From a bacterium (lineage in GTDB: Bacteria; Armatimonadota; Fimbriimonadia; Fimbriimonadales; Fimbriimonadaceae), in the NCBI GenBank assembly GCA_027483535.1, contig JAIXUN010000002.1, positions 868,001 to 932,000 on the forward strand: DNA of 64,000 nt, in the 5' to 3' direction. Below, in pieces: positions 1-64,000 of the stretch. Position 1 is the first letter of the stretch. Each line of letters begins with the position of its first letter. The notes under the pieces were generated by a model, which saw nothing but the letters and a program-made list of their open reading frames with translations, did no database searches and was not told the DNA's origin. The translations under genes and the position numbers were made by a program.

Positions 1-790
1 TGCCGATGGCGATATCAAAGTTGAAGTCTTCGTAGCTCGAGTAAGGGTTCGACTTTCGCAGGTCAAACGGAACGCCGCTCGCACGAGCGATCGGACCGGA
101 ACAGCCGAGTTCGAGCGCTTGTGTCGCCGTGAGAACTCCGACGTCGTAGGTCCGCTCTTTGAAGATCGGGTTCTCGCTGAGAAGTCCTTCCAAGACATCG
201 ACTTCGCCGGGGAAGCCCTTCAAGAAGGCGTCTAGCTTCTCCGCAAAGCCGTCTGGCATGTCTCCGCGGAGTCCGCCAGGGACGATCCAAGAAGGCATCA
301 TTCGAACGCCGCTGAACATCTCGAACATGTCGAGAATGAGTTCGCGTTGCTGCATGCAGTAGAAGAACGGCGTCATTGCGCCGAGATCCAAAGCGTGTGT
401 GCCCAGCCAAACAAGGTGAGAGGCGATGCGGCTCAGTTCGGCAAGGATGACCCGTAGGTACTGAGCTCGTCGGGGAATTTCACAACCGAGAAGCTTTTCG
501 ACTGCCAAGGCGTGGGCAAGGTTGTTCCCATTCGCATTGAGGTAGTCCATCCGGTCGGTCATGACCACACATTTGTGATACTGCTGGTACTCAGCCTCTT
601 TCTCCATGCCCGTGTGGAGATAGCCGATCACGCACTTGCACTGGATGATCGTTTCGCCCTCGAGTTCGCAGATGACTCGGAGCACGCCGTGAGTGGACGG
701 GTGCTGAGGGCCCATGTTGACGATCATCGTGTTCTCAGCGGTGCGCTGGAAGATCGTTTCCGTCGACGGCATGAACGTCGGCTGATTCAT
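1..790 (-). CDS. nuoD: NADH-quinone oxidoreductase subunit D (partial, 3' end outside window)
   Basis: This is the 49-kDa subunit of respiratory complex I, which helps form the quinone site at the membrane interface. Translating the minus strand from ATG at 788-790 gives an open frame of about 263 codons up to the window edge. It carries the NuoD hallmarks MGPQHPSTHGVLR near the N-terminus and GYLHTGMEK shortly after, then DYLNANGNN and SRIASHLVWLG. No stop is reached, so the C-terminal third or more lies outside. It is separated from nuoC and nuoA on the same strand by about 3 kb holding plus-strand prepilin genes, so it probably has its own promoter or depends on read-through. Identification is secure; the start is the first ATG before the conserved block. 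Confidence 0.95.
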   Translation of the reverse strand, partial: MNQPTFMPSTETIFQRTAENTMIVNMGPQHPSTHGVLRVICELEGETIIQCKCVIGYLHTGMEKEAEYQQYHKCVVMTDRMDYLNANGNNLAHALAVEKLLGCEIPRRAQYLRVILAELSRIASHLVWLGTHALDLGAMTPFFYCMQQRELILDMFEMFSGVRMMPSWIVPGGLRGDMPDGFAEKLDAFLKGFPGEVDVLEGLLSENPIFKERTYDVGVLTATQALELGCSGPIARASGVPFDLRKSNPYSSYEDFNFDIAIG

Positions 791-939
791 TGTCTTTAAG
801 ATACCGGGCGCGGAAGGAAGATGTTTCGCTGCACCCCGACCTCAGTTCATGAAGTTCGGATTTTCAACGATTCAGGCAAACGAACGGTCCCACATTCCCG
901 CCTTGGGCATAAACCTGTTCATTCACTAAAAAAAGTGTT

Positions 940-967
940 TTGCGTTTGGCGAAATCTGCTCTATAAT
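940..967 (+). promoter_or_regulatory. Promoter of prepilin cassette 1
   Basis: A -35-like TTGCGT (940-945) and a perfect TATAAT (962-967) are 16 bp apart, upstream of the prepilin start at 1009. The predicted transcription start near 974 coincides with the first base of a hairpin. Confidence 0.6.
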
Positions 968-973
968 CGTTTT

Positions 974-999
974 TGTCCCGAACGGTTGGTTCTGGGACA
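974..999 (+). promoter_or_regulatory. 5'-terminal stem-loop in prepilin 1 leader
   Basis: TGTCCCGAAC (974-983) pairs with GTTC (989-992) and, after one bulged T, GGGACA (994-999), with a five-base loop. It would form at the very 5' end of the predicted mRNA, 9 nt before the start codon. This is the usual place for a stabilising hairpin; that role is inference. Confidence 0.5.
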
Positions 1000-1008
1000 G
1001 TTGATATT

Positions 1009-1974
1009 ATGCGATCACGTGCATTCACTCTCATCGAGTTGCTAGTGGTTATCGCAATCATCGCGATCCTTGCGGCGATCCTGTTCCCAGTGTTCGCCCA
1101 AGCCAAGATGGCTGCTAAGAAAACCGCTGCACTCTCTAACGTCAAGCAACTTGGTACGGCAGTTGCAATCTACACGGCTGACGTGGACGATACAATGCCG
1201 CTTGCCATGTCCTTCAACAGCGTTGCCGGTACCTGGCGAAACGGCTTCTATTCCGCCGTTCCTGAGGGTTCCACCACGTCTGCTAACCGACACCTGGATC
1301 CTCGACGAACCGAAGAGGCTTCGTTCATCTTCAATGCTATTCGCCCGTACACCAAGAACATTCAAATGTACGAAGCAACGGGTGTGAACACGGTTAACCC
1401 CGGATTCACGGCGTTCAACGGAGCTCAACAAGCAAACGTTGGCTTCAGCATGAACGGCATTCTGCACGGGTACAACGCAACCGCAATTGCCCAGCCTTCC
1501 CGAATTCCTCTGTTCTGGCAGCCTTGGCGCCAAAACTACACGGGTGGTATGTTCACCTCCCCGAACCTGGACTGTGGCGCTGGCGTCAACTGCCGATTCA
1601 ACCCGGGCGGATATCCTGGACAAAACACCGGATCTGGCTACGGCTACACCCCGTGGGTGCCTGCTCTCGATCCTCGTATCGTGAACCTTGCTGCTTACGG
1701 AACCACCTCGTTGGTCGTCCACACCGACTCGTCGGCTAAGCCGTACAACTTCGGCGGACTTCCTCGATGGCCGCAACATGCTGTCCTGAACGTCAACACC
1801 AACCCTGTTTCGTCTGCCGATCCTAATGGCGACCAATGGGCATGGTATTGGATGACGGACTGCGTTGCTCCTGGAACCCCTAAGGGTGGCGGAGTTCCGT
1901 ACTACCCGGGCTTCTTCCGACCTGACTCCGAGTTCAACTACACTACTGCTCAGTGTGACCATGGCTCCGGCTAG
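1009..1974 (+). CDS. Type IV-like prepilin / pseudopilin with N-terminal methylation motif
   Basis: A 321-residue protein with a very short basic leader (MRSRA) followed by [16 protein letters not shown], the class III prepilin signal that forms the hydrophobic pilin spine. The residue before the cleavage site is Ala rather than the usual Gly. The helix runs into [20 protein letters not shown] and then a globular secreted domain rich in Tyr, Trp, Gly and Asn, with four Cys. It starts like the prepilin at 2340 (both have [14 protein letters not shown]), but the C-terminal domains differ. The start is ATG 1009 because an upstream in-frame codon would add residues before the leader. The next gene overlaps the stop by 14 nt, suggesting translational coupling. 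It is probably an assembled surface pseudopilin; the ligand is unknown. Confidence 0.85.
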
Positions 1975-2149
1975 TCGATTGATTCTTGCTGCGCTCGTCT
2001 TGGGCGCAGCCCTCGTAGGCTGTTCGGGTGGTGGCGGTGACGCTGCTGCTCAGCCTGTGGGAGAAACCATCAACGCTCCTTCCGCTAAGGAAAAGGACAA
2101 GATGGGAGAGCAAGGCCGACAAGGTCAAGTCCCGTCAGTTGATCGCTAA
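1961..2149 (+). CDS. Small lipoprotein paired with prepilin 1
   Basis: A 62-residue lipoprotein. The signal helix [14 protein letters not shown] leads to a lipobox Cys followed at once by SGGGGD, then a short Ala/Pro/Lys-rich polar tail. ATG 1961 is chosen because it starts exactly at the signal sequence and overlaps the prepilin stop. No enzyme domain fits in the remaining 40 or so residues, so it is likely a structural or assembly accessory of the prepilin encoded upstream. The gene at 3175 has the same size, position and CSGGGGD start, so the pair looks like a duplicated unit. Function unknown. Confidence 0.75.
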
Positions 2150-2167
2150 GATCATCTGAACGAACTT

Positions 2168-2218
2168 AAAAAGGATCGAACTTCCGCTTTTGTGGAAAGT
2201 TCGGTCCTTTTTTTGTTT
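2168..2218 (+). terminator. Rho-independent terminator of prepilin cassette 1
   Basis: The arms at about 2170-2185 and 2194-2210 form a long near-perfect stem (AAGGAtCGAACTTcC type) followed by a run of T. It lies 20 bp after the lipoprotein stop, which closes the first cassette as one transcription unit. Confidence 0.85.
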
Positions 2219-2242
2219 TTTGCGAATTTGCGGAAAATCTTC

Positions 2243-2271
2243 TTGTCAATAGCGAGATTCTGTTGTAGGAT
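2243..2271 (+). promoter_or_regulatory. Promoter of prepilin cassette 2
   Basis: TTGTCA (2243-2248) and TAGGAT (2266-2271) are separated by 17 bp. The predicted start is near 2278, just before a perfect hairpin. The leader is about 60 nt and contains a GGAG ribosome site at 2328-2331. Confidence 0.6.
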
Positions 2272-2280
2272 GTTGCTCAA

Positions 2281-2298
2281 GTTGCAGGTTACTGCAAC
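2281..2298 (+). promoter_or_regulatory. 5'-terminal stem-loop in prepilin 2 leader
   Basis: GTTGCAG (2281-2287) pairs perfectly with CTGCAAC (2292-2298) around a GTTA loop. As in the first cassette it lies directly after the predicted transcription start. Confidence 0.5.
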
Positions 2299-2339
2299 TC
2301 TCTGAATTCATTGCTGACCTAGTCGGCGGAGTAATCATC

Positions 2340-3170
2340 ATGAAGAAAGCATTCACGCTCATCGAACTGCTGGTCGTAATCGCGATCATCGCAATTCTCG
2401 CAGCCATTCTCTTCCCAGTCTTTGCTCAGGCCAAGGCCGCCGCAAAGAAGACGGCAGCCCTTTCCAACGTTAAGCAGCTTGGCACGTCCTACGCCATCTA
2501 CATGGCAGACGTGGACGATCGCATGACTCCTTACATGTGGCAAAACCGAGGTGGTGGAGTCTTCATCACTACGATGGAAGTCCTCTTCCCGTACGTCAAG
2601 AACCGAGACATCTTCTTGAACCAAGCATCTTCGCGATCGCAAGGCGACTTCGGCATCAACTGCGCAACCACGGCTAACCCCGTCGTTATGGCTCACTGGA
2701 TCATCCCGCAGTGGATTCGCTGGGACTACTACAACTGGTTTGGAACGACCATGTTCGCAGGTTTCTCCAACCAAGCCAACCCGCTTACGGCTGGCGCAGG
2801 CGGTCCTTGCGACCCGGCAGCTCTTTCGTCGCGACCTTGGGCAACGTGTACGGAAATCCAGAACGCAGAGAACCCTTCGAGCACCGCTCTTTGGATCCCT
2901 GGCTTCTTCGTGACGTATAACCGACCGCTTCCGGCACCAGAGGGTAACACCCAGTTCGGTTCCGCTTGCACGATCGGCTTCGCACCGGACAGCTTTGTTC
3001 AATCTGCTGCTCGACGAAACGTTCACACGTTCACCGACGGTCAAAACTACGGCATGGGCGACTCCTCGGCGAAGTACTTCCCGACGATTCGCATGAACCG
3101 AGACAGCAGCCGCGGATTCCAGTACGGTGGAGCTGCGTATCCGTCCAGCCCGTTCATGCAGGTTCGCTAA
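2340..3170 (+). CDS. Type IV-like prepilin / pseudopilin, second copy
   Basis: A 276-residue prepilin starting [16 protein letters not shown], with the same helix and the same [14 protein letters not shown] continuation as the protein at 1009. The mature domain differs: Trp-rich in the middle, five Cys, and a C-terminal GMGDSSAKYFPTIRMNRD stretch of the kind seen in DUF1559-like prepilins. GGAG lies 8 nt before the ATG. The cassette has its own promoter upstream and a terminator after the companion lipoprotein. It probably joins an extracellular pseudopilus or is anchored by its helix; no pilus assembly ATPase or platform gene is nearby, so assembly genes must be elsewhere. Family call is firm, function inferred. 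Confidence 0.87.
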   Translation: MKKAFTLIELLVVIAIIAILAAILFPVFAQAKAAAKKTAALSNVKQLGTSYAIYMADVDDRMTPYMWQNRGGGVFITTMEVLFPYVKNRDIFLNQASSRSQGDFGINCATTANPVVMAHWIIPQWIRWDYYNWFGTTMFAGFSNQANPLTAGAGGPCDPAALSSRPWATCTEIQNAENPSSTALWIPGFFVTYNRPLPAPEGNTQFGSACTIGFAPDSFVQSAARRNVHTFTDGQNYGMGDSSAKYFPTIRMNRDSSRGFQYGGAAYPSSPFMQVR

Positions 3171-3174
3171 TCAC

Positions 3175-3390
3175 ATGAAAATGGCTAAGTGGTATTCGCT
3201 GTTAATCGTTGTGTTTTCGCTCGCCCTTGCCGGTTGCTCCGGTGGCGGTGGCGATGAAGCAAGTGCGGTAGTCCCGCCTTCCAAGCCTGTTCCGCAGGGT
3301 GAAGGCGCTCTGAAACCTGCAGACGCAGGTGGAGGAAGTGCTGCTGCCGGCGGTGCAAGTAGCCAAGGCGGAATGCTTCCTCCTCCCTAG
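3175..3390 (+). CDS. Small lipoprotein paired with prepilin 2
   Basis: A 71-residue lipoprotein starting 4 nt after the prepilin stop. It has MKMAKW, a hydrophobic helix ending SLALAG, the lipobox Cys, then SGGGGDE and a Pro/Gly/Ala-rich low-complexity tail ending GMLPPP. Like the gene at 1961 it is too short for a catalytic fold. The shared CSGGGGD start and the same place after a prepilin imply a common job, perhaps anchoring or presenting the pilin. Function unknown. Confidence 0.75.
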   Translation: MKMAKWYSLLIVVFSLALAGCSGGGGDEASAVVPPSKPVPQGEGALKPADAGGGSAAAGGASSQGGMLPPP

Positions 3391-3414
3391 GAGAAGAAGG
3401 CAATAGCCACGCGA

Positions 3415-3449
3415 GGGGCGAGTTCCGAAGGGGACTCGCCCCTTTTTTT
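3415..3449 (+). terminator. Rho-independent terminator of prepilin cassette 2
   Basis: GGGGCGAG (3415-3422) pairs with CTCGCCCC (3435-3442), with further pairing inside, followed by seven T. It lies 25 bp after the lipoprotein stop. Confidence 0.9.
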
Positions 3450-3479
3450 GAGACTCACCGATGGATCGTCAGTCCTCTA

Positions 3480-3820
3480 CTCGTGGCTGGTGAACCTGCA
3501 GACTCAGCCGGTCACAACGTTAAATTCTTATCCGACTCCGGGACACAGGAACGTTCTCATGTTTGCGGGTCGATGTGGTGGTGGAGATGGGTTCCTAACG
3601 CAGTACGCTTCATTGGGGGCGTTAGAACCAGGGCGAAACCCGTTAACTCGCTGCAAACGGCCCTGGGGAGCCATCTGTCGTGGCCTAATAGACATTCTTA
3701 GGGTCATGAACAGCCCGGCTTGTTTCTCGCCAACAAAGTTTCCCTGTTGAACCGCCGTCCGGGCATCGTCACCGAGTATCACCAGCGACAAGGACGCCGC
3801 TGTTCAGGGCAAAAGCCAAG
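3480..3820. other. Gene-free stretch with several strong stem-loops; candidate structured RNA
   Basis: Between the terminator at 3449 and the end of nuoC there is no convincing gene, but the DNA folds well. GGTTCCTAACGC (3590-3601) pairs with GCGTTAGAACC (3619-3629) with one bulge. CCAGGGC (3628-3634) pairs with GCCCTGG (3660-3666). GCCCGG near 3714 pairs with CCGGGC near 3760. GGCTG near 3485 pairs with CAGCC near 3505. The strand is not decided by the sequence. I looked for tmRNA, RNase P and 6S hallmarks and found none. It may be an undescribed RNA, a relic, or chance structure in GC-rich DNA. Confidence 0.35.
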
Positions 3821-3829
3821 TGAAAGAAG

Positions 3830-4459
3830 TTAGCGACCTGAAACTTCGCCCGTGCCGGTTTTGCCTTCGAAGCTCTCACCAGCGTGGGGGACCATTTTGT
3901 CCTCGACCGCCGGACCGCGAGTGCCGCCATCGAAGAGGACATCCTCTCCTCCGAGCGGATACTCCTTACGGAGCGGGAAGCCCACCCAATCATCGGGAAG
4001 GAGGAATCGAGCACCGGGGATCGGCTCGTTGCCCTCAAAGACAACGCCGTACAAATCTTGAATTTCGCGCTCGGGATACTCAGCGCCCGCAAAGACGTGC
4101 TTCGCAGTCGGAATGGTTTCGCCGTCGTTGACGGACGTCTTCACAAAAAGTCGCGCTGCGTACTGAAGGCTCATGAGGTTGTAGACAACTTCAAATCGGC
4201 CCGTCAGATCGCGCTCGTGGGTCCACGTACTGTAATCGACACCCACGCACTCGCAGAAGTAGTTGTATTGAAGGTCGGGATCGTTCTTCAGAGCGGTCAG
4301 TGCATCGACAACGGCGGTTCGATCCACGAACACGTAGGTCTCGCCCCGAAACGTCTTAGTCCCCAGAAACTTCTCGCCGAGCGACTCTCGCAAGCGAACG
4401 ACTTCGGCCCGCTCTTCGCCGATCATCGGACCGGTTTCGCCAACTTCAACGATAGACAT
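3830..4459 (-). CDS. nuoC: NADH-quinone oxidoreductase subunit C
   Basis: A 209-residue 30-kDa subunit of the complex I peripheral arm. Recognisable blocks are the acidic N-terminal half with CVGVDYS and FEVVYNL, then the family signature EYPEREIQDLYGVVFEGN and the closing DDWVGFPLRKEYPL. Its ATG at 4457-4459 directly abuts the nuoA stop (4460-4462), so the two are cotranscribed. The usual nuoB between A and C is absent, and nuoC is not fused to nuoD, which lies 3 kb away on the same strand. The length is normal for a stand-alone NuoC; the last 20 residues are a polar tail. Confidence 0.95.
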   Translation of the reverse strand: MSIVEVGETGPMIGEERAEVVRLRESLGEKFLGTKTFRGETYVFVDRTAVVDALTALKNDPDLQYNYFCECVGVDYSTWTHERDLTGRFEVVYNLMSLQYAARLFVKTSVNDGETIPTAKHVFAGAEYPEREIQDLYGVVFEGNEPIPGARFLLPDDWVGFPLRKEYPLGGEDVLFDGGTRGPAVEDKMVPHAGESFEGKTGTGEVSGR

Positions 4460-4912
4460 TTAAGCCACTCCTCCGAGAACAGGTTGACCAACCGCAGGTT
4501 CCTCGTCATCCACATCGCCGAGCTTTTCTTTCGCAAGGGCGGTGGTCTCGTCCCAATCAATGGCGCCGACCTTCACCGCATAGATGTAGCCGAGGATCCA
4601 CGTGGACATGTAAGTCATGAACTCGATGAACGTGAACTGCATGAAATCAACGGGCGCAGCTTTGTACACGGTCATCCAAGCCCACAAGAAGACGACTTCG
4701 ATATCGAACAGGATGAAGATGATCGCAACCAGATAGAACTTAATCGGGAAGCGCTCTTTGGCGTCTCCAACCGGAGCAACGCCACACTCATAGGGAGCTT
4801 GCTTGTAAGGGGTGATTCTTTTTGGGCCAAGCACATACGCCAAGGCGGCCAAAAGTCCGGAGATCAGACCTGCAACGGCCGTGATCGCAACGATTCCCAG
4901 ATACTGTCCCAT
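4460..4912 (-). CDS. nuoA: NADH-quinone oxidoreductase subunit A
   Basis: A 150-residue membrane subunit of complex I with three hydrophobic segments: residues 8-30, about 60-80 and about 90-115. Family signatures are YECGVAPVGDAKERFPIKFY and FDIEVVFLWAW, with the conserved acidic residues in the second helix. The C-terminus carries an extra acidic tail of about 30 residues. AAGGAAG lies 5 nt before the ATG. It starts the nuoA-nuoC unit and is divergent from trpD, with 143 bp between the two starts. NuoB, which normally follows, is missing here. Confidence 0.95.
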   Translation of the reverse strand: MGQYLGIVAITAVAGLISGLLAALAYVLGPKRITPYKQAPYECGVAPVGDAKERFPIKFYLVAIIFILFDIEVVFLWAWMTVYKAAPVDFMQFTFIEFMTYMSTWILGYIYAVKVGAIDWDETTALAKEKLGDVDDEEPAVGQPVLGGVA

Positions 4913-5042
4913 GAGACTTCCTTAGTCTACCGACTCTCTTCCTCGATCCTCACCCTTTCTGTTCCGATGCTTGCGAGGCGCTTGCTGCTAATCGTGAACG
5001 AACGGTTGCCATCCAACCCCTGAAAGCGCGTGCGAGTCTTAG

Positions 5043-5048
5043 TAAACT
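5043..5048 (+). promoter_or_regulatory. TANNNT box 7 nt before trpD start
   Basis: TAAACT ends 7 nt before the trpD ATG, and there is no Shine-Dalgarno sequence. This is the spacing expected if transcription starts at or next to the start codon (leaderless mRNA). Confidence 0.45.
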
Positions 5049-5055
5049 GATTCCA

Positions 5056-6084
5056 ATGTCGTTCCCGAGCCTGATCGAACCCTTTCGATCGCCCGAAGGT
5101 CGTATCTCTCCCGACCAGGCGGAGGCCTTGTTGCGCTTTGTGATCGACGAGGGCACTCCTGCGCAGGTGGGCGCGATGCTCGGTGTGCTCGATCGGCGTT
5201 CGGTCGACGAACAAACTCTCCTTGGTTTTGCCAAGTTTCTCCGCACGCGTGCCACCCGCATCGAGGGCGCTCATGAGGGCGCAATCGATACTTGCGGGAC
5301 GGGCGGCGGCGCAGCCACGTTCAATATCAGCACCGCGGTGGGCTTGGCTCTTGCGGCCATGGGGGTTCCGGTTGCCAAGCACGGGAATCGAGCCGTGACA
5401 TCCAAGTGCGGCAGTGCCGACGTTCTGGAGTCGCTCGGAATTCCCCTGCATCAGTCGGTTGAGACCGCCCACTCGGCCCTAGACCGTCACAGATTCGCTT
5501 TTCTGATGGCACCTGCCTTCCACCCGGCCATGGCAAAGGTCGGCCCGGTGCGACGAGAACTCGGTTTCCGAACCGTTTTCAATCTTCTGGGTCCGCTCCT
5601 TAACCCGGCGGGCGTGAAGAGACAGTTGATCGGTCTCTACGATCCGCGCCATCTTTCCCCGGTTGCAATCGCATTGGCGGGGCTAGGAGTCGAGCGGGCG
5701 GTTGTTGCGAATGGTTCACTTGCCAATGGCGATGTTCTCGACGAGGTGTCGCCGTGCGGCGAGACTCTTTTACACATCGTTCATCGTGACGAGCGGATAG
5801 AAACTCAGAAGGTATCGCCCGAAGACTTCGGAATCTCCGCACTGGCCTTCGAATCCATCGCGGCAGGAGAGGAAGCGGCGGACAATGCGCAGATGATTCG
5901 GTTGGCCCTTACCGACGTAGAGTCGCCATACTCTCAGGCGATTCTTCCATCTGTTTCCGTGGCTTGGTTTGTTGCCGGAAAGTCCGACTCTTTGTTCGAG
6001 GGCGCCGCAATTGTTCGAGAGTCCATCCAGAGCGGGTTTGTTGGCACCTGGTTGGAAAAACTTATTGCCGAGTCCGCAGCCTAA
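5056..6084 (+). CDS. trpD: Anthranilate phosphoribosyltransferase
   Basis: Transfers the phosphoribosyl group of PRPP to anthranilate, the second step of tryptophan synthesis from chorismate. The 342-residue length is typical. Signatures are DTCGTGGGAATFNIST (PRPP loop, about residues 78-93), KHGNRAVTSKCGSADVLE, PAFHPAMAKVGPVRRELGFRT and FNLLGPLLNPA. No ribosome site precedes the ATG, but a TAAACT box lies 7 nt upstream, suggesting a leaderless transcript. It is followed by trpC and trpF on the same strand, so three consecutive pathway steps are coded together; trpE, trpG, trpB and trpA are not in the window. Confidence 0.96.
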   Translation: MSFPSLIEPFRSPEGRISPDQAEALLRFVIDEGTPAQVGAMLGVLDRRSVDEQTLLGFAKFLRTRATRIEGAHEGAIDTCGTGGGAATFNISTAVGLALAAMGVPVAKHGNRAVTSKCGSADVLESLGIPLHQSVETAHSALDRHRFAFLMAPAFHPAMAKVGPVRRELGFRTVFNLLGPLLNPAGVKRQLIGLYDPRHLSPVAIALAGLGVERAVVANGSLANGDVLDEVSPCGETLLHIVHRDERIETQKVSPEDFGISALAFESIAAGEEAADNAQMIRLALTDVESPYSQAILPSVSVAWFVAGKSDSLFEGAAIVRESIQSGFVGTWLEKLIAESAA

Positions 6085-6126
6085 CGGGGATCCAGATTGG
6101 GAGCGTAGAGAAGGGAAGTTCAAGCG

Positions 6127-6924
6127 ATGTCGATCTTAACGGAAATTTTTGCTCATAAGGCGAACGAGGTGGCATTCGCCAAGAGCCTTGTCGCGCCCGA
6201 AGAACTTCTTGCCAGAAGCGCGGATGCTCCTCCGAGAAGGGGGTTCCTTCGAGCGCTCAAAGCAGCCGAAAAGCCGGGATTGATCGCCGAAGTGAAGAAG
6301 GCGTCGCCGAGCGCGGGTGTCATTCGAGAGAACTTCGACCCGGTGGACTTGGCGGTGACCTACGAACAAGCGGGGGCAACCTGTTTGTCGGTATTGACCG
6401 ACATCAAGTATTTCCAGGGCTCGCCGGACTATCTGATGCGCATTCGTGAGCAGGTAGAGCTACCGCTGCTGCGGAAGGACTTCATTGCCGATCCGTATCA
6501 AATCGCCGAGGCGGTGCTATGGGGAGCCGACGCGATTCTTTTGATCGTCGCCGGGCTGGAGAAGTCGCAACTGTTCGACCTTCACGCTCTAGCGCAAGTG
6601 AGCGGCTTAGATGTCCTGGTGGAAGTTCACGACGAGGCGGAGTGCGAAGTTGCCAATGAACTGAAGGCTCCGTTGGTCGGGATCAATAATCGTGACCTGC
6701 GCACGTTCAAAACCGATCTATCCACCACGGCTCGCCTGCTTCCATTGTTAACCGAGGCCGAGCTGAGAGTCAGTGAGAGCGCACTGTACTCCTATAAAGA
6801 TGTGCAGCTTGTTCACACCTATGGCGCGGATGCGGTGCTAATCGGAACTGCCTTCACGCAATCAGAAGACGTGGGCTCGGCGGTGCGGACCATCATGGGT
6901 CGCCAAGAGGAGGGTTCACGATGA
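6127..6924 (+). CDS. trpC: Indole-3-glycerol phosphate synthase
   Basis: Closes the indole ring of carboxyphenylaminodeoxyribulose phosphate, the fourth step of tryptophan synthesis. A 265-residue TIM barrel with the family landmarks LIAEVKKASPSAG (catalytic Lys on strand 1), LSVLTDIKYFQGS, PLLRKDFIADPYQI, LVEVHDEAECE, VGINNRDLRTF and the phosphate-binding end GADAVLIGTAF. AAGGGAAG upstream is a good ribosome site. It ends in a 4-nt ATGA overlap with trpF, so translation is coupled. Confidence 0.96.
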   Translation: MSILTEIFAHKANEVAFAKSLVAPEELLARSADAPPRRGFLRALKAAEKPGLIAEVKKASPSAGVIRENFDPVDLAVTYEQAGATCLSVLTDIKYFQGSPDYLMRIREQVELPLLRKDFIADPYQIAEAVLWGADAILLIVAGLEKSQLFDLHALAQVSGLDVLVEVHDEAECEVANELKAPLVGINNRDLRTFKTDLSTTARLLPLLTEAELRVSESALYSYKDVQLVHTYGADAVLIGTAFTQSEDVGSAVRTIMGRQEEGSR

Positions 6925-7517
6925 CGAGAGTGAAACTGTGCGGACTGATGCGACAGCACGATGCCGAACTCGCCGCCGACCTAGGGGCAGACGCGCTTGG
7001 TTTTGTCCTGGAACGAACGAGCCCCCGATTCATCGGTGACGACATTGAGAAATGGATGAATCGCCTCCCTCCGTTCCCGGTGCGAATAGCAGTTTTTGGA
7101 ACGGTTGATCGTCCCGTTCATAGGGGAGTCTTCGACATGGTTCAGGGAGTGATCTGGAACGAGTATCCCGAGCCACCCACGAAACGGATTCACGTGATTC
7201 GTTTGCGACAAGGTCAGAGCGCTCAGGATTTGGTTCAGCAAACGGTGAACGCCTCTGCGATCCTGCTAGACGCCTATCGAGAAGAAGGATTTGGCGGAAC
7301 CGGGCACAAGGTGGATTGGGGATTGGCGGCCGAGATTGTCCAACGATCGGATCGCCCCGTGATCCTTGCCGGAGGCCTGACTCCGGATAACGTCGGTGAG
7401 GCCATTCAGCGGGTTCGACCCTATGGCGTGGATGTCAGTAGCGGAATCGAAGATTCGCCCGGCGTAAAGAACCCGTCTAAGATGCGGGACTTCGTTCAGG
7501 CGGCGCGTCAAGCCTGA
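6921..7517 (+). CDS. trpF: Phosphoribosylanthranilate isomerase
   Basis: Converts phosphoribosylanthranilate to the enol-ribulose compound used by TrpC. A 198-residue TIM barrel with VKLCGL at the N-terminus (catalytic Cys7), LLDAYREEGFGGTGHKVDW in the middle (general acid Asp, phosphate-loop glycines), LAGGLTPDN and GVDVSSGIED near the C-terminus. The start overlaps the trpC stop by 4 nt. Length and motifs are canonical. It ends the visible trp cluster; 460 bp without a gene follow. Confidence 0.95.
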   Translation: MTRVKLCGLMRQHDAELAADLGADALGFVLERTSPRFIGDDIEKWMNRLPPFPVRIAVFGTVDRPVHRGVFDMVQGVIWNEYPEPPTKRIHVIRLRQGQSAQDLVQQTVNASAILLDAYREEGFGGTGHKVDWGLAAEIVQRSDRPVILAGGLTPDNVGEAIQRVRPYGVDVSSGIEDSPGVKNPSKMRDFVQAARQA

Positions 7518-7977
7518 GCGAGATTGCCTGGAAGATTCACCAGGAAAAAACGCGGCAACGTTGAAAGGAGAGCAAAGGACGCTGCCGCTAGGCTCCAGTC
7601 ATGCCTTCACCCTTCTCTTTTAACAATTCGAGGGTGCTGGGCGGTTGACTCTTCATGATTATGCGTTCCATCGGTAGACAATGGAAGTCTTTTGAACATG
7701 TTTTATGTAGCGTTTTTGCGTTTCCCTGAATCCGTTGTATCGATTGTTTTATGCAATTGCCTCGATTTGAACCCAGAATTATTCTCGACGATCCTTTCGC
7801 CACTCTGGAACTTTTGGCACGTTGTTCGCGTTGGCATCGGTGATCTGCCCGCGAGATCGGGTCCGCGTAGATGTTCGTTCGTCTAGGCGGCTTTGGTCGA
7901 GTTCTTAACGATTCGTCGAACGACCGAGTAGGCAGGTATAACTTATCCCGAAGTCATTATCAGCAAGGAGGGCCAAA
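7518..7977. other. Intergenic stretch with no recognised gene
   Basis: This 460-bp stretch is more AT-rich in its middle than its neighbours. Short open frames on both strands lack family features, ribosome sites and the local codon pattern. Just after trpF there is a weak CCTGG/CCAGG hairpin (about 7529-7543) followed by A rather than T. A strong ribosome site AAGGAGGG (7965-7972) belongs to the next gene. I see no RNA family here. Confidence 0.5.
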
Positions 7978-8895
7978 TTGGCCGCCGCGATTGAAACCAA
8001 AGATCTAACAAAAACCTATCGAACGAAAGCCGCCGGCAACGTCAACGTGGTTGACAATCTCAGTCTTCACGTTGAGGAAGGCGAGATTTTCGGTTTTCTT
8101 GGTCCGAACGGAGCGGGCAAGACAACCACGATCAAGATGTTGCTTGGCATCATTTCACCGACCTCTGGCGAAGGAACCGTTCTTGGCGAAGAACTGGGGG
8201 ACATGAATGTCCACCACAAGATTTCGTACGTCCCCGAGCGACCGTATTACTACGAGTACATGACGGGCTTCGAAATTTTGAAGTTCTACGGATCCCTGTT
8301 CGGCATTACGGACACGGATCGCATGAACGCTCTTCTCGAGCGCGTGAATCTTCACCGCGACAAATCAAAGACGATTTCGCAGTACTCGAAAGGTATGCAA
8401 CAGCGAATCGGTTTGGCTCAGTCGTTGTTGAACGATCCTAAGTTGCTCTTCTTGGACGAGCCGACGGGTGGTTTGGACCCGATTGCTCACCGAGAGATTC
8501 GAGACCTCATTCTCGGCTTCCGAGATGAAGGACGAACCGTTTTCATTTCCTCGCACGAGTTGAGTGAAGTTGAGCTGATCTGCGACCGTGTTGCGATCAT
8601 CAACTACGGAAAAATTGCTCGACAAGGCAAGCTCACGGAACTGCTCAAGGGCGGACGTGTTGAAATTACCGTTGAGGGCTACTCGGAGCAAGCGTTGAAG
8701 GACATGAATATCCCCGACGCGAAGATTCTGCCCGCAGGCGGAGATCTTCTGTTGGACGCACCGGAAGAGAGCGATATCAACGCTGTTATCGACGCCGTTC
8801 GTGGATCGGGTGCTCGCATCGTGAGCGTCGTCCCGCGAAAGAAGCGACTCGAAGACCTATTTGTGGAGACGGTGAGCGCTCCCAAGGCTGGATAA
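7978..8895 (+). CDS. ABC-2 type transporter, ATP-binding protein
   Basis: A 305-residue ATPase that powers the membrane protein encoded next. Walker A is GPNGAGKTTTIK (about 43-54), the Q-loop region YVPERPYYYEYMT, the signature SKGMQQRIGLAQSLL, Walker B LLFLDEPTGGLDP and the switch His in FISSHELSEVE. A C-terminal extension of about 80 residues follows, as in exporters of the NosF/CcmA-like type. The start is TTG at 7978 with AAGGAGGG 5 nt upstream. It forms an operon with the genes at 8906 and 9701. The substrate is unknown. Confidence 0.9.
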   Translation: MAAAIETKDLTKTYRTKAAGNVNVVDNLSLHVEEGEIFGFLGPNGAGKTTTIKMLLGIISPTSGEGTVLGEELGDMNVHHKISYVPERPYYYEYMTGFEILKFYGSLFGITDTDRMNALLERVNLHRDKSKTISQYSKGMQQRIGLAQSLLNDPKLLFLDEPTGGLDPIAHREIRDLILGFRDEGRTVFISSHELSEVELICDRVAIINYGKIARQGKLTELLKGGRVEITVEGYSEQALKDMNIPDAKILPAGGDLLLDAPEESDINAVIDAVRGSGARIVSVVPRKKRLEDLFVETVSAPKAG

Positions 8896-8905
8896 GAGGA
8901 AGATC

Positions 8906-9694
8906 ATGTTTCGACCCATTTTTGCCATTGCGAATGCCACCGTAGGCGAAGCGATTCGTCGAAAGGTGCTCCTTATTATCTTGTTCATCGCGACGCTCTT
9001 CTTGATCATCGCGCCGAACCTCGGCATGCTTTCAGCACGATCTGAAACGGTCGTTTTGAAGTCGATGATGCTTGGCATCATCCAAATCGCAAGTGCGGTC
9101 ATCGCGATCGTTCTTACGGTTTACATGCTTCCGAACGAAGTTGAGCGACGAACCATTTACACCATCCTGTCCAAGCCGGTCATGCGCTGGCAGTTCTTGG
9201 CGGGCAAGTATCTGGGAGCGGTTCTCGCGCTGGGTCTTATGATGAGCCTGATGGCGGTTGTTATGAGCGCCATGTTCTTGGTCATCAAGCAAAACCCGTC
9301 TGAGGCGATCAAACTCCTCCAAGCGGTTGCCATGTACTTTGTGCAAATGAGCCTGTTGGCTTCGGTCGCCATGTGCATCTCCACCTTCGTTGCCCCGCTG
9401 GTGAACTTCTTCCTTTCCGGAGGTTTGTTCCTGGTTGGTACGGTCTTGAACCCCGTGTTCGACACCATGCAAAAGAGCGGAAGCGGCGCATCTTGGGGCA
9501 AGGGCTTGGCTCAATTGCTCTCGGTGATTCTTCCGAACTTTGCGACCTACAACATTCAGAACCCGCTGATCAACCCGCAACAGCAGATCCAGTCGGAGGC
9601 GTCTTACTACATCAACGCTTTTGGCTACGGTGTCATGTACATCGCCATCATGCTGATCACCGGAATGTTGATCTTCGAGAAGAAGGAGGTTTAA
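8906..9694 (+). CDS. ABC-2 type transporter, permease
   Basis: A 262-residue inner-membrane protein with about six hydrophobic segments, starting 10 bp after the ATPase stop with GAGGAAG before its ATG. The first helix is followed by a loop and EVERRTIYTILSKPVMRWQFLAGKY, a stretch typical of ABC-2/NosY-like permeases. One long loop around residues 175-230 carries Asn/Gln-rich sequence. It pairs with the ATPase upstream to form an exporter or membrane-remodelling complex. Substrate not deducible. Confidence 0.85.
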   Translation: MFRPIFAIANATVGEAIRRKVLLIILFIATLFLIIAPNLGMLSARSETVVLKSMMLGIIQIASAVIAIVLTVYMLPNEVERRTIYTILSKPVMRWQFLAGKYLGAVLALGLMMSLMAVVMSAMFLVIKQNPSEAIKLLQAVAMYFVQMSLLASVAMCISTFVAPLVNFFLSGGLFLVGTVLNPVFDTMQKSGSGASWGKGLAQLLSVILPNFATYNIQNPLINPQQQIQSEASYYINAFGYGVMYIAIMLITGMLIFEKKEV

Positions 9695-9700
9695 GGAATC

Positions 9701-11104
9701 ATGGCGAAGGCAAGCAGCAAGCAAGCTCTCCGCACCAAGTTCTTGGCCGGCCTAGCCGTCTTAGGGCTGGGCCAGGCAGTTCTTCAAACGTCTGTTCTTC
9801 AGCCTTTCTGGTCGAAGAACTACAGCCCGGCGAAGGCAGGAAAAACGGGATCGCTCGTCGATCGATCGCTGTCTCCGGACCAGATGCTCTTTGCACTGGC
9901 TGGATTCCGTGAGCTGATCGCAGGCATCCTTTGGGTCCGCGCAGACTCATTCTTCGACTCTGGAAACTACGACGCGATTCTGCCGATCATCCGGTTGGTC
10001 ACGTTCCTCGACCCGAAGCAGGTAGATGTTTTCTCTACCGGAATCTGGCACATCGCCTATAACTTCACGGACGAGGAGCAACGGTCTGACCGACGGTACA
10101 TCCCACCTGCCATCGCTTTGGCGAAGCAGGGATGCGAGGGTAACCCCGAGACCTACGAAGTCTTCTTTGAAACGGGTTGGCTTTGGTATCACAAGATCGA
10201 CGACGAGTACGACCAAGCGGTGAAGTACATGGAGGAGGCGTACAAGCGCCCCGACATTCAGCCCGCGCGAAAGAACCTTCGATCCGTCGTTCTTCAGCGT
10301 GCAGGTCGCGTTGAAGATGGAATGGAGAACTACTACACCCTTCTTGAAGATGCTCAAAAGGTATTCGACAAGAACCCAGATGTTTTCCAATCTCGGCAAA
10401 ACCGAGACGCCATTGTTGGCAACCTCGATACGATGATCGTTCGAATGGTGCAACGAGGATTCATGGCGGGCAAAGAGGGTCGACCTCTGAACGCCTACGA
10501 TGTCTTCCCGCCGTTCGATACCGGTTTCAGCGTCAAGGTTTCGGTTCTGCAGCCTCGTGTTGTACGGTTTGAAGGAACCTGGAACGTTCTTCCGGTTGGT
10601 TCGCGCATTCGCTGCGTGATCAAAGATGCCGATTGGGACGTCTTCAGCAAGTATCCGGCCCAAATGAACTGGGAGTTCTCGGATGACGTTAACTTGGAGC
10701 CACCGCGCGACAAGACGTTCATGCAGGAGCAGCTCTTCGTTCGAAACCGTCGTTTCGACAAGACGGTGGATATGTCTCGCGACCCAACCATGTACCCCTT
10801 CCGGTCGAAGCGATACTTGGTCGAGTTCTACTACAACCCCCGTTCGGCACCTCCTCACATCCAAGACAAGTTCTCTTGGAATGGCGAAGGTCTGGCGGAC
10901 AAGAACTTCACGAATACCGAGATTCGACCCGGAACCCGAGTGTTCTACACCTACCTAGAACTGGACAAGGATCAACTCCTTCGAAAGGGCGAGTGGCAAG
11001 AAAAGACTCCGGTCACGAAAACGAAGAACTACGTGGAAGTCGAGCGAACGTACATCAAGGGTGATCAAATCCTTCAGATTCCGTCGCTCCGATCCGGCGG
11101 CTAG
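9701..11104 (+). CDS. Membrane-anchored helical-repeat (TPR-like) protein of unknown function
   Basis: A 467-residue protein starting 6 bp after the permease. One N-terminal hydrophobic segment (about 13-35) would anchor it in the membrane. Residues of roughly 70-230 are helical and repeat-like (pairs such as YEVFFETGWLWYHKIDDEYDQAVKYM), followed by a region rich in Arg, Phe, Tyr and Asp that looks beta-rich. No enzyme motif is visible. Close spacing with the ABC-2 genes implies a shared task, for example a partner that holds or delivers the exported substrate; this is inference. Confidence 0.75.
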   Translation: MAKASSKQALRTKFLAGLAVLGLGQAVLQTSVLQPFWSKNYSPAKAGKTGSLVDRSLSPDQMLFALAGFRELIAGILWVRADSFFDSGNYDAILPIIRLVTFLDPKQVDVFSTGIWHIAYNFTDEEQRSDRRYIPPAIALAKQGCEGNPETYEVFFETGWLWYHKIDDEYDQAVKYMEEAYKRPDIQPARKNLRSVVLQRAGRVEDGMENYYTLLEDAQKVFDKNPDVFQSRQNRDAIVGNLDTMIVRMVQRGFMAGKEGRPLNAYDVFPPFDTGFSVKVSVLQPRVVRFEGTWNVLPVGSRIRCVIKDADWDVFSKYPAQMNWEFSDDVNLEPPRDKTFMQEQLFVRNRRFDKTVDMSRDPTMYPFRSKRYLVEFYYNPRSAPPHIQDKFSWNGEGLADKNFTNTEIRPGTRVFYTYLELDKDQLLRKGEWQEKTPVTKTKNYVEVERTYIKGDQILQIPSLRSGG

Positions 11105-11124
11105 GTTCTCCGAGAATCAGCCCA

Positions 11125-11166
11125 AAAGCGCCTTCGGTCTTACAGATCGAGGGCGCTTTCTCTTTC
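11125..11166 (+). terminator. Terminator after the ABC exporter operon
   Basis: AAAGCGCC (11125-11132) pairs with GGCGCTTT (11152-11159) around a loop that itself pairs partly, followed by a T-rich tail. It ends the 7978-11104 operon. Confidence 0.75.
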
Positions 11167-11188
11167 AATTTGAGTGCCCATAAGGTGC

Positions 11189-11194
11189 TACAAT
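11189..11194 (+). promoter_or_regulatory. -10 box of the SRP RNA gene
   Basis: TACAAT lies 5-7 nt before the first paired base of the SRP RNA. No clear -35 match was found at 16-18 bp. Confidence 0.5.
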
Positions 11195-11198
11195 GAAC

Positions 11199-11297
11199 AG
11201 CCGGGACTTGCGCGGCAGCAGGTCGGTGAACCCCGCCAGGGCCGGAAGGCAGCAACGGTAAGTCGATTCTCTGGGCGACGTGATCATCCCGGTTTTC
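11199..11297 (+). ncRNA. ffs: Signal recognition particle RNA, small bacterial type (4.5S)
   Basis: This RNA scaffolds the Ffh protein and targets nascent membrane proteins. The apical domain is clearly present: GTCGGTGAACC, then CGCCAGGGCCGGAAGGCAG with the GGAA tetraloop, then CAACGGTAAGTCG, which together make the Ffh-binding helix 8. The outer ends GCCGGGA (about 11200) and TCCCGG (11287-11292) pair to close one long hairpin of about 100 nt. There is no Alu domain. Its place just upstream of dnaX is common in bacteria. Exact ends are approximate. Confidence 0.93.
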
Positions 11298-11340
11298 CCG
11301 TTTCAACCCCTGTCCTTTGGACATTCTTCAAGGCGTATCC

Positions 11341-12900
11341 GTGGCTCAACTTGCTCTCTACCGCAAATATCGCAGCCAGACTTTTGAAGATCTGATCGGG
11401 CAAGACCACGTAGTCAAAACTCTCCAATCGGCCATTTCTTCCGGTCGAATGGCGCAGGCGTATCTGTTCACGGGTCCCCGAGGAACGGGAAAAACTTCCT
11501 CCGCACGTCTTCTCGCGAAGTGTCTGAACTGCGACCACGGTCCCACGCCGACACCTTGCAACGAATGCGAGCAGTGCATCGCGATCACCAACGGCAGCCA
11601 CGTTGACGTCAACGAAATCGACGCCGCCAGCGAATCGGGTGTCGATAACGTCCGGGACACGATCATCGAACAGACTCAGTACCTACCCATGATGGGCAAG
11701 TACAAGGTGTTCATCATTGACGAAGTCCACGACCTGAGCGCCAAAGCCTTTGACGCTCTTCTCAAGACGATCGAGGAACCCCCGGCTCACCTGGTCTTCA
11801 TCCTGGCAACGACGGAATACAACAAGGTTCCCCCGACCATCCGGTCGCGCTGCCAAAAGTTCGAGTTCCACCGAGCGACTCTTCAGAACCTGGTCGACCG
11901 TTTGACTTATGTTGTCGGTGAAGAAGGGGCGAATGCGGAACCTCAGGCGATTGCCGCGATCGCTCGCATGGCGGATGGCGGTTATCGAGACGCGCTGACC
12001 CTTCTGGAGCAGGCTCTGCTGGTTTCGGGTGGGAGCATCGACCTGCAAACGGTTTACGATCAACTTGGCTTGGTGACCGAGGAATCGGTAGACAAGTTGC
12101 TGGTTGCCATTCAGACGGGGAACGTCGGTGGTTTGGTCACCTTGCTCGACGAGATTGGTCGGCTTGGACGCGACCCAAGATCGATCTTGGAATCGCTCCT
12201 TCATCGCCTCGGAGATCTCACGCGCGCCGTTTACGAAGTCAGCGCCGATTCCAAGGATGCCGCTCGCGAGGCGAGCATGCACGACATTGCAGTGCGCCTG
12301 GGTCGAGAGTTTATTGTGGGCATTCGGGCGGAACTGAGCGAAGCGCACAAGGTTATTCGCGACATCAGCCTTCCGAAGTTGTGGCTGGAATCTGAACTGG
12401 TCCGCCTTGCGACAGTTGGGCTTCGAGCGAGTGCATCCGCACACGCGGCACCTGCTGCCGCATCGACCGGGAATCGAAGGTACGAAGAGCCGATTTCGGC
12501 GAAAGCGGCGGTTGCGGCACCTACTCAAACTGCCCCAGTCCAAACGCCCACTGCTCAAACGCCCGCTGCGCAAACTCCCGCCGCCCATGCCGAGCCTGCA
12601 CAAGCAGCAGCCCCGGTCCAAGCCGCGGTCCATGCGGGTGATATCTGGCAAAAGGTGTTCGCCCAAATCCCAGACAAAACTCCTTCGGGCGGAAACACCC
12701 CCATCAAGCTCAAATTGGCAAGCGCGTATTTGCTGGAGGACACGGGTAGCGAGATCGTGGTGGGCATCCCTCAACAGATGGCATTCGAGTGGTTGATGGA
12801 AGACCCTCGCAAAGCGGGCTACCTCCAAAAAATTCTCGGCGAACTTGGTCGTGGCGATGCACAGCTTCGCTTCGAGCTAAAAAAAAAACTGAGTTCGTAG
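11341..12900 (+). CDS. dnaX: DNA polymerase III subunit gamma/tau (short, zero-frame product)
   Basis: The clamp-loader ATPase. The start is GTG 11341, giving MAQLALYRKYRSQTFEDLIG with AAGG 7 nt upstream; this is the usual DnaX N-terminus. Walker A GPRGTGKT is at about 45-52, a zinc module C-x8-CxxCxxC follows, then DEVHDLSAKAFDALLKTIEEPP (Walker B) and the arginine-finger region TIRSRCQKF. A Pro/Ala/Gln-rich linker (about 380-430) leads to a C-terminal domain. The zero frame stops at 12900 after LKKKLSS, just past ten consecutive A, giving 519 residues. A -1 shift there yields about 565 residues. It forms an operon with ybaB and recR. Confidence 0.95.
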   Translation: MAQLALYRKYRSQTFEDLIGQDHVVKTLQSAISSGRMAQAYLFTGPRGTGKTSSARLLAKCLNCDHGPTPTPCNECEQCIAITNGSHVDVNEIDAASESGVDNVRDTIIEQTQYLPMMGKYKVFIIDEVHDLSAKAFDALLKTIEEPPAHLVFILATTEYNKVPPTIRSRCQKFEFHRATLQNLVDRLTYVVGEEGANAEPQAIAAIARMADGGYRDALTLLEQALLVSGGSIDLQTVYDQLGLVTEESVDKLLVAIQTGNVGGLVTLLDEIGRLGRDPRSILESLLHRLGDLTRAVYEVSADSKDAAREASMHDIAVRLGREFIVGIRAELSEAHKVIRDISLPKLWLESELVRLATVGLRASASAHAAPAAASTGNRRYEEPISAKAAVAAPTQTAPVQTPTAQTPAAQTPAAHAEPAQAAAPVQAAVHAGDIWQKVFAQIPDKTPSGGNTPIKLKLASAYLLEDTGSEIVVGIPQQMAFEWLMEDPRKAGYLQKILGELGRGDAQLRFELKKKLSS

Positions 12901-13037
12901 TCGCTGAATCAGAAGCGGTAGAATTGCCCGTAGACGGTGCTCGTCTTGAAAAGCTCATTCGAGAAGTGTTCGGGATCGATCCTGAACCCAGTGCGGATGG
13001 GATGAAGGCACCGATGAAAGAGGATAACGACGGATGA
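12879..13037 (+). other. dnaX: dnaX A10 slippage site and -1 frame extension (tau-type C-terminus)
   Basis: Ten A residues occupy 12879-12888, read in zero frame as the third base of CTA plus three Lys codons, with a stop only four codons later. Shifting -1 (or adding one A in the mRNA) continues in frame for 49 codons from 12888 to 13034, with TGA at 13035-13037. The extension contains VDGARLEKLIREVFGIDPEP, which resembles the natural end of DnaX proteins. Its stop overlaps the ybaB ATG as ATGA, as expected for a coupled operon. A short hairpin (12889-12896 with 12906-12912, one bulged G) follows the run. In E. coli, ribosomal frameshifting, and in Thermus, transcriptional slippage, make two DnaX forms at A-runs. 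Confidence 0.75.
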
Positions 13038-13372
13038 AACTTCCCAAGGGATTTGGTGGCGGCGGCGGACTCGGCGACATGATGTCTTCGATGCAAGGCG
13101 CAATGGCCCGAGCTCAGAACCTAGAACAAGAACTCGAAAAAGAAGAGTTCGTGATCGACAAGGGCCCGGTTAAGGCAACCTTCGACGGAGTCGGTCGCAT
13201 CAAGAAAGTTTCCATCGACAAGTCGGTGGTCGATCCCGAAGATGTCGAAGCGCTTGAGGACCTGATCGCAGGCGCCATGCGCGACGGATTTGAAAAGGCG
13301 GTTGAAATCCGCAACGACAAGATGGCCGAGATTCTTCCGAACCTTCCGAAGATTCCCGGTCTGACCATGTAA
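13034..13372 (+). CDS. ybaB: YbaB/EbfC family nucleoid-associated protein
   Basis: A 112-residue DNA-binding protein of the small YbaB/EbfC family, usually coded between dnaX and recR as here. The N-terminus is Gly-rich and then helical (MMSSMQGAMARAQNLEQELEKEE). The core VKATFDGVGRIKKVSIDKSVVDPEDVEALEDL is the family signature, ending with a C-terminal helix and MPGL-like residues (IPGLTM). The ATG overlaps the stop of the frameshifted dnaX product. It likely binds DNA as a dimer; a role in recombination or chromosome structure is family knowledge. Confidence 0.93.
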   Translation: MKLPKGFGGGGGLGDMMSSMQGAMARAQNLEQELEKEEFVIDKGPVKATFDGVGRIKKVSIDKSVVDPEDVEALEDLIAGAMRDGFEKAVEIRNDKMAEILPNLPKIPGLTM

Positions 13373-13386
13373 ACCAAGGGCGAACG

Positions 13387-13983
13387 TTGCTCTTTGCAAA
13401 GCCGCTGGCCGAACTGATTGCCGAACTGGAGAAACTCCCAGGTGTCGGTCCTAAGTCTGCCCAGCGGCTTGCTTATTATCTGCTCGGCGTTCCCGATCAC
13501 GAAGCCAAAAGACTTGCCTCCGCCATTATCGAGGCGAAAGAGAAGCTTCGCTTCTGCACCGTTTGCGAGAACGTGACCGACAGGGAAGTGTGCGAGATCT
13601 GCGCCGACCCCCGGCGATCTGCCCAAACCATTTGCGTGGTCGCCGAACCGAGGGACGTGGTCGCGATGGAGCGCATCAACGAGTACAGGGGCTTCTACCA
13701 CGTGCTCCACGGTCTGCTTTCTCCCATGGATGGCGTAGGACCGGAGCGACTACGGATTAAATCTTTGCTCGCACGAATTGGGCTCGATGAAACGAGCGAA
13801 CTGATTCTCGCCACCAACGCCACCATCGAAGGCGACGCGACATCGCTGTACCTGGCGAAGCTGGTGAAGCCGCTTGGCGTAAAGGTCACCCGCCTCGCTC
13901 ACGGTATGCCCATCGGTGGGGAACTAGACTACGCGGACTCGGCGACTTTGCTCTCGGCCCTCGAGTATCGCCGAGAACTCTAA
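13387..13983 (+). CDS. recR: Recombination protein RecR
   Basis: A 198-residue RecR, the usual length. It acts with RecF/RecO to load RecA at gaps. Visible parts are the helix-hairpin-helix LEKLPGVGPKSAQRLAYYLL, a C4 zinc finger (CTVCENVTDREVCEIC), and a Toprim domain with VVAEPRDVVAMERINEYRGFYHVLHG and LATNATIEGDATSLYLAKL. The start is TTG 13387 with AAGGG 6 nt upstream. It lies 14 bp after ybaB and closes the dnaX-ybaB-recR unit. Confidence 0.96.
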   Translation: MLFAKPLAELIAELEKLPGVGPKSAQRLAYYLLGVPDHEAKRLASAIIEAKEKLRFCTVCENVTDREVCEICADPRRSAQTICVVAEPRDVVAMERINEYRGFYHVLHGLLSPMDGVGPERLRIKSLLARIGLDETSELILATNATIEGDATSLYLAKLVKPLGVKVTRLAHGMPIGGELDYADSATLLSALEYRREL

Positions 13984-13999
13984 GCAGCCGAAGGCGGCT

Positions 14000-14770
14000 T
14001 CAATGGGTTCGCGGAACGAGCGCTGTTTCTAGGCTCTCCAGAGCGGTCTGATCGGTCCAGTTCACCGAGATCGGAGTGACGCTCACGAAGCCGTCCATGA
14101 CCGATCGGACGTCGGTGTTCTCATCATTGGTTTTCATCACCACCGCTCCGCCCTGCCAGTAGTAGGCCCGACCCCAGGGGTCTTCGCGACGCTCCACCCG
14201 ATCTTTGTACACGCGCTTACCCATCGGCACCACGCGGGTACCTCGAAGCTCGTTGTAGTCGATGGACGGGACGTTGATGTTCAGGAAGCCGAGTTCGGGT
14301 TGTTGAAAGGCGAGGAGACAAGAGAAGTTCTCATCCAGCCACCGCTCGGCGGTCTCCCAGCGAGGCGGTGCTTCCAGAACGAAGGTGGCAAGACTCACGG
14401 AGATGGCGGGAATACCGTTGATCGCTCCTTCCATGGCTCCGGCGACTGTTCCCGAGTACGTGATATCGAACCCAAGATTGGGCCCCGCGTTCACGCCCGA
14501 AAGCACCAAGTCGCACCCGTCGGGATAGGCAATGGTGAGCCCCACGTTAACACAGTCCACCGGAACACCATTCACCGCATATGCCGGGCAGCCTTCCACT
14601 TCGGATTCATGCACTCGCAGAGGATCGCGAAGGGTCATCGCGTGACCACAAGCCGATCGCTCCCGATCCGGGGCGCAGATGACCGGATTGCCGTACTTCT
14701 TTGCCACGCGGGCAAGAACTCGAATGCCAGGAGCATTCACACCGTCATCGTTGGTGATTAAGATGCGCAT
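14000..14770 (-). CDS. surE: 5'/3'-nucleotidase SurE
   Basis: A 256-residue metal-dependent nucleotidase/polyphosphatase acting on nucleoside monophosphates. The N-terminus MRILITNDDGVNAPGI holds the metal-binding Asp pair, then CAPDRERSACGHAMTL, a Ser for the metal in SGVNAGPNLGFDITYSGTVAGAMEG, and GIPAISVS. AAGGA precedes the ATG. It follows homoserine dehydrogenase by 12 bp on the same strand and is probably cotranscribed with it. Convergent with recR, with only 16 bp between stops. Confidence 0.95.
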   Translation of the reverse strand: MRILITNDDGVNAPGIRVLARVAKKYGNPVICAPDRERSACGHAMTLRDPLRVHESEVEGCPAYAVNGVPVDCVNVGLTIAYPDGCDLVLSGVNAGPNLGFDITYSGTVAGAMEGAINGIPAISVSLATFVLEAPPRWETAERWLDENFSCLLAFQQPELGFLNINVPSIDYNELRGTRVVPMGKRVYKDRVERREDPWGRAYYWQGGAVVMKTNDENTDVRSVMDGFVSVTPISVNWTDQTALESLETALVPRTH

Positions 14771-14782
14771 TGTTCGGAATCC

Positions 14783-16090
14783 TTACAAAACATTGCTCTC
14801 AACACGGATGAGTGCGGCCACATCGGTGACCATTGGCATCTTGCTCACCGAATCGAGCGCGTCTCGCAAAGACCGCTCCTTGCACGAGTGCGTCAAGAAG
14901 ACAATCTCGCCGCGTTGGGTGGTATCGCCTGCAACCTCGGGCAGCGTTCGCATCTGCATCTCAGCAAGAGAAATCTCGTGGGCGCCCATCACCGTGGCGA
15001 TCTCACCCAGTGCCCGTGGTCGGTCAAGGACTCGTAGTCGCAGGTAGAACGCAGACTCCAGATCGTCCATATTGACCGTCTTCATGCCCTCGTCGTAGGG
15101 GATTGCCGAACCATTGCCGCCCATGAAAATGTTGCGACCAACGTCCACCAAGTCACCGACAACCGCAGAGGCAGTCGGGTGAGAACCCGCTCCTCGACCA
15201 GAGAACATGAGGTCGCCCACAAAGTCTCCCTGTAGCCAGAGCGCGTTGTAAACATCCATCACGCTCGCCAGCGGATGCGTCCTTGGAATCATGGTTGGAT
15301 GCACTCGAACCCGAACGATATCGTGAGCGACGGCGTCGACAATTCCAAGCAGTTTGATTCGGTAACCGAACGAATCGGCGTACTCCATGTCGAGCTTGGA
15401 AACCTTGGTGATGCCCTCTCGATGGACGGTATCGATAGGGACCTGCTTGCCAAATGCGATGCTGGCGAGGATGGAAATCTTGTATGCCGTATCAAAGCCC
15501 TCGACGTCGTTAGTGGGGTCGGCTTCGGCGTATCCGTGGGCCTGGGCTTCGGCGAGAGCATCGGAGAAGTCAGATCCCTTCTGCTCCATTTGGGTGAGGA
15601 TGTAGTTGGTGGTCCCGTTCAGGATTCCCATCATCTGAATGACATCGTTGCCTGCCAACTGGTGCTTCAGTGGCTGGACAATGGGAATGCCTCCTCCCAC
15701 CGCGGCTTCGTAGTGAAGGTCCAAGCCCTTGGACTTGGCAAGGTGCACGAGGCGAGAGCCGTGCTTGGCGATCAGCTCCTTATTGGCGGTGACCACGTGT
15801 TTTCCGTTGAGCAACGCTTGCTCCACCAGAGACGCGGCCGGGTCGACTCCACCCATCAGTTCCAGAATCACGTCGATGTTTGGATCGTTGATGATGGACT
15901 GAAGGTCGGTGGTGAAAAGATCAGAGTCGGCGGAGCGGGGCTTCGACGTATCGCGAATACCAATGCGGACTATTTCCACCTGAAGGCCGATCTTTCTGGT
16001 GATCGCTTCTCGGTTGTCGTTGAGCATTCCGTAAACGCCCGTACCAACCGTTCCAAAGCCCAATAATCCAATTCGAACCGTCTTCGCCAT
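14783..16090 (-). CDS. hom: Homoserine dehydrogenase
   Basis: Reduces aspartate semialdehyde to homoserine, the branch point toward threonine and methionine. The 435-residue protein has a Rossmann start IGLLGFGTVGTGVYGML, a catalytic region NGTTNYILTQME, the family signature DPTNDVEGFDTAYKISILASIAFG, and a C-terminal ACT domain (YLRLRVLDRPRALGEIATVM) where an end-product amino acid would bind. The ATG has no Shine-Dalgarno but a TAATCT box 7 nt upstream. surE follows in the same unit. Confidence 0.96.
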   Translation of the reverse strand: MAKTVRIGLLGFGTVGTGVYGMLNDNREAITRKIGLQVEIVRIGIRDTSKPRSADSDLFTTDLQSIINDPNIDVILELMGGVDPAASLVEQALLNGKHVVTANKELIAKHGSRLVHLAKSKGLDLHYEAAVGGGIPIVQPLKHQLAGNDVIQMMGILNGTTNYILTQMEQKGSDFSDALAEAQAHGYAEADPTNDVEGFDTAYKISILASIAFGKQVPIDTVHREGITKVSKLDMEYADSFGYRIKLLGIVDAVAHDIVRVRVHPTMIPRTHPLASVMDVYNALWLQGDFVGDLMFSGRGAGSHPTASAVVGDLVDVGRNIFMGGNGSAIPYDEGMKTVNMDDLESAFYLRLRVLDRPRALGEIATVMGAHEISLAEMQMRTLPEVAGDTTQRGEIVFLTHSCKERSLRDALDSVSKMPMVTDVAALIRVESNVL

Positions 16091-16097
16091 CGCGTCT

Positions 16098-16103
16098 AGA
16101 TTA
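16098..16103 (-). promoter_or_regulatory. TANNNT box 7 nt before hom start
   Basis: On the minus strand TAATCT ends 7 nt before the hom ATG and no ribosome site is present, the arrangement of a leaderless promoter. Confidence 0.4.
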
Positions 16104-16217
16104 TGGTTGAAGCCTTATTGAACGAGTGAGGCGAGCAAAGATTCCGATCTTTTTTCTCGATTTTGTGAAATCGCTCGGAACGAGTCTGCAGCGGAACGTG
16201 TAAAGTTCGATGATCAC

Positions 16218-18902
16218 ATGAACTCTAGGCTCTTTTCTCTGGCACTGGCTTCGTTGCTGGTAGCAAACAGCGCTTTGGCGCAATTCTCTTCGTCGGCTCT
16301 GTACGCGACTCTCTCCGAATCGACGCAACAGCAAGGGACCCAACAACAAGGGCAGGATCAAAAGAAAGAGGAGCCCAAGAAAGAGGAGCCTAAGAAAGAT
16401 GATCGGACTCCTGAGCAGAAGAAGTACGACGAGCTAGTCAAGAAGGCTAAGACCGAAGACGGCGTGTTCAAGGTTCACCGCGTGGAAGACAAGGTCTACT
16501 TCGAGATCCCTGAGGAGAAGCTAGGTCGAGAATTCCTGTGGCAAGGCGAAGTCAGCGAGGCTCCGAAGGCAATCGCCTACGTCGGAACGGCTGCAGGCAC
16601 CCGCGTCATCCGATTCGCCAAGCGTGATAAGAAGATCGACATCCGCAACGTGGATCACTCTACGCGCATGGAAGGCGACGACAAGGGCCTCAAAACGGGC
16701 ATCGTCGCAAACACTCCAGAGCCGATCCTTCTGAGCTACGACATCTACGCCGAGGGTCCGAATAAGAGCGCGGTCATCGATGTCACGAGTTTCTACACCA
16801 GCAACCCGCAAGACTTTTCCGTGTCGTCTGCAATCGGACCGGGTGCGGCTCCAGACCCCTCGAAGACTTTCCTTCAGAAAGTTAAGGCGTTCCCAAAGAA
16901 CATCGAAGCACGCACGTACATGACCTTCCGCCGAGCAGGTGGTGGTCGAACCGGACTCGCCGCGCTGTTCGGTGGTGGCGGAGACTATAACGCGTCCACT
17001 ATCGCGACCGTCGTCCACTACAGCCTTGTCGAGCTTCCGGAAAAGCCGATGATCGGCCGATTGAAGGACTCCCGAATCGGTTACTTCACCACTCCGTTCA
17101 CCCTCTTCGGATCGCCCAAGCGATTCAGCGAGACGGTGGAATACATCAATCGCTTCCGCCTCGAGAAGAAGGATCCGAATGCGGCGATCTCTGAGCCGAA
17201 AGAGCCGATCGTGTTCTATCTGGCCCGAGAGGTTCCGGACAAGTGGCGCAAGTACCTGAAGGCAGGTATCGAAGATTGGCAACCCGCTTTTGAGAAGGCC
17301 GGATTCAAGAACGCGATCATCTGCAAAGATGCTCCGAGCGTGGAAGAGGACCCGAACTGGGATGCCGAAGATGCTCGATACAGCGTCATCCGATGGGCTC
17401 CTTCTGAAGTCCAAAACGCAATGGGCCCCTCCATCCAAGATCCTCGATCGGGAGAGACCATCTCGGCTCACGTGATCTTCTGGAACGACATTGTTCGAAC
17501 CGTTGAAGAGTGGTACTTCGCTCAAGCCGCGGCTGCCGATAAGACGGTTCAAAAGCTCCCGATGTCCGATGAGATGATCGGCCGAATGGTGCAGTACGTC
17601 GCTTGCCACGAGGTTGGTCACACCCTTGGTTTGGAGCACAACTTCAAGGCTTCGGTCGCGTTCTCGATCAAGGACCTTCGAAGCAAGTCGTTCACCGACA
17701 AGTATGGTCCGACCTCTTCGATCATGAGCTACGGTCGAAACAACTACGTTGCGCAACCGGGCGACGGAGTCACCAACTTCATGCCTCGCCTTGGACCGTA
17801 CGACTTCTTCGCGATTGAATACGGTTACAAGCCGCTTGGCCTTCCGACCCCCGAGGCAGAAAAGCCTGCGCTCGATGGTCTTCTCAGCCAGCAAGTCACG
17901 GATCGAACGGTTCGGTTCGGCAACTACAAGTTCAGCGGAATCGACCCGACGACTCAAAGCGAGAACATCGGTGACGACACTGTCGAGGCGACTCGGCTGG
18001 GTCTGATGAACCTGGAATACATCGCCAAGAACGTCCTCGTACCCGCGACCTCCAAGATGGGCGAGTCTTACGACGACTTGGCCAACTATCACAACACGCT
18101 GGTTGGTCAGTGGCTCACCGAGATCATGCACACGATGCAAGTCGTTGCGGGTGTTGAGGAACTCGACACGCACCACGGTCGAGGATCGGGGCAAATCTTT
18201 AAGCCGATGCCGAAGAGCATGCAGAAGCGTGCAGTAGCCCTTCTTCTCAGCAAGGGAGCACGACCTTCCAAGGAGATGGTGAACCCGAGGATCATCACGA
18301 AGATCACCCCGGGCAGCGGACTTTCGCTGCTCAACCAACTTCAGTCGCTGGTTCTGAACGGTCTGATGAACGAGTCGCGAATGCGCCGACTCGCCGACTC
18401 CGAGGCCAACGGTCAAGACAACTACCGCATCGGCGAGGTTGTGGATGATGTGATCAACGGCGTGTTTGCAGAGCTGAACGGCGGCAAGGTTGCGGTTGAC
18501 GTCTACGGTCGACAACTGCATCGCAACTTTATCAAGACGGCGGACACTCGCTTGAACGGTGGATCCGCAACGCAAACCGACCTCAAGCCCCTTCTGAAGA
18601 GTTCGCTCCGAACGCTCGCCAAGCGAGTGGACGCGGCTGCAGGCAAAGCGGCTGATCGAATCACCGCCGTGCACCTTCAAGAGGTCCGCTCGGACATCCA
18701 AAAGGTCCTTGAAGACAAGTATTCGAAGCCGACCGCTTCGGCGCCTTCCTTCAGCCTTGCCGACCTTCTCGGCGGCATCTACGACCTCGACGCAGATCAA
18801 GGCGCATGCTGGGCTCGCGCCCTTCCGATCGCGCTTCGGGAGATTCTGAACGACATGGAAGGCAAGCCTTCTCCGGTCGGAAAGAAGCCTGTCCGCAAGT
18901 AA
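16218..18902 (+). CDS. Secreted zinc-dependent metalloprotease (DUF5117/DUF4953-type)
   Basis: An 894-residue exported protease. The signal peptide MNSRLFSLALASLLVANSALA is followed by a Gln-rich then Lys/Glu/Pro-rich low-complexity linker (about 35-75). The catalytic site is HEVGHTLGLEH (His464, Glu465, His468, His474), an extended HExxHxxGxxH metzincin zinc motif, with a candidate Met-turn in SSIMSYG about 45 residues later. The large N-terminal region fits the DUF5117 domain that precedes such sites. It stands alone with its own terminator. Substrate unknown; likely periplasmic or extracellular. Confidence 0.88.
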   Translation: MNSRLFSLALASLLVANSALAQFSSSALYATLSESTQQQGTQQQGQDQKKEEPKKEEPKKDDRTPEQKKYDELVKKAKTEDGVFKVHRVEDKVYFEIPEEKLGREFLWQGEVSEAPKAIAYVGTAAGTRVIRFAKRDKKIDIRNVDHSTRMEGDDKGLKTGIVANTPEPILLSYDIYAEGPNKSAVIDVTSFYTSNPQDFSVSSAIGPGAAPDPSKTFLQKVKAFPKNIEARTYMTFRRAGGGRTGLAALFGGGGDYNASTIATVVHYSLVELPEKPMIGRLKDSRIGYFTTPFTLFGSPKRFSETVEYINRFRLEKKDPNAAISEPKEPIVFYLAREVPDKWRKYLKAGIEDWQPAFEKAGFKNAIICKDAPSVEEDPNWDAEDARYSVIRWAPSEVQNAMGPSIQDPRSGETISAHVIFWNDIVRTVEEWYFAQAAAADKTVQKLPMSDEMIGRMVQYVACHEVGHTLGLEHNFKASVAFSIKDLRSKSFTDKYGPTSSIMSYGRNNYVAQPGDGVTNFMPRLGPYDFFAIEYGYKPLGLPTPEAEKPALDGLLSQQVTDRTVRFGNYKFSGIDPTTQSENIGDDTVEATRLGLMNLEYIAKNVLVPATSKMGESYDDLANYHNTLVGQWLTEIMHTMQVVAGVEELDTHHGRGSGQIFKPMPKSMQKRAVALLLSKGARPSKEMVNPRIITKITPGSGLSLLNQLQSLVLNGLMNESRMRRLADSEANGQDNYRIGEVVDDVINGVFAELNGGKVAVDVYGRQLHRNFIKTADTRLNGGSATQTDLKPLLKSSLRTLAKRVDAAAGKAADRITAVHLQEVRSDIQKVLEDKYSKPTASAPSFSLADLLGGIYDLDADQGACWARALPIALREILNDMEGKPSPVGKKPVRK

Positions 18903-18919
18903 TCGGAGAGTTTGCTTCG

Positions 18920-18960
18920 CAAAGCCCCAGAACCTTTTGGTTCTGGGGCTTTGTTGTTTG
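18920..18960 (+). terminator. Terminator of the metalloprotease gene
   Basis: CAAAGCCCCAGAACC (18920-18934) pairs perfectly with GGTTCTGGGGCTTTG (18939-18953) around TTTT, followed by T-rich sequence. Confidence 0.92.
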
Positions 18961-19014
18961 AGACTGGCAACGCGAGCGAGACTCTTAACCTGGAAAGCGA
19001 GTAAAAATGAGAGG

Positions 19015-20508
19015 ATGGTTGCCTCTGCCGCGATTGCCTCGCTTCTTGTCGCCTCGAACGTTGGGTTCGGCGTCTCTTCGCCCACGGCGGGAGCGGGCGT
19101 CCACCGGGCGATGGTGCGGCAGGAGAGTGCGCCCGTTGCGAGTCGGATAAGGGCGGGAGTCGCCGCCGGACCGATGCTCGCCTACGCGACCATGACCGAG
19201 GTTTGCGTCTGGGTTCAAACCGTCAAGGGCGCGAAAGTGGTTGTCGAGTATCGACTCAAGCCTGATCAGTCGCTGGTGACCGTGGTCGACGAGGGAGGAA
19301 CCAACAAGGTCGCCACCAAAAAGACCCCTTCGAATCCGACTTGGGTGGCATCTAAACCCGTCGTGACTTCCGCCGAAGGCGACCACATTGCCAAGTTTCT
19401 GCTCACCGGATTGGAGATGGGTGCGAGCTACGACTATCGAATCAAAGTCGATGGCAAGGTAGTGGACCTCAACTACAAAACAAGTTTCCAAACCCAACCC
19501 CACTGGCGCTGGAGAAGCGATCCGCCTGAGTTTAATGTTGCAATAGGATCTTGCCTCTACGTGAATCAACCGGAGACAGATCGCCCCGGAACCCCTTACG
19601 GTGGCGACTACGACACGATCTTTGGCGCAATTACCAAGCAACGCCCGGAGATCATGCTTTGGCTGGGAGACAACCTTTACTACCGGGAGATGGACTGGGT
19701 CGCAGAGTCGGCGATGCGCGCCCGGTGGCGACACAACCGATCCCTTCCTTCGATGCAAACCCTTCTGGGGAACGCCCTCAATATTGGCACCTGGGATGAC
19801 CACGACTTCGGGCCCAACGATAGCGACCGCTCGTTCCAACTGAAGGACGAAGCGCTTCGGGTGTTTTCAGACTATTTTCCGATGCCGAACCGGGGTCATG
19901 ATGGCACCAAGGGAGTTTTCACGAAGTTCGAGTACGGGCACGCCGAATTCTTCCTGCTCGATGATCGGTACCACCGCGCTCCCAATCGAACCCCTGCGGG
20001 CGAACCGAAAGTGATGTTCGGAAAGGAGCAGATCCAATGGCTGAAAGATTCGTTGGTGGCATCGAACGCGACGTTCAAGATTGTCGTTGGAGGCAACCAG
20101 TTGTTGCAGCCTCTGAACAGCAACGAACGCTTTGGAGCTTTTGCCGAGGAGCAGAAGGATCTGTTCGATTTCCTCGTCAAGGCGAAGGTCACGGGTCTGC
20201 TGTTCTTAAGCGGTGACCGGCACCACACCGAACTTCTAAAGGTGCGATGGCCAGGCGCCGAGTACGACTGGTACGAGTTCACGAGTAGTCCACTCGGGTC
20301 AGGTGGCAGCCGCAACGCAAGGGAAGAGAACAACCCGGCTCGTGTGGAAGGCACCTGGGTCACGGCCAAGAGAAACTTCGGGATGCTTCAGTTCCGAGGA
20401 AAAGGCGATTCCATGACCCTGACGATGAGCACTTTTCTGAAAGATGGTTCCAAGGCTTGGGAGGTCTCGGTGAAGGCTTCGGATCTGGGCGTGAGGGTTC
20501 GAAATTGA
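19015..20508 (+). CDS. PhoD-like alkaline phosphatase / phosphodiesterase
   Basis: A 497-residue exported phosphoesterase. The N-terminus MVASAAIASLLVASNVGFG serves as a signal sequence; ATG 19015 is chosen because upstream in-frame sequence crosses the preceding terminator. A fibronectin-like N-terminal domain (about 50-165) is followed by a metallophosphatase domain with metal ligands in LWLGDNLYY, TWDDHDFGPNDSD and SGDRHHTELL. The last segment is beta-rich. PhoD relatives use Fe/Ca to hydrolyse phosphodiesters and scavenge phosphate. No Shine-Dalgarno is well placed, so the start has some uncertainty. Confidence 0.87.
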   Translation: MVASAAIASLLVASNVGFGVSSPTAGAGVHRAMVRQESAPVASRIRAGVAAGPMLAYATMTEVCVWVQTVKGAKVVVEYRLKPDQSLVTVVDEGGTNKVATKKTPSNPTWVASKPVVTSAEGDHIAKFLLTGLEMGASYDYRIKVDGKVVDLNYKTSFQTQPHWRWRSDPPEFNVAIGSCLYVNQPETDRPGTPYGGDYDTIFGAITKQRPEIMLWLGDNLYYREMDWVAESAMRARWRHNRSLPSMQTLLGNALNIGTWDDHDFGPNDSDRSFQLKDEALRVFSDYFPMPNRGHDGTKGVFTKFEYGHAEFFLLDDRYHRAPNRTPAGEPKVMFGKEQIQWLKDSLVASNATFKIVVGGNQLLQPLNSNERFGAFAEEQKDLFDFLVKAKVTGLLFLSGDRHHTELLKVRWPGAEYDWYEFTSSPLGSGGSRNAREENNPARVEGTWVTAKRNFGMLQFRGKGDSMTLTMSTFLKDGSKAWEVSVKASDLGVRVRN

Positions 20509-20671
20509 GCTTGTCTTAAACAAGTTTAATTTAACGATCCGCGAGCTAAAGGCAGCTAAAATCCGTTCACTGGATTCATAGCTCGCTTTTAGGGACTTCC
20601 TTGCAATTGACCCTGTTCAATATGCTTGTCTAATCCGACATGAACAATGTCTAGACGACATTTTTCGGCGG

Positions 20672-23671
20672 ATGGGAGTCATGCGGCAGTGGTGGGCGAA
20701 CCGGAGGGTATCGATAGGGACCCGATTATTGGGTGTCGTTCTGCTGCTTTCCTGCATCGTTGGCGCCTTTGCCATCAACGTCACCACCCAACAACGCTCC
20801 GCTCGACGCGCCGCTGTTTCTGAATTAAGAGCCATTGAAGCGGTTCGGTGCGTGAGAGCCATTCTGGAACTCACTCCGGGTGCGGCTGCCACCAACCGGA
20901 CAACCGAAAAGGTCCAGAAGATATCCACTCGAACCCAAGCCCTTTTGACCGATCTTCAGACACTCACCGACTCTGGTGATGAGATAAAGGATCGGGCAAC
21001 GGCTCGTGCCCTGCGAAACTTTATCTCCGCAACAACTCCCCTGCTGGATGGATCTTTTGCGTTGAACTCCGAAAGGTTGCAACTGAAGATCTTTTTGGCT
21101 GGACACGCCCTTGTGGAAACCATCTCGACCCGGTCCTTTTTTGGTCGGACGGAACTGTCGGGCGAGTCGATGATTCCGCAGTTGGTCGTCAACAATTTGC
21201 CGAAGGAGTTTGAGTCGCTCCTCGCGCTTCAAGCGGAGTTGATGAAGGCAAACCGCACGGACTTGACCCAGGAACAAGCCACGCGGACCGCGATAGAACT
21301 CGAGAACCGAGTTTATGCCTACAAGTTTGCGGTCGCGCAAACCAACGATCTCACCGCGAATCGAACTCTCCAATACTTTGTGAGCGACGGAACGATTCTC
21401 AACATCAAGACGTTCCGATCCAACGCAAGGGGCATTCAAAAGACGATCCATCAATTGGAAGCGTTTGCGAAGTCTTATCCTGAGTCGAGATGGCAGATTC
21501 CCATCCTTGAAAAAGAACTCCAACTGCGCACCGGGGAAACGATGCGTAGCTGGGACCTTGCCCTTGAGTCTCTGGTAGGTGAGTACACCATCCTCGTGGA
21601 TCGCCACCTCGCGAAGGAGCGGTTCACTCTACTCTCGCTTCTCGTCTTCGTAATCCCTGCTGTCCTGTACTGCGGAAAGGTTGTCCGCTCTGCGGAAGAT
21701 GCCCTGAAGCCTGTTCTGGAGCGGTTGCAGTTCCTTCAGAAGAAGGACTTGGGTGCTTTGGATGCCGCCATTGATCGGCTTGCATTGGGTCAATACGACA
21801 ACATCATCCATTGCGAGACCGCCCACCTTCCCCCGCTTGACGAGTCGAGGAACGACGAATTTGGAACCCTAGCGGGCGCGATCAATCGCCTTGTTTACCA
21901 AACCGCCCGGACCATCGATTCTTTCTGTGACGCTCAGCTCAGCATTCTCAGCGCTGAACAAGAGATTGCCGCGTCTCAACAGCAATTCCAGACCGTTGTC
22001 GAATCGCTCGGCGAGGGGATTGTCATCACCGACTTGGAAGATCGCGTGATCTACGCAAATCGTCGAGCCAACGAAATCTTGGGATATCAAGAAGGGGGCA
22101 TCACCGGACTCCTGGCTTGGGAATCTTTGATGGTGGAAACGGAGTGGGAAGCGGCTCGGCAAAGAAACACGCAAAGACTCGCGGGCGTTGCTCAGCGGTA
22201 CGAAACCGAGATGAAGCAACAAGACGGGAGCTTGGTGTGGGTGGAAGTCCACGCGACGCCATTCCAAGACGCCCATGGAAACATCACCGGGATGCTCGGG
22301 GCCATCACCGATATTTCCGAACGGAAGCTGTTCGAAGAGCAACTCGCGTTTAAGACCTTTAACGATCCCCTCACCGGCCTTGCCAATCGCGCCCTCTTCA
22401 TGGAGCGACTCACGCACGCGGTTCACCGTGCTTCTCGAACCAAGGAAACGCTTGGCGTGATGGTGGTCGACATCGACAACTTCAAAGTCGTGAACGATAG
22501 CCTCGGACACTTCGCTGGGGACGCGCTGATCCAAGAAGTAGCCAGTCGACTCGCCCGGTGCGTCCGAGAAACAGAAACTCTTGCACGAGTGGGTGGCGAC
22601 GAGTTCACGATTCTGTTCGAATCGCTCGCGGGCGAAGCCGCCGCCCTAGCGGTTGCAGACCGGATTCACGACGCCCTTGCCGCGCCGATCGAAATTGATG
22701 GCAACAACGTGTTGGTCACAGCCAGCATGGGCCTTACGCTCAACGGAACCTCGGAGACAGCTTCGAGCGAATTGCTGAAGCAAGCCGACATCGCGCTGCA
22801 CCAGGCGAAGCTCAACGGTAAGCGACGATGCGCCGTGTTTAAAGAGACCATGCAGGAGCAAGCCAAAGAACGGCTAACGCTCGAAAGCGAACTGCGCTTG
22901 GCCATTCCCGGCAACCAGTTCCGCGTGTTCTACCAGCCCATCGTCGAGCTATCCACTTATCGAGTGGTGGAGATGGAGGCCCTTATTCGGTGGCAGCATC
23001 CCACGCGCGGGCTTGTTTCGCCGCTCAAGTTCATCCCAGTTGCGGAAGAAACCGGCCTCATCAACGAGATTGGAGAATGGGTGCTGAACCAGGCTTGTCT
23101 CCACCTCACCGACTTGATCAGCCGCACGGGTGATTCCAATCTGCGTGTTGGCGTGAACGTATCCTTGCCCCAACTTCGAGACGAATCATTCGTTGACAAG
23201 GTTGGATCGGCTCTCATTCGAAGCGGCCTGCCTGCCCCGTGTCTCAAGCTTGAAATCACGGAAAGCATGATGATGTTGGAGCCGGAACACGTGATTCGGG
23301 TTCTGGAGCAGCTACGAGATCTCGGAGTGAAGCTCGCGATCGACGACTTCGGAACGGGATATTCGTCGATGTCTTACCTACGAAGCCTGCCCGTGCATAC
23401 GCTGAAGATCGACCGCTCCTTCGTGAGTCGAGTCGGAAGTGGACCGGAGGACGAAGCCATTTTGAAAGCGATCGTCAACGTCGCCAAGACACTCAAGCTA
23501 TCCGTGACTTGTGAGGGCATCGAGACCAACGAGCAGTGGTCGTTCTTGCACAACTTGGGCGCAGATATGGGTCAGGGCTACCTCATTGCCAAGCCGCTCG
23601 CCCAAAGCGAAGTGTACGACTGGGTTCACCAAAACCTCGAGTTCTGGAATTCCCATCAGGCCGCCGCTTAG
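20672..23671 (+). CDS. Membrane PAS-GGDEF-EAL protein (c-di-GMP synthesis/breakdown)
   Basis: A 999-residue sensor. The first membrane helix (about 16-37) and a second near 312-330 enclose a periplasmic helical domain. A PAS domain follows (about 430-555, ending TDISERKLFEEQL), then GGDEF with the intact motif at 641-645 (RVGGDEFTILFE), then EAL with E769-A770-L771 (VVEMEALIRW), plus ITESMMM and DDFGTGYSSMSYL. The usual inhibitory RxxD before GGDEF reads RETE, so product inhibition may be lost. Both active sites look complete, so it could be bifunctional. A second ATG at 20681 is an alternative start. Confidence 0.93.
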   Translation: MGVMRQWWANRRVSIGTRLLGVVLLLSCIVGAFAINVTTQQRSARRAAVSELRAIEAVRCVRAILELTPGAAATNRTTEKVQKISTRTQALLTDLQTLTDSGDEIKDRATARALRNFISATTPLLDGSFALNSERLQLKIFLAGHALVETISTRSFFGRTELSGESMIPQLVVNNLPKEFESLLALQAELMKANRTDLTQEQATRTAIELENRVYAYKFAVAQTNDLTANRTLQYFVSDGTILNIKTFRSNARGIQKTIHQLEAFAKSYPESRWQIPILEKELQLRTGETMRSWDLALESLVGEYTILVDRHLAKERFTLLSLLVFVIPAVLYCGKVVRSAEDALKPVLERLQFLQKKDLGALDAAIDRLALGQYDNIIHCETAHLPPLDESRNDEFGTLAGAINRLVYQTARTIDSFCDAQLSILSAEQEIAASQQQFQTVVESLGEGIVITDLEDRVIYANRRANEILGYQEGGITGLLAWESLMVETEWEAARQRNTQRLAGVAQRYETEMKQQDGSLVWVEVHATPFQDAHGNITGMLGAITDISERKLFEEQLAFKTFNDPLTGLANRALFMERLTHAVHRASRTKETLGVMVVDIDNFKVVNDSLGHFAGDALIQEVASRLARCVRETETLARVGGDEFTILFESLAGEAAALAVADRIHDALAAPIEIDGNNVLVTASMGLTLNGTSETASSELLKQADIALHQAKLNGKRRCAVFKETMQEQAKERLTLESELRLAIPGNQFRVFYQPIVELSTYRVVEMEALIRWQHPTRGLVSPLKFIPVAEETGLINEIGEWVLNQACLHLTDLISRTGDSNLRVGVNVSLPQLRDESFVDKVGSALIRSGLPAPCLKLEITESMMMLEPEHVIRVLEQLRDLGVKLAIDDFGTGYSSMSYLRSLPVHTLKIDRSFVSRVGSGPEDEAILKAIVNVAKTLKLSVTCEGIETNEQWSFLHNLGADMGQGYLIAKPLAQSEVYDWVHQNLEFWNSHQAAA

Positions 23672-23694
23672 AACGCTTTTTGCCCAATCGCGGG

Positions 23695-25884
23695 CTACTT
23701 TCCGAGAAGTGCCAACGCTTTCAGACAAACCGTTCCCATCGCGCTCAGTTGCGATTCGGGAAGCGAGGGCTGGTTTGGCGCAAACACGGAGAGCGTTGTG
23801 ACCACCCCTTGAGGCGTTTTCACCGCGTAGTAAGACTCCTCGTAGGTTCTTGTATCGATTCGCGTGATGAGCGGAATGAATTCGCCGTAGCGCTGAACCA
23901 GTGCTTCGACCGTCATCACACGATCGGTGCTGACATCGAGCATGAACTCATCGGTATCGAGCGCCGGGAATCCGATGGTGGGAATCACGCACTCTCGCCA
24001 GAAAGGTCGGCGGGGAAGAGTTTCATCGGTCCACAGGATGATGTCTGCCTTAGGCTGCTCGCCACCACGGTCCATTTCCACCGAAACGCCTTCGGAGAGC
24101 TCCCATTGGGCCAGTGTTTGCGGTGCGCTCTCGCAAACCAGAATCGGCCACCGATTCAGCGTATCGGCGAATTCGACCACCAACGTGTACCTTCCAGGCT
24201 CAAGCTCCAAGAACAGCCGATCGACAACCGTCGCGACGTTGGGTTCGACTTCCACAATCGGTCCGCAACCCTGCTTGATCGTGATCCCCTCTTCGTTCTG
24301 AAGTTTCCAGATGAGGGCGGACTGCTCCGCGACGTCCGAGTGGAATCCTATTTCGTATAACTTTCCGCCTTGAAATTGAACATATCGCGAATCAAGGGCA
24401 GGGCGATTTCCGCCATGAGTCCACTTGGGTCGTCGCGAGGGGACCATGAATAGGCACCCTTTTCCGTTCCAAGAGGCGGTCTCAGAAGGGTCGAATCGGT
24501 AAGCCATCCAGTCGTCGAACATTCCCGCCGAACTGATGGGAGTGTCTCGTAGCCCGGTCACCACGTATCCGCCTATCCAGGGTTTGGAGCGGAACGTTTC
24601 GGTAACCGTTCGTCGAACGAACAGGGAGCGGCGCTTGGATCGCTCCATGAGAGCATCGTGACCTGCCGGACCGGGTTCGTGGGCGAATTCGGAACGAAGG
24701 AGCACCCCGGGAAGATCGTATTGCCAGCGCACCCCTTTGGCGTTCAACTCGCTAAGAGCCGACGCCCAGAACGGCATTTTCGACTGAAGCTCGGCAAGAT
24801 CTCGGTGGGCGTCATGATCGTTGGTTTCACCCAAAAGAACGGGCAAGTTCTCTCGGGGACCCGGAGCGAGCGAGTCGAGGAGCGATTCAAATCGATCCGC
24901 GTCAGTGTACGGATGGTAATCGTAGAAGGTGCCGAACTCGCGAGGGTCGCCCCCGTACATCTCGGCCCCACCAGAATTGTCTTTGACCAGCGGGCACTTG
25001 GTGATCGCGCGAATCTTGGCGGTCCAATACTCACGGAATCCGAGCGGAGCGTTGCTCAGTTCGCAACCGAGCGTCCAGGCGACAATCGACGGGTGATGGG
25101 CGTACTGGCGAATGATGGCTTCCAGTTCTTGCGCCACGTTCGGGTCGTCGTAAACGGCCGGATCGGGATCCCAAAGGGGAAGCTCTAACCAGGCGAGCAT
25201 GCCTTCTTCTTCCAGAGCTTGGAGATAATCGTGCGGGGGGAGCCAAAGGCAGAACTTAACCGTGTTGAAGCCGAGCGACTTGATCTTCCGCACTTCTTCG
25301 CGCACCAAGTTGGGTCCTGGATTGCAATGACCAAGCTCGGGGAACCAACCCCAGTGCAACACCCCTCGCATGTAAAAAGGGTTGCCATCGACAGAGATCT
25401 GGCTTCCTTCGACCTCAACTCGGTGCTTCTGGCTCGCAGGACCTTTGTTAAGCGCGCCCGTGAGTTCTAACTCGGAGAGCCGGATCAGCTCGACGTCGCG
25501 AAAGATGCCGCCAAAGGTGTGGAAGACGTAGGGAAGGAACCCGCTGAGCACTCGCCGAACCGGAAACTTCGCGCCACCGTTCTTGGTGACCTTCACTTCC
25601 AGGTCAATCACTCGCCCGGTGTACTTAGACAGATCGAGATCGAAGCTGTCCCAGATGCCGTTGTGGTCGGCAACGTGCTCGTCGTTGATGCTGATTGCGG
25701 CGTGATAGGAGATGCCGTGGAATCGGAGCAGGCTGGCGACTCGTGGCACTTCTATTTGAGTCCGATAGATCGCCGGACCTTCCCAATCTACAGGAACGTC
25801 CTGCTTCCAAGCGTGGGGAACGCGAATTTCACGTTCTCGCCCATCTTCGTACTCGACCGTCCACCGGGTAACCAACACGCTCAT
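23695..25884 (-). CDS. Glycoside hydrolase family 2 protein
   Basis: A 729-residue beta-glycosidase of the beta-galactosidase/glucuronidase/mannosidase superfamily. The N-terminal jelly roll (YRTQIEVPRVASLLRFHGISYHA) is followed by a short Ig-like part and a TIM barrel starting YMRGVLHWGWFPE. The acid/base is Glu275 in TLGCELSNAP and the nucleophile is probably Glu353 in LPVLLGETNDH. There is no signal peptide, so it is likely cytoplasmic and acts on imported oligosaccharides. The C-terminal 200 residues are an extra beta-rich domain. It is followed upstream on the same strand by a TPP enzyme; substrate not deducible. Confidence 0.87.
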   Translation of the reverse strand: MSVLVTRWTVEYEDGREREIRVPHAWKQDVPVDWEGPAIYRTQIEVPRVASLLRFHGISYHAAISINDEHVADHNGIWDSFDLDLSKYTGRVIDLEVKVTKNGGAKFPVRRVLSGFLPYVFHTFGGIFRDVELIRLSELELTGALNKGPASQKHRVEVEGSQISVDGNPFYMRGVLHWGWFPELGHCNPGPNLVREEVRKIKSLGFNTVKFCLWLPPHDYLQALEEEGMLAWLELPLWDPDPAVYDDPNVAQELEAIIRQYAHHPSIVAWTLGCELSNAPLGFREYWTAKIRAITKCPLVKDNSGGAEMYGGDPREFGTFYDYHPYTDADRFESLLDSLAPGPRENLPVLLGETNDHDAHRDLAELQSKMPFWASALSELNAKGVRWQYDLPGVLLRSEFAHEPGPAGHDALMERSKRRSLFVRRTVTETFRSKPWIGGYVVTGLRDTPISSAGMFDDWMAYRFDPSETASWNGKGCLFMVPSRRPKWTHGGNRPALDSRYVQFQGGKLYEIGFHSDVAEQSALIWKLQNEEGITIKQGCGPIVEVEPNVATVVDRLFLELEPGRYTLVVEFADTLNRWPILVCESAPQTLAQWELSEGVSVEMDRGGEQPKADIILWTDETLPRRPFWRECVIPTIGFPALDTDEFMLDVSTDRVMTVEALVQRYGEFIPLITRIDTRTYEESYYAVKTPQGVVTTLSVFAPNQPSLPESQLSAMGTVCLKALALLGK

Positions 25885-25932
25885 GCCCGTAAAAAGAATA
25901 GCATCCGCCGGGGTCGCCCCCGACTTTTGAAC

Positions 25933-27105
25933 TTACGCTTCCACAACCAGAATCGAGAGAGACTCCGACTCCGCCATCTTTCGAAGGTGTCCTTCCAGAT
26001 CCAGAGACGTTGAGGCGGTCTTGGAAGTGAACGCTTCTAGCCCTTGCAACTCTCGCCAAACCCATTCCGTGGGCACGTCTTGCCCGCCCGTTGCCGAGGC
26101 GACTTTGTTTGCGAGAATGATGAGTCGGAGAGGGAAGCCCCTTTGCTGGGCTTCAAGGATGCCGAGCCTCGCTCCGGTGAGGAAAGAAAAGTCTCCGCTG
26201 ATGGCCCAGGTTCGCTTGCCCGATCCGAGTCCGGCTCCGATGGCGAGCGGAGTCGAGCCGCCGATAAAGGTCGCCGCGTCGATTTGCTCGTACGGCGGAA
26301 GAGCAAAGAGGCTCGAGAGACTGGTTTCTCCGGCAATAAAGTCGTCTGGTTGCCGAACCTTGGCGAAGGTATCGAAGAACGGTCGATAGCGATCGACGGT
26401 CTCTAGAGCGGCGGGAGGCAGGGGCAACTCTACATTGCCGCTCGCGATGGATTTCAGCGGTGCCGGATCTGGACCGGGTTCTCCTTTTAGGTGCGCCATC
26501 TGCACGTCGTACTGGAATCGCGTGAAGAACGGCGCGACCAAATGGTGCGGTGCTGATCTTTGATAGGGCGTGCCTCGGGGAGCGGGGTCGATGAACCCGC
26601 CAAGGTCCACTTCCTCGCCAATGCGCGCGCTGTTGTAAACCAAGAAAACGGGGAGCTGGCGTTGCTCAGAGAGTCGATAAGCGCCCTCGATGACCTCGCT
26701 GAGGTCCGAGCGGGGTTCGAGGTCGATACGCAAGAGGTTGAGGTCGTCGATGAGGGGTGCGATTTTGAGCACCGTATCGGAATGACTGCCTATGTAGTCC
26801 TCGGCAACGAGCACAAGAAAGCCGCCGTGGTTTCCGCAAGCGGTGCAAGAGTTGACCGCGTTGGCCGCTTTGAGAAAGCCGTGACTCTTGATGATGCAGC
26901 AGGTTCGCGAGCCAAGAAGGGCCGCGCCGTGAGCAATGGCGTACGCGGGTTCTTCGTGAAAGCTCATCGGCCCGATCCTTTCTGGCGCAAGTGCCCTTAG
27001 GGCTCGGAAGGTTTCTGTCCCGCCGTACCCAGGGACGTGGGTGAACAACGCTGTTCCGGCATGCAAAAGGCATTTGGCCAATGCTTCGGCGAATGTGACA
27101 ACCAT
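25933..27105 (-). CDS. Thiamine-diphosphate-dependent enzyme (short IorA / decarboxylase-like)
   Basis: A 390-residue protein with two TPP-type halves. The N-terminal half has the activating Glu in SFHEEPAYAIAHGAALLG. The C-terminal half has the diphosphate-binding GDFSFLTGARLGILEAQ..ILAN, a GD-x25-N motif. The pattern recalls the indolepyruvate ferredoxin oxidoreductase alpha subunit and sulfopyruvate/phosphonopyruvate decarboxylases, but there is no 4Fe-4S domain and no transketolase-like middle domain. It probably decarboxylates a 2-oxo acid. It is divergent from the SDR at 27189, with 83 bp between. Substrate unknown. Confidence 0.65.
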   Translation of the reverse strand: MVVTFAEALAKCLLHAGTALFTHVPGYGGTETFRALRALAPERIGPMSFHEEPAYAIAHGAALLGSRTCCIIKSHGFLKAANAVNSCTACGNHGGFLVLVAEDYIGSHSDTVLKIAPLIDDLNLLRIDLEPRSDLSEVIEGAYRLSEQRQLPVFLVYNSARIGEEVDLGGFIDPAPRGTPYQRSAPHHLVAPFFTRFQYDVQMAHLKGEPGPDPAPLKSIASGNVELPLPPAALETVDRYRPFFDTFAKVRQPDDFIAGETSLSSLFALPPYEQIDAATFIGGSTPLAIGAGLGSGKRTWAISGDFSFLTGARLGILEAQQRGFPLRLIILANKVASATGGQDVPTEWVWRELQGLEAFTSKTASTSLDLEGHLRKMAESESLSILVVEA

Positions 27106-27188
27106 GTCTTTTCGTGAGTGTAATCCTTACCGAAACTTGGGTGTTGCTGCAGCAGGGGTAAAACGGTTGGCGTCTGGAGACGAAAGCG

Positions 27189-27968
27189 ATGGACTACGGA
27201 TTAACCGGAAAAGTGGCGCTGGTAGCAGCGGGAAGCAAAGGAATCGGTCTTGCGGCGGCAAAAGCGCTTGCGGCCGAAGGGTGCCGTGTCTCGATTTGTG
27301 GTCGCAACCCCGAGAATCTGAAGGCTGCGAAGGATGCCATCAGTGGGCGTGTTCACACCTTCTCGGCAGACGTTTCTAAGGCTTCGGATATTGAAGATTG
27401 GGTGGACGCGGCTCGGATGTCGCTGGGTCCGATCTCCATCTTAGTGACCAACACGGGCGGTCCCGCTCCTGGGTTTGCTTCTACCCTTACCGACGACCAG
27501 TGGCAGTCTGGCTTTGAATCGACTTTGATGAACGTGGTGCGGATGGTTCGCGCCGTGAGCGAAGACATGAAGTCGGCGGGTTGGGGGCGGATTGTTCACA
27601 ACACCAGCCTGGTCGCCAGGCAGCCTTCCGATATCTTGGCTATCAGTTCTACTTTGCGCGGGGGCTTGATGAACCTCAAACGGCTCCAAGCCACTGAATT
27701 GGCCCCCTTTGGGATCACGGTGAACGGCGTTCTTCCGGGGCACACCATGACCGATCGTCAGGTGCATTTGGCGGAAGTGCGGTCGGCTCGAGAGGGGATT
27801 ACCGTGGAAGAGGCTCTTCTGAAACAGGCTGCGGAAGTTCCGATGAAGCGGCTCGGCGAGCCGGAAGAGATTGCCGCGGCGATCGCGTTCTTGTGCAGTG
27901 TCGGCGCGGGGTATGTGTCGGGGGTGAATCTCACCGTCGACGGCGGGTTGACTCGCGGTCCGGCGTAG
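27189..27968 (+). CDS. Short-chain dehydrogenase/reductase family protein, non-canonical active site
   Basis: A 259-residue SDR fold. The nucleotide-binding loop GSKGIG is at 15-20, with TNTGG at about 88-92 in place of the usual NNAG. Ser140 is in place (HNTS), but the catalytic YxxxK reads SSTLR: Tyr is Ser153 and Lys is Arg157. The C-terminus GYVSGVNLTVDGG is typical of beta-ketoacyl reductase-like members. Such Tyr/Lys-less SDR relatives are known as a subgroup, so this is likely a real but altered family rather than a broken gene. Reaction unknown. Confidence 0.82.
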   Translation: MDYGLTGKVALVAAGSKGIGLAAAKALAAEGCRVSICGRNPENLKAAKDAISGRVHTFSADVSKASDIEDWVDAARMSLGPISILVTNTGGPAPGFASTLTDDQWQSGFESTLMNVVRMVRAVSEDMKSAGWGRIVHNTSLVARQPSDILAISSTLRGGLMNLKRLQATELAPFGITVNGVLPGHTMTDRQVHLAEVRSAREGITVEEALLKQAAEVPMKRLGEPEEIAAAIAFLCSVGAGYVSGVNLTVDGGLTRGPA

Positions 27969-27979
27969 GGTCCGCGCGG

Positions 27980-29860
27980 CTACGAACTCGCCAGTTGCTG
28001 GAGGATCAGGTCCGCGTCGCGGGCGACTGAGGAATCCGGCGCGGCGTTGTTAAACGCATTGCGAGCGAACGACCTCGCCTCCGACCGCGAGCCGCCGCCT
28101 TCAAGCGCCGACTGGGCGGCGAGCAGATACGCCTCCCCGGCTTGCCAGTTGTACCGAGTGTCTCCGGTGAGCGATGCGGCCGAAACCAGCGCATCACCCG
28201 CCTCGCTCGCAAGGCGCATGCGAGTCCCCGGCACACTGGTTTGTTGCGCCCGACCGAGAAGGGATCGCCCTAGATTCGCCTGATAGTCGCCGTTTTTGCC
28301 GTCTTCTTGAACGGCTTTGCGCCAGAGTTCTTCGGCTCGCTGATACTCGCGAATGTCGTAGGCTCGACCCGCTGCCTCGGCGAATTCCACGCCTTTGGCG
28401 GGTTCCTCCGGCGGTGCAGCATCTCCACTATCCGCCGAGTTAGATTCCGGTACGGTGGGGTTCGTCGAGACGATCTCTCCCTTCTTGCCCGTCTCGATCG
28501 CATTTCGACCCGCGTCCACCGAAGAGGCGATGCTTCGGAAGCCCACGATGATCAGCGCAAAAAGCGTTCCTAGCAGTAGGAACACCATGAACAGTCGACC
28601 AAGGAACTGCACCGTTTCTGGCTTCAGCAGCGGTGGTCCAGGGGGAGGCGGATAGTACACCGGGTAGCCGCCGGGACCAATATAGGTTCCCGGAGGGAGT
28701 TGCCCCTGCGGAAGTTGGCCCTGCCCGTACTGACCTTGTGGATACTGGCCTTGTGGATACTGGCCTTGTGGGTATTGAGGATATTGCCCGTACCCAGGAG
28801 GTGGGGCGATGATCGGCGGTGCGTTCATGGGCTGTCCGCTGGACGTCAAGCCCGCGACCGGGAAGCCCGGCTGTTGCCCATAAGTTTGCTGACCGTAGCC
28901 CGCTTGCCCGTAACCGGCTTGACCATATCCGGGCTGACCGTAGCCGACTTGCGACTGCACGGGTGCGGAAAACGGATCGGGTGGGAGGAAAGCCGAAGGG
29001 ATCGCGTTGGGGTCGTACCCCCCTTGAATACTTTGCCCGGAGCCCGCGCCGACCACCATTTCCAGCGCCGACTTCATTTCTGCCGCCGACATGTACCGAT
29101 TGTTGGGTGCTTTTTCTAACGCGCGAGAAATCACGACCCACAGGGGCTGCGTGGCCTGAGCGGGCTTGTTGGCGGTCCCTTGAGTGATGGCGTAGGTGAT
29201 CGCAACTACGTTGTCGCCCTTGAACGGCTTCTCCCCCGCGATCATCTCGTAAAGCATCACGCCGACGCTGAACAGGTCGCTACGGGCGTCGATCTCTTTG
29301 CCCACGACCTGCTCGGGCGACATGTAACTGGGCGTTCCAAACACCTGGCCATCCATCGTGAGGTTGGGTTGGAAGGTGAGGCGGGCAATGCCGAAGTCGG
29401 TGATTTTAACCTGACCCGAGGAGGTGATCTGGATGTTGTCCGGCTTGATGTCCCGGTGGACCACTCCAGTGGCGTGAGCATGCTCGAGCCCGTCCAAGAC
29501 TTCCATAGCAATCTCGCAGGCACGTTTAAAATCGAGAAATCCCTTGGAGTCGATCTCCTTTCGGAGCGTTGTCCCGTCCAGATACTCCATCGCCATGAAG
29601 TACCGACCCGCGTCTTCCGCGAAGGAGTACACGGTCATGATGTTCGGGTGGTTGAGGCTGCCAACGGCCTGGGCTTCGCGGCGGAAGCGGCTCACCCGAT
29701 CTTCTAGCTGCTGAGGGGTCGCCCCGGTCGGCTTGGCAAGCTCTTTGATCGCCACTCGGCGATTCATCAGCGGATCGTACGCCTCGTAGACGATGTCGTT
29801 CGACCGCGCGATCTCGCGGATGATTTGATACTGTCCGAGGGCGGAAGGAGGATTACTCAA
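27980..29860 (-). CDS. Membrane Ser/Thr protein kinase with degenerate glycine loop and TPR-like C-terminus
   Basis: A 626-residue Hanks-type kinase. ATP lysine Lys39 (VAIKEL), Glu62, HRDIKPDN (Asp137) and DFG Asp155 are present, as is MSPEQV in the activation segment. The glycine loop, normally GxGxxG, reads IARSNDIV with no glycine. A Pro/Gly/Tyr/Gln-rich tract (about 290-410) has short repeats of the type GYGQ and QYPQG, then one membrane helix (about 425-450), then a Glu-rich linker and TPR-like helices outside the membrane. The start is TTG 29860 with no clear ribosome site. It is convergent with the SDR. Confidence 0.88.
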   Translation of the reverse strand: MSNPPSALGQYQIIREIARSNDIVYEAYDPLMNRRVAIKELAKPTGATPQQLEDRVSRFRREAQAVGSLNHPNIMTVYSFAEDAGRYFMAMEYLDGTTLRKEIDSKGFLDFKRACEIAMEVLDGLEHAHATGVVHRDIKPDNIQITSSGQVKITDFGIARLTFQPNLTMDGQVFGTPSYMSPEQVVGKEIDARSDLFSVGVMLYEMIAGEKPFKGDNVVAITYAITQGTANKPAQATQPLWVVISRALEKAPNNRYMSAAEMKSALEMVVGAGSGQSIQGGYDPNAIPSAFLPPDPFSAPVQSQVGYGQPGYGQAGYGQAGYGQQTYGQQPGFPVAGLTSSGQPMNAPPIIAPPPGYGQYPQYPQGQYPQGQYPQGQYGQGQLPQGQLPPGTYIGPGGYPVYYPPPPGPPLLKPETVQFLGRLFMVFLLLGTLFALIIVGFRSIASSVDAGRNAIETGKKGEIVSTNPTVPESNSADSGDAAPPEEPAKGVEFAEAAGRAYDIREYQRAEELWRKAVQEDGKNGDYQANLGRSLLGRAQQTSVPGTRMRLASEAGDALVSAASLTGDTRYNWQAGEAYLLAAQSALEGGGSRSEARSFARNAFNNAAPDSSVARDADLILQQLASS

Positions 29861-30142
29861 GGGCGTTCAGAAATGGAACTTTGAAAGCGGCGATTCTTGG
29901 AGTTGATCTTATTCTAGTAAACGCACTCGCTTCACGAGCGGTTTCTTTCGGCATAACACCGGTTTCAATGCATCAGACGTCTTGATTCTCGGTTTTGTTG
30001 GCATTTTCGCGAGCTTGAGCGAGCTTCGACGAGAGCTTTTTTCAAAGGATTGTCGCAATGCGCCTACAATAGAGACCGAAGGAAGATTTTTCGTTGCATT
30101 GCAGCGCCGGAACGTTCGTTTCGGTACCGATAAGGGAAGAAG
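29861..30142. promoter_or_regulatory. Divergent promoter region between kinase and CAP-domain gene
   Basis: A TACAAT box at 30065-30070 with a weak TTCAAA (30041-30046) 18 bp upstream could serve the CAP-domain gene. Short GCGAGCTT-type repeats lie near 30008-30035. No gene is visible in the 282 bp. Confidence 0.35.
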
Positions 30143-31309
30143 ATGATCATTGCCGGGTGTTTGGCCGCGCTTCTAGGTCTTGCCCCAACAAGCACGTTGG
30201 CGCAGGATGGCTTGATGGCGGGTCAACCCGTGAAGGTTCGGCTTTTCTCCCGATCCTTCGGACCCCAAAACACCATCGAATACGCCCGTGCCGGATTGCG
30301 CTGGGAAGTGTGGCCGGACGGCTCGTTCGAGGTCACTAAAGTTGAGGCGACCATCGACGGCAACCCTATCGACGCGCTTTATGTTTCCTCTCAACGAGCG
30401 GTGGTGATCGAACCTGCCGAACCTTTTGAACCGGGGACCCACAACGTGGAGGTGAAGGTGACAGTGAACAACTCGTCTCGATTCACGAAGAAGTGGTCGT
30501 TCACCATTGCGCCGAACGCTAAGAAAGAGGCGCCTACCTACTCCACTCCGCAGAACGAGATCTTGACCATTCTCAATCGTTATCGAAAGACTATTGGGAC
30601 CCCCGCGTTCACGTTCGATGGTCGGTTGACCTTTGCCGCCACCGGGCATACCGAATACATTCTCACCAACAAAGAGCAAGGCCACTTTCAGAAGCCGGGC
30701 AAGCCGCTTTTCATCGGGGAGCTGCCTACTGATCGGGCGGCTCGATTTGGGTGGGTGATGCCGGCGTGGGAATCGCTCGCATTCAAATTCCCATCGGCCG
30801 GAGAAGGTCTGCGCACCCTTTTTGATTCGCCCTACCACCGTGTTTCGCTGATGATGCCGGGGACGGGTTGGGTCGGTGTTGGTATTCGAGCCGAGACGCT
30901 TTGCCTCATCGGCTGGAACGAGGAAGTCGCCGGGACGGTTCTGTCGCCCGCCGCAGACGAAACCGATGTTCCCCTTTCCTGGTCAGACCAAGAACGTCCG
31001 GATCCGCTTCGACTCTGGGCGAAAGCATCTCGTCCGACCGGTTATCCGATCGTCGTCGCCCACCACGGCAACCAAAATGAGCGACTTCAGCAGGTCACCG
31101 CTACGCTGACGCTTAACGGCAAAGCGGTCCCCATTTTTGTGAACACTCCATCCAACGACGACCAGTTGACGAATGCGGTCGTGATCATCCCAGAGGGTCC
31201 GCTGGTGAAGAATTCGGTTTATCAGGTGAGCGTTGCGTTCGCAGATATCGCCGGGAATCGGGTCGAGAAAAAGTGGTCCTTCCGAACGGAAGTTACGGCG
31301 TCCAAGTAG
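30143..31309 (+). CDS. Secreted CAP (SCP/PR-1) domain protein
   Basis: A 388-residue exported protein with signal MIIAGCLAALLGLAPTSTLAQ and AAGGGAAGAAG before the ATG. An N-terminal Ig-like domain (about 27-130) is followed by a CAP domain (about 135-265): ILTILNRYRKTIGTPAFTFD, AATGHTEYILTNKEQGHF, then SPYHRVSLMMPGTGWVGVGI. A second Ig-like beta domain ends the protein. CAP proteins of bacteria are envelope or secreted proteins of mostly unknown function; the helix with NRYR and the two His match the fold. It is a single gene with no close partners. Confidence 0.8.
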   Translation: MIIAGCLAALLGLAPTSTLAQDGLMAGQPVKVRLFSRSFGPQNTIEYARAGLRWEVWPDGSFEVTKVEATIDGNPIDALYVSSQRAVVIEPAEPFEPGTHNVEVKVTVNNSSRFTKKWSFTIAPNAKKEAPTYSTPQNEILTILNRYRKTIGTPAFTFDGRLTFAATGHTEYILTNKEQGHFQKPGKPLFIGELPTDRAARFGWVMPAWESLAFKFPSAGEGLRTLFDSPYHRVSLMMPGTGWVGVGIRAETLCLIGWNEEVAGTVLSPAADETDVPLSWSDQERPDPLRLWAKASRPTGYPIVVAHHGNQNERLQQVTATLTLNGKAVPIFVNTPSNDDQLTNAVVIIPEGPLVKNSVYQVSVAFADIAGNRVEKKWSFRTEVTASK

Positions 31310-31463
31310 GCGATGTCTTCAGGTTCAAAGCAGGTCCTATTGCTTAGCCGTAAACGGGACTGAATCCCTAATCGCAATCTACTAGCAAGAGTCTCGCAGT
31401 CGTACTCCTATATCGCTTCGGACACCCGAACTTGATTCGATTGACCTTGCGATTGGGAGAGAA

Positions 31464-32459
31464 ATGAGAAAAGACCTTCAACAAGCTTCTAAGTGCACTC
31501 GCTGGGCAGCCCTCGGTGGCCTAGGGACAACAATGGCCATGCTTCTAGCGTGTGGCGGCGGGGGAGATGCATTGACCACAAGCCCGCTCGTTTGGGCAAT
31601 GGATGTCACGACAGGTGATGGTTACGACGGTCCAGCTTTGACCAACTCCGATGCTGTTTCCCGGGCCCTGGTGAATGATGGGTGCGCGCCGAGCGTTACT
31701 CAATGTGTCACCTTCGACGTCTCTGCACCCGGGTTTAGACACAAGATATCTATCCCAGCCGAGTCGCTGGTTGCAGGCGATTCCTACTCGCTGGATTCAC
31801 CGCAAGTCATCTCGGAAATCTATAGCGGATCGAGCTCCTCATCTGCCTTTTATAAGGCGGATTCCGGCACCATCACCATTGGATCAAAAGTCGGCGAAAA
31901 CGTCGAGCTGACCTTCTCAGATGCAAATCACTCGAGAATTTCGCGCGGTGGAGGGCCATATGTGAAGTTCTTCGGAACGATCGCACCAAAGTGGGTTGGC
32001 ACGGTTGCAACTTTTGAGACTCCATTTGAAACGAACGCTTCAGCAAATGCGAGTGGCAATGGTCCAATTCGTGGGCCGTTCAACGTAGAGGTCGGAGGTT
32101 GGGAGGGCGGTCCAGGGAAGCCAGATGCGTCAATGTATTTTCACCTTTACAGCCCAGGAAGTAGCGTTGTACGCGTCTCATACAAGCTGCATGGCGGCTT
32201 TGGTATCTGGCGATTTGTTCCAAGTGGTCTAGTGCCTCCGCCGGATGTTCTTTGGCAGCAACCTTGGCCCAATCCCACTCAAGTTTGGCGTGGACAAGCG
32301 GGGAGCAAGTACGTGCTGTACGCACCAACAGGAACCCAAACCGTAGGAAAGGTCAATATGGGTGGCTCTAACCCGGGCGTAACCCTTGCACCGGATTCGA
32401 CTGTAGCGGGAAATCTTGCCTCGGGAACCTTTAAGATGTGGGGCGTCTTGGCGAAGTAA
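31464..32459 (+). CDS. Lipoprotein of unknown function with CGGGGD start
   Basis: A 331-residue lipoprotein. After a long n-region (MRKDLQQASKCTRW) and a hydrophobic stretch, the lipobox Cys at about 30 (MLLAC) is followed by GGGGD, as in the two small prepilin-linked lipoproteins. The mature part is Ser/Thr/Gly-rich and beta-predicted, with a CAPSVTQC pair and a Trp/Pro-rich C-terminal third (WQQPWPNPTQVW). No family is recognised. Its codon use looks somewhat less GC-biased than its neighbours, which could mark a recent arrival. It ends at a strong terminator. Confidence 0.7.
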   Translation: MRKDLQQASKCTRWAALGGLGTTMAMLLACGGGGDALTTSPLVWAMDVTTGDGYDGPALTNSDAVSRALVNDGCAPSVTQCVTFDVSAPGFRHKISIPAESLVAGDSYSLDSPQVISEIYSGSSSSSAFYKADSGTITIGSKVGENVELTFSDANHSRISRGGGPYVKFFGTIAPKWVGTVATFETPFETNASANASGNGPIRGPFNVEVGGWEGGPGKPDASMYFHLYSPGSSVVRVSYKLHGGFGIWRFVPSGLVPPPDVLWQQPWPNPTQVWRGQAGSKYVLYAPTGTQTVGKVNMGGSNPGVTLAPDSTVAGNLASGTFKMWGVLAK

Positions 32460-32464
32460 CAAAA

Positions 32465-32502
32465 AGCTCCCCGGTGTTCTTAAGAACAACGGGGAGCTCT
32501 TT
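32465..32502 (+). terminator. Terminator between the lipoprotein and citrate synthase genes
   Basis: AGCTCCCCG with TGTTC (from 32465) pairs with GAACA and CGGGGAGCT (to 32499), flanked by AAAAA on the left and CTTT on the right. It can serve both convergent genes. Confidence 0.8.
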
Positions 32503-32520
32503 GGTAAAGCGTGACCCAGT

Positions 32521-33675
32521 TTAGTGTCGCTCGGTGACCGGAACGTAGGTGAGGTTTCGGTCACCTTCGTAGATAGCCGTCGGGCGAATGAGTCGGTTGT
32601 TGTCCAACTGCTCGATCGCGTGAGCGCAGTATCCTGCCACCCGAGCCACCACGAAGAGCGGGGTGTAAAGGTCGATCGGAATACCGAGCAGGTAGTAAGC
32701 GTAAGCGGCGGGGAAGTCGACGTTCGGGTAGAGATTCTTCTTCTCAAGCATCGTCTTCTCGAGAATGTCGGCGATATCGCCCCACTTGGTGTCGCCCTTC
32801 TTCTGACCCAGTTCCTTCGCCATCTTGGTCATGTAGAAGGCTCGGCTGTCGCCCTTCTTGTATTCACGGTGACCAAAGCCCATTACCTTCTTCTTGTTGG
32901 CAAGAGCATCATCGATCCAGGCTTGAGCGCGTGCCGGGGAGTCGATGTCGAGGAGCATTCGCATGGCTTCCTCATTCGCGCCGCCGTGCAGAGGACCGCG
33001 AAGCGTGCCGATTCCGGTAACGATTCCACTGTACAGGTCGCTCAGCGTGGCAACCGTCACTCGGTTGGCAAAGGTGGAAGCGTTGAATCCGTGCTCGGCA
33101 TAAAGAACCAGCGAGGCGTCAAGGGTTTTGACCGTCTCGGCGTTTGGCTCGGCACCCGTGAAGAGATGAAGGAAGTTCTCGGCGGTGCTGTGCTTGGGGT
33201 TCGGCTTGATCGGGTCGAGACCCTCTCGAATGCGGTGACCGTTGGCAACGAGGGTGCTGCCCTTTGCAACGATTCGTACGGCCTTTCGGATGTTGGCCTC
33301 GCGGTCGGTGCTAGGTGCTGCGTAATCCGGGTCGAACGCGGCCAGAGCGGAGTAAGCCGTTCGAACCATGTCCATCGGATGCGTGTCCTTTGGAAGGGCG
33401 CGCATGATGTCGTAAATGGCTTCCGGAACGTCGCGCTCTTCGCCAAGAAGCATTTGGAACATGTTGAGTTCCTGCTTCGTGGGGAGCTTTTCGAAGAGAA
33501 GCAGATAGACGGCCTCTTCGTAAGATCCGTGTTCAGCCAGGTCGTGGACGTCGATACCGCGATATTGCAGGCTGCTGCGATCAGAGTCGATCTCGGAAAT
33601 CTTGCTGATGCCGGCAACAACGCCCTCAAGGCCAGGGCTGTAATTCGGATATTTCTCAGAAATGGTCGCGCTCAT
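32521..33675 (-). CDS. gltA: Citrate synthase (short, type I-fold; 2-methylcitrate synthase possible)
   Basis: Condenses acetyl-CoA with oxaloacetate at the entry of the TCA cycle. The 384-residue length matches the short Gram-positive/archaeal class. Key parts: RGIDVHDLAEHGSYEE near the N-terminus, the first active His in AEHGFNASTFANR, the second in GPLHGGANEEA, FGHREYKKGDSRA, and the catalytic Asp in YPNVDFPAAYAYYLLGIP. A GAGGAACC ribosome site precedes the ATG. The sequence cannot separate citrate from 2-methylcitrate synthase; no prp genes are nearby, which favours citrate. Confidence 0.93.
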   Translation of the reverse strand: MSATISEKYPNYSPGLEGVVAGISKISEIDSDRSSLQYRGIDVHDLAEHGSYEEAVYLLLFEKLPTKQELNMFQMLLGEERDVPEAIYDIMRALPKDTHPMDMVRTAYSALAAFDPDYAAPSTDREANIRKAVRIVAKGSTLVANGHRIREGLDPIKPNPKHSTAENFLHLFTGAEPNAETVKTLDASLVLYAEHGFNASTFANRVTVATLSDLYSGIVTGIGTLRGPLHGGANEEAMRMLLDIDSPARAQAWIDDALANKKKVMGFGHREYKKGDSRAFYMTKMAKELGQKKGDTKWGDIADILEKTMLEKKNLYPNVDFPAAYAYYLLGIPIDLYTPLFVVARVAGYCAHAIEQLDNNRLIRPTAIYEGDRNLTYVPVTERH

Positions 33676-33760
33676 GGTTCCTCGCTGAATTTACGTCAAG
33701 GGAGTCTACCCCTACGGCATTTTGCTTGCCGATTGAGCGAAAAGAGGGACAGAACCTTAT

Positions 33761-34615
33761 TCACTCACTTCTGTTATCGGTAAGACCCCACTCTTCCTTT
33801 CGAAGTTGCATGGGGGATTTTCCGTAGCGCTCCTTCACGGCTCGGCTGAAGTGATAGACGTTCTTGAAACCGACTCGATGGGCCGCTTCCGCCACGCTGA
33901 TTCCGGTTTGGCGGAGCATCTGGACGCCGCGTTCGGTGCGAATTCGCCAGACGTATCGCATCGGGGTTTCACCAATGTGGGCTCGAAACAGTCGAACCAA
34001 GTGCTGTGGAGTCACGTAGGCCGCGTCTGAAACCTGTTCAAGCGTGAGCGGCTCTGTGAACCGGTGCCCAATCACCTCTAGCGCCAGCCTCATCGGCTCC
34101 GGCATCACTTTGTGCTTGGCATGAGATTCCGCTTCCCAAAGGACGGCTTCAAGAATCGTTCGACCCAGTGCTTCCATGAAGTTTTCGGCCGATTCCAGGC
34201 GTTCGGGCGCAATGCGCAAGCCTTGATCGAGCAGCTCTTGAACCCGCGTGGAGCCAGAGAGGACGGTTGGGAGGGCGTTGAGGGCAGCGATGAATTCGCG
34301 GTCGAGAGAAGCGGGGTTCACCGAAAGCCAAGTGTGGATGGTCTCGTGCTTTTCATCGAACCGAAAGTGTTCGGTGTAACCCGGCTCTAACAGCGACATT
34401 TCACCGTTCTGAAGTCGAATGCTTGGAGTCTTCTTTCCGAGAGGGTCTTCGCGGTCGATGATCACCGATCCGTGCAAGATCACCACCAACTGATACTCCC
34501 TCTGAACTCGTGGTCCGAACCGACCCCCCGTTTTATAGCGAGCCTTGCCGAAGCAAACCGCCTTACGAGATGGGCCAATGTTACTCACAGATAAATCTAG
34601 GTTCAGAGAAATCAT
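33761..34615 (-). CDS. AraC family transcriptional regulator
   Basis: A 284-residue regulator with an N-terminal cupin-like sensing domain (about 20-100, including PGYTEHFRFDEKHETIHTW) and a C-terminal double helix-turn-helix (about 180-275: LTLEQVSDAAYVTPQHLVRLF, then GISVAEAAHRVGFKNVYHFS). It diverges from the PhyH gene with 36 bp between starts and is a natural candidate to control it and perhaps the GH78 gene. AraC proteins of this layout usually respond to sugars or related ligands; here that is inference. Confidence 0.92.
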   Translation of the reverse strand: MISLNLDLSVSNIGPSRKAVCFGKARYKTGGRFGPRVQREYQLVVILHGSVIIDREDPLGKKTPSIRLQNGEMSLLEPGYTEHFRFDEKHETIHTWLSVNPASLDREFIAALNALPTVLSGSTRVQELLDQGLRIAPERLESAENFMEALGRTILEAVLWEAESHAKHKVMPEPMRLALEVIGHRFTEPLTLEQVSDAAYVTPQHLVRLFRAHIGETPMRYVWRIRTERGVQMLRQTGISVAEAAHRVGFKNVYHFSRAVKERYGKSPMQLRKEEWGLTDNRSE

Positions 34616-34651
34616 TGTTTTGACCGCGCTTCTACGTTAATCATATACATC

Positions 34652-35668
34652 GTGATTGCCCAAAGCCTTAACTCGCTCGCAGAATCACGTCAGTTAAATT
34701 CCTTCCATTCATGGATAAAAGGAAAGCCGGAGGGCTACTTTCATGTTTCCGATCTCAAGTCCGCTGAAGGACGCGCTGCCATTGGCTCGTTCTTCAAAGA
34801 GAAAGGGTTCGTTGTGATTGAAAAAGGATTCAATCCACAGGAAATTCAGGACATACAAAACGAGGCGATCAAGATCTGCCGAGGCGAATTGGGTCAGATC
34901 AGCGGGTTGGTGCCTACCCAGCCGGGCGATACCGACGACGAGGTGATGTCTCGGCACCTTTGCATTCACTTCCCGCACAAAGTAAGCGAACCTCTAAGAG
35001 GCGTTCTGGGCCACGAGACGTTCGCCGATACTCTCACCACCGTGATCGGTCCGAACGTGAAATGCATGCAGTCGATGCTCTTCATCAAGTCCAAAGGCAA
35101 GCCGGGTCAGGCTTGGCATCAGGACGAGATTTACATCCCCACGCGCGATCGATCGCTCACCGGAGGTTGGATCGCTTTGGATGATGCCACGGTGGAAAAC
35201 GGTTGCCTCTGGGTGATCCCGGGATCCCATAAAGAAGGGATCCTTTACTTCCAGGAGTGGCATGCCGACCCCCGTTTCGACTGCTCCCATGAGGCGCGGC
35301 GATTCCCCTACACCAATGACGATGCGGTGCCCGTTGAGGTCAAGGCAGGATCGGTGGTGTTCTTCAACGGGTATCTGCTGCACCGATCGCTCCCCAACTA
35401 CGCCAAGGCGGGATACCGACGAGCCCTGGTGAACCACTACATGAGCGCGGAATCACTGCTTCCTTGGGGTTTCGCCATGAAGGAGGGTCTGGATCACGTG
35501 GCGATTCTGGACAACCGAGACGTCATCATGATCGCCGGGGAAGACCCGTACGCTTTCAAGGGCACCATCGACTACCACGGCTGCCACGTTCGACCCGACG
35601 GCAAGGGCGGCTGCGGCAACTTTGAGTACAACCGAGACGCCAAAACGGGAAGTCCTGAAGGCGGCTAG
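34652..35668 (+). CDS. Phytanoyl-CoA dioxygenase (PhyH) family protein
   Basis: A 338-residue Fe(II)/2-oxoglutarate oxygenase. The iron ligands are His156 and Asp158 in AWHQDEIYIP and probably His244 in GYLLHRSLPN; the WIALDDATVENGCLWVIPGSH block is typical of PhyH enzymes. The start is GTG 34652. It faces away from the AraC regulator and ends in a CTAG shared with the stop of the convergent GH78-like gene. In many bacteria such proteins sit with sugar-catabolic genes, and the context here (AraC, GH78) fits that; the substrate is unknown. Confidence 0.88.
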   Translation: MIAQSLNSLAESRQLNSFHSWIKGKPEGYFHVSDLKSAEGRAAIGSFFKEKGFVVIEKGFNPQEIQDIQNEAIKICRGELGQISGLVPTQPGDTDDEVMSRHLCIHFPHKVSEPLRGVLGHETFADTLTTVIGPNVKCMQSMLFIKSKGKPGQAWHQDEIYIPTRDRSLTGGWIALDDATVENGCLWVIPGSHKEGILYFQEWHADPRFDCSHEARRFPYTNDDAVPVEVKAGSVVFFNGYLLHRSLPNYAKAGYRRALVNHYMSAESLLPWGFAMKEGLDHVAILDNRDVIMIAGEDPYAFKGTIDYHGCHVRPDGKGGCGNFEYNRDAKTGSPEGG

Positions 35669-38199
35669 AACTCGAACACGTTGGGCATTCCCGCCTTGAG
35701 CGCCTTCCGCTCGCCGGACGGCAGAATCAGCTCCAGTCGAGTTTCCAGGGGGGGCAGAACCTCCCACCGAGTCCGATCGGCGAGGGCGGTGTGCTTAAAG
35801 TGCACCGCTCCGGCTGGGATGTAAGAGGTGATCTCGAACTTTTTCAGGTCGGCCAAATCGGGGCGGAGATCGCCGTCCCGACCGTTGAACATCTTTAGTC
35901 CCAGCAGGCATCGGTGCATGGCGATATTGGGTCCAACTGCGCAATGGCTCATCTGAGCGGTGGTGCCGGGCTCGGCGTTCCACATCTCCTGCAGGGTGCC
36001 GTTGTTGACCACGCTAAACAGGTTTGCCCACCGGGTCTTCAGTTCCCGGAGGGTTAGATCGTTGCGACGCATCGCCCCGTAAGCCCAGAATCGCCAGACG
36101 GCATTTGCGGGGTACGAGAACCCAAGAAAGCCTTCTTTTCGATCCCGTTTGTTGGTTTGGTCGGGTGCTGTTTCTGCCAGCGAGATGAGCTGCTCGCGAG
36201 CCGCCTTCTTGAGCATTTGATCCTCCGCAGCGTCTGGGGAGAGCGCGTATCCCAATTCTTCCAGAAGCACGATGTGCGAAAGAGATCGATCGTCGATGGA
36301 GGGGACGCCGCCGTAGGGAAGGGCGTTGTCCCAACGTTTCGTTTCGGCATTCCAGAATCGCCGGCGAAGCGCCCCGGCGAGCGATCCTTGCAAGTCCACC
36401 AAAGACTCCTTGACCTCAGCGGCAGACGCCTGAGTCTCCCAGAGCCGCTGGTGCTTCTGCATCGTTGCAACCAGGTGCAAGATGTAAAAATTGAAGGCGA
36501 GTTGCTTGTGTCGTTGTTCTCGAAACGCGTCGTGGTCGATCCAAACCGCCTCCGATTCCACGTCTTCCACCTTCACCAACCCGAACGAGTCTCGCTGTCT
36601 ACGAAGGTAGTTCAGGAAGCGGGCAAACTGAGGGAGGTGGGCCAGGATCGGCTCGACGTTGCCCCACTGCTCGTAATGATTGAAATGGTCGAAGAGGAAG
36701 CCCACGGAGTGGTCGACCAGTGATCCCCAACCGGAGAGTCCTAACTGTCGCTGAGAGAGACGGGCGTACCGATCATAAGCGGGCCAGCTATCGAACCAGA
36801 CCCCATTGAGCATTTGTCCGTAGCCGAACTGGGTGAGGTATCGCTCCGAAAGGAGGTGATCGCCTCGACCCATGCGCACCAGATGCAGTTGGTGGCCCAC
36901 GTCTCCACCGTACTGCTGCCTCTCGCGACCCACGCAATCCACCGCGATATCGAGGCAAGAATTGAGGATGGTGCGATGTCCGGCATCGAGCACGCGCTGA
37001 ACCTCAGGATCGCTCACGCGACAATCGGGCTCATGGGGAAAGGCGTATTCGCGGACAAGGTTGGAGACCCGGTGAATAACGACCTCTCCACCCGATTTCG
37101 GAACCCGTACATGGACTTGGACGAACTTGAACGAGTCGTAGTCGAAGTTCACGAACGTCTCTTTCCCGCCTTTGCAGATGTATCTCGACCAACTGTAAAA
37201 GTGATTGTCGAGCCATGGTTGGGTGGGGTTCACCGACTCGTGCGTCATCAGCTCGACAATGGTTCCCGCCGGGGCTTCGATCTCCAGCTTCGGGAAGCCG
37301 ACCCGCTGGTGGTCCCACTCGTACGTCACATACTTGCCCTGCTCGGGTTTGAAGTTGTTGAGCAGAACGGGCGTGGCTGGAGGACTGCCCAAAGCGGTGA
37401 CACGGAAGGAGGCGGGCATCCGGTTTTCGAACCAGTCGTCGGGGTCTCGAAGCCAATCCACAAATCCGGAGTCGACCGCTCTTGCCGCGGGAACCTCGAT
37501 CTCCTTCATCAGCGGAATCTGGCGTTCGAACACCTGCGTCTCTTCCGGCCGAGGCATGTAAATGTCCTGATCGTAGGCGCTGTGCCAGCCTGCAATCGCC
37601 GCTCGGTTGGCATTCTCGACAACCACCCTCGGGGTGGACCAATCCGCCGTGAGTCGAAAATCGGGCTCGTTCCAGCCGTGAGGAAACTTGCGAGAATCGA
37701 ATTGCTCTTGGAGGGCTCGCAGGTAGGACCGCTTGAAAGACCCGGGTCGATGCGCTCGATCGATGGTGCAGAGCCAGCCCTCTTTTCCGGTGACAAGGGT
37801 TTGTTTGCCGATCTGGAATTTGCCTAGGAGACCCGGCTTGCCCGTGGGCCAAGTGCCATCGCCATGACCGAAATAGAGAACGTGAACACCGATCACGTTT
37901 TTCCCTGGCCTCAGTTGTTTGGCGAACTCGCAGGGGTCGGCTTCGGGGAAGCGGGGATCGAAGGGTGCAGGTCCCCACTGGACCGCAACTCCGTTCACCC
38001 AAAGCAGGTAGCGACTATCGGCGAGAATGTGACCCGTTGCCTGAAAATCTTTGCTTGCAAGCTCGGCTTCGGTGAGGGTGAATTCGGTGCGGAAAAGGGC
38101 GAAAGTGAGGTTGAGCGTGCGCTCGCCGGGAATCCAGATCCAATCGGCGGGCTCCAGATTGAGGACCTTTCCGAGCTTTGCACCGTCGCTTTCAAGCAT
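35665..38199 (-). CDS. GH78-type alpha-L-rhamnosidase-like glycosidase
   Basis: An 844-residue protein. N-terminal beta domains (about 1-390, with DSRYLLWVNGVAVQWGP) precede an (alpha/alpha)6 barrel whose entry reads VDCVGRERQQYGGD (421-433), matching the GH78 pattern DCPxRxERxGWxGD. Later blocks such as SWPAYDRYAR and EMWNAEPG support the six-hairpin fold. A C-terminal beta domain ends the chain. No signal peptide is visible, so it is probably intracellular. It may free rhamnose or a related sugar; several inverting six-hairpin families look alike, so specificity is open. Convergent with PhyH. Confidence 0.78.
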   Translation of the reverse strand: MLESDGAKLGKVLNLEPADWIWIPGERTLNLTFALFRTEFTLTEAELASKDFQATGHILADSRYLLWVNGVAVQWGPAPFDPRFPEADPCEFAKQLRPGKNVIGVHVLYFGHGDGTWPTGKPGLLGKFQIGKQTLVTGKEGWLCTIDRAHRPGSFKRSYLRALQEQFDSRKFPHGWNEPDFRLTADWSTPRVVVENANRAAIAGWHSAYDQDIYMPRPEETQVFERQIPLMKEIEVPAARAVDSGFVDWLRDPDDWFENRMPASFRVTALGSPPATPVLLNNFKPEQGKYVTYEWDHQRVGFPKLEIEAPAGTIVELMTHESVNPTQPWLDNHFYSWSRYICKGGKETFVNFDYDSFKFVQVHVRVPKSGGEVVIHRVSNLVREYAFPHEPDCRVSDPEVQRVLDAGHRTILNSCLDIAVDCVGRERQQYGGDVGHQLHLVRMGRGDHLLSERYLTQFGYGQMLNGVWFDSWPAYDRYARLSQRQLGLSGWGSLVDHSVGFLFDHFNHYEQWGNVEPILAHLPQFARFLNYLRRQRDSFGLVKVEDVESEAVWIDHDAFREQRHKQLAFNFYILHLVATMQKHQRLWETQASAAEVKESLVDLQGSLAGALRRRFWNAETKRWDNALPYGGVPSIDDRSLSHIVLLEELGYALSPDAAEDQMLKKAAREQLISLAETAPDQTNKRDRKEGFLGFSYPANAVWRFWAYGAMRRNDLTLRELKTRWANLFSVVNNGTLQEMWNAEPGTTAQMSHCAVGPNIAMHRCLLGLKMFNGRDGDLRPDLADLKKFEITSYIPAGAVHFKHTALADRTRWEVLPPLETRLELILPSGERKALKAGMPNVFEF

Positions 38200-38217
38200 G
38201 GAATCAGGATAACCCGA

Positions 38218-38841
38218 TCACTCTTCGTTTGAGGGTTCGCCAGACTCAAGTGCGGGCGCGGAATCTGTCTTTTTCTTGGCGAGCAGCGCATCTACTTCCA
38301 GCGGAGGAAGCTCCTTCACATCGTTGAGGTTGAATCGATGGAGAAACTCCTGAGTGGTGCCGTACAGCACGGGCCTGCCCGGGGTTGGTTTTCGACCCAT
38401 TTCTTGAATCAGGTTCCGTTCCAGTAGAACCCTCACGCCGTAATCGCTTTGCACGCCGCGAATCTCTTCGATGTCGGCAATGGTCATTGGCTGCTTGTAG
38501 GCTACGATCGCCAGGACCTCCATTGCGGAGCGAGAGAGTCGTTTGTTTTGGGGCTTCAGAAAAGCCGCGATCACCTCGGAATACTCGGATTTCGTGCTGA
38601 GTTGATATCCACCCGCGAGGCGCACCAACTGAATCGCTCCAGCAGAGTCCATCCGTCGTTCCAATATTTCAAGAGCCTGTTCGATCGCCCCTTCCGGAGC
38701 CCCAACCGCACCCGCCAGATCGGCAAGTGTTGCCGGGGCATTGGCGACGAAAAGCAGGGCTTCTAGCTTATCGACCACGGAGATGGGTTCGACGGCGGTC
38801 TCCCCATTGGCTGGGTCTAGAGTTGTCACGTCCTCGCTCAT
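38218..38841 (-). CDS. scpB: Segregation and condensation protein B
   Basis: A 207-residue winged-helix protein that joins ScpA on the Smc condensin and helps chromosome segregation. The N-terminal helix VVDKLEALLFVANAPATLADLAGAVG and the block RSAMEVLAIVAYKQPMTIADIEEIRGVQSD are family hallmarks, with RPVLYGTTQEFLHRFNLNDVKELPPL at the end. The ATG overlaps the scpA stop by 4 nt. Smc is not in the window. Confidence 0.95.
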   Translation of the reverse strand: MSEDVTTLDPANGETAVEPISVVDKLEALLFVANAPATLADLAGAVGAPEGAIEQALEILERRMDSAGAIQLVRLAGGYQLSTKSEYSEVIAAFLKPQNKRLSRSAMEVLAIVAYKQPMTIADIEEIRGVQSDYGVRVLLERNLIQEMGRKPTPGRPVLYGTTQEFLHRFNLNDVKELPPLEVDALLAKKKTDSAPALESGEPSNEE

Positions 38842-39794
38842 GGTGCCTCCCCGTCCTTCTGTTCAGCCGCTTTTTTGCGACGCCTCTTTTTGGCGAGCGC
38901 TTCGGCTTCCTCTTGGGCGGCGCGGTGAGCAGATTGCTCCGCCCTTGCCTCTCGCCGCTTGGCCGAGTCTTTGCCGAAGTAAACGTCGTCTTCCACCCGC
39001 TCAACAAACGCTTGGCCCAGGCGGATCAATTCTAGCAAAGCCAAGAACCAATAGACGGCATCGGATCGGGTGTAGGAGCCGACGATGAGTTTGTCGATCG
39101 GTTTGGCCTCATCGGAGAGAGCCAGCAGAACGATGCGCATCTGCTCTTGAAGAGACCTGCGCGGCTTTGAGAGAAGCTGGATAGGATCGGGTTCGGCGCG
39201 TCGCAGGAGCCTTTCGAAAGCCCTCGCAAGATCGGAGACCGTGACCTCGCCGATGGAGTAGGGGATTTCGTAAACGGTCGGTTCGGCCTCTGGGCTCCGG
39301 AAGAACAGCTTCGAGCGCTCTTCCTCGAACACCTTCAGCAAGTCGATCGCGCTGGCGAATTCGTAGGCAGTCGGCTCGATGAGTTCGGGCGGAAGTTCTT
39401 CTTCCTCTTCCTCAACTTCGTCCCTGGGCAAAAGCATGTGCGCCTTGCGTTCTAGGAGATAGGCGAGAACCGCCAAAGCCGCCGCCGCCTCATCTAGCTG
39501 AGGTTCTTCCGACTGCAGGATGTATTCAAAGTACGCCTCGCAAACGGCCGAAAGCGGGACCGTCATGAGGTCGACCTTTTGCTCCCGCACGCATCGGAAA
39601 AGCGTGGCGAGAGAGCCTTCAAAGTGCGGGGTTTGAACGTGAATCGGAGGTGGTGAGACCACGCCGATTCCTGCCGCAAGAGAAGCTCGCGCCGCATCGT
39701 CCTGCTTCAACTTCTTGGGCAAAGCTCGAGACTTGGGAGCGCCAATGTTAGGCGACTTGTGGACGGATTCGCGAGGTGAATCTGGCGAGGACAT
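38838..39794 (-). CDS. scpA: Segregation and condensation protein A
   Basis: The kleisin of the bacterial Smc complex, 318 residues. After a basic, low-complexity N-terminus (about 1-55) comes HFEGSLATLFRCVREQKVDLMTVPLS, the N-terminal Smc-neck contact, then LAVLAYLLERKAHMLLP, an acidic linker (EEEEEELPPEL) and a C-terminal winged helix. The tail is Lys/Arg/Ala-rich coiled coil. The start is ATG 39794; the open frame continues upstream into tRNA-Cys, so that part is not coding. Coupled to scpB by a 4-nt overlap. Confidence 0.92.
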   Translation of the reverse strand: MSSPDSPRESVHKSPNIGAPKSRALPKKLKQDDAARASLAAGIGVVSPPPIHVQTPHFEGSLATLFRCVREQKVDLMTVPLSAVCEAYFEYILQSEEPQLDEAAAALAVLAYLLERKAHMLLPRDEVEEEEEELPPELIEPTAYEFASAIDLLKVFEEERSKLFFRSPEAEPTVYEIPYSIGEVTVSDLARAFERLLRRAEPDPIQLLSKPRRSLQEQMRIVLLALSDEAKPIDKLIVGSYTRSDAVYWFLALLELIRLGQAFVERVEDDVYFGKDSAKRREARAEQSAHRAAQEEAEALAKKRRRKKAAEQKDGEAP

Positions 39795-39826
39795 GGCGAA
39801 TCCGGAAGATGGTCGCCAGAAAGATT

Positions 39827-39903
39827 TGGAGGTGCCGGGCGGATTCGAACCGCCGAATAACGGTTTTGCAGACCGTCCCCTTAGGCCACTTGGGCACGGC
39901 ACC
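39827..39903 (-). tRNA. tRNA-Cys (GCA), CCA encoded
   Basis: Acceptor arms GGTGCCG and CGGCACC (39831-39837 and 39897-39903), anticodon stem ACGGT/ACCGT with loop CTGCAAA giving anticodon GCA, T-arm GGCGG-TTCGAAT-CCGCC, discriminator T and an encoded CCA. It is 33 bp upstream of scpA on the same strand. Confidence 0.96.
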
Positions 39904-39937
39904 TAGCGACGTTTTCATTATGTCACGAAGAGCAATC

Positions 39938-39965
39938 GCGGTGCCGACCCTGAGATCGGCACCGC
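39938..39965. terminator. Possible terminator hairpin after the Gly-rich secreted protein gene
   Basis: GCGGTGCCGA (39938-39947) pairs perfectly with TCGGCACCGC (39956-39965). It lies about 30 bp after the stop of the minus-strand gene at 39997, but no T-run follows on either strand, so termination is uncertain. Confidence 0.4.
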
Positions 39966-39996
39966 CAAAGATTGTTCGTTCGAAGTTGTGAATCGG

Positions 39997-41802
39997 TTAC
40001 TTGTCGGTAAGACCCGGGGCGACGTAAGGCACGATCTTGAAGGGATACGTGCCGTACGGTCCGCGAATCCACAGACGATGCTTGCCTGTGATGTTGGCTC
40101 GGAAGAATCGCCGGTTCATCTTGTCGAACTGAATGTCTGTCGAGCGAAGGAAATTCCCCTCCCCGTCTAGTAAGTCGACCTGAATGCCCGGCTTGCCCGT
40201 TGTGTCGTGAAGGAACTCGTACCACTTACCGGCTTCAAGTTCAACTTCAAAAAGTCCGAACCGTTTTTCGTCGATCACCGCGTTTACCAGAGTGCTCAGC
40301 TTGTATTCAGGACCGGTGAGCGTGGACCGATTAAGGGTGTAAGAACCGGATCCACCCGAGCCTATGCACGAAACTCGCACAAGGAAGGTGTCGGCAGTGG
40401 GGTAGTAGAGGTCGTCCGCTATCCGCAGATTGCCTCGATTGTTCATCGAGTTCACGCGGTCACCATTGAGCGTGAAGATATCCATCTGTGGAGCAAAGCC
40501 TTTTGCCTGCAGAGCAAAACGCATGAGTTCCGACCGAGTCGACTTGATGGTGTAAATGTTCGACTCGCCAATGGCTAGATCGCTGCTAATGCTCTTGCCC
40601 TCTTCCCAAGCAGGCAGTTTTTGCGTGTTGGTGATCTTTGACTCGATGGGGGTCATCGCGTACGAGCGGAGGTACAACCGGACGGTGCCGGGTGCATGGA
40701 AGAGTTGGATAACCTCGCGCTCGTTACCGACCATCGGCCGGAAAACGGTTCTCACCGTCGAAATTGAGAAACCCTCTTCTGAAAACCGTTCTTGACCTGA
40801 TTTTGGGTACTCCCATACAAACTGGAACGCAGGGTTGCCCGAAAACTTTGTTCGAACGATCTCTTTCTTCTCCACCGGAAATTCAAAGACTTGAAGCCGC
40901 TTGTCGGACATGGAAACCTTGACCTCGCCCTCTTTGGAAAGGGTTTGGGGTGCGATCTCGTGTACGGTCCACTGAATGCTATCGACGCCGGGATTAATGA
41001 CTTGCAAGTAAATGGCACCGTCGATTTTTGAGAACAGGGTTCGGCCACCCACTGCTTCCCTCACCATTTCGGCGTCTACTCCCGCAAGACCCGAGGGACC
41101 GATCACGCCGTTCACGAAAATCATCGTTCGGTTTCTTGGGTTGATGTCGGTGCGAAATCCTTCTAACTGAGTGAAATCGTAGTACCGGTCCTTCTTGGTT
41201 TCGATCCTGAGGAGCAACGGACGGGAAGGGTCCAAGGTGGCTTTTCCAACGCCTGTTCCGGACGAGACATCTATCGTTGGGCAAGTAAGGCTGTTCAGTA
41301 AGAACTTGCCACCCGCGACTGATCGGAAACTGAGGACTTTCACCGTGATCGTTTCGGGCTTAGTTGCTGTGTAAGCAAGGAAGGGTGCTTGCTCACCTTC
41401 CGCACGATCATCGTTCTTGGCGATCTCCTTACCGCTTTCATCTAGTAACTGAAGAGCCGCATCAAAGGCTTCCGTCTCGACGCCGCAAAGGAGGGTTGTG
41501 CCTGCCCCCAACTTGAATTTGAACTCAACCCGGTCACCGGGCGTCAAGATCGCAGATTTTGTTTCCCAGAAACCACCGGGTTGATCGACCTTCTTTGAGC
41601 GAGTATCGGCTTCGTCGGCCGCTCGGTCGGCTTGTCCGAATCCGCCTCCACCGATTCCTCCCCCCATTCCGCCGCCCACGCCTCCCATCGACCCGCCTTG
41701 ACCATAACCTTGAGCGCTGCCCTGCCCAAGTGCCAGAGGGAGCAACAGAACGATCAACCCAAAAACGGATGCGGCGCGAAGCGGTGCCTTTAAGGAATTC
41801 AT
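39997..41802 (-). CDS. Secreted Gly-rich protein with repeated beta domains, function unknown
   Basis: A 601-residue exported protein. The signal helix VFGLIVLLLPLALG is followed by a Gly/Met/Gln tract (about 30-58, GGVGGGMGGG type). The rest looks like several beta domains; the motif pattern LTPGDRVEFKFKL..DAALQLLDESGKEIAKNDDRAEG, and similar blocks near 330-600, recalls bacterial pre-peptidase C-terminal (PPC) domains. A last block, AGKWYEFLHDTTGKPGIQVDLLDGEGN, repeats this style. No protease domain is present, so it may be a structural or binding envelope protein. An unusual structured leader lies just upstream. Confidence 0.75.
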   Translation of the reverse strand: MNSLKAPLRAASVFGLIVLLLPLALGQGSAQGYGQGGSMGGVGGGMGGGIGGGGFGQADRAADEADTRSKKVDQPGGFWETKSAILTPGDRVEFKFKLGAGTTLLCGVETEAFDAALQLLDESGKEIAKNDDRAEGEQAPFLAYTATKPETITVKVLSFRSVAGGKFLLNSLTCPTIDVSSGTGVGKATLDPSRPLLLRIETKKDRYYDFTQLEGFRTDINPRNRTMIFVNGVIGPSGLAGVDAEMVREAVGGRTLFSKIDGAIYLQVINPGVDSIQWTVHEIAPQTLSKEGEVKVSMSDKRLQVFEFPVEKKEIVRTKFSGNPAFQFVWEYPKSGQERFSEEGFSISTVRTVFRPMVGNEREVIQLFHAPGTVRLYLRSYAMTPIESKITNTQKLPAWEEGKSISSDLAIGESNIYTIKSTRSELMRFALQAKGFAPQMDIFTLNGDRVNSMNNRGNLRIADDLYYPTADTFLVRVSCIGSGGSGSYTLNRSTLTGPEYKLSTLVNAVIDEKRFGLFEVELEAGKWYEFLHDTTGKPGIQVDLLDGEGNFLRSTDIQFDKMNRRFFRANITGKHRLWIRGPYGTYPFKIVPYVAPGLTDK

Positions 41803-42332
41803 GGTGTGTACCTATGGCCGGGTCTTGTGGATCTCCGCCCAAAGGTTGGGACGCGCAGGCCGGGATTCTGGTAACGCCGGTTCTTGGCTTTTCCCTGGGG
41901 CTATAGACCCAGGGCGAATAGCTGCCCGATAAATTCTAAGTTTCTTGTAACGCGTGCGAATCTGTGACCTGTACCGATATCTGAACGGAAAGAGAGGGTC
42001 ATTCAGCCGCCCAATCGAACCCGTCACCCCAACAGGTTTGGACGAAATAGTTAAGAAAATGCGGGCAAGGTAATGGCTTATTCGCTTCTTAACATTTCAG
42101 AGCCACACTCTTTCTCGGTCAAGCAGTTCGATGAGCAAGTAATGCAAGACCGGAAAATCCGAAGCGGTGCGGATGGAAAGTTTTTCCATGAGAGACACCA
42201 AAAGGATGCACGTGATCGTAGACCCCGGGTTCTTGAAGAGAGAACGCCGGGGTCCTTTTTTTGTGGACCTCGGCGTTTGAACGGGCAGTTTTTATAGGGA
42301 GCGTTCGGGGCCGTTGATTGACCCCACTTTGC
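41803..42332. other. Intergenic stretch with structured leader and orphan transcript end
   Basis: A 530-bp stretch without a convincing gene. Near the minus-strand start are CCCTGGG/CCCAGGG (about 41893-41918) and CCCAA/TTGGG pairings that could fold in the 5' leader of the Gly-rich protein gene. Further right are a small hairpin (ATGGAAA 42173-42179 with TTTCCAT 42183-42189) and a strong plus-strand terminator at 42221, although no plus-strand gene precedes it. Short open frames crossing the terminator are not believable. Confidence 0.45.
42221..42262 (+). terminator. Orphan Rho-independent terminator on the plus strand
   Basis: GACCCCGG plus TTCT (42221-42234 region) pairs with AGAAC and CCGGGGTC (to 42254), followed by CTTTTTTTG. 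The nearest upstream gene on the plus strand ends at 35668, so the terminator implies an unannotated transcript, possibly a small RNA. Read on the minus strand the stem has no T-run after it. Confidence 0.75.
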
Positions 42333-42989
42333 TTAGTTGGCCATCTTGGCTTTCATCGCTTTCATGGCGGCTTCGGTTCGACTGTTCACCTGAAGCGCCT
42401 TTAAGATGTTGCTCACGTGGTTCTTAACCGTTTTCTCGGCGATCCCAAGTTTGTTGGCGATGTCTCGGTTTCGCAAGCCCTCTGCAACCAGGTTCAGAAT
42501 CTCCTGCTCGCGATCGCTGAGTACCAGAAGTTCGGAATCGTCCAGATCGTCGGTGGTGTCCAATCGACGGAAGTCTTCGATGACGCGAGAGGCGACTTTC
42601 GGCGTGATCTTGGCTTCGCCCTTCGAAGCAAGTCGGACCGCATCGATCACATCGGCCGGGGTGGACGTTTTGAGAATGTAACCCGTGGCGCCCGCTCGGA
42701 AGGCGTCGAAAATGGTGTCATCGTCCTCTTGAACGGTGAGGATGACGACGGTCACACCCTTTTCTCGCTTCAGCAATCGGCGAGTGAGCTCGATGCCGTT
42801 CATGCGGGGCATGGAAACGTCGGTGAGCAGCACGTCTGGCGACTCGGCAAGGGCGATATCCAGCGCCTCCTGACCGTCTTTACAGACCGCCACTACTTCA
42901 ATATCTTTCACCGCTCGGAGCGTTTTCTCAATCGCCCTTCGGTACATTTCTTCGTCTTCGGCGACGACAACTCGGATGGTCTCCCCCAT
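42333..42989 (-). CDS. Response regulator, NarL/LuxR family
   Basis: A 218-residue regulator with receiver domain (about 5-120: acidic pair EDE at 11-13, phospho-acceptor Asp57, Thr85 and Lys107 in GYILK) and a C-terminal LuxR helix-turn-helix (about 150-212: LSDREQEILNLVAEGLRNRDIA, then IAEKTVKNHVSNIL). No histidine kinase is nearby, so its partner is elsewhere. The ATG has no Shine-Dalgarno; TACACT lies 8 nt upstream. Target genes are not deducible. Confidence 0.94.
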   Translation of the reverse strand: MGETIRVVVAEDEEMYRRAIEKTLRAVKDIEVVAVCKDGQEALDIALAESPDVLLTDVSMPRMNGIELTRRLLKREKGVTVVILTVQEDDDTIFDAFRAGATGYILKTSTPADVIDAVRLASKGEAKITPKVASRVIEDFRRLDTTDDLDDSELLVLSDREQEILNLVAEGLRNRDIANKLGIAEKTVKNHVSNILKALQVNSRTEAAMKAMKAKMAN

Positions 42990-42997
42990 GTTCGGAA

Positions 42998-43003
42998 AGT
43001 GTA
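42998..43003 (-). promoter_or_regulatory. TANNNT box 8 nt before response regulator start
   Basis: On the minus strand TACACT ends 8 nt before the ATG, with no ribosome site, consistent with a leaderless or nearly leaderless mRNA. Confidence 0.35.
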
Positions 43004-43151
43004 CATCCTAAGGTGGAATCTCGTTGGGGCTTTCGGTTCGCCGGACGAATCTGCTTTCAAGCAATGGTGGAAGGTTGTTTGCAACAAAGCCGCTGCCTAT
43101 TTGCTTGCTAGCAAGAAAACCGTCTTAAATGAAGTCTGAGTCGGAAATCCA

Positions 43152-43583
43152 ATGAAAGCCCCCTGTCCGCTCCGAGTCAACTCGCCTTCTCGTGCATCCA
43201 AGATTCGTTTCACCTTAGCTTTCTGGTCCCGTTCGGTAATTCTCATCGGGATCTTATTGAGTCTTGGTGCATGCGGTTCGGTCCCCAAGGCGGACGGTGT
43301 CACGATCAACGTTCTCAACCGATGGAGTGATCCGGTGAAGGTCTCGGTTGTTCTAGAACTCGCAGCCGATGGGAAACGAGTAGGGCCGATCAGTCGCGAG
43401 ATCAGCGCCAACTACAACGAGCAAATCTTTGTGCCTTTGGCGAAAGAAAAAGCGGTGAAAAAGATCATCGTGACTCCGGTTAGTGGCGATTCCGTGACGA
43501 TCTTGCTCGATAACGCAAATCCACCCATTGAAAAAAGCGTGGTGTTCACCCGGGATCGCAATATGGTTGTTTCCGACGATTGA
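43152..43583 (+). CDS. Small lipoprotein, function unknown
   Basis: A 143-residue lipoprotein with a long basic n-region (about 28 residues), a helix VILIGILLSLGA and lipobox Cys41. The mature part (about 100 residues) alternates hydrophobic and polar residues in a beta pattern (VTINVLNRWSDPVKVSVVLEL) and ends in a charged tail. It might be a small Ig-like fold. No family is recognised. A small membrane protein gene follows 130 bp later. Confidence 0.65.
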   Translation: MKAPCPLRVNSPSRASKIRFTLAFWSRSVILIGILLSLGACGSVPKADGVTINVLNRWSDPVKVSVVLELAADGKRVGPISREISANYNEQIFVPLAKEKAVKKIIVTPVSGDSVTILLDNANPPIEKSVVFTRDRNMVVSDD

Positions 43584-43713
43584 TCAGGTTCGTTGCCGAA
43601 CCCTATGATTGGGGTTCACCGACTTTCTAGAAATGGTTGAACTGTTTCAAATTTCCGTTCGACCCTAGGAACTTTCCCGGCAAGTTCCACTGTTTGAGTT
43701 CGAAGGGAAGTCA

Positions 43714-44112
43714 ATGGGGAACCCAAACGATGCCTTGATCCTATTTGCGACCTACTTGGCGATCGCGCCCGCCGCCTATCTTGCGCCATGGAAAGGGTGG
43801 GGATTTTGGCTCCACTTGGCTCTTCACCTTCTGCATCGCGTTTGGCTGTGCTTTGAGACGCTGAAAACGAAAGCTCGGGGGATGGTTTCCGCGAGTCAAC
43901 ACCCCGTTTACGAGAGGGTAGAGGAGAACTTTCTGGAGATCGCTTTTGTCGGCCCGCTGGTGCTGCAAGCCCTCGTTGGATCTGGCCTGATTGTCGCGGC
44001 GATGGCAAAGAGGACCTTCCGTCCTGAGCCGAAAAGAGCTCTCATTTGGGTCGCTCCGGACGTTTTGGTGGCGGTTTCGGTGTTGTCCCTCTCCTTTGCT
44101 CACTCGTCCTGA
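43714..44112 (+). CDS. Small membrane protein, function unknown
   Basis: A 132-residue protein with about four hydrophobic segments (near 8-25, 28-45, 75-97 and 108-128). His and Trp residues cluster in the second (WGFWLHLALHLLHRVW), which might bind a metal or haem but is not diagnostic. GAAGGGAAG precedes the ATG. It sits between a small lipoprotein and an ABC ATPase on the same strand without tight spacing. No family recognised. Confidence 0.6.
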   Translation: MGNPNDALILFATYLAIAPAAYLAPWKGWGFWLHLALHLLHRVWLCFETLKTKARGMVSASQHPVYERVEENFLEIAFVGPLVLQALVGSGLIVAAMAKRTFRPEPKRALIWVAPDVLVAVSVLSLSFAHSS

Positions 44113-44211
44113 CGGGAACAGCACGAAGTCATCCGGGTCCAATCTTTGACGTTTGGTAGGCGAGTCAAGCGCTTCATCGCAGCGGCTCTCGTCTGCAGGC
44201 GCCGCACAAGA

Positions 44212-44217
44212 TACAAT
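44212..44217 (+). promoter_or_regulatory. TANNNT box 7 nt before oppD-type start
   Basis: TACAAT ends 7 nt before the ATG at 44225 and overlaps the alternative ATG at 44216. No ribosome site is present. This favours 44225 as a leaderless start. Confidence 0.4.
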
Positions 44218-44224
44218 GACCGGA

Positions 44225-45214
44225 ATGGCTCTGCTTGAAGTTCGCGATCTGCACGTGGCGTTTGGAGACGTCGAGATCATTCGTGGCGTGGACTTTGACC
44301 TGGAAGCGGGGCAGACCCTGGGCGTGGTTGGTGAATCCGGATGCGGAAAGTCGATGACGGGTTTTGCGATCATGGGCATGCTGCAGCACCCGGGTCGAGT
44401 CTCCAAGGGCAGTATCAAGCTCAACGGTCAAGAGCTGGTGGGGCTTCCGGAGAAGAAGTATCGCGAGTTTCGAGGGTCGGAAATCGCCCTCGTCATGCAA
44501 GACCCGTTCACCAGTTTGAACCCGATGATGCGCGTTGGCGACCAGATTGCCGAGGCGTTTCGACTGCACACCGGGATGTCCAAAGCCGAAGCATGGACCG
44601 CCAGCGTGGACATGCTCGACAAGGTTGGCGTGCCGACCCCCGAAGTGAGCGCCAAGAAGTTTCCGCACCAAATGTCGGGTGGACAAAGGCAGCGCGTAGT
44701 GATTGCCATGGCGTTTGCCTGCAAGCCCAAAGTGCTCATTGCCGACGAGCCGACCACGGCGCTGGACGTCACCCTTCAGGCGCAGATTTTGCGGTTGCTC
44801 CGTGAACTTCAAGAGAAGGAAGGCACGGCAGTGGTGCTCATCTCTCACGATATCGGCGCGATTGCGGCGGTTTCGCACCGAATCGCGGTGTTCTATGCCG
44901 GACAAATCGTAGAGGTCGGACCATCCGAGCAGGTGCTTCGTAAAGCGGCTCACCCGTACACGCGCTCTTTGCTCAGTGCGCTGCCGAGGGCGGGGCAAGA
45001 CAAGCTGGAGTCCATCGGTGGCGCGCCGCCCGACTTCGCGAAGTTGCCTTCTGGCTGCGCGTTTGCTCCTCGGTGCGCATTGAAGCAAGCCGCTTGCGAT
45101 TCGCTTCCGCCCGTAGTGCCGCTGACCGCTGTCCACTCGGCTCGTTGCGTGCGAGCAGTCGAAGTGGAGGCGTTGGAGATTGGGCAGAGCATTTCGGCGT
45201 TGGCCGAGGCCTAA
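44225..45214 (+). CDS. Oligopeptide/dipeptide ABC transporter ATP-binding protein (OppD/DppD type)
   Basis: A 329-residue ATPase of peptide importers. Walker A is GESGCGKSMTG, with Q-loop MQDPFTSLNPMM, signature MSGGQRQRVVIAMA, Walker B VLIADEPTTALDV and switch His in ISHDIGAIA. The C-terminal oligo_HPY region has HPYTRSLLSALPR and the Cys cluster GCAFAPRCALKQAACD. It is alone: no permease, OppF or binding protein is next to it, so it must pair with subunits coded elsewhere. The ATG at 44225 is chosen because of the TACAAT box; 44216 is possible. Confidence 0.88.
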   Translation: MALLEVRDLHVAFGDVEIIRGVDFDLEAGQTLGVVGESGCGKSMTGFAIMGMLQHPGRVSKGSIKLNGQELVGLPEKKYREFRGSEIALVMQDPFTSLNPMMRVGDQIAEAFRLHTGMSKAEAWTASVDMLDKVGVPTPEVSAKKFPHQMSGGQRQRVVIAMAFACKPKVLIADEPTTALDVTLQAQILRLLRELQEKEGTAVVLISHDIGAIAAVSHRIAVFYAGQIVEVGPSEQVLRKAAHPYTRSLLSALPRAGQDKLESIGGAPPDFAKLPSGCAFAPRCALKQAACDSLPPVVPLTAVHSARCVRAVEVEALEIGQSISALAEA

Positions 45215-45230
45215 AGCCATTTCTCCAAAC

Positions 45231-45262
45231 AAAAAAGAGGGCCCGTTTCCGGACCCTCTCCC
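45231..45262 (-). terminator. Terminator of PEP-CTERM gene 1
   Basis: On the minus strand GAGAGGGTCC pairs with GGGCCCTCT around GGAAAC, followed by TTTTTTGTTT. It is nearly the same sequence as the terminator of the second PEP-CTERM gene at 46268. Confidence 0.85.
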
Positions 45263-45285
45263 AAAAGGCTTAACCCTTTTCTTCT

Positions 45286-45981
45286 TTAGGCCGACTTACG
45301 TCGTCGCTTCAGAAGCGCGAGCGCTCCCACTGCCAAGGTCGCCATGGAAGCAGGCTCTGGCACTACGGATCGCGCGTAAGACTCAGTGCTCGCCCAGATT
45401 TCAAACGTTGCTTCTTCGTTTGGATCGAGGGTGAAACTAGCCATGTAGTCATGAGTGAACGATCCGGTAACGAAGTAGCTCGGATCGGTTTCAAGTGAGT
45501 CGGTTCGAAAGTCGTAGTTATTCGTGGTGAGCTTTGCAGCCCCGCCAAAAAGGTTTACCCACGCCTTTTCGTAAGACAAGTTGTCTACTGAAGCTGTCCC
45601 GTCTCTCTCCAATTCGACTGAGAAATCGACTGAAAGAGCGTTACTCGTTTCGTTCTTGAGTGTGAACATGAAGGCGTGGCCGAAAAGGCCGCGCGCAATT
45701 CCGTTGGGAGACGCAGTCGCAAAGGTCTCTGAGAACATCTCGTAGACCCCTGCGTTGGAGTTGAAGAAACCCCCTGTGTTCGATGAGAATTGTCCGGTTC
45801 CGGAAATCTCATTGTTGTAGGTGTAGTCCTGGTTAGTCGTGGAAAGCAACGACGCTCCGTTCAAGCCAAGTGACACTTGGGTTCGCGTGAACCCCTGAGC
45901 GGTGGCGACCGCCGAGGATACCGATGCGGCGGCGAGAACGCCTACCACTGCCAAATTTCGAAATGCAAAGTTTGAAAGCAC
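45286..45981 (-). CDS. PEP-CTERM sorting domain protein, copy 1
   Basis: A 231-residue exported protein. The signal helix (MLSNFAFRNLAVVGVLAAAS) is followed by a beta-rich Thr/Asn/Ser domain and a C-terminal PEP-CTERM tail: VPEPASM, a hydrophobic helix and KRRRKSA. Such tails are recognised by exosortase (EpsH/XrtA family) and leave the protein at the cell surface or in the matrix. It is clearly a paralogue of the next gene at 46336: both have YDFRTDS, ASFTL, EEA.FE.WASTE blocks. The start is GTG 45981 with a TACAGT box 6 nt upstream. No exosortase gene is in the window. Confidence 0.85.
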   Translation of the reverse strand: MLSNFAFRNLAVVGVLAAASVSSAVATAQGFTRTQVSLGLNGASLLSTTNQDYTYNNEISGTGQFSSNTGGFFNSNAGVYEMFSETFATASPNGIARGLFGHAFMFTLKNETSNALSVDFSVELERDGTASVDNLSYEKAWVNLFGGAAKLTTNNYDFRTDSLETDPSYFVTGSFTHDYMASFTLDPNEEATFEIWASTESYARSVVPEPASMATLAVGALALLKRRRKSA

Positions 45982-46265
45982 AGACTCACTGTATCCGTAA
46001 ATTTACAGATGCAAGCCTGATTCTTTATTTATTTTTATCAGAAGCCACCTTTAGGTCTCTTAGAGCCAGAAACCCAGTAAATTTAGTGGGGTTTTCATCT
46101 GGTGAAGGAGATCCTGAATCTCAACGCTTTTTTCTTAAGCGGCAGATCTAGAAGCGATGCTCTTCCTAGACGCCTTCGTGACTAGCTGTCCAGTGAAATG
46201 GAAAAGGCGATCCACTTTGGCATTAGATCTGAAACTTGACCCATGAAAGTTGGGCCGATAGTGGT
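45982..46265. other. AT-rich intergenic stretch between the PEP-CTERM genes
   Basis: It holds the promoter of copy 1, the perfect palindrome GTAAATTTAC (45997-46006) within its presumed spacer, and a hairpin CTGAT/ATCAG (46017-46041) around a T/A-rich loop. A second near-copy, GTAAATTTAG, is near 46076. No gene is visible. Confidence 0.5.
45988..45993 (-). promoter_or_regulatory. TANNNT box 6 nt before PEP-CTERM 1 start
   Basis: On the minus strand GATACAGTG is shared with the second copy; TACAGT ends 6 nt before the GTG start. A GCTT lies at the same distance upstream in both genes, where a -35 element would be. Confidence 0.45.
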
Positions 46266-46303
46266 AAACAAAAAGAGGGTCTGTTTCCAGACCCTCCCCC
46301 AAG
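46266..46303 (-). terminator. Terminator of PEP-CTERM gene 2
   Basis: On the minus strand GAGGGTCTG pairs with CAGACCCTC around GAAA, followed by TTTTTGTTT. It is homologous to the terminator at 45231, showing that the duplication included the 3' flank. Confidence 0.88.
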
Positions 46304-46335
46304 GTTTGTCAAGCGGCACCTAGGGCCGATACCGA

Positions 46336-47025
46336 TTACGCCGACTTGCGTCGTCGCTTCACCAGCGCAAGTGCGCCGAGTCCCAAAGCAGCCATCGAAG
46401 CGGGCTCGGGAACAGAGGAAACGTTAAACTCGGTACTTGCCCAAACTTCGAAGACAGCTTCTTCATCCGGTTGAAGGGTGAAAGATGCCAGGTAGTTGTG
46501 GCTCATCGAAAAGGCGACAAGAGCATTTGTGTTGGTGTTGATGCTATCGGTGCGGAAGTCGTAAACGCCTCCGGTCAACTTGGCGGCACCACCGTACATC
46601 GCAAACGAGGCCGACTCGGTTGCTTGGTCGTCTACGGAAACCGATCCCTCTCGGTAGAGAAGAAGATCGAACGTGATGTCGATCGGGTCCAGCGTTTCGT
46701 TCTTGAACGTGAAGATGAAGTCGTTGCCGTAGAGTCCGGTCGCGCTCCCGCTCGGGGAAGCCGATCCATCACTCGACGACCGCATGAACTTGGAGCCATC
46801 GTTGTTCGTGTAACCGTAGGTGTCGTACTGGAACGCCCCGGTTCCGCTCACGGAATCGTTGTAGAAGTAGCTGTTGTTTACTTCGTCGATGAGAGTGGCG
46901 CCGTTCGCGTTGACGACAACCGTCGTCTCGCTGAAGCCGCCGGCGAGAGCCACGGCGTGAGATGCCGAAGCCCCCGCAAGAACTCCCCCAACCAAAACCA
47001 TGCGTAATGCTGAATTTGAAAGCAT
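46336..47025 (-). CDS. PEP-CTERM sorting domain protein, copy 2
   Basis: A 229-residue paralogue of the protein at 45286, in tandem on the same strand. It has signal MLSNSALRMVLVGGVLAGAS, a beta-rich domain with YFYNDSVSGTGAFQYD, and a C-terminal VPEPASMAALGLGALALVKRRRKSA-type tail (PEP motif, helix, basic end). The two share length, signal start MLSN, many central blocks and the tail, so they arose by duplication and then diverged strongly in the middle. The ATG has a TACAGT box 6 nt upstream. Probably a surface or matrix protein. Confidence 0.85.
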   Translation of the reverse strand: MLSNSALRMVLVGGVLAGASASHAVALAGGFSETTVVVNANGATLIDEVNNSYFYNDSVSGTGAFQYDTYGYTNNDGSKFMRSSSDGSASPSGSATGLYGNDFIFTFKNETLDPIDITFDLLLYREGSVSVDDQATESASFAMYGGAAKLTGGVYDFRTDSINTNTNALVAFSMSHNYLASFTLQPDEEAVFEVWASTEFNVSSVPEPASMAALGLGALALVKRRRKSA

Positions 47026-47031
47026 GGAGGC

Positions 47032-47037
47032 ACTGTA
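47032..47037 (-). promoter_or_regulatory. TANNNT box 6 nt before PEP-CTERM 2 start
   Basis: TACAGT on the minus strand, in the block GATACAGTG conserved with copy 1, ends 6 nt before the ATG. Confidence 0.45.
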
Positions 47038-47221
47038 TCAGTGATTTGTCCAAACGAAGCGTGAATCACCGTGAATTCTTGCGTTTGGGGGCCTATTTTG
47101 GTCAAGTTTGGCCCCTTTCCTGGCAACTTTATCGGGCTTTATTGGTGGGGAGATATCCCTCTTCCGAGGTTGATCGTTCCTGAAAGTCCGGGTGAAACCG
47201 GCACATTGCCGATCACACTTC

Positions 47222-47431
47222 TTGCGAACCCGGGGAATTCTCACCCAAGAACCGATACACGGGGGATCGGATGGGCGCTCCGCTTCGGAAGGTTCGCCTG
47301 CTGACGCAGCCAGGAATCTGCGCGTCTCTCCCTCGCTTACGCTCGGAGTCGCTCACGCTTCCTGCGCGCCCCCCTCGCTTCCGCTCCGGAGTCACTCACG
47401 CTTCCTGCGAACCCGGTGACTTCTCACCCAA
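47222..47431. repeat. Two nested imperfect direct repeats next to tRNA-Leu
   Basis: Unit A, TGCGAACCCGG.GA.TTCTC followed by ACCCAA, occurs at 47222-47248 and 47405-47431. Unit B, with CCCTCGCTT.CGCTC.GGAG, TC.CTCACGCTTCCTGCG, occurs at 47330-47366 and 47372-47409. Together they fill much of a 415-bp gene-free region between the PEP-CTERM promoter and the tRNA-Leu terminator. No coding region is visible. They may be remnants of a dispersed repeat or an insertion beside the tRNA. Confidence 0.6.
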
Positions 47432-47439
47432 TCCAAACC

Positions 47440-47475
47440 AAAAAGGATTCCATGCCGTGGCATGGAATCCTTTTT
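47440..47475 (-). terminator. Terminator of tRNA-Leu, perfect 17-bp stem
   Basis: AAAAAGGATTCCATGCC (47440-47456) and its exact complement (47459-47475) enclose only two bases (so the real loop is larger). On the minus strand it begins at the CCA end of tRNA-Leu and ends in TTTTT. Confidence 0.88.
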
Positions 47476-47561
47476 GGTACCGGGGATGGGATTCGAACCC
47501 ACACTGCCTTTTGAACAAGCGGTTTTTGAGACCGCCGCGTCTACCATTCCGCCACCCCGGC
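47475..47561 (-). tRNA. tRNA-Leu (CAA), CCA encoded
   Basis: Acceptor arms GCCGGGG and CCCCGGT, anticodon stem GCGGT/ACCGC with loop CTCAAAA giving anticodon CAA, a long class II variable arm of about 16 nt, T-arm GTGGG-TTCGAAT-CCCAT, discriminator A and an encoded CCA directly followed by the terminator stem. Confidence 0.95.
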
Positions 47562-47692
47562 GAATAGAACAAAGAGAATACCTTGGCAGCGCCCGAAGGG
47601 GGAATTCCTCCTAACGAAGTTTTGATCTCCCCGGAATCCACGCTCCCAACAAGAGTCGCCTTAACATTCGGTCGGTAGACTCCAACCCTTCC

Positions 47693-48934
47693 ATGGTTGT
47701 TCTGGTTGCAGATAAATTTGAAGATTCAGGGTTAGATGGGCTCAAGAAGCTTGGCGTTGAAGTCTTGTACGAGCCGCAACTGAGCGGCGACGCTTTGGGC
47801 GAGCGGATTGAAAGCTCTGCCTGCGATGTCTTGGTGGTTCGCTCCACGAAGGTGACCCGAGAGATGATGAACGGCCGCATGAGCGCCATTATTCGCGCCG
47901 GGGCGGGCTTTAACACCATCGATGTAGCCGCCGCCAGCGAGCGGGGCATCCAGGTCACCAACTGCCCAGGCAAAAACTCTCAGGCGGTTGCCGAGCTCGC
48001 TTTCGCCCTTATTCTCAGTCTCGACCGATTCATCCCAGACAACGTCATTCAAATGCGGGAAGGAAAGTGGAACAAGAAGCAGTTCAGCCAAGGACGAGGG
48101 CTGCACGGTCGAACGCTCGGGCTGATCGGGGTGGGCAACATTGGTCAAGAGATGATCACGCGTGCCAAAGCTTTCGGCATGCACGTCGTGGCTTACTCGC
48201 GATGGATGACCCCCGACGTCGCCGCCGCACTCGGCATCGGTCGAGCCACCTCCGTCATCGAGGTCGCCAAGCTCAGCGACGTGATCTCGGTACACGTTGC
48301 TCTCACGCCAGACACCAACCGATTCCTTAACAAAGCGTTCTTTGAGGCGATGCGACCCGGTGCGCTGTTCATCAACACCTCTCGCGGGGAGGTGGTCGAC
48401 CAGACAGCCTTGCTCGCGGCGATCGACTCCAAGGGCATTCGCGCCGGACTGGACGTCTTTGATGACGAGCCAGAGTACGGCGAGGGCGAGTACAACGGCC
48501 CGCTCAAGGATGCGGTCGGAGTCTACGGCACGCACCACATCGGAGCCAGTACCCAGCAGGCGCAGGAGGCTATTGCCGCAGAGGTCGTGAGGATTGTGCG
48601 CGAGTACCGCAATGCGGGTGTCGTGCCCAACGTCGTGAACGTCAAACGCGCCGATGTTGCCACGCACTTGCTCGTCGTTCGACACCTAGACCGAGTCGGT
48701 GTTCTGGCTCACATCCTTGCCGTGCTTAAGAGTGAAGGGGTGAACGTGCAAGAGATGGAGAACATCATTCTCCACGGCGCAAAGTCGGCCATTGCTCAAA
48801 TCTCGGTTGATCGCGCTCCTACGCAAGACGCGCTGCTTCAAATGAAGATGAACGAGAACGTGTTCGACGCGTCCGTTTTCGCCATAGAGCGACCCGCCGA
48901 GCCCGAACCCACCGAAGAATCGCTGCTCGAGTAG
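47693..48934 (+). CDS. serA: D-3-phosphoglycerate dehydrogenase
   Basis: Oxidises 3-phosphoglycerate, the first step of serine synthesis. The 413-residue protein has the substrate domain (VVRSTKVTREMM, IIRAGAGFNTIDV), an NAD Rossmann fold GLIGVGNIGQEMI, the active-site Arg in FINTSRGEVVD, Glu in FDDEPEYGEGEY and the catalytic His in GTHHIGAST. A C-terminal ACT domain (about 320-395) would bind serine for feedback control. The length matches the type with an ACT but no extra intervening domain. The ATG has no clear ribosome site. Confidence 0.94.
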   Translation: MVVLVADKFEDSGLDGLKKLGVEVLYEPQLSGDALGERIESSACDVLVVRSTKVTREMMNGRMSAIIRAGAGFNTIDVAAASERGIQVTNCPGKNSQAVAELAFALILSLDRFIPDNVIQMREGKWNKKQFSQGRGLHGRTLGLIGVGNIGQEMITRAKAFGMHVVAYSRWMTPDVAAALGIGRATSVIEVAKLSDVISVHVALTPDTNRFLNKAFFEAMRPGALFINTSRGEVVDQTALLAAIDSKGIRAGLDVFDDEPEYGEGEYNGPLKDAVGVYGTHHIGASTQQAQEAIAAEVVRIVREYRNAGVVPNVVNVKRADVATHLLVVRHLDRVGVLAHILAVLKSEGVNVQEMENIILHGAKSAIAQISVDRAPTQDALLQMKMNENVFDASVFAIERPAEPEPTEESLLE

Positions 48935-48980
48935 TCCAAGCAACGGGGTCCTGAGTACGGGAAGACGAGCACGGGGAAAG

Positions 48981-48986
48981 TAAACT
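48981..48986 (+). promoter_or_regulatory. TANNNT box 6 nt before ABC-F start
   Basis: TAAACT ends 6 nt before the GTG start, with the same AGTAAACT octamer as in front of trpD, and no ribosome site. This is a leaderless-type arrangement. Confidence 0.45.
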
Positions 48987-48992
48987 CTCCCT

Positions 48993-50948
48993 GTGCTCGT
49001 TTCTGTTTCCAACGTTAAAAAATCCTTCGGGCCAGATGAGATTCTGACCGGAGTGACCTTCCGCCTGGAACGAGGCGAGAAGGTCGCGTTGGTCGGTCGG
49101 AACGGCACCGGAAAATCCACCCTTTTGAAGCTGCTCGTGGGTCAATACCAGCCCGACGAAGGAGCGATCGTATTCCAGCGAGGCGCCAAGATCGCCTATC
49201 TCAAGCAGGAAATGCCCGTCACCACGGGTCGCACGGTTTTGGAAGAAGCGGAGAAAGGCGCGGAAGAGCGACTTCTCCTTCTCGAACGTCTTGAAACGCT
49301 CAGCAAGAAGCTTGAATCGACCGACCAAGCAGACCTCGACGATCTTGAGGAGTACGCAATGCTCCACGAGCACTTCGACGAGGCGAGTGGATTCAGCGCC
49401 GAACGGGATGTTCGAACGGTTCTCAAACGACTCGGCTTCACCGAGGATGAGTTCGATAAGCCCACCGACGTTCTTTCTGGCGGCGAGAAGACTCGACTTG
49501 CGATTGCGCGAATCCTTCTTGAAGAGCCGGATCTACTGATCCTAGACGAGCCTACGAACCACCTGGACCTTCAAGCCACCGAATGGTTGGAAAGCTGGGT
49601 GACGCGCTATCACGGCGCGGTGCTTCTGGTCAGTCACGACCGCACCTTCCTAGAATCGACGGCTCAACGAGTGCTCGAAATGCGAGACGGGTCCGTGACG
49701 GCTTACCCCGGCCCGTTTGGGAAGTATCTGAAGCTCAAGGAGGAAGAAGAGGCGCGGCTCACGGAGGTCGCTCGGCGGCAAGAGATGGAGATCGCCAAGC
49801 TGGACGAATACGTTCGGCGATTCATGAACTCGCAGCGAACGGCGCAGGCAAGAGGTCGGTTGAAGCAAATGAACCGGCTGATTGAGGGCAAGGTCGAAGC
49901 TCCGAAGGGCGAGAAGGGAATCAAAGGCGGTTTTGGAGACGCAAAACGCAGCGGCGATCTGGTTCTGGAAGCGAAGAGACTGAACGTCGGTTTTGTGGAC
50001 GGCGGGGAAGAAACCGTCCTCATTCGAGATTTGGATTGGACAGCGAGAATCGGCGAGCGATGGGGCATTATTGGTCAGAATGGCGCGGGTAAATCCACGC
50101 TGATCAAAGCTTGCATGGGCGTGATCGACCCTCTCGACGGGCAAGTTCGACTGGGATCGAACGTCGTCGCCGGCTACTTCACGCAAGACGCGTCCGATCT
50201 TGATCCGGAGCAGTCGCCGTTGGACACCCTGGTTTGGGATGACGACATGAAGCCCGCCGATGCGCGGAACCTTCTGGGCCGGTTCTTGCTTCAAGGGGAC
50301 GATGTCTATCGGCCCATTCGAACCCTTTCGGGGGGTGAGAAGAACAAACTCTCGCTGGCAAGGCTCACGAATCTCAACCCGAACCTACTCGTTCTCGACG
50401 AGCCTACGAACCACTTGGATATGGCCTCGCGAGAAGCGCTTGCCGAGATTTTGCGGGAGTACAAGGGGACGCTGCTCCTCATCTCTCACGATCGGTGGCT
50501 GCTCTCTGAAGTGGCAGATCAGATTCTTGACGTGCGCAAGGAAGGGGTCATTCAGTATCCGGGTGGGTACCGAGATTATCGAGACCGGATGATGAAGGAT
50601 GCGGGACAAGCCTCGGCGTCGTCTTCTCAAACGCAGAAGGTAGAAGACGCTAAGCCGGACGAGTTTGCCGAGTTCGCGGGCTTGAGTCCACGCGACGTTT
50701 CCAAGCAACTTGCGGTTCGCCAAAAGGAGCTTGCGGAGGCGGAAGTGGCGGTTGAAAAGGCCGAGACTCTTCTGATCGAGATCGAAAGAAAATTGGCTAC
50801 TCCCGGTGGGGGTGACGATGTATTTGAGCTCTCCAAAAAACACCAAGAGACTCAAAAATTGATTCAACAGCGCCTCGCCGAGTGGGAAGATCGGACGCAT
50901 CGCCTGGAACGTCTGGAAGCTTTTCAAGCAAGCTTCAGCAAGGCCTAA
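48993..50948 (+). CDS. ABC-F family ATPase (translation factor type)
   Basis: A 651-residue protein with two fused ABC domains and no membrane segment. Walker A sites are GRNGTGKSTLLK (about 35-46) and GQNGAGKSTLIK (about 358-369). Signatures are LSGGEKTRLAIARILL and LSGGEKNKLSLARLTN, each with LDEPTNHLD. Between the domains a charged linker (residues about 245-300) includes RRFMNSQRTAQARGRLKQMNRL, the ribosome-contacting segment. The C-terminal 90 residues are coiled coil, as in Uup-like members. The GTG start has no Shine-Dalgarno. Likely a ribosome-associated factor; antibiotic protection is not implied by the sequence. Confidence 0.92.
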   Translation: MLVSVSNVKKSFGPDEILTGVTFRLERGEKVALVGRNGTGKSTLLKLLVGQYQPDEGAIVFQRGAKIAYLKQEMPVTTGRTVLEEAEKGAEERLLLLERLETLSKKLESTDQADLDDLEEYAMLHEHFDEASGFSAERDVRTVLKRLGFTEDEFDKPTDVLSGGEKTRLAIARILLEEPDLLILDEPTNHLDLQATEWLESWVTRYHGAVLLVSHDRTFLESTAQRVLEMRDGSVTAYPGPFGKYLKLKEEEEARLTEVARRQEMEIAKLDEYVRRFMNSQRTAQARGRLKQMNRLIEGKVEAPKGEKGIKGGFGDAKRSGDLVLEAKRLNVGFVDGGEETVLIRDLDWTARIGERWGIIGQNGAGKSTLIKACMGVIDPLDGQVRLGSNVVAGYFTQDASDLDPEQSPLDTLVWDDDMKPADARNLLGRFLLQGDDVYRPIRTLSGGEKNKLSLARLTNLNPNLLVLDEPTNHLDMASREALAEILREYKGTLLLISHDRWLLSEVADQILDVRKEGVIQYPGGYRDYRDRMMKDAGQASASSSQTQKVEDAKPDEFAEFAGLSPRDVSKQLAVRQKELAEAEVAVEKAETLLIEIERKLATPGGGDDVFELSKKHQETQKLIQQRLAEWEDRTHRLERLEAFQASFSKA

Positions 50949-50950
50949 AA

Positions 50951-50987
50951 CTAAAAAGCACCGTCAGCCCTCCCAGCCTGACGGTGC
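50951..50987 (-). terminator. Terminator of the coiled-coil protein gene at 51007
   Basis: GCACCGTCAG (50958-50967) and CTGACGGTGC (50978-50987) pair perfectly. On the minus strand the stem is followed by TTTTTAGTTTTAG. The stem may also end the ABC-F transcript from the other side, where T is scarcer. Confidence 0.8.
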
Positions 50988-51006
50988 CTGATCTGTTCCC
51001 GGATCG

Positions 51007-51822
51007 TTATTGAAGCTCGGCTTCTTTCGCGTAAACCGCGTTCAGAGCGTTGATGGACTTGCTCAGCGTCTCAACCGTAGCGGCCGAATTCGCAAAGGTC
51101 TCAAGCGCCGACTTCAGGTCGGTGCTCACGCCCTCGGGCAGCGAGGAAATGGATTCGCGGATCGACTTCTGCATCCCTTGAATCAACTCTTCCACTTGAG
51201 TCTTCACGTTCGCGTCGTTCAAGAGCGGCATGAAGTTGATGGTTGTGGAAACAATGACGCCAACCGAGAAGTTGTAAGCCATTGCGTTATCGGTTTGCTG
51301 GTAGGCCGATGCCAGGATGTTGATGGTCTCCGTCATTTTGGTTCGGTTGCCCGCCCAATCGATGGTGCCCTTCTCAAGGTTGCTGATGATCTCCTTGAGA
51401 CCGTCGGCGATAGGGGTGTCCTCGAAGGTTCGAACCAATCCTCCGACGTTCTTCATGGCCTGCTCCTTATCCTCGTTCACAAGCGAAAGAAGGGCGTTCT
51501 GGAACTGGTAGCCGAAGTAGAACGGGATCGCGCGGGTCTTCGCGTTCGGTTGCTCGACCAAAAGGGTTCGGCGACCGGCTTCTTTCTTCGGAGCCTTCGC
51601 GGCGGCGGAGTTCTTTCGAACTTGTTCGCGCAGTTTGGCTTTTTGTTGGGCCTTTTGCTTGATGGCGCTTGCCGTCTTTTGGGCGGCTTGTCCTACAGCG
51701 CGGGTTCGAGTGACGGAATCACCCGAGTTGGACAAAAGGGTTTGGGCAGATGCCAGCGCGGTGAGCGCAGCAACTGCAACTCCTACGATGGCCTTTATTC
51801 GATTCGCAAGATTGCGGTTCAT
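51007..51822 (-). CDS. Secreted Ala/Lys-rich helical protein, function unknown
   Basis: A 271-residue exported protein. ATG 51822 is chosen since GGAG lies 7 nt upstream; an ATG two codons earlier is possible. The signal sequence MNRNLANRIKAIVGVAVAALTALASAQ is followed by a Lys/Ala/Gln-rich stretch (QKTASAIKQKAQQKAKLREQ) and a helical domain up to the C-terminus with repeated acidic helices. No motif is recognised. It may be a periplasmic or surface structural protein. Confidence 0.7.
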   Translation of the reverse strand: MNRNLANRIKAIVGVAVAALTALASAQTLLSNSGDSVTRTRAVGQAAQKTASAIKQKAQQKAKLREQVRKNSAAAKAPKKEAGRRTLLVEQPNAKTRAIPFYFGYQFQNALLSLVNEDKEQAMKNVGGLVRTFEDTPIADGLKEIISNLEKGTIDWAGNRTKMTETINILASAYQQTDNAMAYNFSVGVIVSTTINFMPLLNDANVKTQVEELIQGMQKSIRESISSLPEGVSTDLKSALETFANSAATVETLSKSINALNAVYAKEAELQ

Positions 51823-51893
51823 AGACATTCTCCAGCATAACAGACGCACTTCTATTCCGGTCAGTACGGTGTTGTTAGGAAGACAAACAACAA

Positions 51894-51923
51894 TGGGTCC
51901 TCTGGCGGAGACCAGAGGACCCA
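51894..51923 (-). terminator. Terminator of terC
   Basis: TGGGTCCTCTGG (51894-51905) pairs perfectly with CCAGAGGACCCA (51912-51923). On the minus strand a T-rich TTGTTGTTTG follows. Confidence 0.82.
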
Positions 51924-51953
51924 AAGAGTGCTCCAAACGGAGATTGAGCGGGT

Positions 51954-52736
51954 CTATGCGTGCGTAGCGCGCCCTTTCCCTTTTTGAACCCGAATGTTCA
52001 GCATTTCTACAATCACCGCAAACGCCATGGCGAAGTAGGTGTAGCCCTTCTCCACGTGAATAGCGCCTGCTTCTGCGACGAGGTTGGTTCCGATGAGCAC
52101 CAAGAAGGCGAGAGCCAGCATCTTGATGGACGGGTGCTTGTCTACAAACTTGGAAATGTGCCCGGAGTAGACCAGCATGAATCCAACCGAGATGATCACC
52201 GCCGTGATCATGACTCCGACGTCTTTGACCATGCCGACAGCGGTAATCACCGAGTCAAGCGAGAAGATGATGTCTAGCACAAGGATTTGACCGATGACGG
52301 TGGCAAAGGTCGCCTTTGCCTTTGTCTCGTTAGTCTCTTCGTGCCCTTCCATTTTGTGGTGAATTTCCTTCACCGATTTGTAGATGAGGAAAAGACCACC
52401 GAGGCCGAGAATGAGGTCGCGACCACTGATTTCAAATTGCTCTTTGTAGTGCTTAAGCGCTTCGCCGGTGAGCGTTGCCGCCTGCTGTTCGCTAAAGAAC
52501 GGCAGGGTGAAAATGGGAGCGGTCAAGCCGACCAGCCAGCCAATGGAGAGCAGAAGAAGGATGCGCATGACCAGCGCAAGCGAGAGACCTACAATTCTCG
52601 CCTTCTCTCTTTCGGCTTCGGGAAGTTTGCCCGCAACGATGGAGATGAAGATGATATTGTCGATGCCGAGAACGATCTCGAGCAACGTAAGGGTCAAAAG
52701 ACCAACGAGAGCCGCCGGATCAGAAAGCCACGCCAT
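51954..52736 (-). CDS. TerC family integral membrane protein
   Basis: A 260-residue protein with seven or so hydrophobic segments. The first contains LEIVLGIDNIIFISIV, the TerC signature with the buried Asp, and it is mirrored in the middle by LVLDIIFSLDSVITAVGM. The DUF475-type loop ETNETKAKATF is cytoplasmic. Members (Alx, TerC) are tied to manganese handling or metal loading of exported enzymes. The ATG has TACACT 9 nt upstream and no ribosome site. Single gene with its own terminator. Confidence 0.93.
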   Translation of the reverse strand: MAWLSDPAALVGLLTLTLLEIVLGIDNIIFISIVAGKLPEAEREKARIVGLSLALVMRILLLLSIGWLVGLTAPIFTLPFFSEQQAATLTGEALKHYKEQFEISGRDLILGLGGLFLIYKSVKEIHHKMEGHEETNETKAKATFATVIGQILVLDIIFSLDSVITAVGMVKDVGVMITAVIISVGFMLVYSGHISKFVDKHPSIKMLALAFLVLIGTNLVAEAGAIHVEKGYTYFAMAFAVIVEMLNIRVQKGKGRATHA

Positions 52737-52745
52737 TTTGCGGGC

Positions 52746-52751
52746 AGTGTA
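52746..52751 (-). promoter_or_regulatory. TANNNT box 9 nt before terC start
   Basis: On the minus strand TACACT ends 9 nt before the ATG, and the short gap lacks a ribosome site, so the mRNA would have only a few leader bases. Confidence 0.35.
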
Positions 52752-52806
52752 CCGACGACTCTCGTTATTTTGTTGTTATTGACGGTTTGCCGTGAACTAG
52801 ATTCTG

Positions 52807-54903
52807 TTATTCAGGATCAAGTCCGACCATTCGTCGGAGGTTATCGACTTCTTGCTTTCCAAGAAGGAGGCACTCGCCGGGTCTCATTCCCTTCACGTTG
52901 AACGGTCCGATCTTGATTCGAGTCAGCTTGTCCACGGGGTGACCGATGGCTTCGCACATCAGGCGCACTTGTCGCTTTTTGCCCTCGTGAATCGAGATTT
53001 CAAGCGTGGTTCGGTTGCTCTTTTCCTCTGCGTGGATCACGGTGACCTGCGCGGGAGAAGTCTTTCCGGTCTCGATGAAGACACCCTTTCGGAGTCGATC
53101 CAATCGCTTCTCGTCGGGAACGCCTTCCACTACGGCACGGTAGGTCTTTTCAACCCCGTATCGTGGGTGCATGAGTCGCAGGGAAAGATCGCCGTCGTTC
53201 GTGATGAGGATCAGTCCGTCCGTGTCCTTGTCCAGTCGGCCAACCGGTTTTAGTTGAACGCCGTAATCGGGCAGGAATGTTGAAATGGTGGGTCGTCCTT
53301 GAGGGTCGCTCAGGGTTGTCACCACTCCAATCGGCTTGTTGAGCAGCAGGGTGTACTTCTTCGCGATTCCAAGAATTTGTCCGTCGACTTTGATCTCGTC
53401 CTCGGCCGTGACCTTGGTTCCGAGTTGCTCAACGACTTCGCCGTTGACCTGAACGCGGCCCTCGGTGATGAGTTGCTCAGCGGCTCGGCGAGAGCAGAGC
53501 CCCGACTTTGCGATTCGAACATGAAGTCGGTCGCTGTCCTCGTAGGCTTCGGTTGCGGCTGCGTCGGCAATAGGTGCGCGCATCGGTTCCGGTGCACGAT
53601 CTTCTCGTTCTCGGCTGAATCGCTCGTTTCGATTTCCGCCTTCTCGATTGCCGCCGTCTCGATTTCCGCCGTCTCGGTTGTAGCCGCCACGATTGTCACG
53701 ATTGCCGTACGCGGGTCGCTCTCCTCGGTTGTCTCGGTTGTAAGGTCGATCGCCTCCGGAAGGTCGGTTGTAATTCGGTCGGTCGCCGTAAGGTCTATCG
53801 GACCGTTGAGGTCGATCACCCGCAGGTCGGTCGCCATAAGGTCGATCTCCACGGTTGTCGCGGTTGCCGTAGCCGGGTCGATCACCGTAACCGGGTCGGT
53901 TGCCGTAACCAGGTCGATCACCGTTCGGGCGCTCTCCACGGTTGTCACGATTGCCGTAACCGGGTCTGTCTCCATAACCAGGTCGGTCGCCGCGATTGTC
54001 TCGGTTGCCGTATCCCGGACGATCTCCGTAGCCGGGTCGATTTCCGTAGCCGGGTCGATCTCCGCCCGACCGACCATAGCCTGGTCGATCGTTGTTGGGT
54101 CGATCATTGTTGGATCGATCGTAGCCCGGTCGTCGATCTCCGCCTTGGTAGCCGCCGCGATTGTCGCCGCCTCGGTTGTCACCACCACGATAGCCGCCTC
54201 GATCTCCACCTTGGTAGCCGCCGCGATTGTCGCCGCCCCGGTTGTCGCCGCCACGATAGCCGCCGCGATCTCCGTCTCGATTGAATCCGCCGCGATTATC
54301 GCCGCCTCGGTTATCACGATTGCCATAGCCCGGTCGGTCGTTGGAGCCACGGTCGCCATAGGGTCGGTTTCCGCCGTAAGGTCGATCTCCGCGTCCTCGG
54401 TCATCCCGATTGCCGCCGTATCCACCGCCGCGATTGTCGCCACCTTGGTAGCCGCCTCGGTTATCACCACCGCGATTGTCTCCGCCGCGGTAGCCGCCTC
54501 GATCTCCACCTTGGTAGCCGCCACGGTTGTCGCCGCCACGGTTGTCTCCACCGCGATTATCTCCGCCGCGATCGTTGTTGTAAGGTCGGTCTGAGTTCGG
54601 GCGACCATAGTTGGGTCGATCTCCGCCTCGGTTGCCGTACTTACGCTCGCGTGCTTCGCGCTGTTCGATGGATTCTTGGAAGCCCGCTTCGCGAACTTTA
54701 TCGGTGAAGGAGTTTCCACCGGGTCCTCGACCAGCTCCGCCGCCTGGTCCTCTTGAAGGGCCGCCTGGACCACCAGAGGGTCTTCGGCTCTTGCCAAAGT
54801 TGCCACCTTGGTTTCGGTTGTTGAAGTTGCCGCCGGCCCCTTCTCGGGACGGGCGTGCGCCGCGATTAAAATCGCGACCGCCGTTATTCGGTTTTCGATT
54901 CAT
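52807..54903 (-). CDS. rluB: rRNA pseudouridine synthase (RluB/RsuA family) with long RGG-like N-terminal region
   Basis: A 698-residue protein, about 2.5 times the usual length. The last 250 residues are a complete enzyme: S4 RNA-binding domain (from about 455: [20 protein letters not shown]) and the synthase core [31 protein letters not shown] with catalytic Asp558, and [18 protein letters not shown]. It converts a uridine in rRNA to pseudouridine. The first 440 or so residues are low complexity, rich in Arg, Gly, Asp, Asn, Tyr and Pro, with repeats like [14 protein letters not shown] and [11 protein letters not shown] 54903 has AGGA 5 nt upstream. The disordered part may bind RNA. Confidence 0.9.
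53590..54640 (-). repeat. Tandem short repeats coding the Arg/Gly/Asp/Tyr-rich region of the pseudouridine synthase
   Basis: The coding strand holds dozens of near-identical 12-39-nt units that translate to [21 protein letters not shown] and [12 protein letters not shown]. Units come in at least two blocks (Gly/Asp-rich toward the N-terminus, Pro/Tyr-rich toward the C-terminus). Because the code is so biased, both strands have long open frames here; those are artefacts. Confidence 0.85.
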
Positions 54904-55164
54904 GTTTCCTGACTTTCTCGTCGCAGTCGATTCGATCTTCGGACCGCGTCCTTCTCGGACGGAGTCGGGGCGCACACGGAACAATCTACCGTTGGGTGGA
55001 TGCCGTGGTTGGGAATGCTCGCGAAGGGTTCTCTCGAACGCTCCTAATTAGTTCTTCAACTACTTGCCCTTTTCGTGGATGGCGCAGAGGAATCCTCCCG
55101 GATTCATGCACAGACCCTGATGAGAATTTGCATTATGACAGAATGAGCGCCGTTCTCGCTGAGG

Positions 55165-56487
55165 CTAGAACTTCCGCGCTCGGTTCCGCATGGCGTAGGA
55201 AAGCCCGCCGAGACCAAGGGCGGCAATTCCAAACCCTATTCCGGCACTATTAAAGCCGTTAGAGCCGGGAACCGGTTTGCCCGTATCCGGGTCGATCTTC
55301 GGACCAAAGAGGCCGGTTTTCCTTTGCGCAACTGGAATCCTCTGTTCAAACTTCTCAGAGTCAGCGATGACCCAATCGCCCACGTACGTTGTGCCTTCCG
55401 GCGGGGTGAAGCCCTCGGGAGTCGTCAAACTGGGCTCGAATCGGGTGGAAACTCTCGGACGCTTGATCGGTACCACCACGAAGACGTCTCGGTCGATGAG
55501 CAAGACACCGTCCAGTTGCTCGGCACCGGGTCCAAGGTCAGACTTGGCGACTACTCCCGCCGACTTGTATCGCTCTCGGCGATAGGTCTTAAAGGCCCAG
55601 TCGATCATGGCAAGGTGCGACTTCTGCCACGAGCGATCATCGAGAAGGGAGGTGATCACCCGCATCCCTCCGCGCGTGGCGCTGCCCACATAAGTGTGAC
55701 CTGCCGGGATGGTCCAACCCGTTTTGATGCCGTCTGCGGTGGGATCCTTCCAAAGAATCTTGTTTCGGCTCACCATCCAGAGGTCTTTGACGTTGGTGCT
55801 ACGAGCAATCTTCTTCTTTCGGGTCTTGACAATCTCCCGGAAGGTCTCGTTCTTCATTGCCTCACGACCCATGAGAGCAAGGTCGTACGCCGACGTCTTG
55901 TGGCGATCGTCGTTGAGTCCGTTCGTGTTGTAAAAGTCCGTGTTTTCGCACCCGATCTCTTTCGCCCGGGCGTTCATCAACTCGACAAACTTGGGCACCG
56001 ATCCGGCAACGTGGTTTGCCGCCGCATAACAGCCATCGTTGGCGCTGCGGAGCATCATCGCGTACGCCAAATACTTGGCTCGAACCCGTTCGCCCGGCTT
56101 GAGGTGCATGCTCGATTCGCCGATGGTCTCAATCTCCGGCGGAGCAACGATGACTTCATCGGGCTTGGTCTTCTCAAGGAAGAGAAGGGTGGTGAGAATC
56201 TTGGTGGTGCTCGCCGGGTAGCGAGGTTTATCTTTGTCGCGAGACCACAACACCTTGCCCGTGGTCTCTTCCATCACCACTGCGCTGCGAGAGAGCACCA
56301 CGTCGAGCGGGTGACCTGTTTTTGGGGGCATCCATTCGCCCTTCTTCGGAGCTTTTTGATTTACCGAAGGACGAGCCTTTTTCTGCTTGCGCTTTGGAGC
56401 GGCGTTAACAGACGAGGGTCCTAGCAGGAGCGATAAAACGATCGACAGTGTCGTGGTTGTGCGCATCCATGCGGCTAGCCCCGGCAT
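55165..56487 (-). CDS. dacA: D-alanyl-D-alanine carboxypeptidase (DacA/PBP5 type)
   Basis: Trims the terminal D-Ala of peptidoglycan pentapeptides. ATG 56487 fits a TAAAGT box 7 nt upstream; ATG 56466 is the alternative. The signal peptide includes TTLSIVLSLLLGPSSVNA. Active site: SxxK in YPASTTKILTTL, SxN in LRSANDGCYAAANH, KTG in GIKTGWT. The family's usual amphipathic C-terminal helix is replaced by a Gly-rich hydrophobic segment (about 410-430) ending in RNRARKF, which would act as a C-terminal membrane anchor. Confidence 0.9.
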   Translation of the reverse strand: MPGLAAWMRTTTTLSIVLSLLLGPSSVNAAPKRKQKKARPSVNQKAPKKGEWMPPKTGHPLDVVLSRSAVVMEETTGKVLWSRDKDKPRYPASTTKILTTLLFLEKTKPDEVIVAPPEIETIGESSMHLKPGERVRAKYLAYAMMLRSANDGCYAAANHVAGSVPKFVELMNARAKEIGCENTDFYNTNGLNDDRHKTSAYDLALMGREAMKNETFREIVKTRKKKIARSTNVKDLWMVSRNKILWKDPTADGIKTGWTIPAGHTYVGSATRGGMRVITSLLDDRSWQKSHLAMIDWAFKTYRRERYKSAGVVAKSDLGPGAEQLDGVLLIDRDVFVVVPIKRPRVSTRFEPSLTTPEGFTPPEGTTYVGDWVIADSEKFEQRIPVAQRKTGLFGPKIDPDTGKPVPGSNGFNSAGIGFGIAALGLGGLSYAMRNRARKF

Positions 56488-56494
56488 GCTCCTA

Positions 56495-56500
56495 ACTTTA
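56495..56500 (-). promoter_or_regulatory. TANNNT box 7 nt before dacA start
   Basis: On the minus strand TAAAGT ends 7 nt before ATG 56487. An AGGAG also lies in that gap but is only one base from the ATG, too close to act as a ribosome site. Confidence 0.4.
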
Positions 56501-56587
56501 CACCGCATCTTTGCTGGGCGGTACGGGAAGCGAGTTGATTCCTTGCAATAGAAGAATGCACGGAGCCTGGGCTTCCCGCAGATGGTG

Positions 56588-57997
56588 TCAGAACGGATGT
56601 CCGTAAGCCGCCAAAACCCGCCGAGCAACCTCGAAGTAGATGATCAGCCCGGTGGCGTCGACAAAGGTCGAGATGAACGGTGCGCTCATCACGGCTGGAT
56701 CTTGGCCCAGTTTCTTGGCCGTGATCGGCAAGACGGAGCCCACCGTTGCCGCCCAGATGATGATGCAGGGCATCGCGATCCCCACAACCAGGGCGAGATA
56801 CATGGGCTGGTTCCAGCCAATGATCGGCAGCTTGGTTCGCAAGAAGCCCAAGAACCCTAAAGTGAGACCGATGATGAGAGCCACGCTGAGCTCCCGGCGA
56901 ATGACCTTGAACCATTCGTTCGCCCGAACCTCTCCAAGGGCGAGCGCTCGCGTGATGGTGGTTGTCACCTGACTTCCCGCGTTTCCGCCTGCTCCAATCA
57001 GAAGGGGAACGAACAACATGAGCCGGGCGATGATGCCGAGGGAGTTGTTTGGATCGGAATCGGCTTGGGTCCCTACGTAGTGGCGCAAAACCGACCCGGT
57101 GAAGAACTCAGCAACGAACAGAATGACCAGCCAAGGCAAACGTCGTTTAACTAGCTCGAGAATGGAAAGCGAAAGATACGCCTCGGCGTCTCCCGTAACG
57201 CCACCAAACATGAGCACATCCTCGGTTTGGGCTTCTTCAAGAACCTCTTGAGCGTCATCCGCGGTGACAATCCCGAGCATTCGGCCGCGATCGTCTAGCA
57301 CTGGGATCGCGCTGAATCCGTACTTCGCGAGCAGACGGGCGACATCTTCTTCCGGCATCGTGACGGGTGCCGTCACGGGCTCGGTGTTCATGACCTCGCG
57401 AGCGGTTCGATCAGGCTCGGACCGAATCACTCGGCGTAAGGTGAGGAGGCCCAGCAGGTGCCGATCTTCCGAGAGGACATAAATGTAATTGACCGTCTCG
57501 AAGTCGCTATCCGACGTATGCCGGATAACGTTGAGGACGTCCGCCATCGTGGCGTCTGGGCTGACTTCCACGAAGTCTTCGGTGAGAAGCTGCCCGGCTG
57601 AACCCTCGGGGTAGCTCAACAGTCGCCGAATTTCTTGCGCGTCTTCTTCGGGGATGACGTTCAGCAGCGACTCGAATCGCTCCGGATCCAGTTCCTCGCG
57701 GAGCTCGATGGCGTCGTCCATCGGGAGGATATCGAGATAGTGCGCGATGCTCGCGTCCGGAAGTTCGGTGATGATCGCCCGGGCGGTTTCGGTTGGCAAC
57801 TCAATGAGAACGTACGCCGTGGTCTCGGCATCCAGCTTTTGGAGCACGTGAAGGGCGACGTCAGTGTCCACTCGGGTCATCGCGTCCGCGATTTCGCTTT
57901 CGTGATAGCCATCGAGCGCCTCACGAATAACGTCTCGCTCCTTTACGTCGGCGAGTTCGATGAGTCGATCTTCTAGGGCTTGATCATCCGTGCGCAT
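56588..57997 (-). CDS. mgtE: Magnesium transporter MgtE
   Basis: A 469-residue Mg2+ channel. The N-terminal cytoplasmic domain of acidic helices (about 1-135) senses Mg2+, then two CBS domains (about 140-265: VMNTEPVTAPVTMPEEDVARLL, GFSAIPVLDDRGRMLGIVT), then five membrane helices with the pore-lining FVPLLIGAGGNAGSQ and the acidic end of the last helices. GGAG lies 8 nt before the ATG. It would gate Mg2+ uptake by intracellular Mg2+. Confidence 0.95.
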   Translation of the reverse strand: MRTDDQALEDRLIELADVKERDVIREALDGYHESEIADAMTRVDTDVALHVLQKLDAETTAYVLIELPTETARAIITELPDASIAHYLDILPMDDAIELREELDPERFESLLNVIPEEDAQEIRRLLSYPEGSAGQLLTEDFVEVSPDATMADVLNVIRHTSDSDFETVNYIYVLSEDRHLLGLLTLRRVIRSEPDRTAREVMNTEPVTAPVTMPEEDVARLLAKYGFSAIPVLDDRGRMLGIVTADDAQEVLEEAQTEDVLMFGGVTGDAEAYLSLSILELVKRRLPWLVILFVAEFFTGSVLRHYVGTQADSDPNNSLGIIARLMLFVPLLIGAGGNAGSQVTTTITRALALGEVRANEWFKVIRRELSVALIIGLTLGFLGFLRTKLPIIGWNQPMYLALVVGIAMPCIIIWAATVGSVLPITAKKLGQDPAVMSAPFISTFVDATGLIIYFEVARRVLAAYGHPF

Positions 57998-58230
57998 GGG
58001 ATTCGTCTCCTTTGGTTTGAGTTCCCGGACGCTCAAAGGCGTTGGGGATTGGCGGGGCGCTTTGGCACGCCGCGATTCAAACCGAGACGTGAGCGCTATC
58101 GACGATGACTGCTTGGTTCCATGGTGTTGGAGTAATGGAAGTGAATTCCGTAGAATTGGCAACAAGAGCCGATCTCGGGAAATCTCCTAAAATTTTGGCA
58201 GGAAAAACCAGAGGAAACACCCCTTTTCGT

Positions 58231-58821
58231 TCAATCCGAAGAGTTTTTGATCGTTTTCGGGGACTTGTCGCCCTTTTGGGCTGTGAGTTCGGAAACGAGG
58301 GCGCGAAGTCGTTCATGAAGTCGTGGGTTGACCGAAGGCGAAATGATCTGAAGCATCTCTTCCGTTTGGGTCAGATATCGCCGAAGCCTTTTCCCTTTGC
58401 GCGTGCGCGCTGCCTCATTCAAGTTCGAGAGTCGGTCCGCCAGTTTGATTGCCTGCGCTTTCTTGCCCATTCCCCGAATCTCGTTCAGCAGCATTTGGCT
58501 TCGCAGAGACCAGATTTCATCTTTCGAGAGTCCGACGATCTCTTCCAGGGATGGCTCTCGTCGGGTGACCTCGCGGACGAGTTTGAGTACCGTTTTGCCG
58601 AATTGTTTCTCAATTTCGTCGGTGGTGGCGGTGGTTTCCTCAAGCACGTCGTGAAGAACGGCCGCCGCCAGATGCTTGGGGTCGGTGACCTCACCGATCA
58701 CTCGGAGGTTCGTGAGCACCTCGATGGGATGCACGATGTAAGGAAGAGCGTCCTCGCCGTCCCGAAATTGACCTGCATGCGCTTGCGTCGCAAAGAGGAT
58801 GGCACGATCGACTTTCTTCAT
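58231..58821 (-). CDS. HD-domain hydrolase (SpoT/MESH1-like)
   Basis: A 196-residue protein. HD motifs: AILFATQAHAGQFRDG and YIVHPIEVLTNL near the N-terminus, AAVLHDVLEETTAT (the HDxxEE of RelA/SpoT-type hydrolases) near residue 55, and IKLADRLSNLNEA later. There is no synthetase, TGS or ACT domain, so it is a stand-alone hydrolase that might act on (p)ppGpp or a related nucleotide; the motif set supports the fold, not the substrate. The ATG lies 9 nt after a TACAAT box. Confidence 0.85.
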   Translation of the reverse strand: MKKVDRAILFATQAHAGQFRDGEDALPYIVHPIEVLTNLRVIGEVTDPKHLAAAVLHDVLEETTATTDEIEKQFGKTVLKLVREVTRREPSLEEIVGLSKDEIWSLRSQMLLNEIRGMGKKAQAIKLADRLSNLNEAARTRKGKRLRRYLTQTEEMLQIISPSVNPRLHERLRALVSELTAQKGDKSPKTIKNSSD

Positions 58822-58830
58822 TCGTTACGC

Positions 58831-58836
58831 ATTGTA
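58831..58836 (-). promoter_or_regulatory. TANNNT box 9 nt before HD hydrolase start
   Basis: On the minus strand TACAAT ends 9 nt before the ATG; no ribosome site lies between. Confidence 0.35.
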
Positions 58837-58897
58837 GTCGGTCGTTTTTGCAAAGATCGAAACGGAGGAGGGCGGTGAAACCGTCCAAGCAGTAACG

Positions 58898-59740
58898 ATG
58901 GGTGAATCGGAAACCTACACTCGCCTTGAACGCGACTCTTTTGGAGTTGAGCGAATGTTGACCTACAACGCTGCGGGAGAGTGCATTGGCATTGCTGACC
59001 CCGTCGTTGACGACGAAGGACGCATTCGATTTGTCCCTCGTCCTGACTTGCAAGAAAACGGGCAAGACCTAGCAGATGAGGCATCGACGGCGGAAGCGTT
59101 CCCAACCGAGCCATCTAGCGTTGCACCCTCGGCAGCGGCAACCGGTGGCGATTCTTCATCGAATGTCGCGGGCGCAGAGAAGGCACCAACGGATTCAAAG
59201 GGATCGGAGCAGGACCCGTGGTGGTCGAATCCAAAGAACACCCCCGCGCTGGTGATCGCCTCCGTTTTTGCAGGAGCGATCTTCTTCCTTGGACTCTCGC
59301 TCGTCTACCGGATGATTGTGAACCCCACAACACCCGACGGAGGGAACGCTCAAGCGGTGCGCCGCACAACCGACCCTCGACTCAATGAGGGGCTGGAACA
59401 GCGGACACCTCCTTTCGAGGCGCCCGCCGATTCCTATCGAGATGACAATCCTCCGATGCCGCAAGATCCAGTGCCGGACCCTTACTCAAGTCCGATTCCG
59501 AACGATTTAGGCCCGACCGATCCGGCGATGGATCCGACCGTCCCCGATCCAGCACTCGAACCGGGCGAAACTGGAGGCGAATCAAAGACGAAACCGAGAG
59601 AGCCGGAAAAGAAGCCGATCGACTTGCGTGGAGACGATGAAGATTCAGGATCGACTTCGGCCGCCCCTCCTACCGATCCAAAGACGGGGACTGAATCCAA
59701 AACGGGCTCGGGTCCAGACCTTCGTGGTGGCGGCGAATGA
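58898..59740 (+). CDS. Single-pass membrane protein with Pro/Asp-rich tail, function unknown
   Basis: A 280-residue protein. The N-terminal half (1-110) is cytoplasmic, polar, and begins with a small folded block (about 5-50, LTYNAAGECIGIADPVVDDEG). One membrane helix follows at about 115-140 (ALVIASVFAGAIFFLGLSLVY). The C-terminal half is Pro/Asp/Glu/Gly/Thr-rich (TDPAMDPTVPDP, DLRGDDEDSGS) and likely disordered outside. No family recognised. It lies 46 bp upstream of an exported protein on the same strand and may share a role with it. Confidence 0.65.
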   Translation: MGESETYTRLERDSFGVERMLTYNAAGECIGIADPVVDDEGRIRFVPRPDLQENGQDLADEASTAEAFPTEPSSVAPSAAATGGDSSSNVAGAEKAPTDSKGSEQDPWWSNPKNTPALVIASVFAGAIFFLGLSLVYRMIVNPTTPDGGNAQAVRRTTDPRLNEGLEQRTPPFEAPADSYRDDNPPMPQDPVPDPYSSPIPNDLGPTDPAMDPTVPDPALEPGETGGESKTKPREPEKKPIDLRGDDEDSGSTSAAPPTDPKTGTESKTGSGPDLRGGGE

Positions 59741-59771
59741 GATCGATTCACTTGAAAAAAGGCGGAAGCGG

Positions 59772-59777
59772 TAGGAT
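59772..59777 (+). promoter_or_regulatory. TANNNT box 9 nt before the gene at 59787
   Basis: TAGGAT ends 9 nt before the ATG. No ribosome site is present between them. Confidence 0.35.
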
Positions 59778-59786
59778 GGACACGTT

Positions 59787-60671
59787 ATGAAGGTGAGTCG
59801 AGTCGGAATGGGGCTGGTCGCGGCATCACTCGCGGTTGGATTAGCGTTTGCAGGATCTGTACAAGAAAATGCATCGAAACTTGTTCAGATTGGATTGCAG
59901 TCACTGAAGCCTGTCACGTTGGTCGGCTCTTTCGGATTTGTCGAAGAGTTCTCGATGGGTGGGGTGATCTTCTCCAACGGCGTGACGACCGATTCCGCCG
60001 CCAAGCGACTCGCGGTCTACAGCGTCCCCAGTGGAGCCCAGAACTTTAAGGTTTCAGTAGGCGTGCCAGATTCCTCGGAGACGGGTTCGAGCGCCATGGG
60101 AAGGGTTGTACTTAGTCTCGACGGTGATCTTGTCGAGGACCTCACTCCCAAACTGGGCGACAAGCCGAAAGACCTCACCATCGACGTTCGAGGCAAGAAA
60201 GCCCTGAAAATTGATTTTGAAGGTGTGGTTGGGCTCGGCGAACCGAAGTTTTTAGTGGATCCAAAGGGTCCGGCTCCAAAACCGACCACTCCCACCAAAC
60301 AAGGTTCCTCAAAGGAGCCAGAAAAGAAGCCGACAACGGCTGCACCTTCGGGAACCATGCCCAGAGTGGAACTCATCCGCCCGAATACGGGTTCGAAGTT
60401 TCGGCAGCGGTTGATTGTTGAATGGGAAGGGATCGAAGGGGCGCAAGCCTACGGGGTCGAACTCATTCTCATCGAGGCGAAAGGGGAGACCCTTCCCACT
60501 CGATGCTTGCGAGCTTTCACTGTGAAGGGCACAACGTTCGAATGGAATCTATCCGAAGATGTCGCCGATGGCGACTACCAGATTTCGGTGATCGCGTTCG
60601 GTTCGAAGGGTGTGATCTCCAAGTTCAGCAATCCTCGCCTGATCACCGTTGCCAAGAGTAGAACCGAATAA
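59787..60671 (+). CDS. Secreted NPCBM-like and fibronectin-like domain protein
   Basis: A 294-residue exported protein with signal MKVSRVGMGLVAASLAVGLAFAG. Residues about 45-155 match the pattern of an NPCBM carbohydrate-binding module (AQNFKVSVGVPDSSETGSS, VVLSLDGDLVEDLTPKLGDKPKDLTIDVRGKKALKIDF). A Pro/Lys/Thr linker follows, then a fibronectin/Ig-like beta domain (about 195-290, LIVEWEGIEGAQAYGVELILI). There is no catalytic domain, so it may bind glycans or form part of a surface complex. It sits between a membrane protein and a binding lipoprotein on the same strand. Confidence 0.65.
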   Translation: MKVSRVGMGLVAASLAVGLAFAGSVQENASKLVQIGLQSLKPVTLVGSFGFVEEFSMGGVIFSNGVTTDSAAKRLAVYSVPSGAQNFKVSVGVPDSSETGSSAMGRVVLSLDGDLVEDLTPKLGDKPKDLTIDVRGKKALKIDFEGVVGLGEPKFLVDPKGPAPKPTTPTKQGSSKEPEKKPTTAAPSGTMPRVELIRPNTGSKFRQRLIVEWEGIEGAQAYGVELILIEAKGETLPTRCLRAFTVKGTTFEWNLSEDVADGDYQISVIAFGSKGVISKFSNPRLITVAKSRTE

Positions 60672-60702
60672 GGTCTAACCGAAGAAGGTGATAACGCAAA
60701 CA

Positions 60703-61638
60703 ATGGACGCCTTTGAGCAATCTGAAGTCCCGGTCAATCAAAATAGCAATATGCGATCTTTGGCTCGCCGTTCCCGAACGCTTGTCTCCATATTGGGTGT
60801 TCTTTCTCTCACCGTTGCCGGTCTCTCGATGTCCGGGTGTGGAAAGGTCCAACTGGTAGGCGGAGTCCCAAGGCCGAAGTTCATCAAGAACGTTGTTAGC
60901 CTCAGCCCGAGCGTGACCGAGGTCTGCGTGACGGGCATGGTTCAGCCGGTTGGTCGAACCTCAGCGTGTGACTATCCGGAGATGAGCGTGAGCAAGATTC
61001 CGATCGTCGCCGATGTCAAGCCCAACTACGAAGCGATTCAGAAGTTGAACCCCGACCTAGTCGCCTACGACAAGGGTCTTTACTCCGATCAGGACATTCA
61101 AAAGATCAAGGAGATGGGTTTCCAGACGTTCGAGTTCAAGGCCCAAACACTCAAGGAGTACGAACGCGAGCTCGCGAGCTTCGCAGGCACGGTTGGGATT
61201 GAGACCAACATGAACGACTACATCGAGCGCGTCCACAAGACTTGGTCGCGAGTGAGAGGGGATAAGCCCGCGGTTTCGCCAAAGGCGATCTTCGTGCTGT
61301 CCGGACCGAACGGATCGTCCATGGTCGCGGGAACAAAGAGCTTTATTGCCGATGTTGCGAAGGAGTGCGGTGCGGAGGTTGTTGGACCGGATTCCGACAA
61401 ATTCGAAGCGATCAATGCCGAAATGATCTTGTCGAAGAACCCCGACGTGGTGTTCGTTGGCGGCGATGCGAAGAACTTCTTGAAAGACGCTCGCTTCAGC
61501 GGGATCAAAGCCGTGAAAGTGGGTCGAGTCTTTGGCTTGGATCAAGACGTGCTTGTTCGCAAGGGCGCCCGAGTCGACAAGCTTATCGATGCCGTGTACC
61601 GCGGATTAACCATCGACTTGTCCACCGTCGGCAAGTAA
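60703..61638 (+). CDS. ABC-type B12/siderophore-class substrate-binding lipoprotein (BtuF-like)
   Basis: A 311-residue cluster-A-III binding protein. After a polar n-region and helix TLVSILGVLSLTVAGLSM comes the lipobox Cys (SGCGK). The fold markers are NVVSLSPSVTEVCVTGM at the start of lobe 1, the long helix and the DVKPNYEAIQKLNPDLVAYD block, then lobe 2 with KAIFVLSGPN and NPDVVFVGGD. The start is ATG 60703, preceded by AAGAAGGTGAT, an extended match to the 16S rRNA tail. It likely captures cobalamin, iron-siderophore or a similar metal complex; no permease is nearby. Confidence 0.85.
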   Translation: MDAFEQSEVPVNQNSNMRSLARRSRTLVSILGVLSLTVAGLSMSGCGKVQLVGGVPRPKFIKNVVSLSPSVTEVCVTGMVQPVGRTSACDYPEMSVSKIPIVADVKPNYEAIQKLNPDLVAYDKGLYSDQDIQKIKEMGFQTFEFKAQTLKEYERELASFAGTVGIETNMNDYIERVHKTWSRVRGDKPAVSPKAIFVLSGPNGSSMVAGTKSFIADVAKECGAEVVGPDSDKFEAINAEMILSKNPDVVFVGGDAKNFLKDARFSGIKAVKVGRVFGLDQDVLVRKGARVDKLIDAVYRGLTIDLSTVGK

Positions 61639-61650
61639 GTTTGCTTTTTA

Positions 61651-61680
61651 GCGGGAGCGCCTTGCCGCTCCCGTTTCCAT
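61651..61680 (+). terminator. Terminator of the binding lipoprotein gene
   Basis: GCGGGAGCG and CGCTCCCGT (about 61651-61675) form a stem with a short loop, followed by a few T. It is a moderate terminator 13 bp after the stop. Confidence 0.65.
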
Positions 61681-61719
61681 GCGTAGGCCTTCTGTGCATC
61701 TCTCTAAGGAAAATCTGAT

Positions 61720-62568
61720 TTGAAACAAGTAGCTGAAATTGGTGTTTTTGGTGGCTCAGGCTTTTACAGCCTCCTTACCAACGTCGAAGAAGTTAAGGTC
61801 GACACGCCTTACGGTGCGCCGAGTGATTCGGTGTTCCTCGCCGAGGTTGCGGGTCGCAAAGTGGCCTTCTTGCCTCGACACGGTCGGCACCACACCCTTC
61901 CTCCGCACAAGATCAACTTTCGGGCAAATGTTTGGGCGATGCGTTCGCTCGGTTGCCAAGTGATCGTAAGTCCCTGCGCGGCGGGATCGCTTCAACGGCA
62001 CGTCGAGCCGGGTCACTTTGTGGTTTGCGACCAGTTCGTGGATCGCACCAGTGGCCGAGCGGACACGTTCTACGATGGGCCTATCGTGACGCACGTTTCT
62101 CCGGCAGACATGTACGACAAGGAACTGCGACGCCTGGCGGTGGAGACCATTCGAGAGAACGGAATTGTCTGTCACGATGGCGGCACGGTTGTGGTCATTC
62201 AAGGACCCCGGTTCAGCACCAAGTCAGAGAGCACCTGGTTCCACAATCAGGGTTGGGAAGTTATCAACATGACCCAATATCCGGAGGCCTACCTCTGTCA
62301 CGAACTTGGCATGGGCGTTGTCAACATTTCGTTAATCACCGACTACGACAGCGGAGTCCACGCCGGAGCCGAGGCAGTTGACGCCCACAGCGTTCTGGAA
62401 GTCTTCAAGTCGAACTCGGAGAAGATCAAGAAGGTCGTTTTGGAGTTGGTTGGAAAGCTGCCCGCCGACTTGTCAGGATTTGGACATAAGGCGTCTTTGG
62501 ACTATAGTCGGGGAGATGGGCATGCAACATCTGCTCACGATGTCCGTCTGTATAAATTGCTGGACTGA
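61720..62568 (+). CDS. mtaP: S-methyl-5'-thioadenosine phosphorylase (or close purine nucleoside phosphorylase)
   Basis: Splits methylthioadenosine with phosphate to adenine and methylthioribose 1-phosphate, part of methionine salvage. The 282-residue protein has GVFGGSGFYSLL (phosphate loop), FLPRHGRHHTLPPHKINFRAN, SPCAAGSLQ, GPRFSTKSES, and VINMTQYPEAYLCHELGM with Asp pair in ITDYDSG near the purine site; the NMT..PEA motif marks the MTAP/MTIP branch. The start is TTG 61720 with AAGGA 9 nt upstream. The C-terminus is slightly longer than usual. The next gene starts 4 bp after the stop. Confidence 0.88.
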   Translation: MKQVAEIGVFGGSGFYSLLTNVEEVKVDTPYGAPSDSVFLAEVAGRKVAFLPRHGRHHTLPPHKINFRANVWAMRSLGCQVIVSPCAAGSLQRHVEPGHFVVCDQFVDRTSGRADTFYDGPIVTHVSPADMYDKELRRLAVETIRENGIVCHDGGTVVVIQGPRFSTKSESTWFHNQGWEVINMTQYPEAYLCHELGMGVVNISLITDYDSGVHAGAEAVDAHSVLEVFKSNSEKIKKVVLELVGKLPADLSGFGHKASLDYSRGDGHATSAHDVRLYKLLD

Positions 62569-62571
62569 TTT

Positions 62572-64000
62572 ATGACGCTTCTCCCGCTCGTTGCCGCATA
62601 TTCCTTTCTTCTCGTAACCCCTCAAGCTGCAACGAGCGGAGGCACTCCCGTTCAGGGGAGTGGCGCTGCTGCTCTGAGATTCGATGCCCCCAAAACGGGC
62701 GTCGATGCGGCGGTCGGAGGGTTCGCCGGATTTCGATACGCCGAAGTTGACAAGCGGGAATGGCCCGCGCCGTACGCGCTTGGCTACGATCTCTCCAAGT
62801 TCGAATATCCCACCGTTGATGGGAAAGCTCTGAAACTGCCGCTGAACCTTGTGATCTTCGAGCGCACGGCGTTATATCGCGACACGCCCGGTCCCGGACG
62901 CGACGTCTTGAGGGGCAGCTTTGAGACCAATTCTCGGAACCGCCTGATTTTGGGTCTGGGCAGGCTCGCGGGCCTCGTTGCCGCGTGGAGCAAAGGCAAG
63001 ATCATTCTTGACCCGGCGATTCGCTTCGAGCGGGATCCTGTCTCTCTGGACAACGCCGAACAAGACCTGCGCCGCTATTTCCAGTCGCATACCAACCAGG
63101 GAACTTTCGAGGCGGAGGATGGCATCTTCCGAGGTCCGTTCGCGGCGAACATCGCACTCGTTGCGGGTCCCGGAGTCTCTCTACCGATCTCACCCATCTT
63201 CGATAATCGCCCGTCGCTCGGGCGATTCAGTGCCATGACGGTTGGTCTTGCCGGAATTGAGCAGGGCGGGGCCGTTCTGGAATTGGAACTGTTCCGGCGC
63301 ATCTACGAGCAACTCGCTCTGCGACTCGGCGACGTTGGCATCGAAGGGATCAAGAAAGATTTGGCATCCACCGGTCTTCCGCTTGCTGCTCTTGGTCAAC
63401 TTGTTGGCGAGGGAGATGAGGCGATCGTCCTGGGACGGGCAGAACCGGACGGTGCAGCCTTGGAGCGTCTCAATTCCGAGAATCGGGGCGGTGGACCGAC
63501 TCTGCGCGAGCCGGAAGGTTCCGTGTTTGGGACCGTGCTGCCACCCTTCGAATTGGCGGTAGAGAAGGACGCTGAGAAAGGCGACGTTCTCACCGTGATC
63601 GAGAAGAGCATGTTCCGCGATGGAGGATTCGCTCTTCCTAAGCCTGCCGGAGGTTTCCCTCTTCTCAAGGAGATGCCTTCGCACTTCTCGTTCGAAGTGA
63701 AGACGTTTGTCCGCGATGCGTTTGCGGTTCGCTTCCGAACGACAAGCGGTCGAAACGTGGACTTTGAAGTCGGCGCGATTTCTTCGCCGTTCAACTGGGA
63801 AACCCTGGCGGCGGATGGGAAATGGCGGAAGGTGTATCTGCCGTTGAGCGAGGTCGCAAAGGCGGGAGACAGACTGGAGCGGATTGAGATTGTTGCCGCG
63901 CCGTCTCAGCGCTTCGCCAGCAAGGCCGATCTTGGCGCGCTTTCTTGGGCCTATGCCGACTTCAAGTTCGAGGACACCAAAGTGGAACGAGCGGCTAACC
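62572..64000 (+). CDS. Secreted protein of unknown function (partial, 3' end outside window)
   Basis: An open frame of 476 codons from ATG 62572 to the window edge, with no stop. The start lies 4 bp after the mtaP stop, so the two are probably cotranscribed. The N-terminus LLPLVAAYSFLLVTPQ is a short signal sequence. The rest is mixed alpha/beta; near 390-476 the pattern WRKVYLPLSEVAKAGDRLERIEI and LSWAYADFKFED recalls a carbohydrate-binding-like beta domain, as found in many exported proteins, but this is weak. No catalytic motif is recognised. Confidence 0.7.
   Translation, partial: MTLLPLVAAYSFLLVTPQAATSGGTPVQGSGAAALRFDAPKTGVDAAVGGFAGFRYAEVDKREWPAPYALGYDLSKFEYPTVDGKALKLPLNLVIFERTALYRDTPGPGRDVLRGSFETNSRNRLILGLGRLAGLVAAWSKGKIILDPAIRFERDPVSLDNAEQDLRRYFQSHTNQGTFEAEDGIFRGPFAANIALVAGPGVSLPISPIFDNRPSLGRFSAMTVGLAGIEQGGAVLELELFRRIYEQLALRLGDVGIEGIKKDLASTGLPLAALGQLVGEGDEAIVLGRAEPDGAALERLNSENRGGGPTLREPEGSVFGTVLPPFELAVEKDAEKGDVLTVIEKSMFRDGGFALPKPAGGFPLLKEMPSHFSFEVKTFVRDAFAVRFRTTSGRNVDFEVGAISSPFNWETLAADGKWRKVYLPLSEVAKAGDRLERIEIVAAPSQRFASKADLGALSWAYADFKFEDTKVERAAN

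Follow-up and report, generated by a model that had tools for sequence, protein, structure and literature searches.

The window, that is, the whole stretch of 64,000 nucleotides analysed here, carries a dnaX gene whose identity is clear from its profile match (NCBIfam TIGR02397, 1.3e-122), followed directly by ybaB. Late in dnaX lies a run of ten adenines (A10) in the context TTC GAG CTA AAA AAA AAA CTG AGT TCG TAG, and the -1 frame opens at 12888 with ACT GAG TTC GTA, both by direct reading of the sequence. A viral-contig scan returned nothing. The features of the locus are the following:

11341..12900, + strand: dnaX as encoded, the short gamma-like form, with a probable GTG start at 11341 (the open reading frame list has TTG at 11317)
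12879..12888, + strand: putative A10 slippage run, read directly and the same in relatives
12890..12892, + strand: third-frame stop TGA, reached with 9 or 12 A, read directly
12898..12900, + strand: zero-frame stop TAG of the short form (10 A), read directly
12888..13037, + strand: 49-codon tail of the long tau-like form, reached with 11 or 8 A or by a -1 shift, with the motif VELPxDGxxLExLxREVF and the stop TGA at 13035-13037
about 12912..12926, + strand: conserved promoter-like box GAAGCGGTAGAATT, with TAGAAT at 12919-12924, independent of the run
13034..13372, + strand: ybaB, whose start codon overlaps the long-form stop

Reading the frames through the run, 11 or 8 A lead to the long product, which ends in EFVVAESEAVELPVDGAR, and 9, 10 or 12 A to the short product, which ends in ELKKKLSS. 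The first-pass annotation had placed A10 at 12879-12888, a zero-frame stop at 12898-12900 and an open -1 frame of 49 codons from 12888 to a TGA at 13035-13037 overlapping the ybaB ATG, and direct reading finds each of them there. The zero-frame stop right after the run also bears out its statement that the genome-encoded frame is the short one, given the A count of the assembly. Only the long form of DnaX terminates at the ATGA overlap with the ybaB start; after the short form, 133 nt stay untranslated up to ybaB (in the region 12901-13037), and translational coupling to ybaB could thus be open to influence from slippage.

Runs of this length are rare in the 3.77-Mb genome, where both strands together hold two A10 runs, the second apparently intergenic, alongside 19 A/T runs of eight and none of nine (counts of overlapping matches). 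In genomes G001 and G009 the dnaX run is the sole A10. A search of 61 genomes, among them that of the window, found DnaX in 60, and in about 50 of these the 3′ end of the gene was read. Of 20 genomes, each a species, of the window's genus (Fimbriimonas or near), eight carry a run of exactly ten A at this position of dnaX; the tree set also contains 46 other Fimbriimonadales DnaX genes, in none of which an A-run at the matching place reaches a length of eight. In a tree built from the first 370 DnaX residues the eight A10 species group together as a clade (SH-aLRT 99), within which the window's species branches off first. Since the carriers form a single clade, the run would most simply have arisen once and then been kept across a large divergence; DnaX identity between the window and the other A10 species is about 60%, and synonymous sites of the tail are near saturation among them. 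The first-pass annotation had proposed an alignment of related dnaX genes as a check and had taken relatives with a continuous dnaX and no A-run as evidence against a slippage site. Such continuous genes do occur, in more distant relatives only; all seven sister species keep A10. Elsewhere in the set, a dnaX match with one internal TGA and A7 at the end of its open frame (L188, G037:C9:54504-55676) is possibly another frame break.

The alignment of the eight A10 species contains the run in three registers: CTC AAA AAA AAA ACT in three species, GAA AAA AAA AAY in four, and CTA AAA AAA AAA CTG in the window only. The first two are separated by substitutions alone, with the frame kept and the length still ten. 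Inside the run every lysine is written AAA, a codon that accounts for only 10-43% of the lysines in the remainder of these dnaX genes (AAG: 57-90%), and synonymous conservation of the run's codons is among the highest in the gene. On this comparison the conserved property is the length of the run, rather than a codon or a residue. The surroundings of the run are likewise shared: in all eight species two of the three frames stop within 0-5 codons after it, and the third encodes the same conserved tail. As a control, the same double-stop condition holds at 4.5% of in-gene positions of the same genes, and at 3 of 145 in the corresponding region of relatives that have no run. The eight species are related and so are not independent trials in these counts, yet from one sub-clade to the next the stops vary in distance and in position.

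It is important to point out that the DNA encodes the long form in seven of the A10 species and the short form in the window's species only. The tail of the window nevertheless bears the marks of a translated sequence: in the long frame it is identical to its counterparts in three sister species (L004, L006 and L008) at 21-22 of 30 residues, as against 12-15 of 29 matching in the other two frames, so that it has presumably been translated for most of its history. With dN at 0.21-0.30 and dS at 0.8-1.5 towards the same species, the tail is, as judged from these substitutions, under purifying selection. Within the C-terminal alignment no residues are invariant except V, L, G and L in VELPxEGxxL, and all of these lie in the tail. 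A recent frameshift mutation, after which this species would be losing the tail and making a DnaX that is no more than a truncation, would fit an encoded product that ends at 12897, but it leaves unexplained why the protein sequence of the tail, with those invariant residues, is retained and why the break hits exactly the run whose length is conserved; we regard it as very improbable indeed.

Two possibilities then account for the flip: either the frame was shifted by one base while slippage continued to supply the long form, or the assembly has lost one A. If the real genome had A11, the long form would be encoded directly as in the sister species, and the site would remain a conserved slippage site, with no reversal of polarity. 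The sister reading L KKK TE would indeed require eleven A in the window, long homopolymers are the commonest error in some long-read assemblies, and A/T runs of 7-8 bases are fewer here than in genome G002 (10 versus 27 in 400 kb). Against a miscount, all seven relatives have exactly ten A, several of them from assemblies with k141-type names or other short-read style, and none of the 61 open reading frames shared over 400 kb has a homopolymer-linked frame break. A comparison of G002 with G000 showed one apparent frame break, which contains no homopolymer of more than five bases and was judged from strand and position to be an antisense-ORF artefact. An assembly error is the less likely of the two, but keeps an appreciable probability.

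The best explanation of the locus is that the A10 run is, with good probability, a programmed slippage site giving a long and a short DnaX, and the conserved run, the stops in the other frames and the selection on the tail support the switch between the two forms that the first-pass annotation had proposed. RNA polymerase copying A10 would produce some transcripts that have gained or lost A's; those with 11 (or 8) A would yield the long tau-like DnaX with its conserved C-terminal tail, and those with 10, 9 or 12 A the short gamma-like DnaX, predicted to end just past the last strand of the C-terminal domain. Both DnaX_C and DnaA domain I are related to this domain. In a structure model based on 23 relatives, confidence holds to about residue 84 and the remainder is disordered; the run falls at that boundary. 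A Thermus tau structure was sought as a match for the domain, and the PDB sequence search returned DnaA domain I instead. By analogy with the end of domain V of E. coli tau, the tail may carry the contact to Pol III alpha, and the short form would then be a clamp-loader subunit that lacks this contact. In the window's species, where the encoded frame is short, the long form would depend on slippage.

Slippage is most likely transcriptional in the main rather than ribosomal. A ribosomal -1 shift at A_AAA_AAA, with no slippage of RNA polymerase, could also make the second product: this heptamer is a known shift site, it is present in every register of the run, and a -1 shift would give the long form in the window and the short form in the relatives. 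The polymerase is favoured by the run's length and by the fact that register and direction differ within the clade, as well as by the stops kept in both other frames, which slippage of either sign needs and of which a ribosomal -1 site needs only one. A shift direction that is not conserved is considered a sign of transcriptional slippage in Antonov 2013 (PMC3711429). Both tRNA-Lys(UUU) and tRNA-Lys(CUU) are present, as two lysine tRNAs are in Thermus (PMC5009743), and this too speaks for transcription. Stimulators of ribosomal shifting point the same way. The 7-bp stem with one bulge that had been noted behind the run does exist, yet it is weak (-4.1 kcal/mol, z -0.5 versus shuffles) and is not conserved; among relatives fold z-scores are mostly near zero and no downstream stem-loop is common to them, so a stimulatory stem-loop was dropped. 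Nor is a Shine-Dalgarno-like motif seen in the alignment just upstream of the run. Ribosomal frameshifting as the source of the second product is therefore improbable.

A second conserved element lies behind the run. The 14-mer GAAGCGGTAGAATT is invariant in the eight A10 species, 22-23 nt after the run, and it recurs, with the sequence CGGTAGAAT or CGGTACAAT, in most members of the family and, beyond it, in a second family of the same order, in genes that have no A-run at all. As the motif CGGTA[GC]AAT it is conserved at synonymous positions in the 3′ end of dnaX in Fimbriimonadaceae and the second family (L010-L032, L169-L180), where conservation upstream of the box is weak. In two species of a more distant family (L189, L192), CGGGTACAAT stands directly after the dnaX stop and before ybaB. 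At first GAAGCGGTAGAATT seemed to be a stimulator acting with the run, a reading that was rejected because the box is present in species that have no run. The box probably supplies the -10 element of an internal promoter, within dnaX, for ybaB-recR; a sigma-70 scan found no full promoter at the box. The A-tract might then be the UP element of this internal promoter, the frame break being incidental. The geometry allows it, as the box lies 30 bp behind the run and, with TAGAAT (12919-12924) taken as -12 to -7, the run spans -52 to -43, which is the UP-element zone. However, neither an unbroken tract of just this length nor the stops in two frames would be needed for an UP element, in most of the family the box persists although no A-tract precedes it, and the scan recovers no sigma-70 promoter, all of which makes this role for the run highly improbable.

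Returning to programmed slippage, its strength may bear on the flip of polarity. Slippage could be so strong that the DNA-encoded frame hardly matters, in which case selection would act on the length of the run and on the stops in two frames, and leave the register free to drift and the encoded product free to switch between long and short among species; this is a tentative idea, which we do not hold to be the likelier case. If slippage is confirmed, dnaX slippage would extend to the Armatimonadota, and sister species with the same run in all three registers would offer a natural series in which to test run length against reading frame for the tau:gamma ratio. Gene callers will truncate DnaX in such genomes. 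A literature search found nothing linking Armatimonadetes with transcriptional slippage and only a genome report joining Fimbriimonas and dnaX.

Three known systems invite comparison. E. coli dnaX also yields tau and gamma from one gene, through a -1 ribosomal frameshift at A_AAA_AAG. Here, in contrast, the run contains no AAG, and no conserved stem and no Shine-Dalgarno-like stimulator upstream accompany it; moreover, E. coli gamma loses whole domains and the short form here only the tail. The closer parallel is T. thermophilus dnaX, in which stops in both other frames lie close behind the run (PMC1088944, PMC4320859). Both genes share a late A-run (at least nine A, and here conserved beyond codon need), stops soon after it in each of the other two frames, two DnaX forms of different length, and two lysine tRNAs. 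They differ in that the run is A10 here and A9 in Thermus, that the short form is encoded here, and that in the window a tail of about 49 codons follows a run placed at about 92% of the gene.

The encoded layout of the window has its counterpart in the two-ORF dnaX genes treated in the relevant section of Antonov 2013 (PMC3711429), 17 genes with 7-10 A, nine of them with ten, and also represented in Chlorobium and Chloroherpeton; Armatimonadota receive no mention in that section. Provided that the A count of the assembly is right, the window likewise has two open reading frames in a -1 relation at a poly-A run, the zero frame giving the short form and tau requiring recoding. What was described there is a gene type found across genera, unlike the flip among sister species of one genus seen here. 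The layout had been called the reverse of the usual one by the first-pass annotation; this is right for the encoded frame of the window, although not as a novelty, given the Antonov genes, and the seven nearest relatives have the usual layout. The interchangeability of the two layouts has also been noted in a review (PMC5009743). Thus, a dnaX that needs recoding for tau, often at ten A, has been known since 2013 (PMC3711429), and what is new here is the A10 clade, the change of polarity among members of one genus and a run that slides against the codons.
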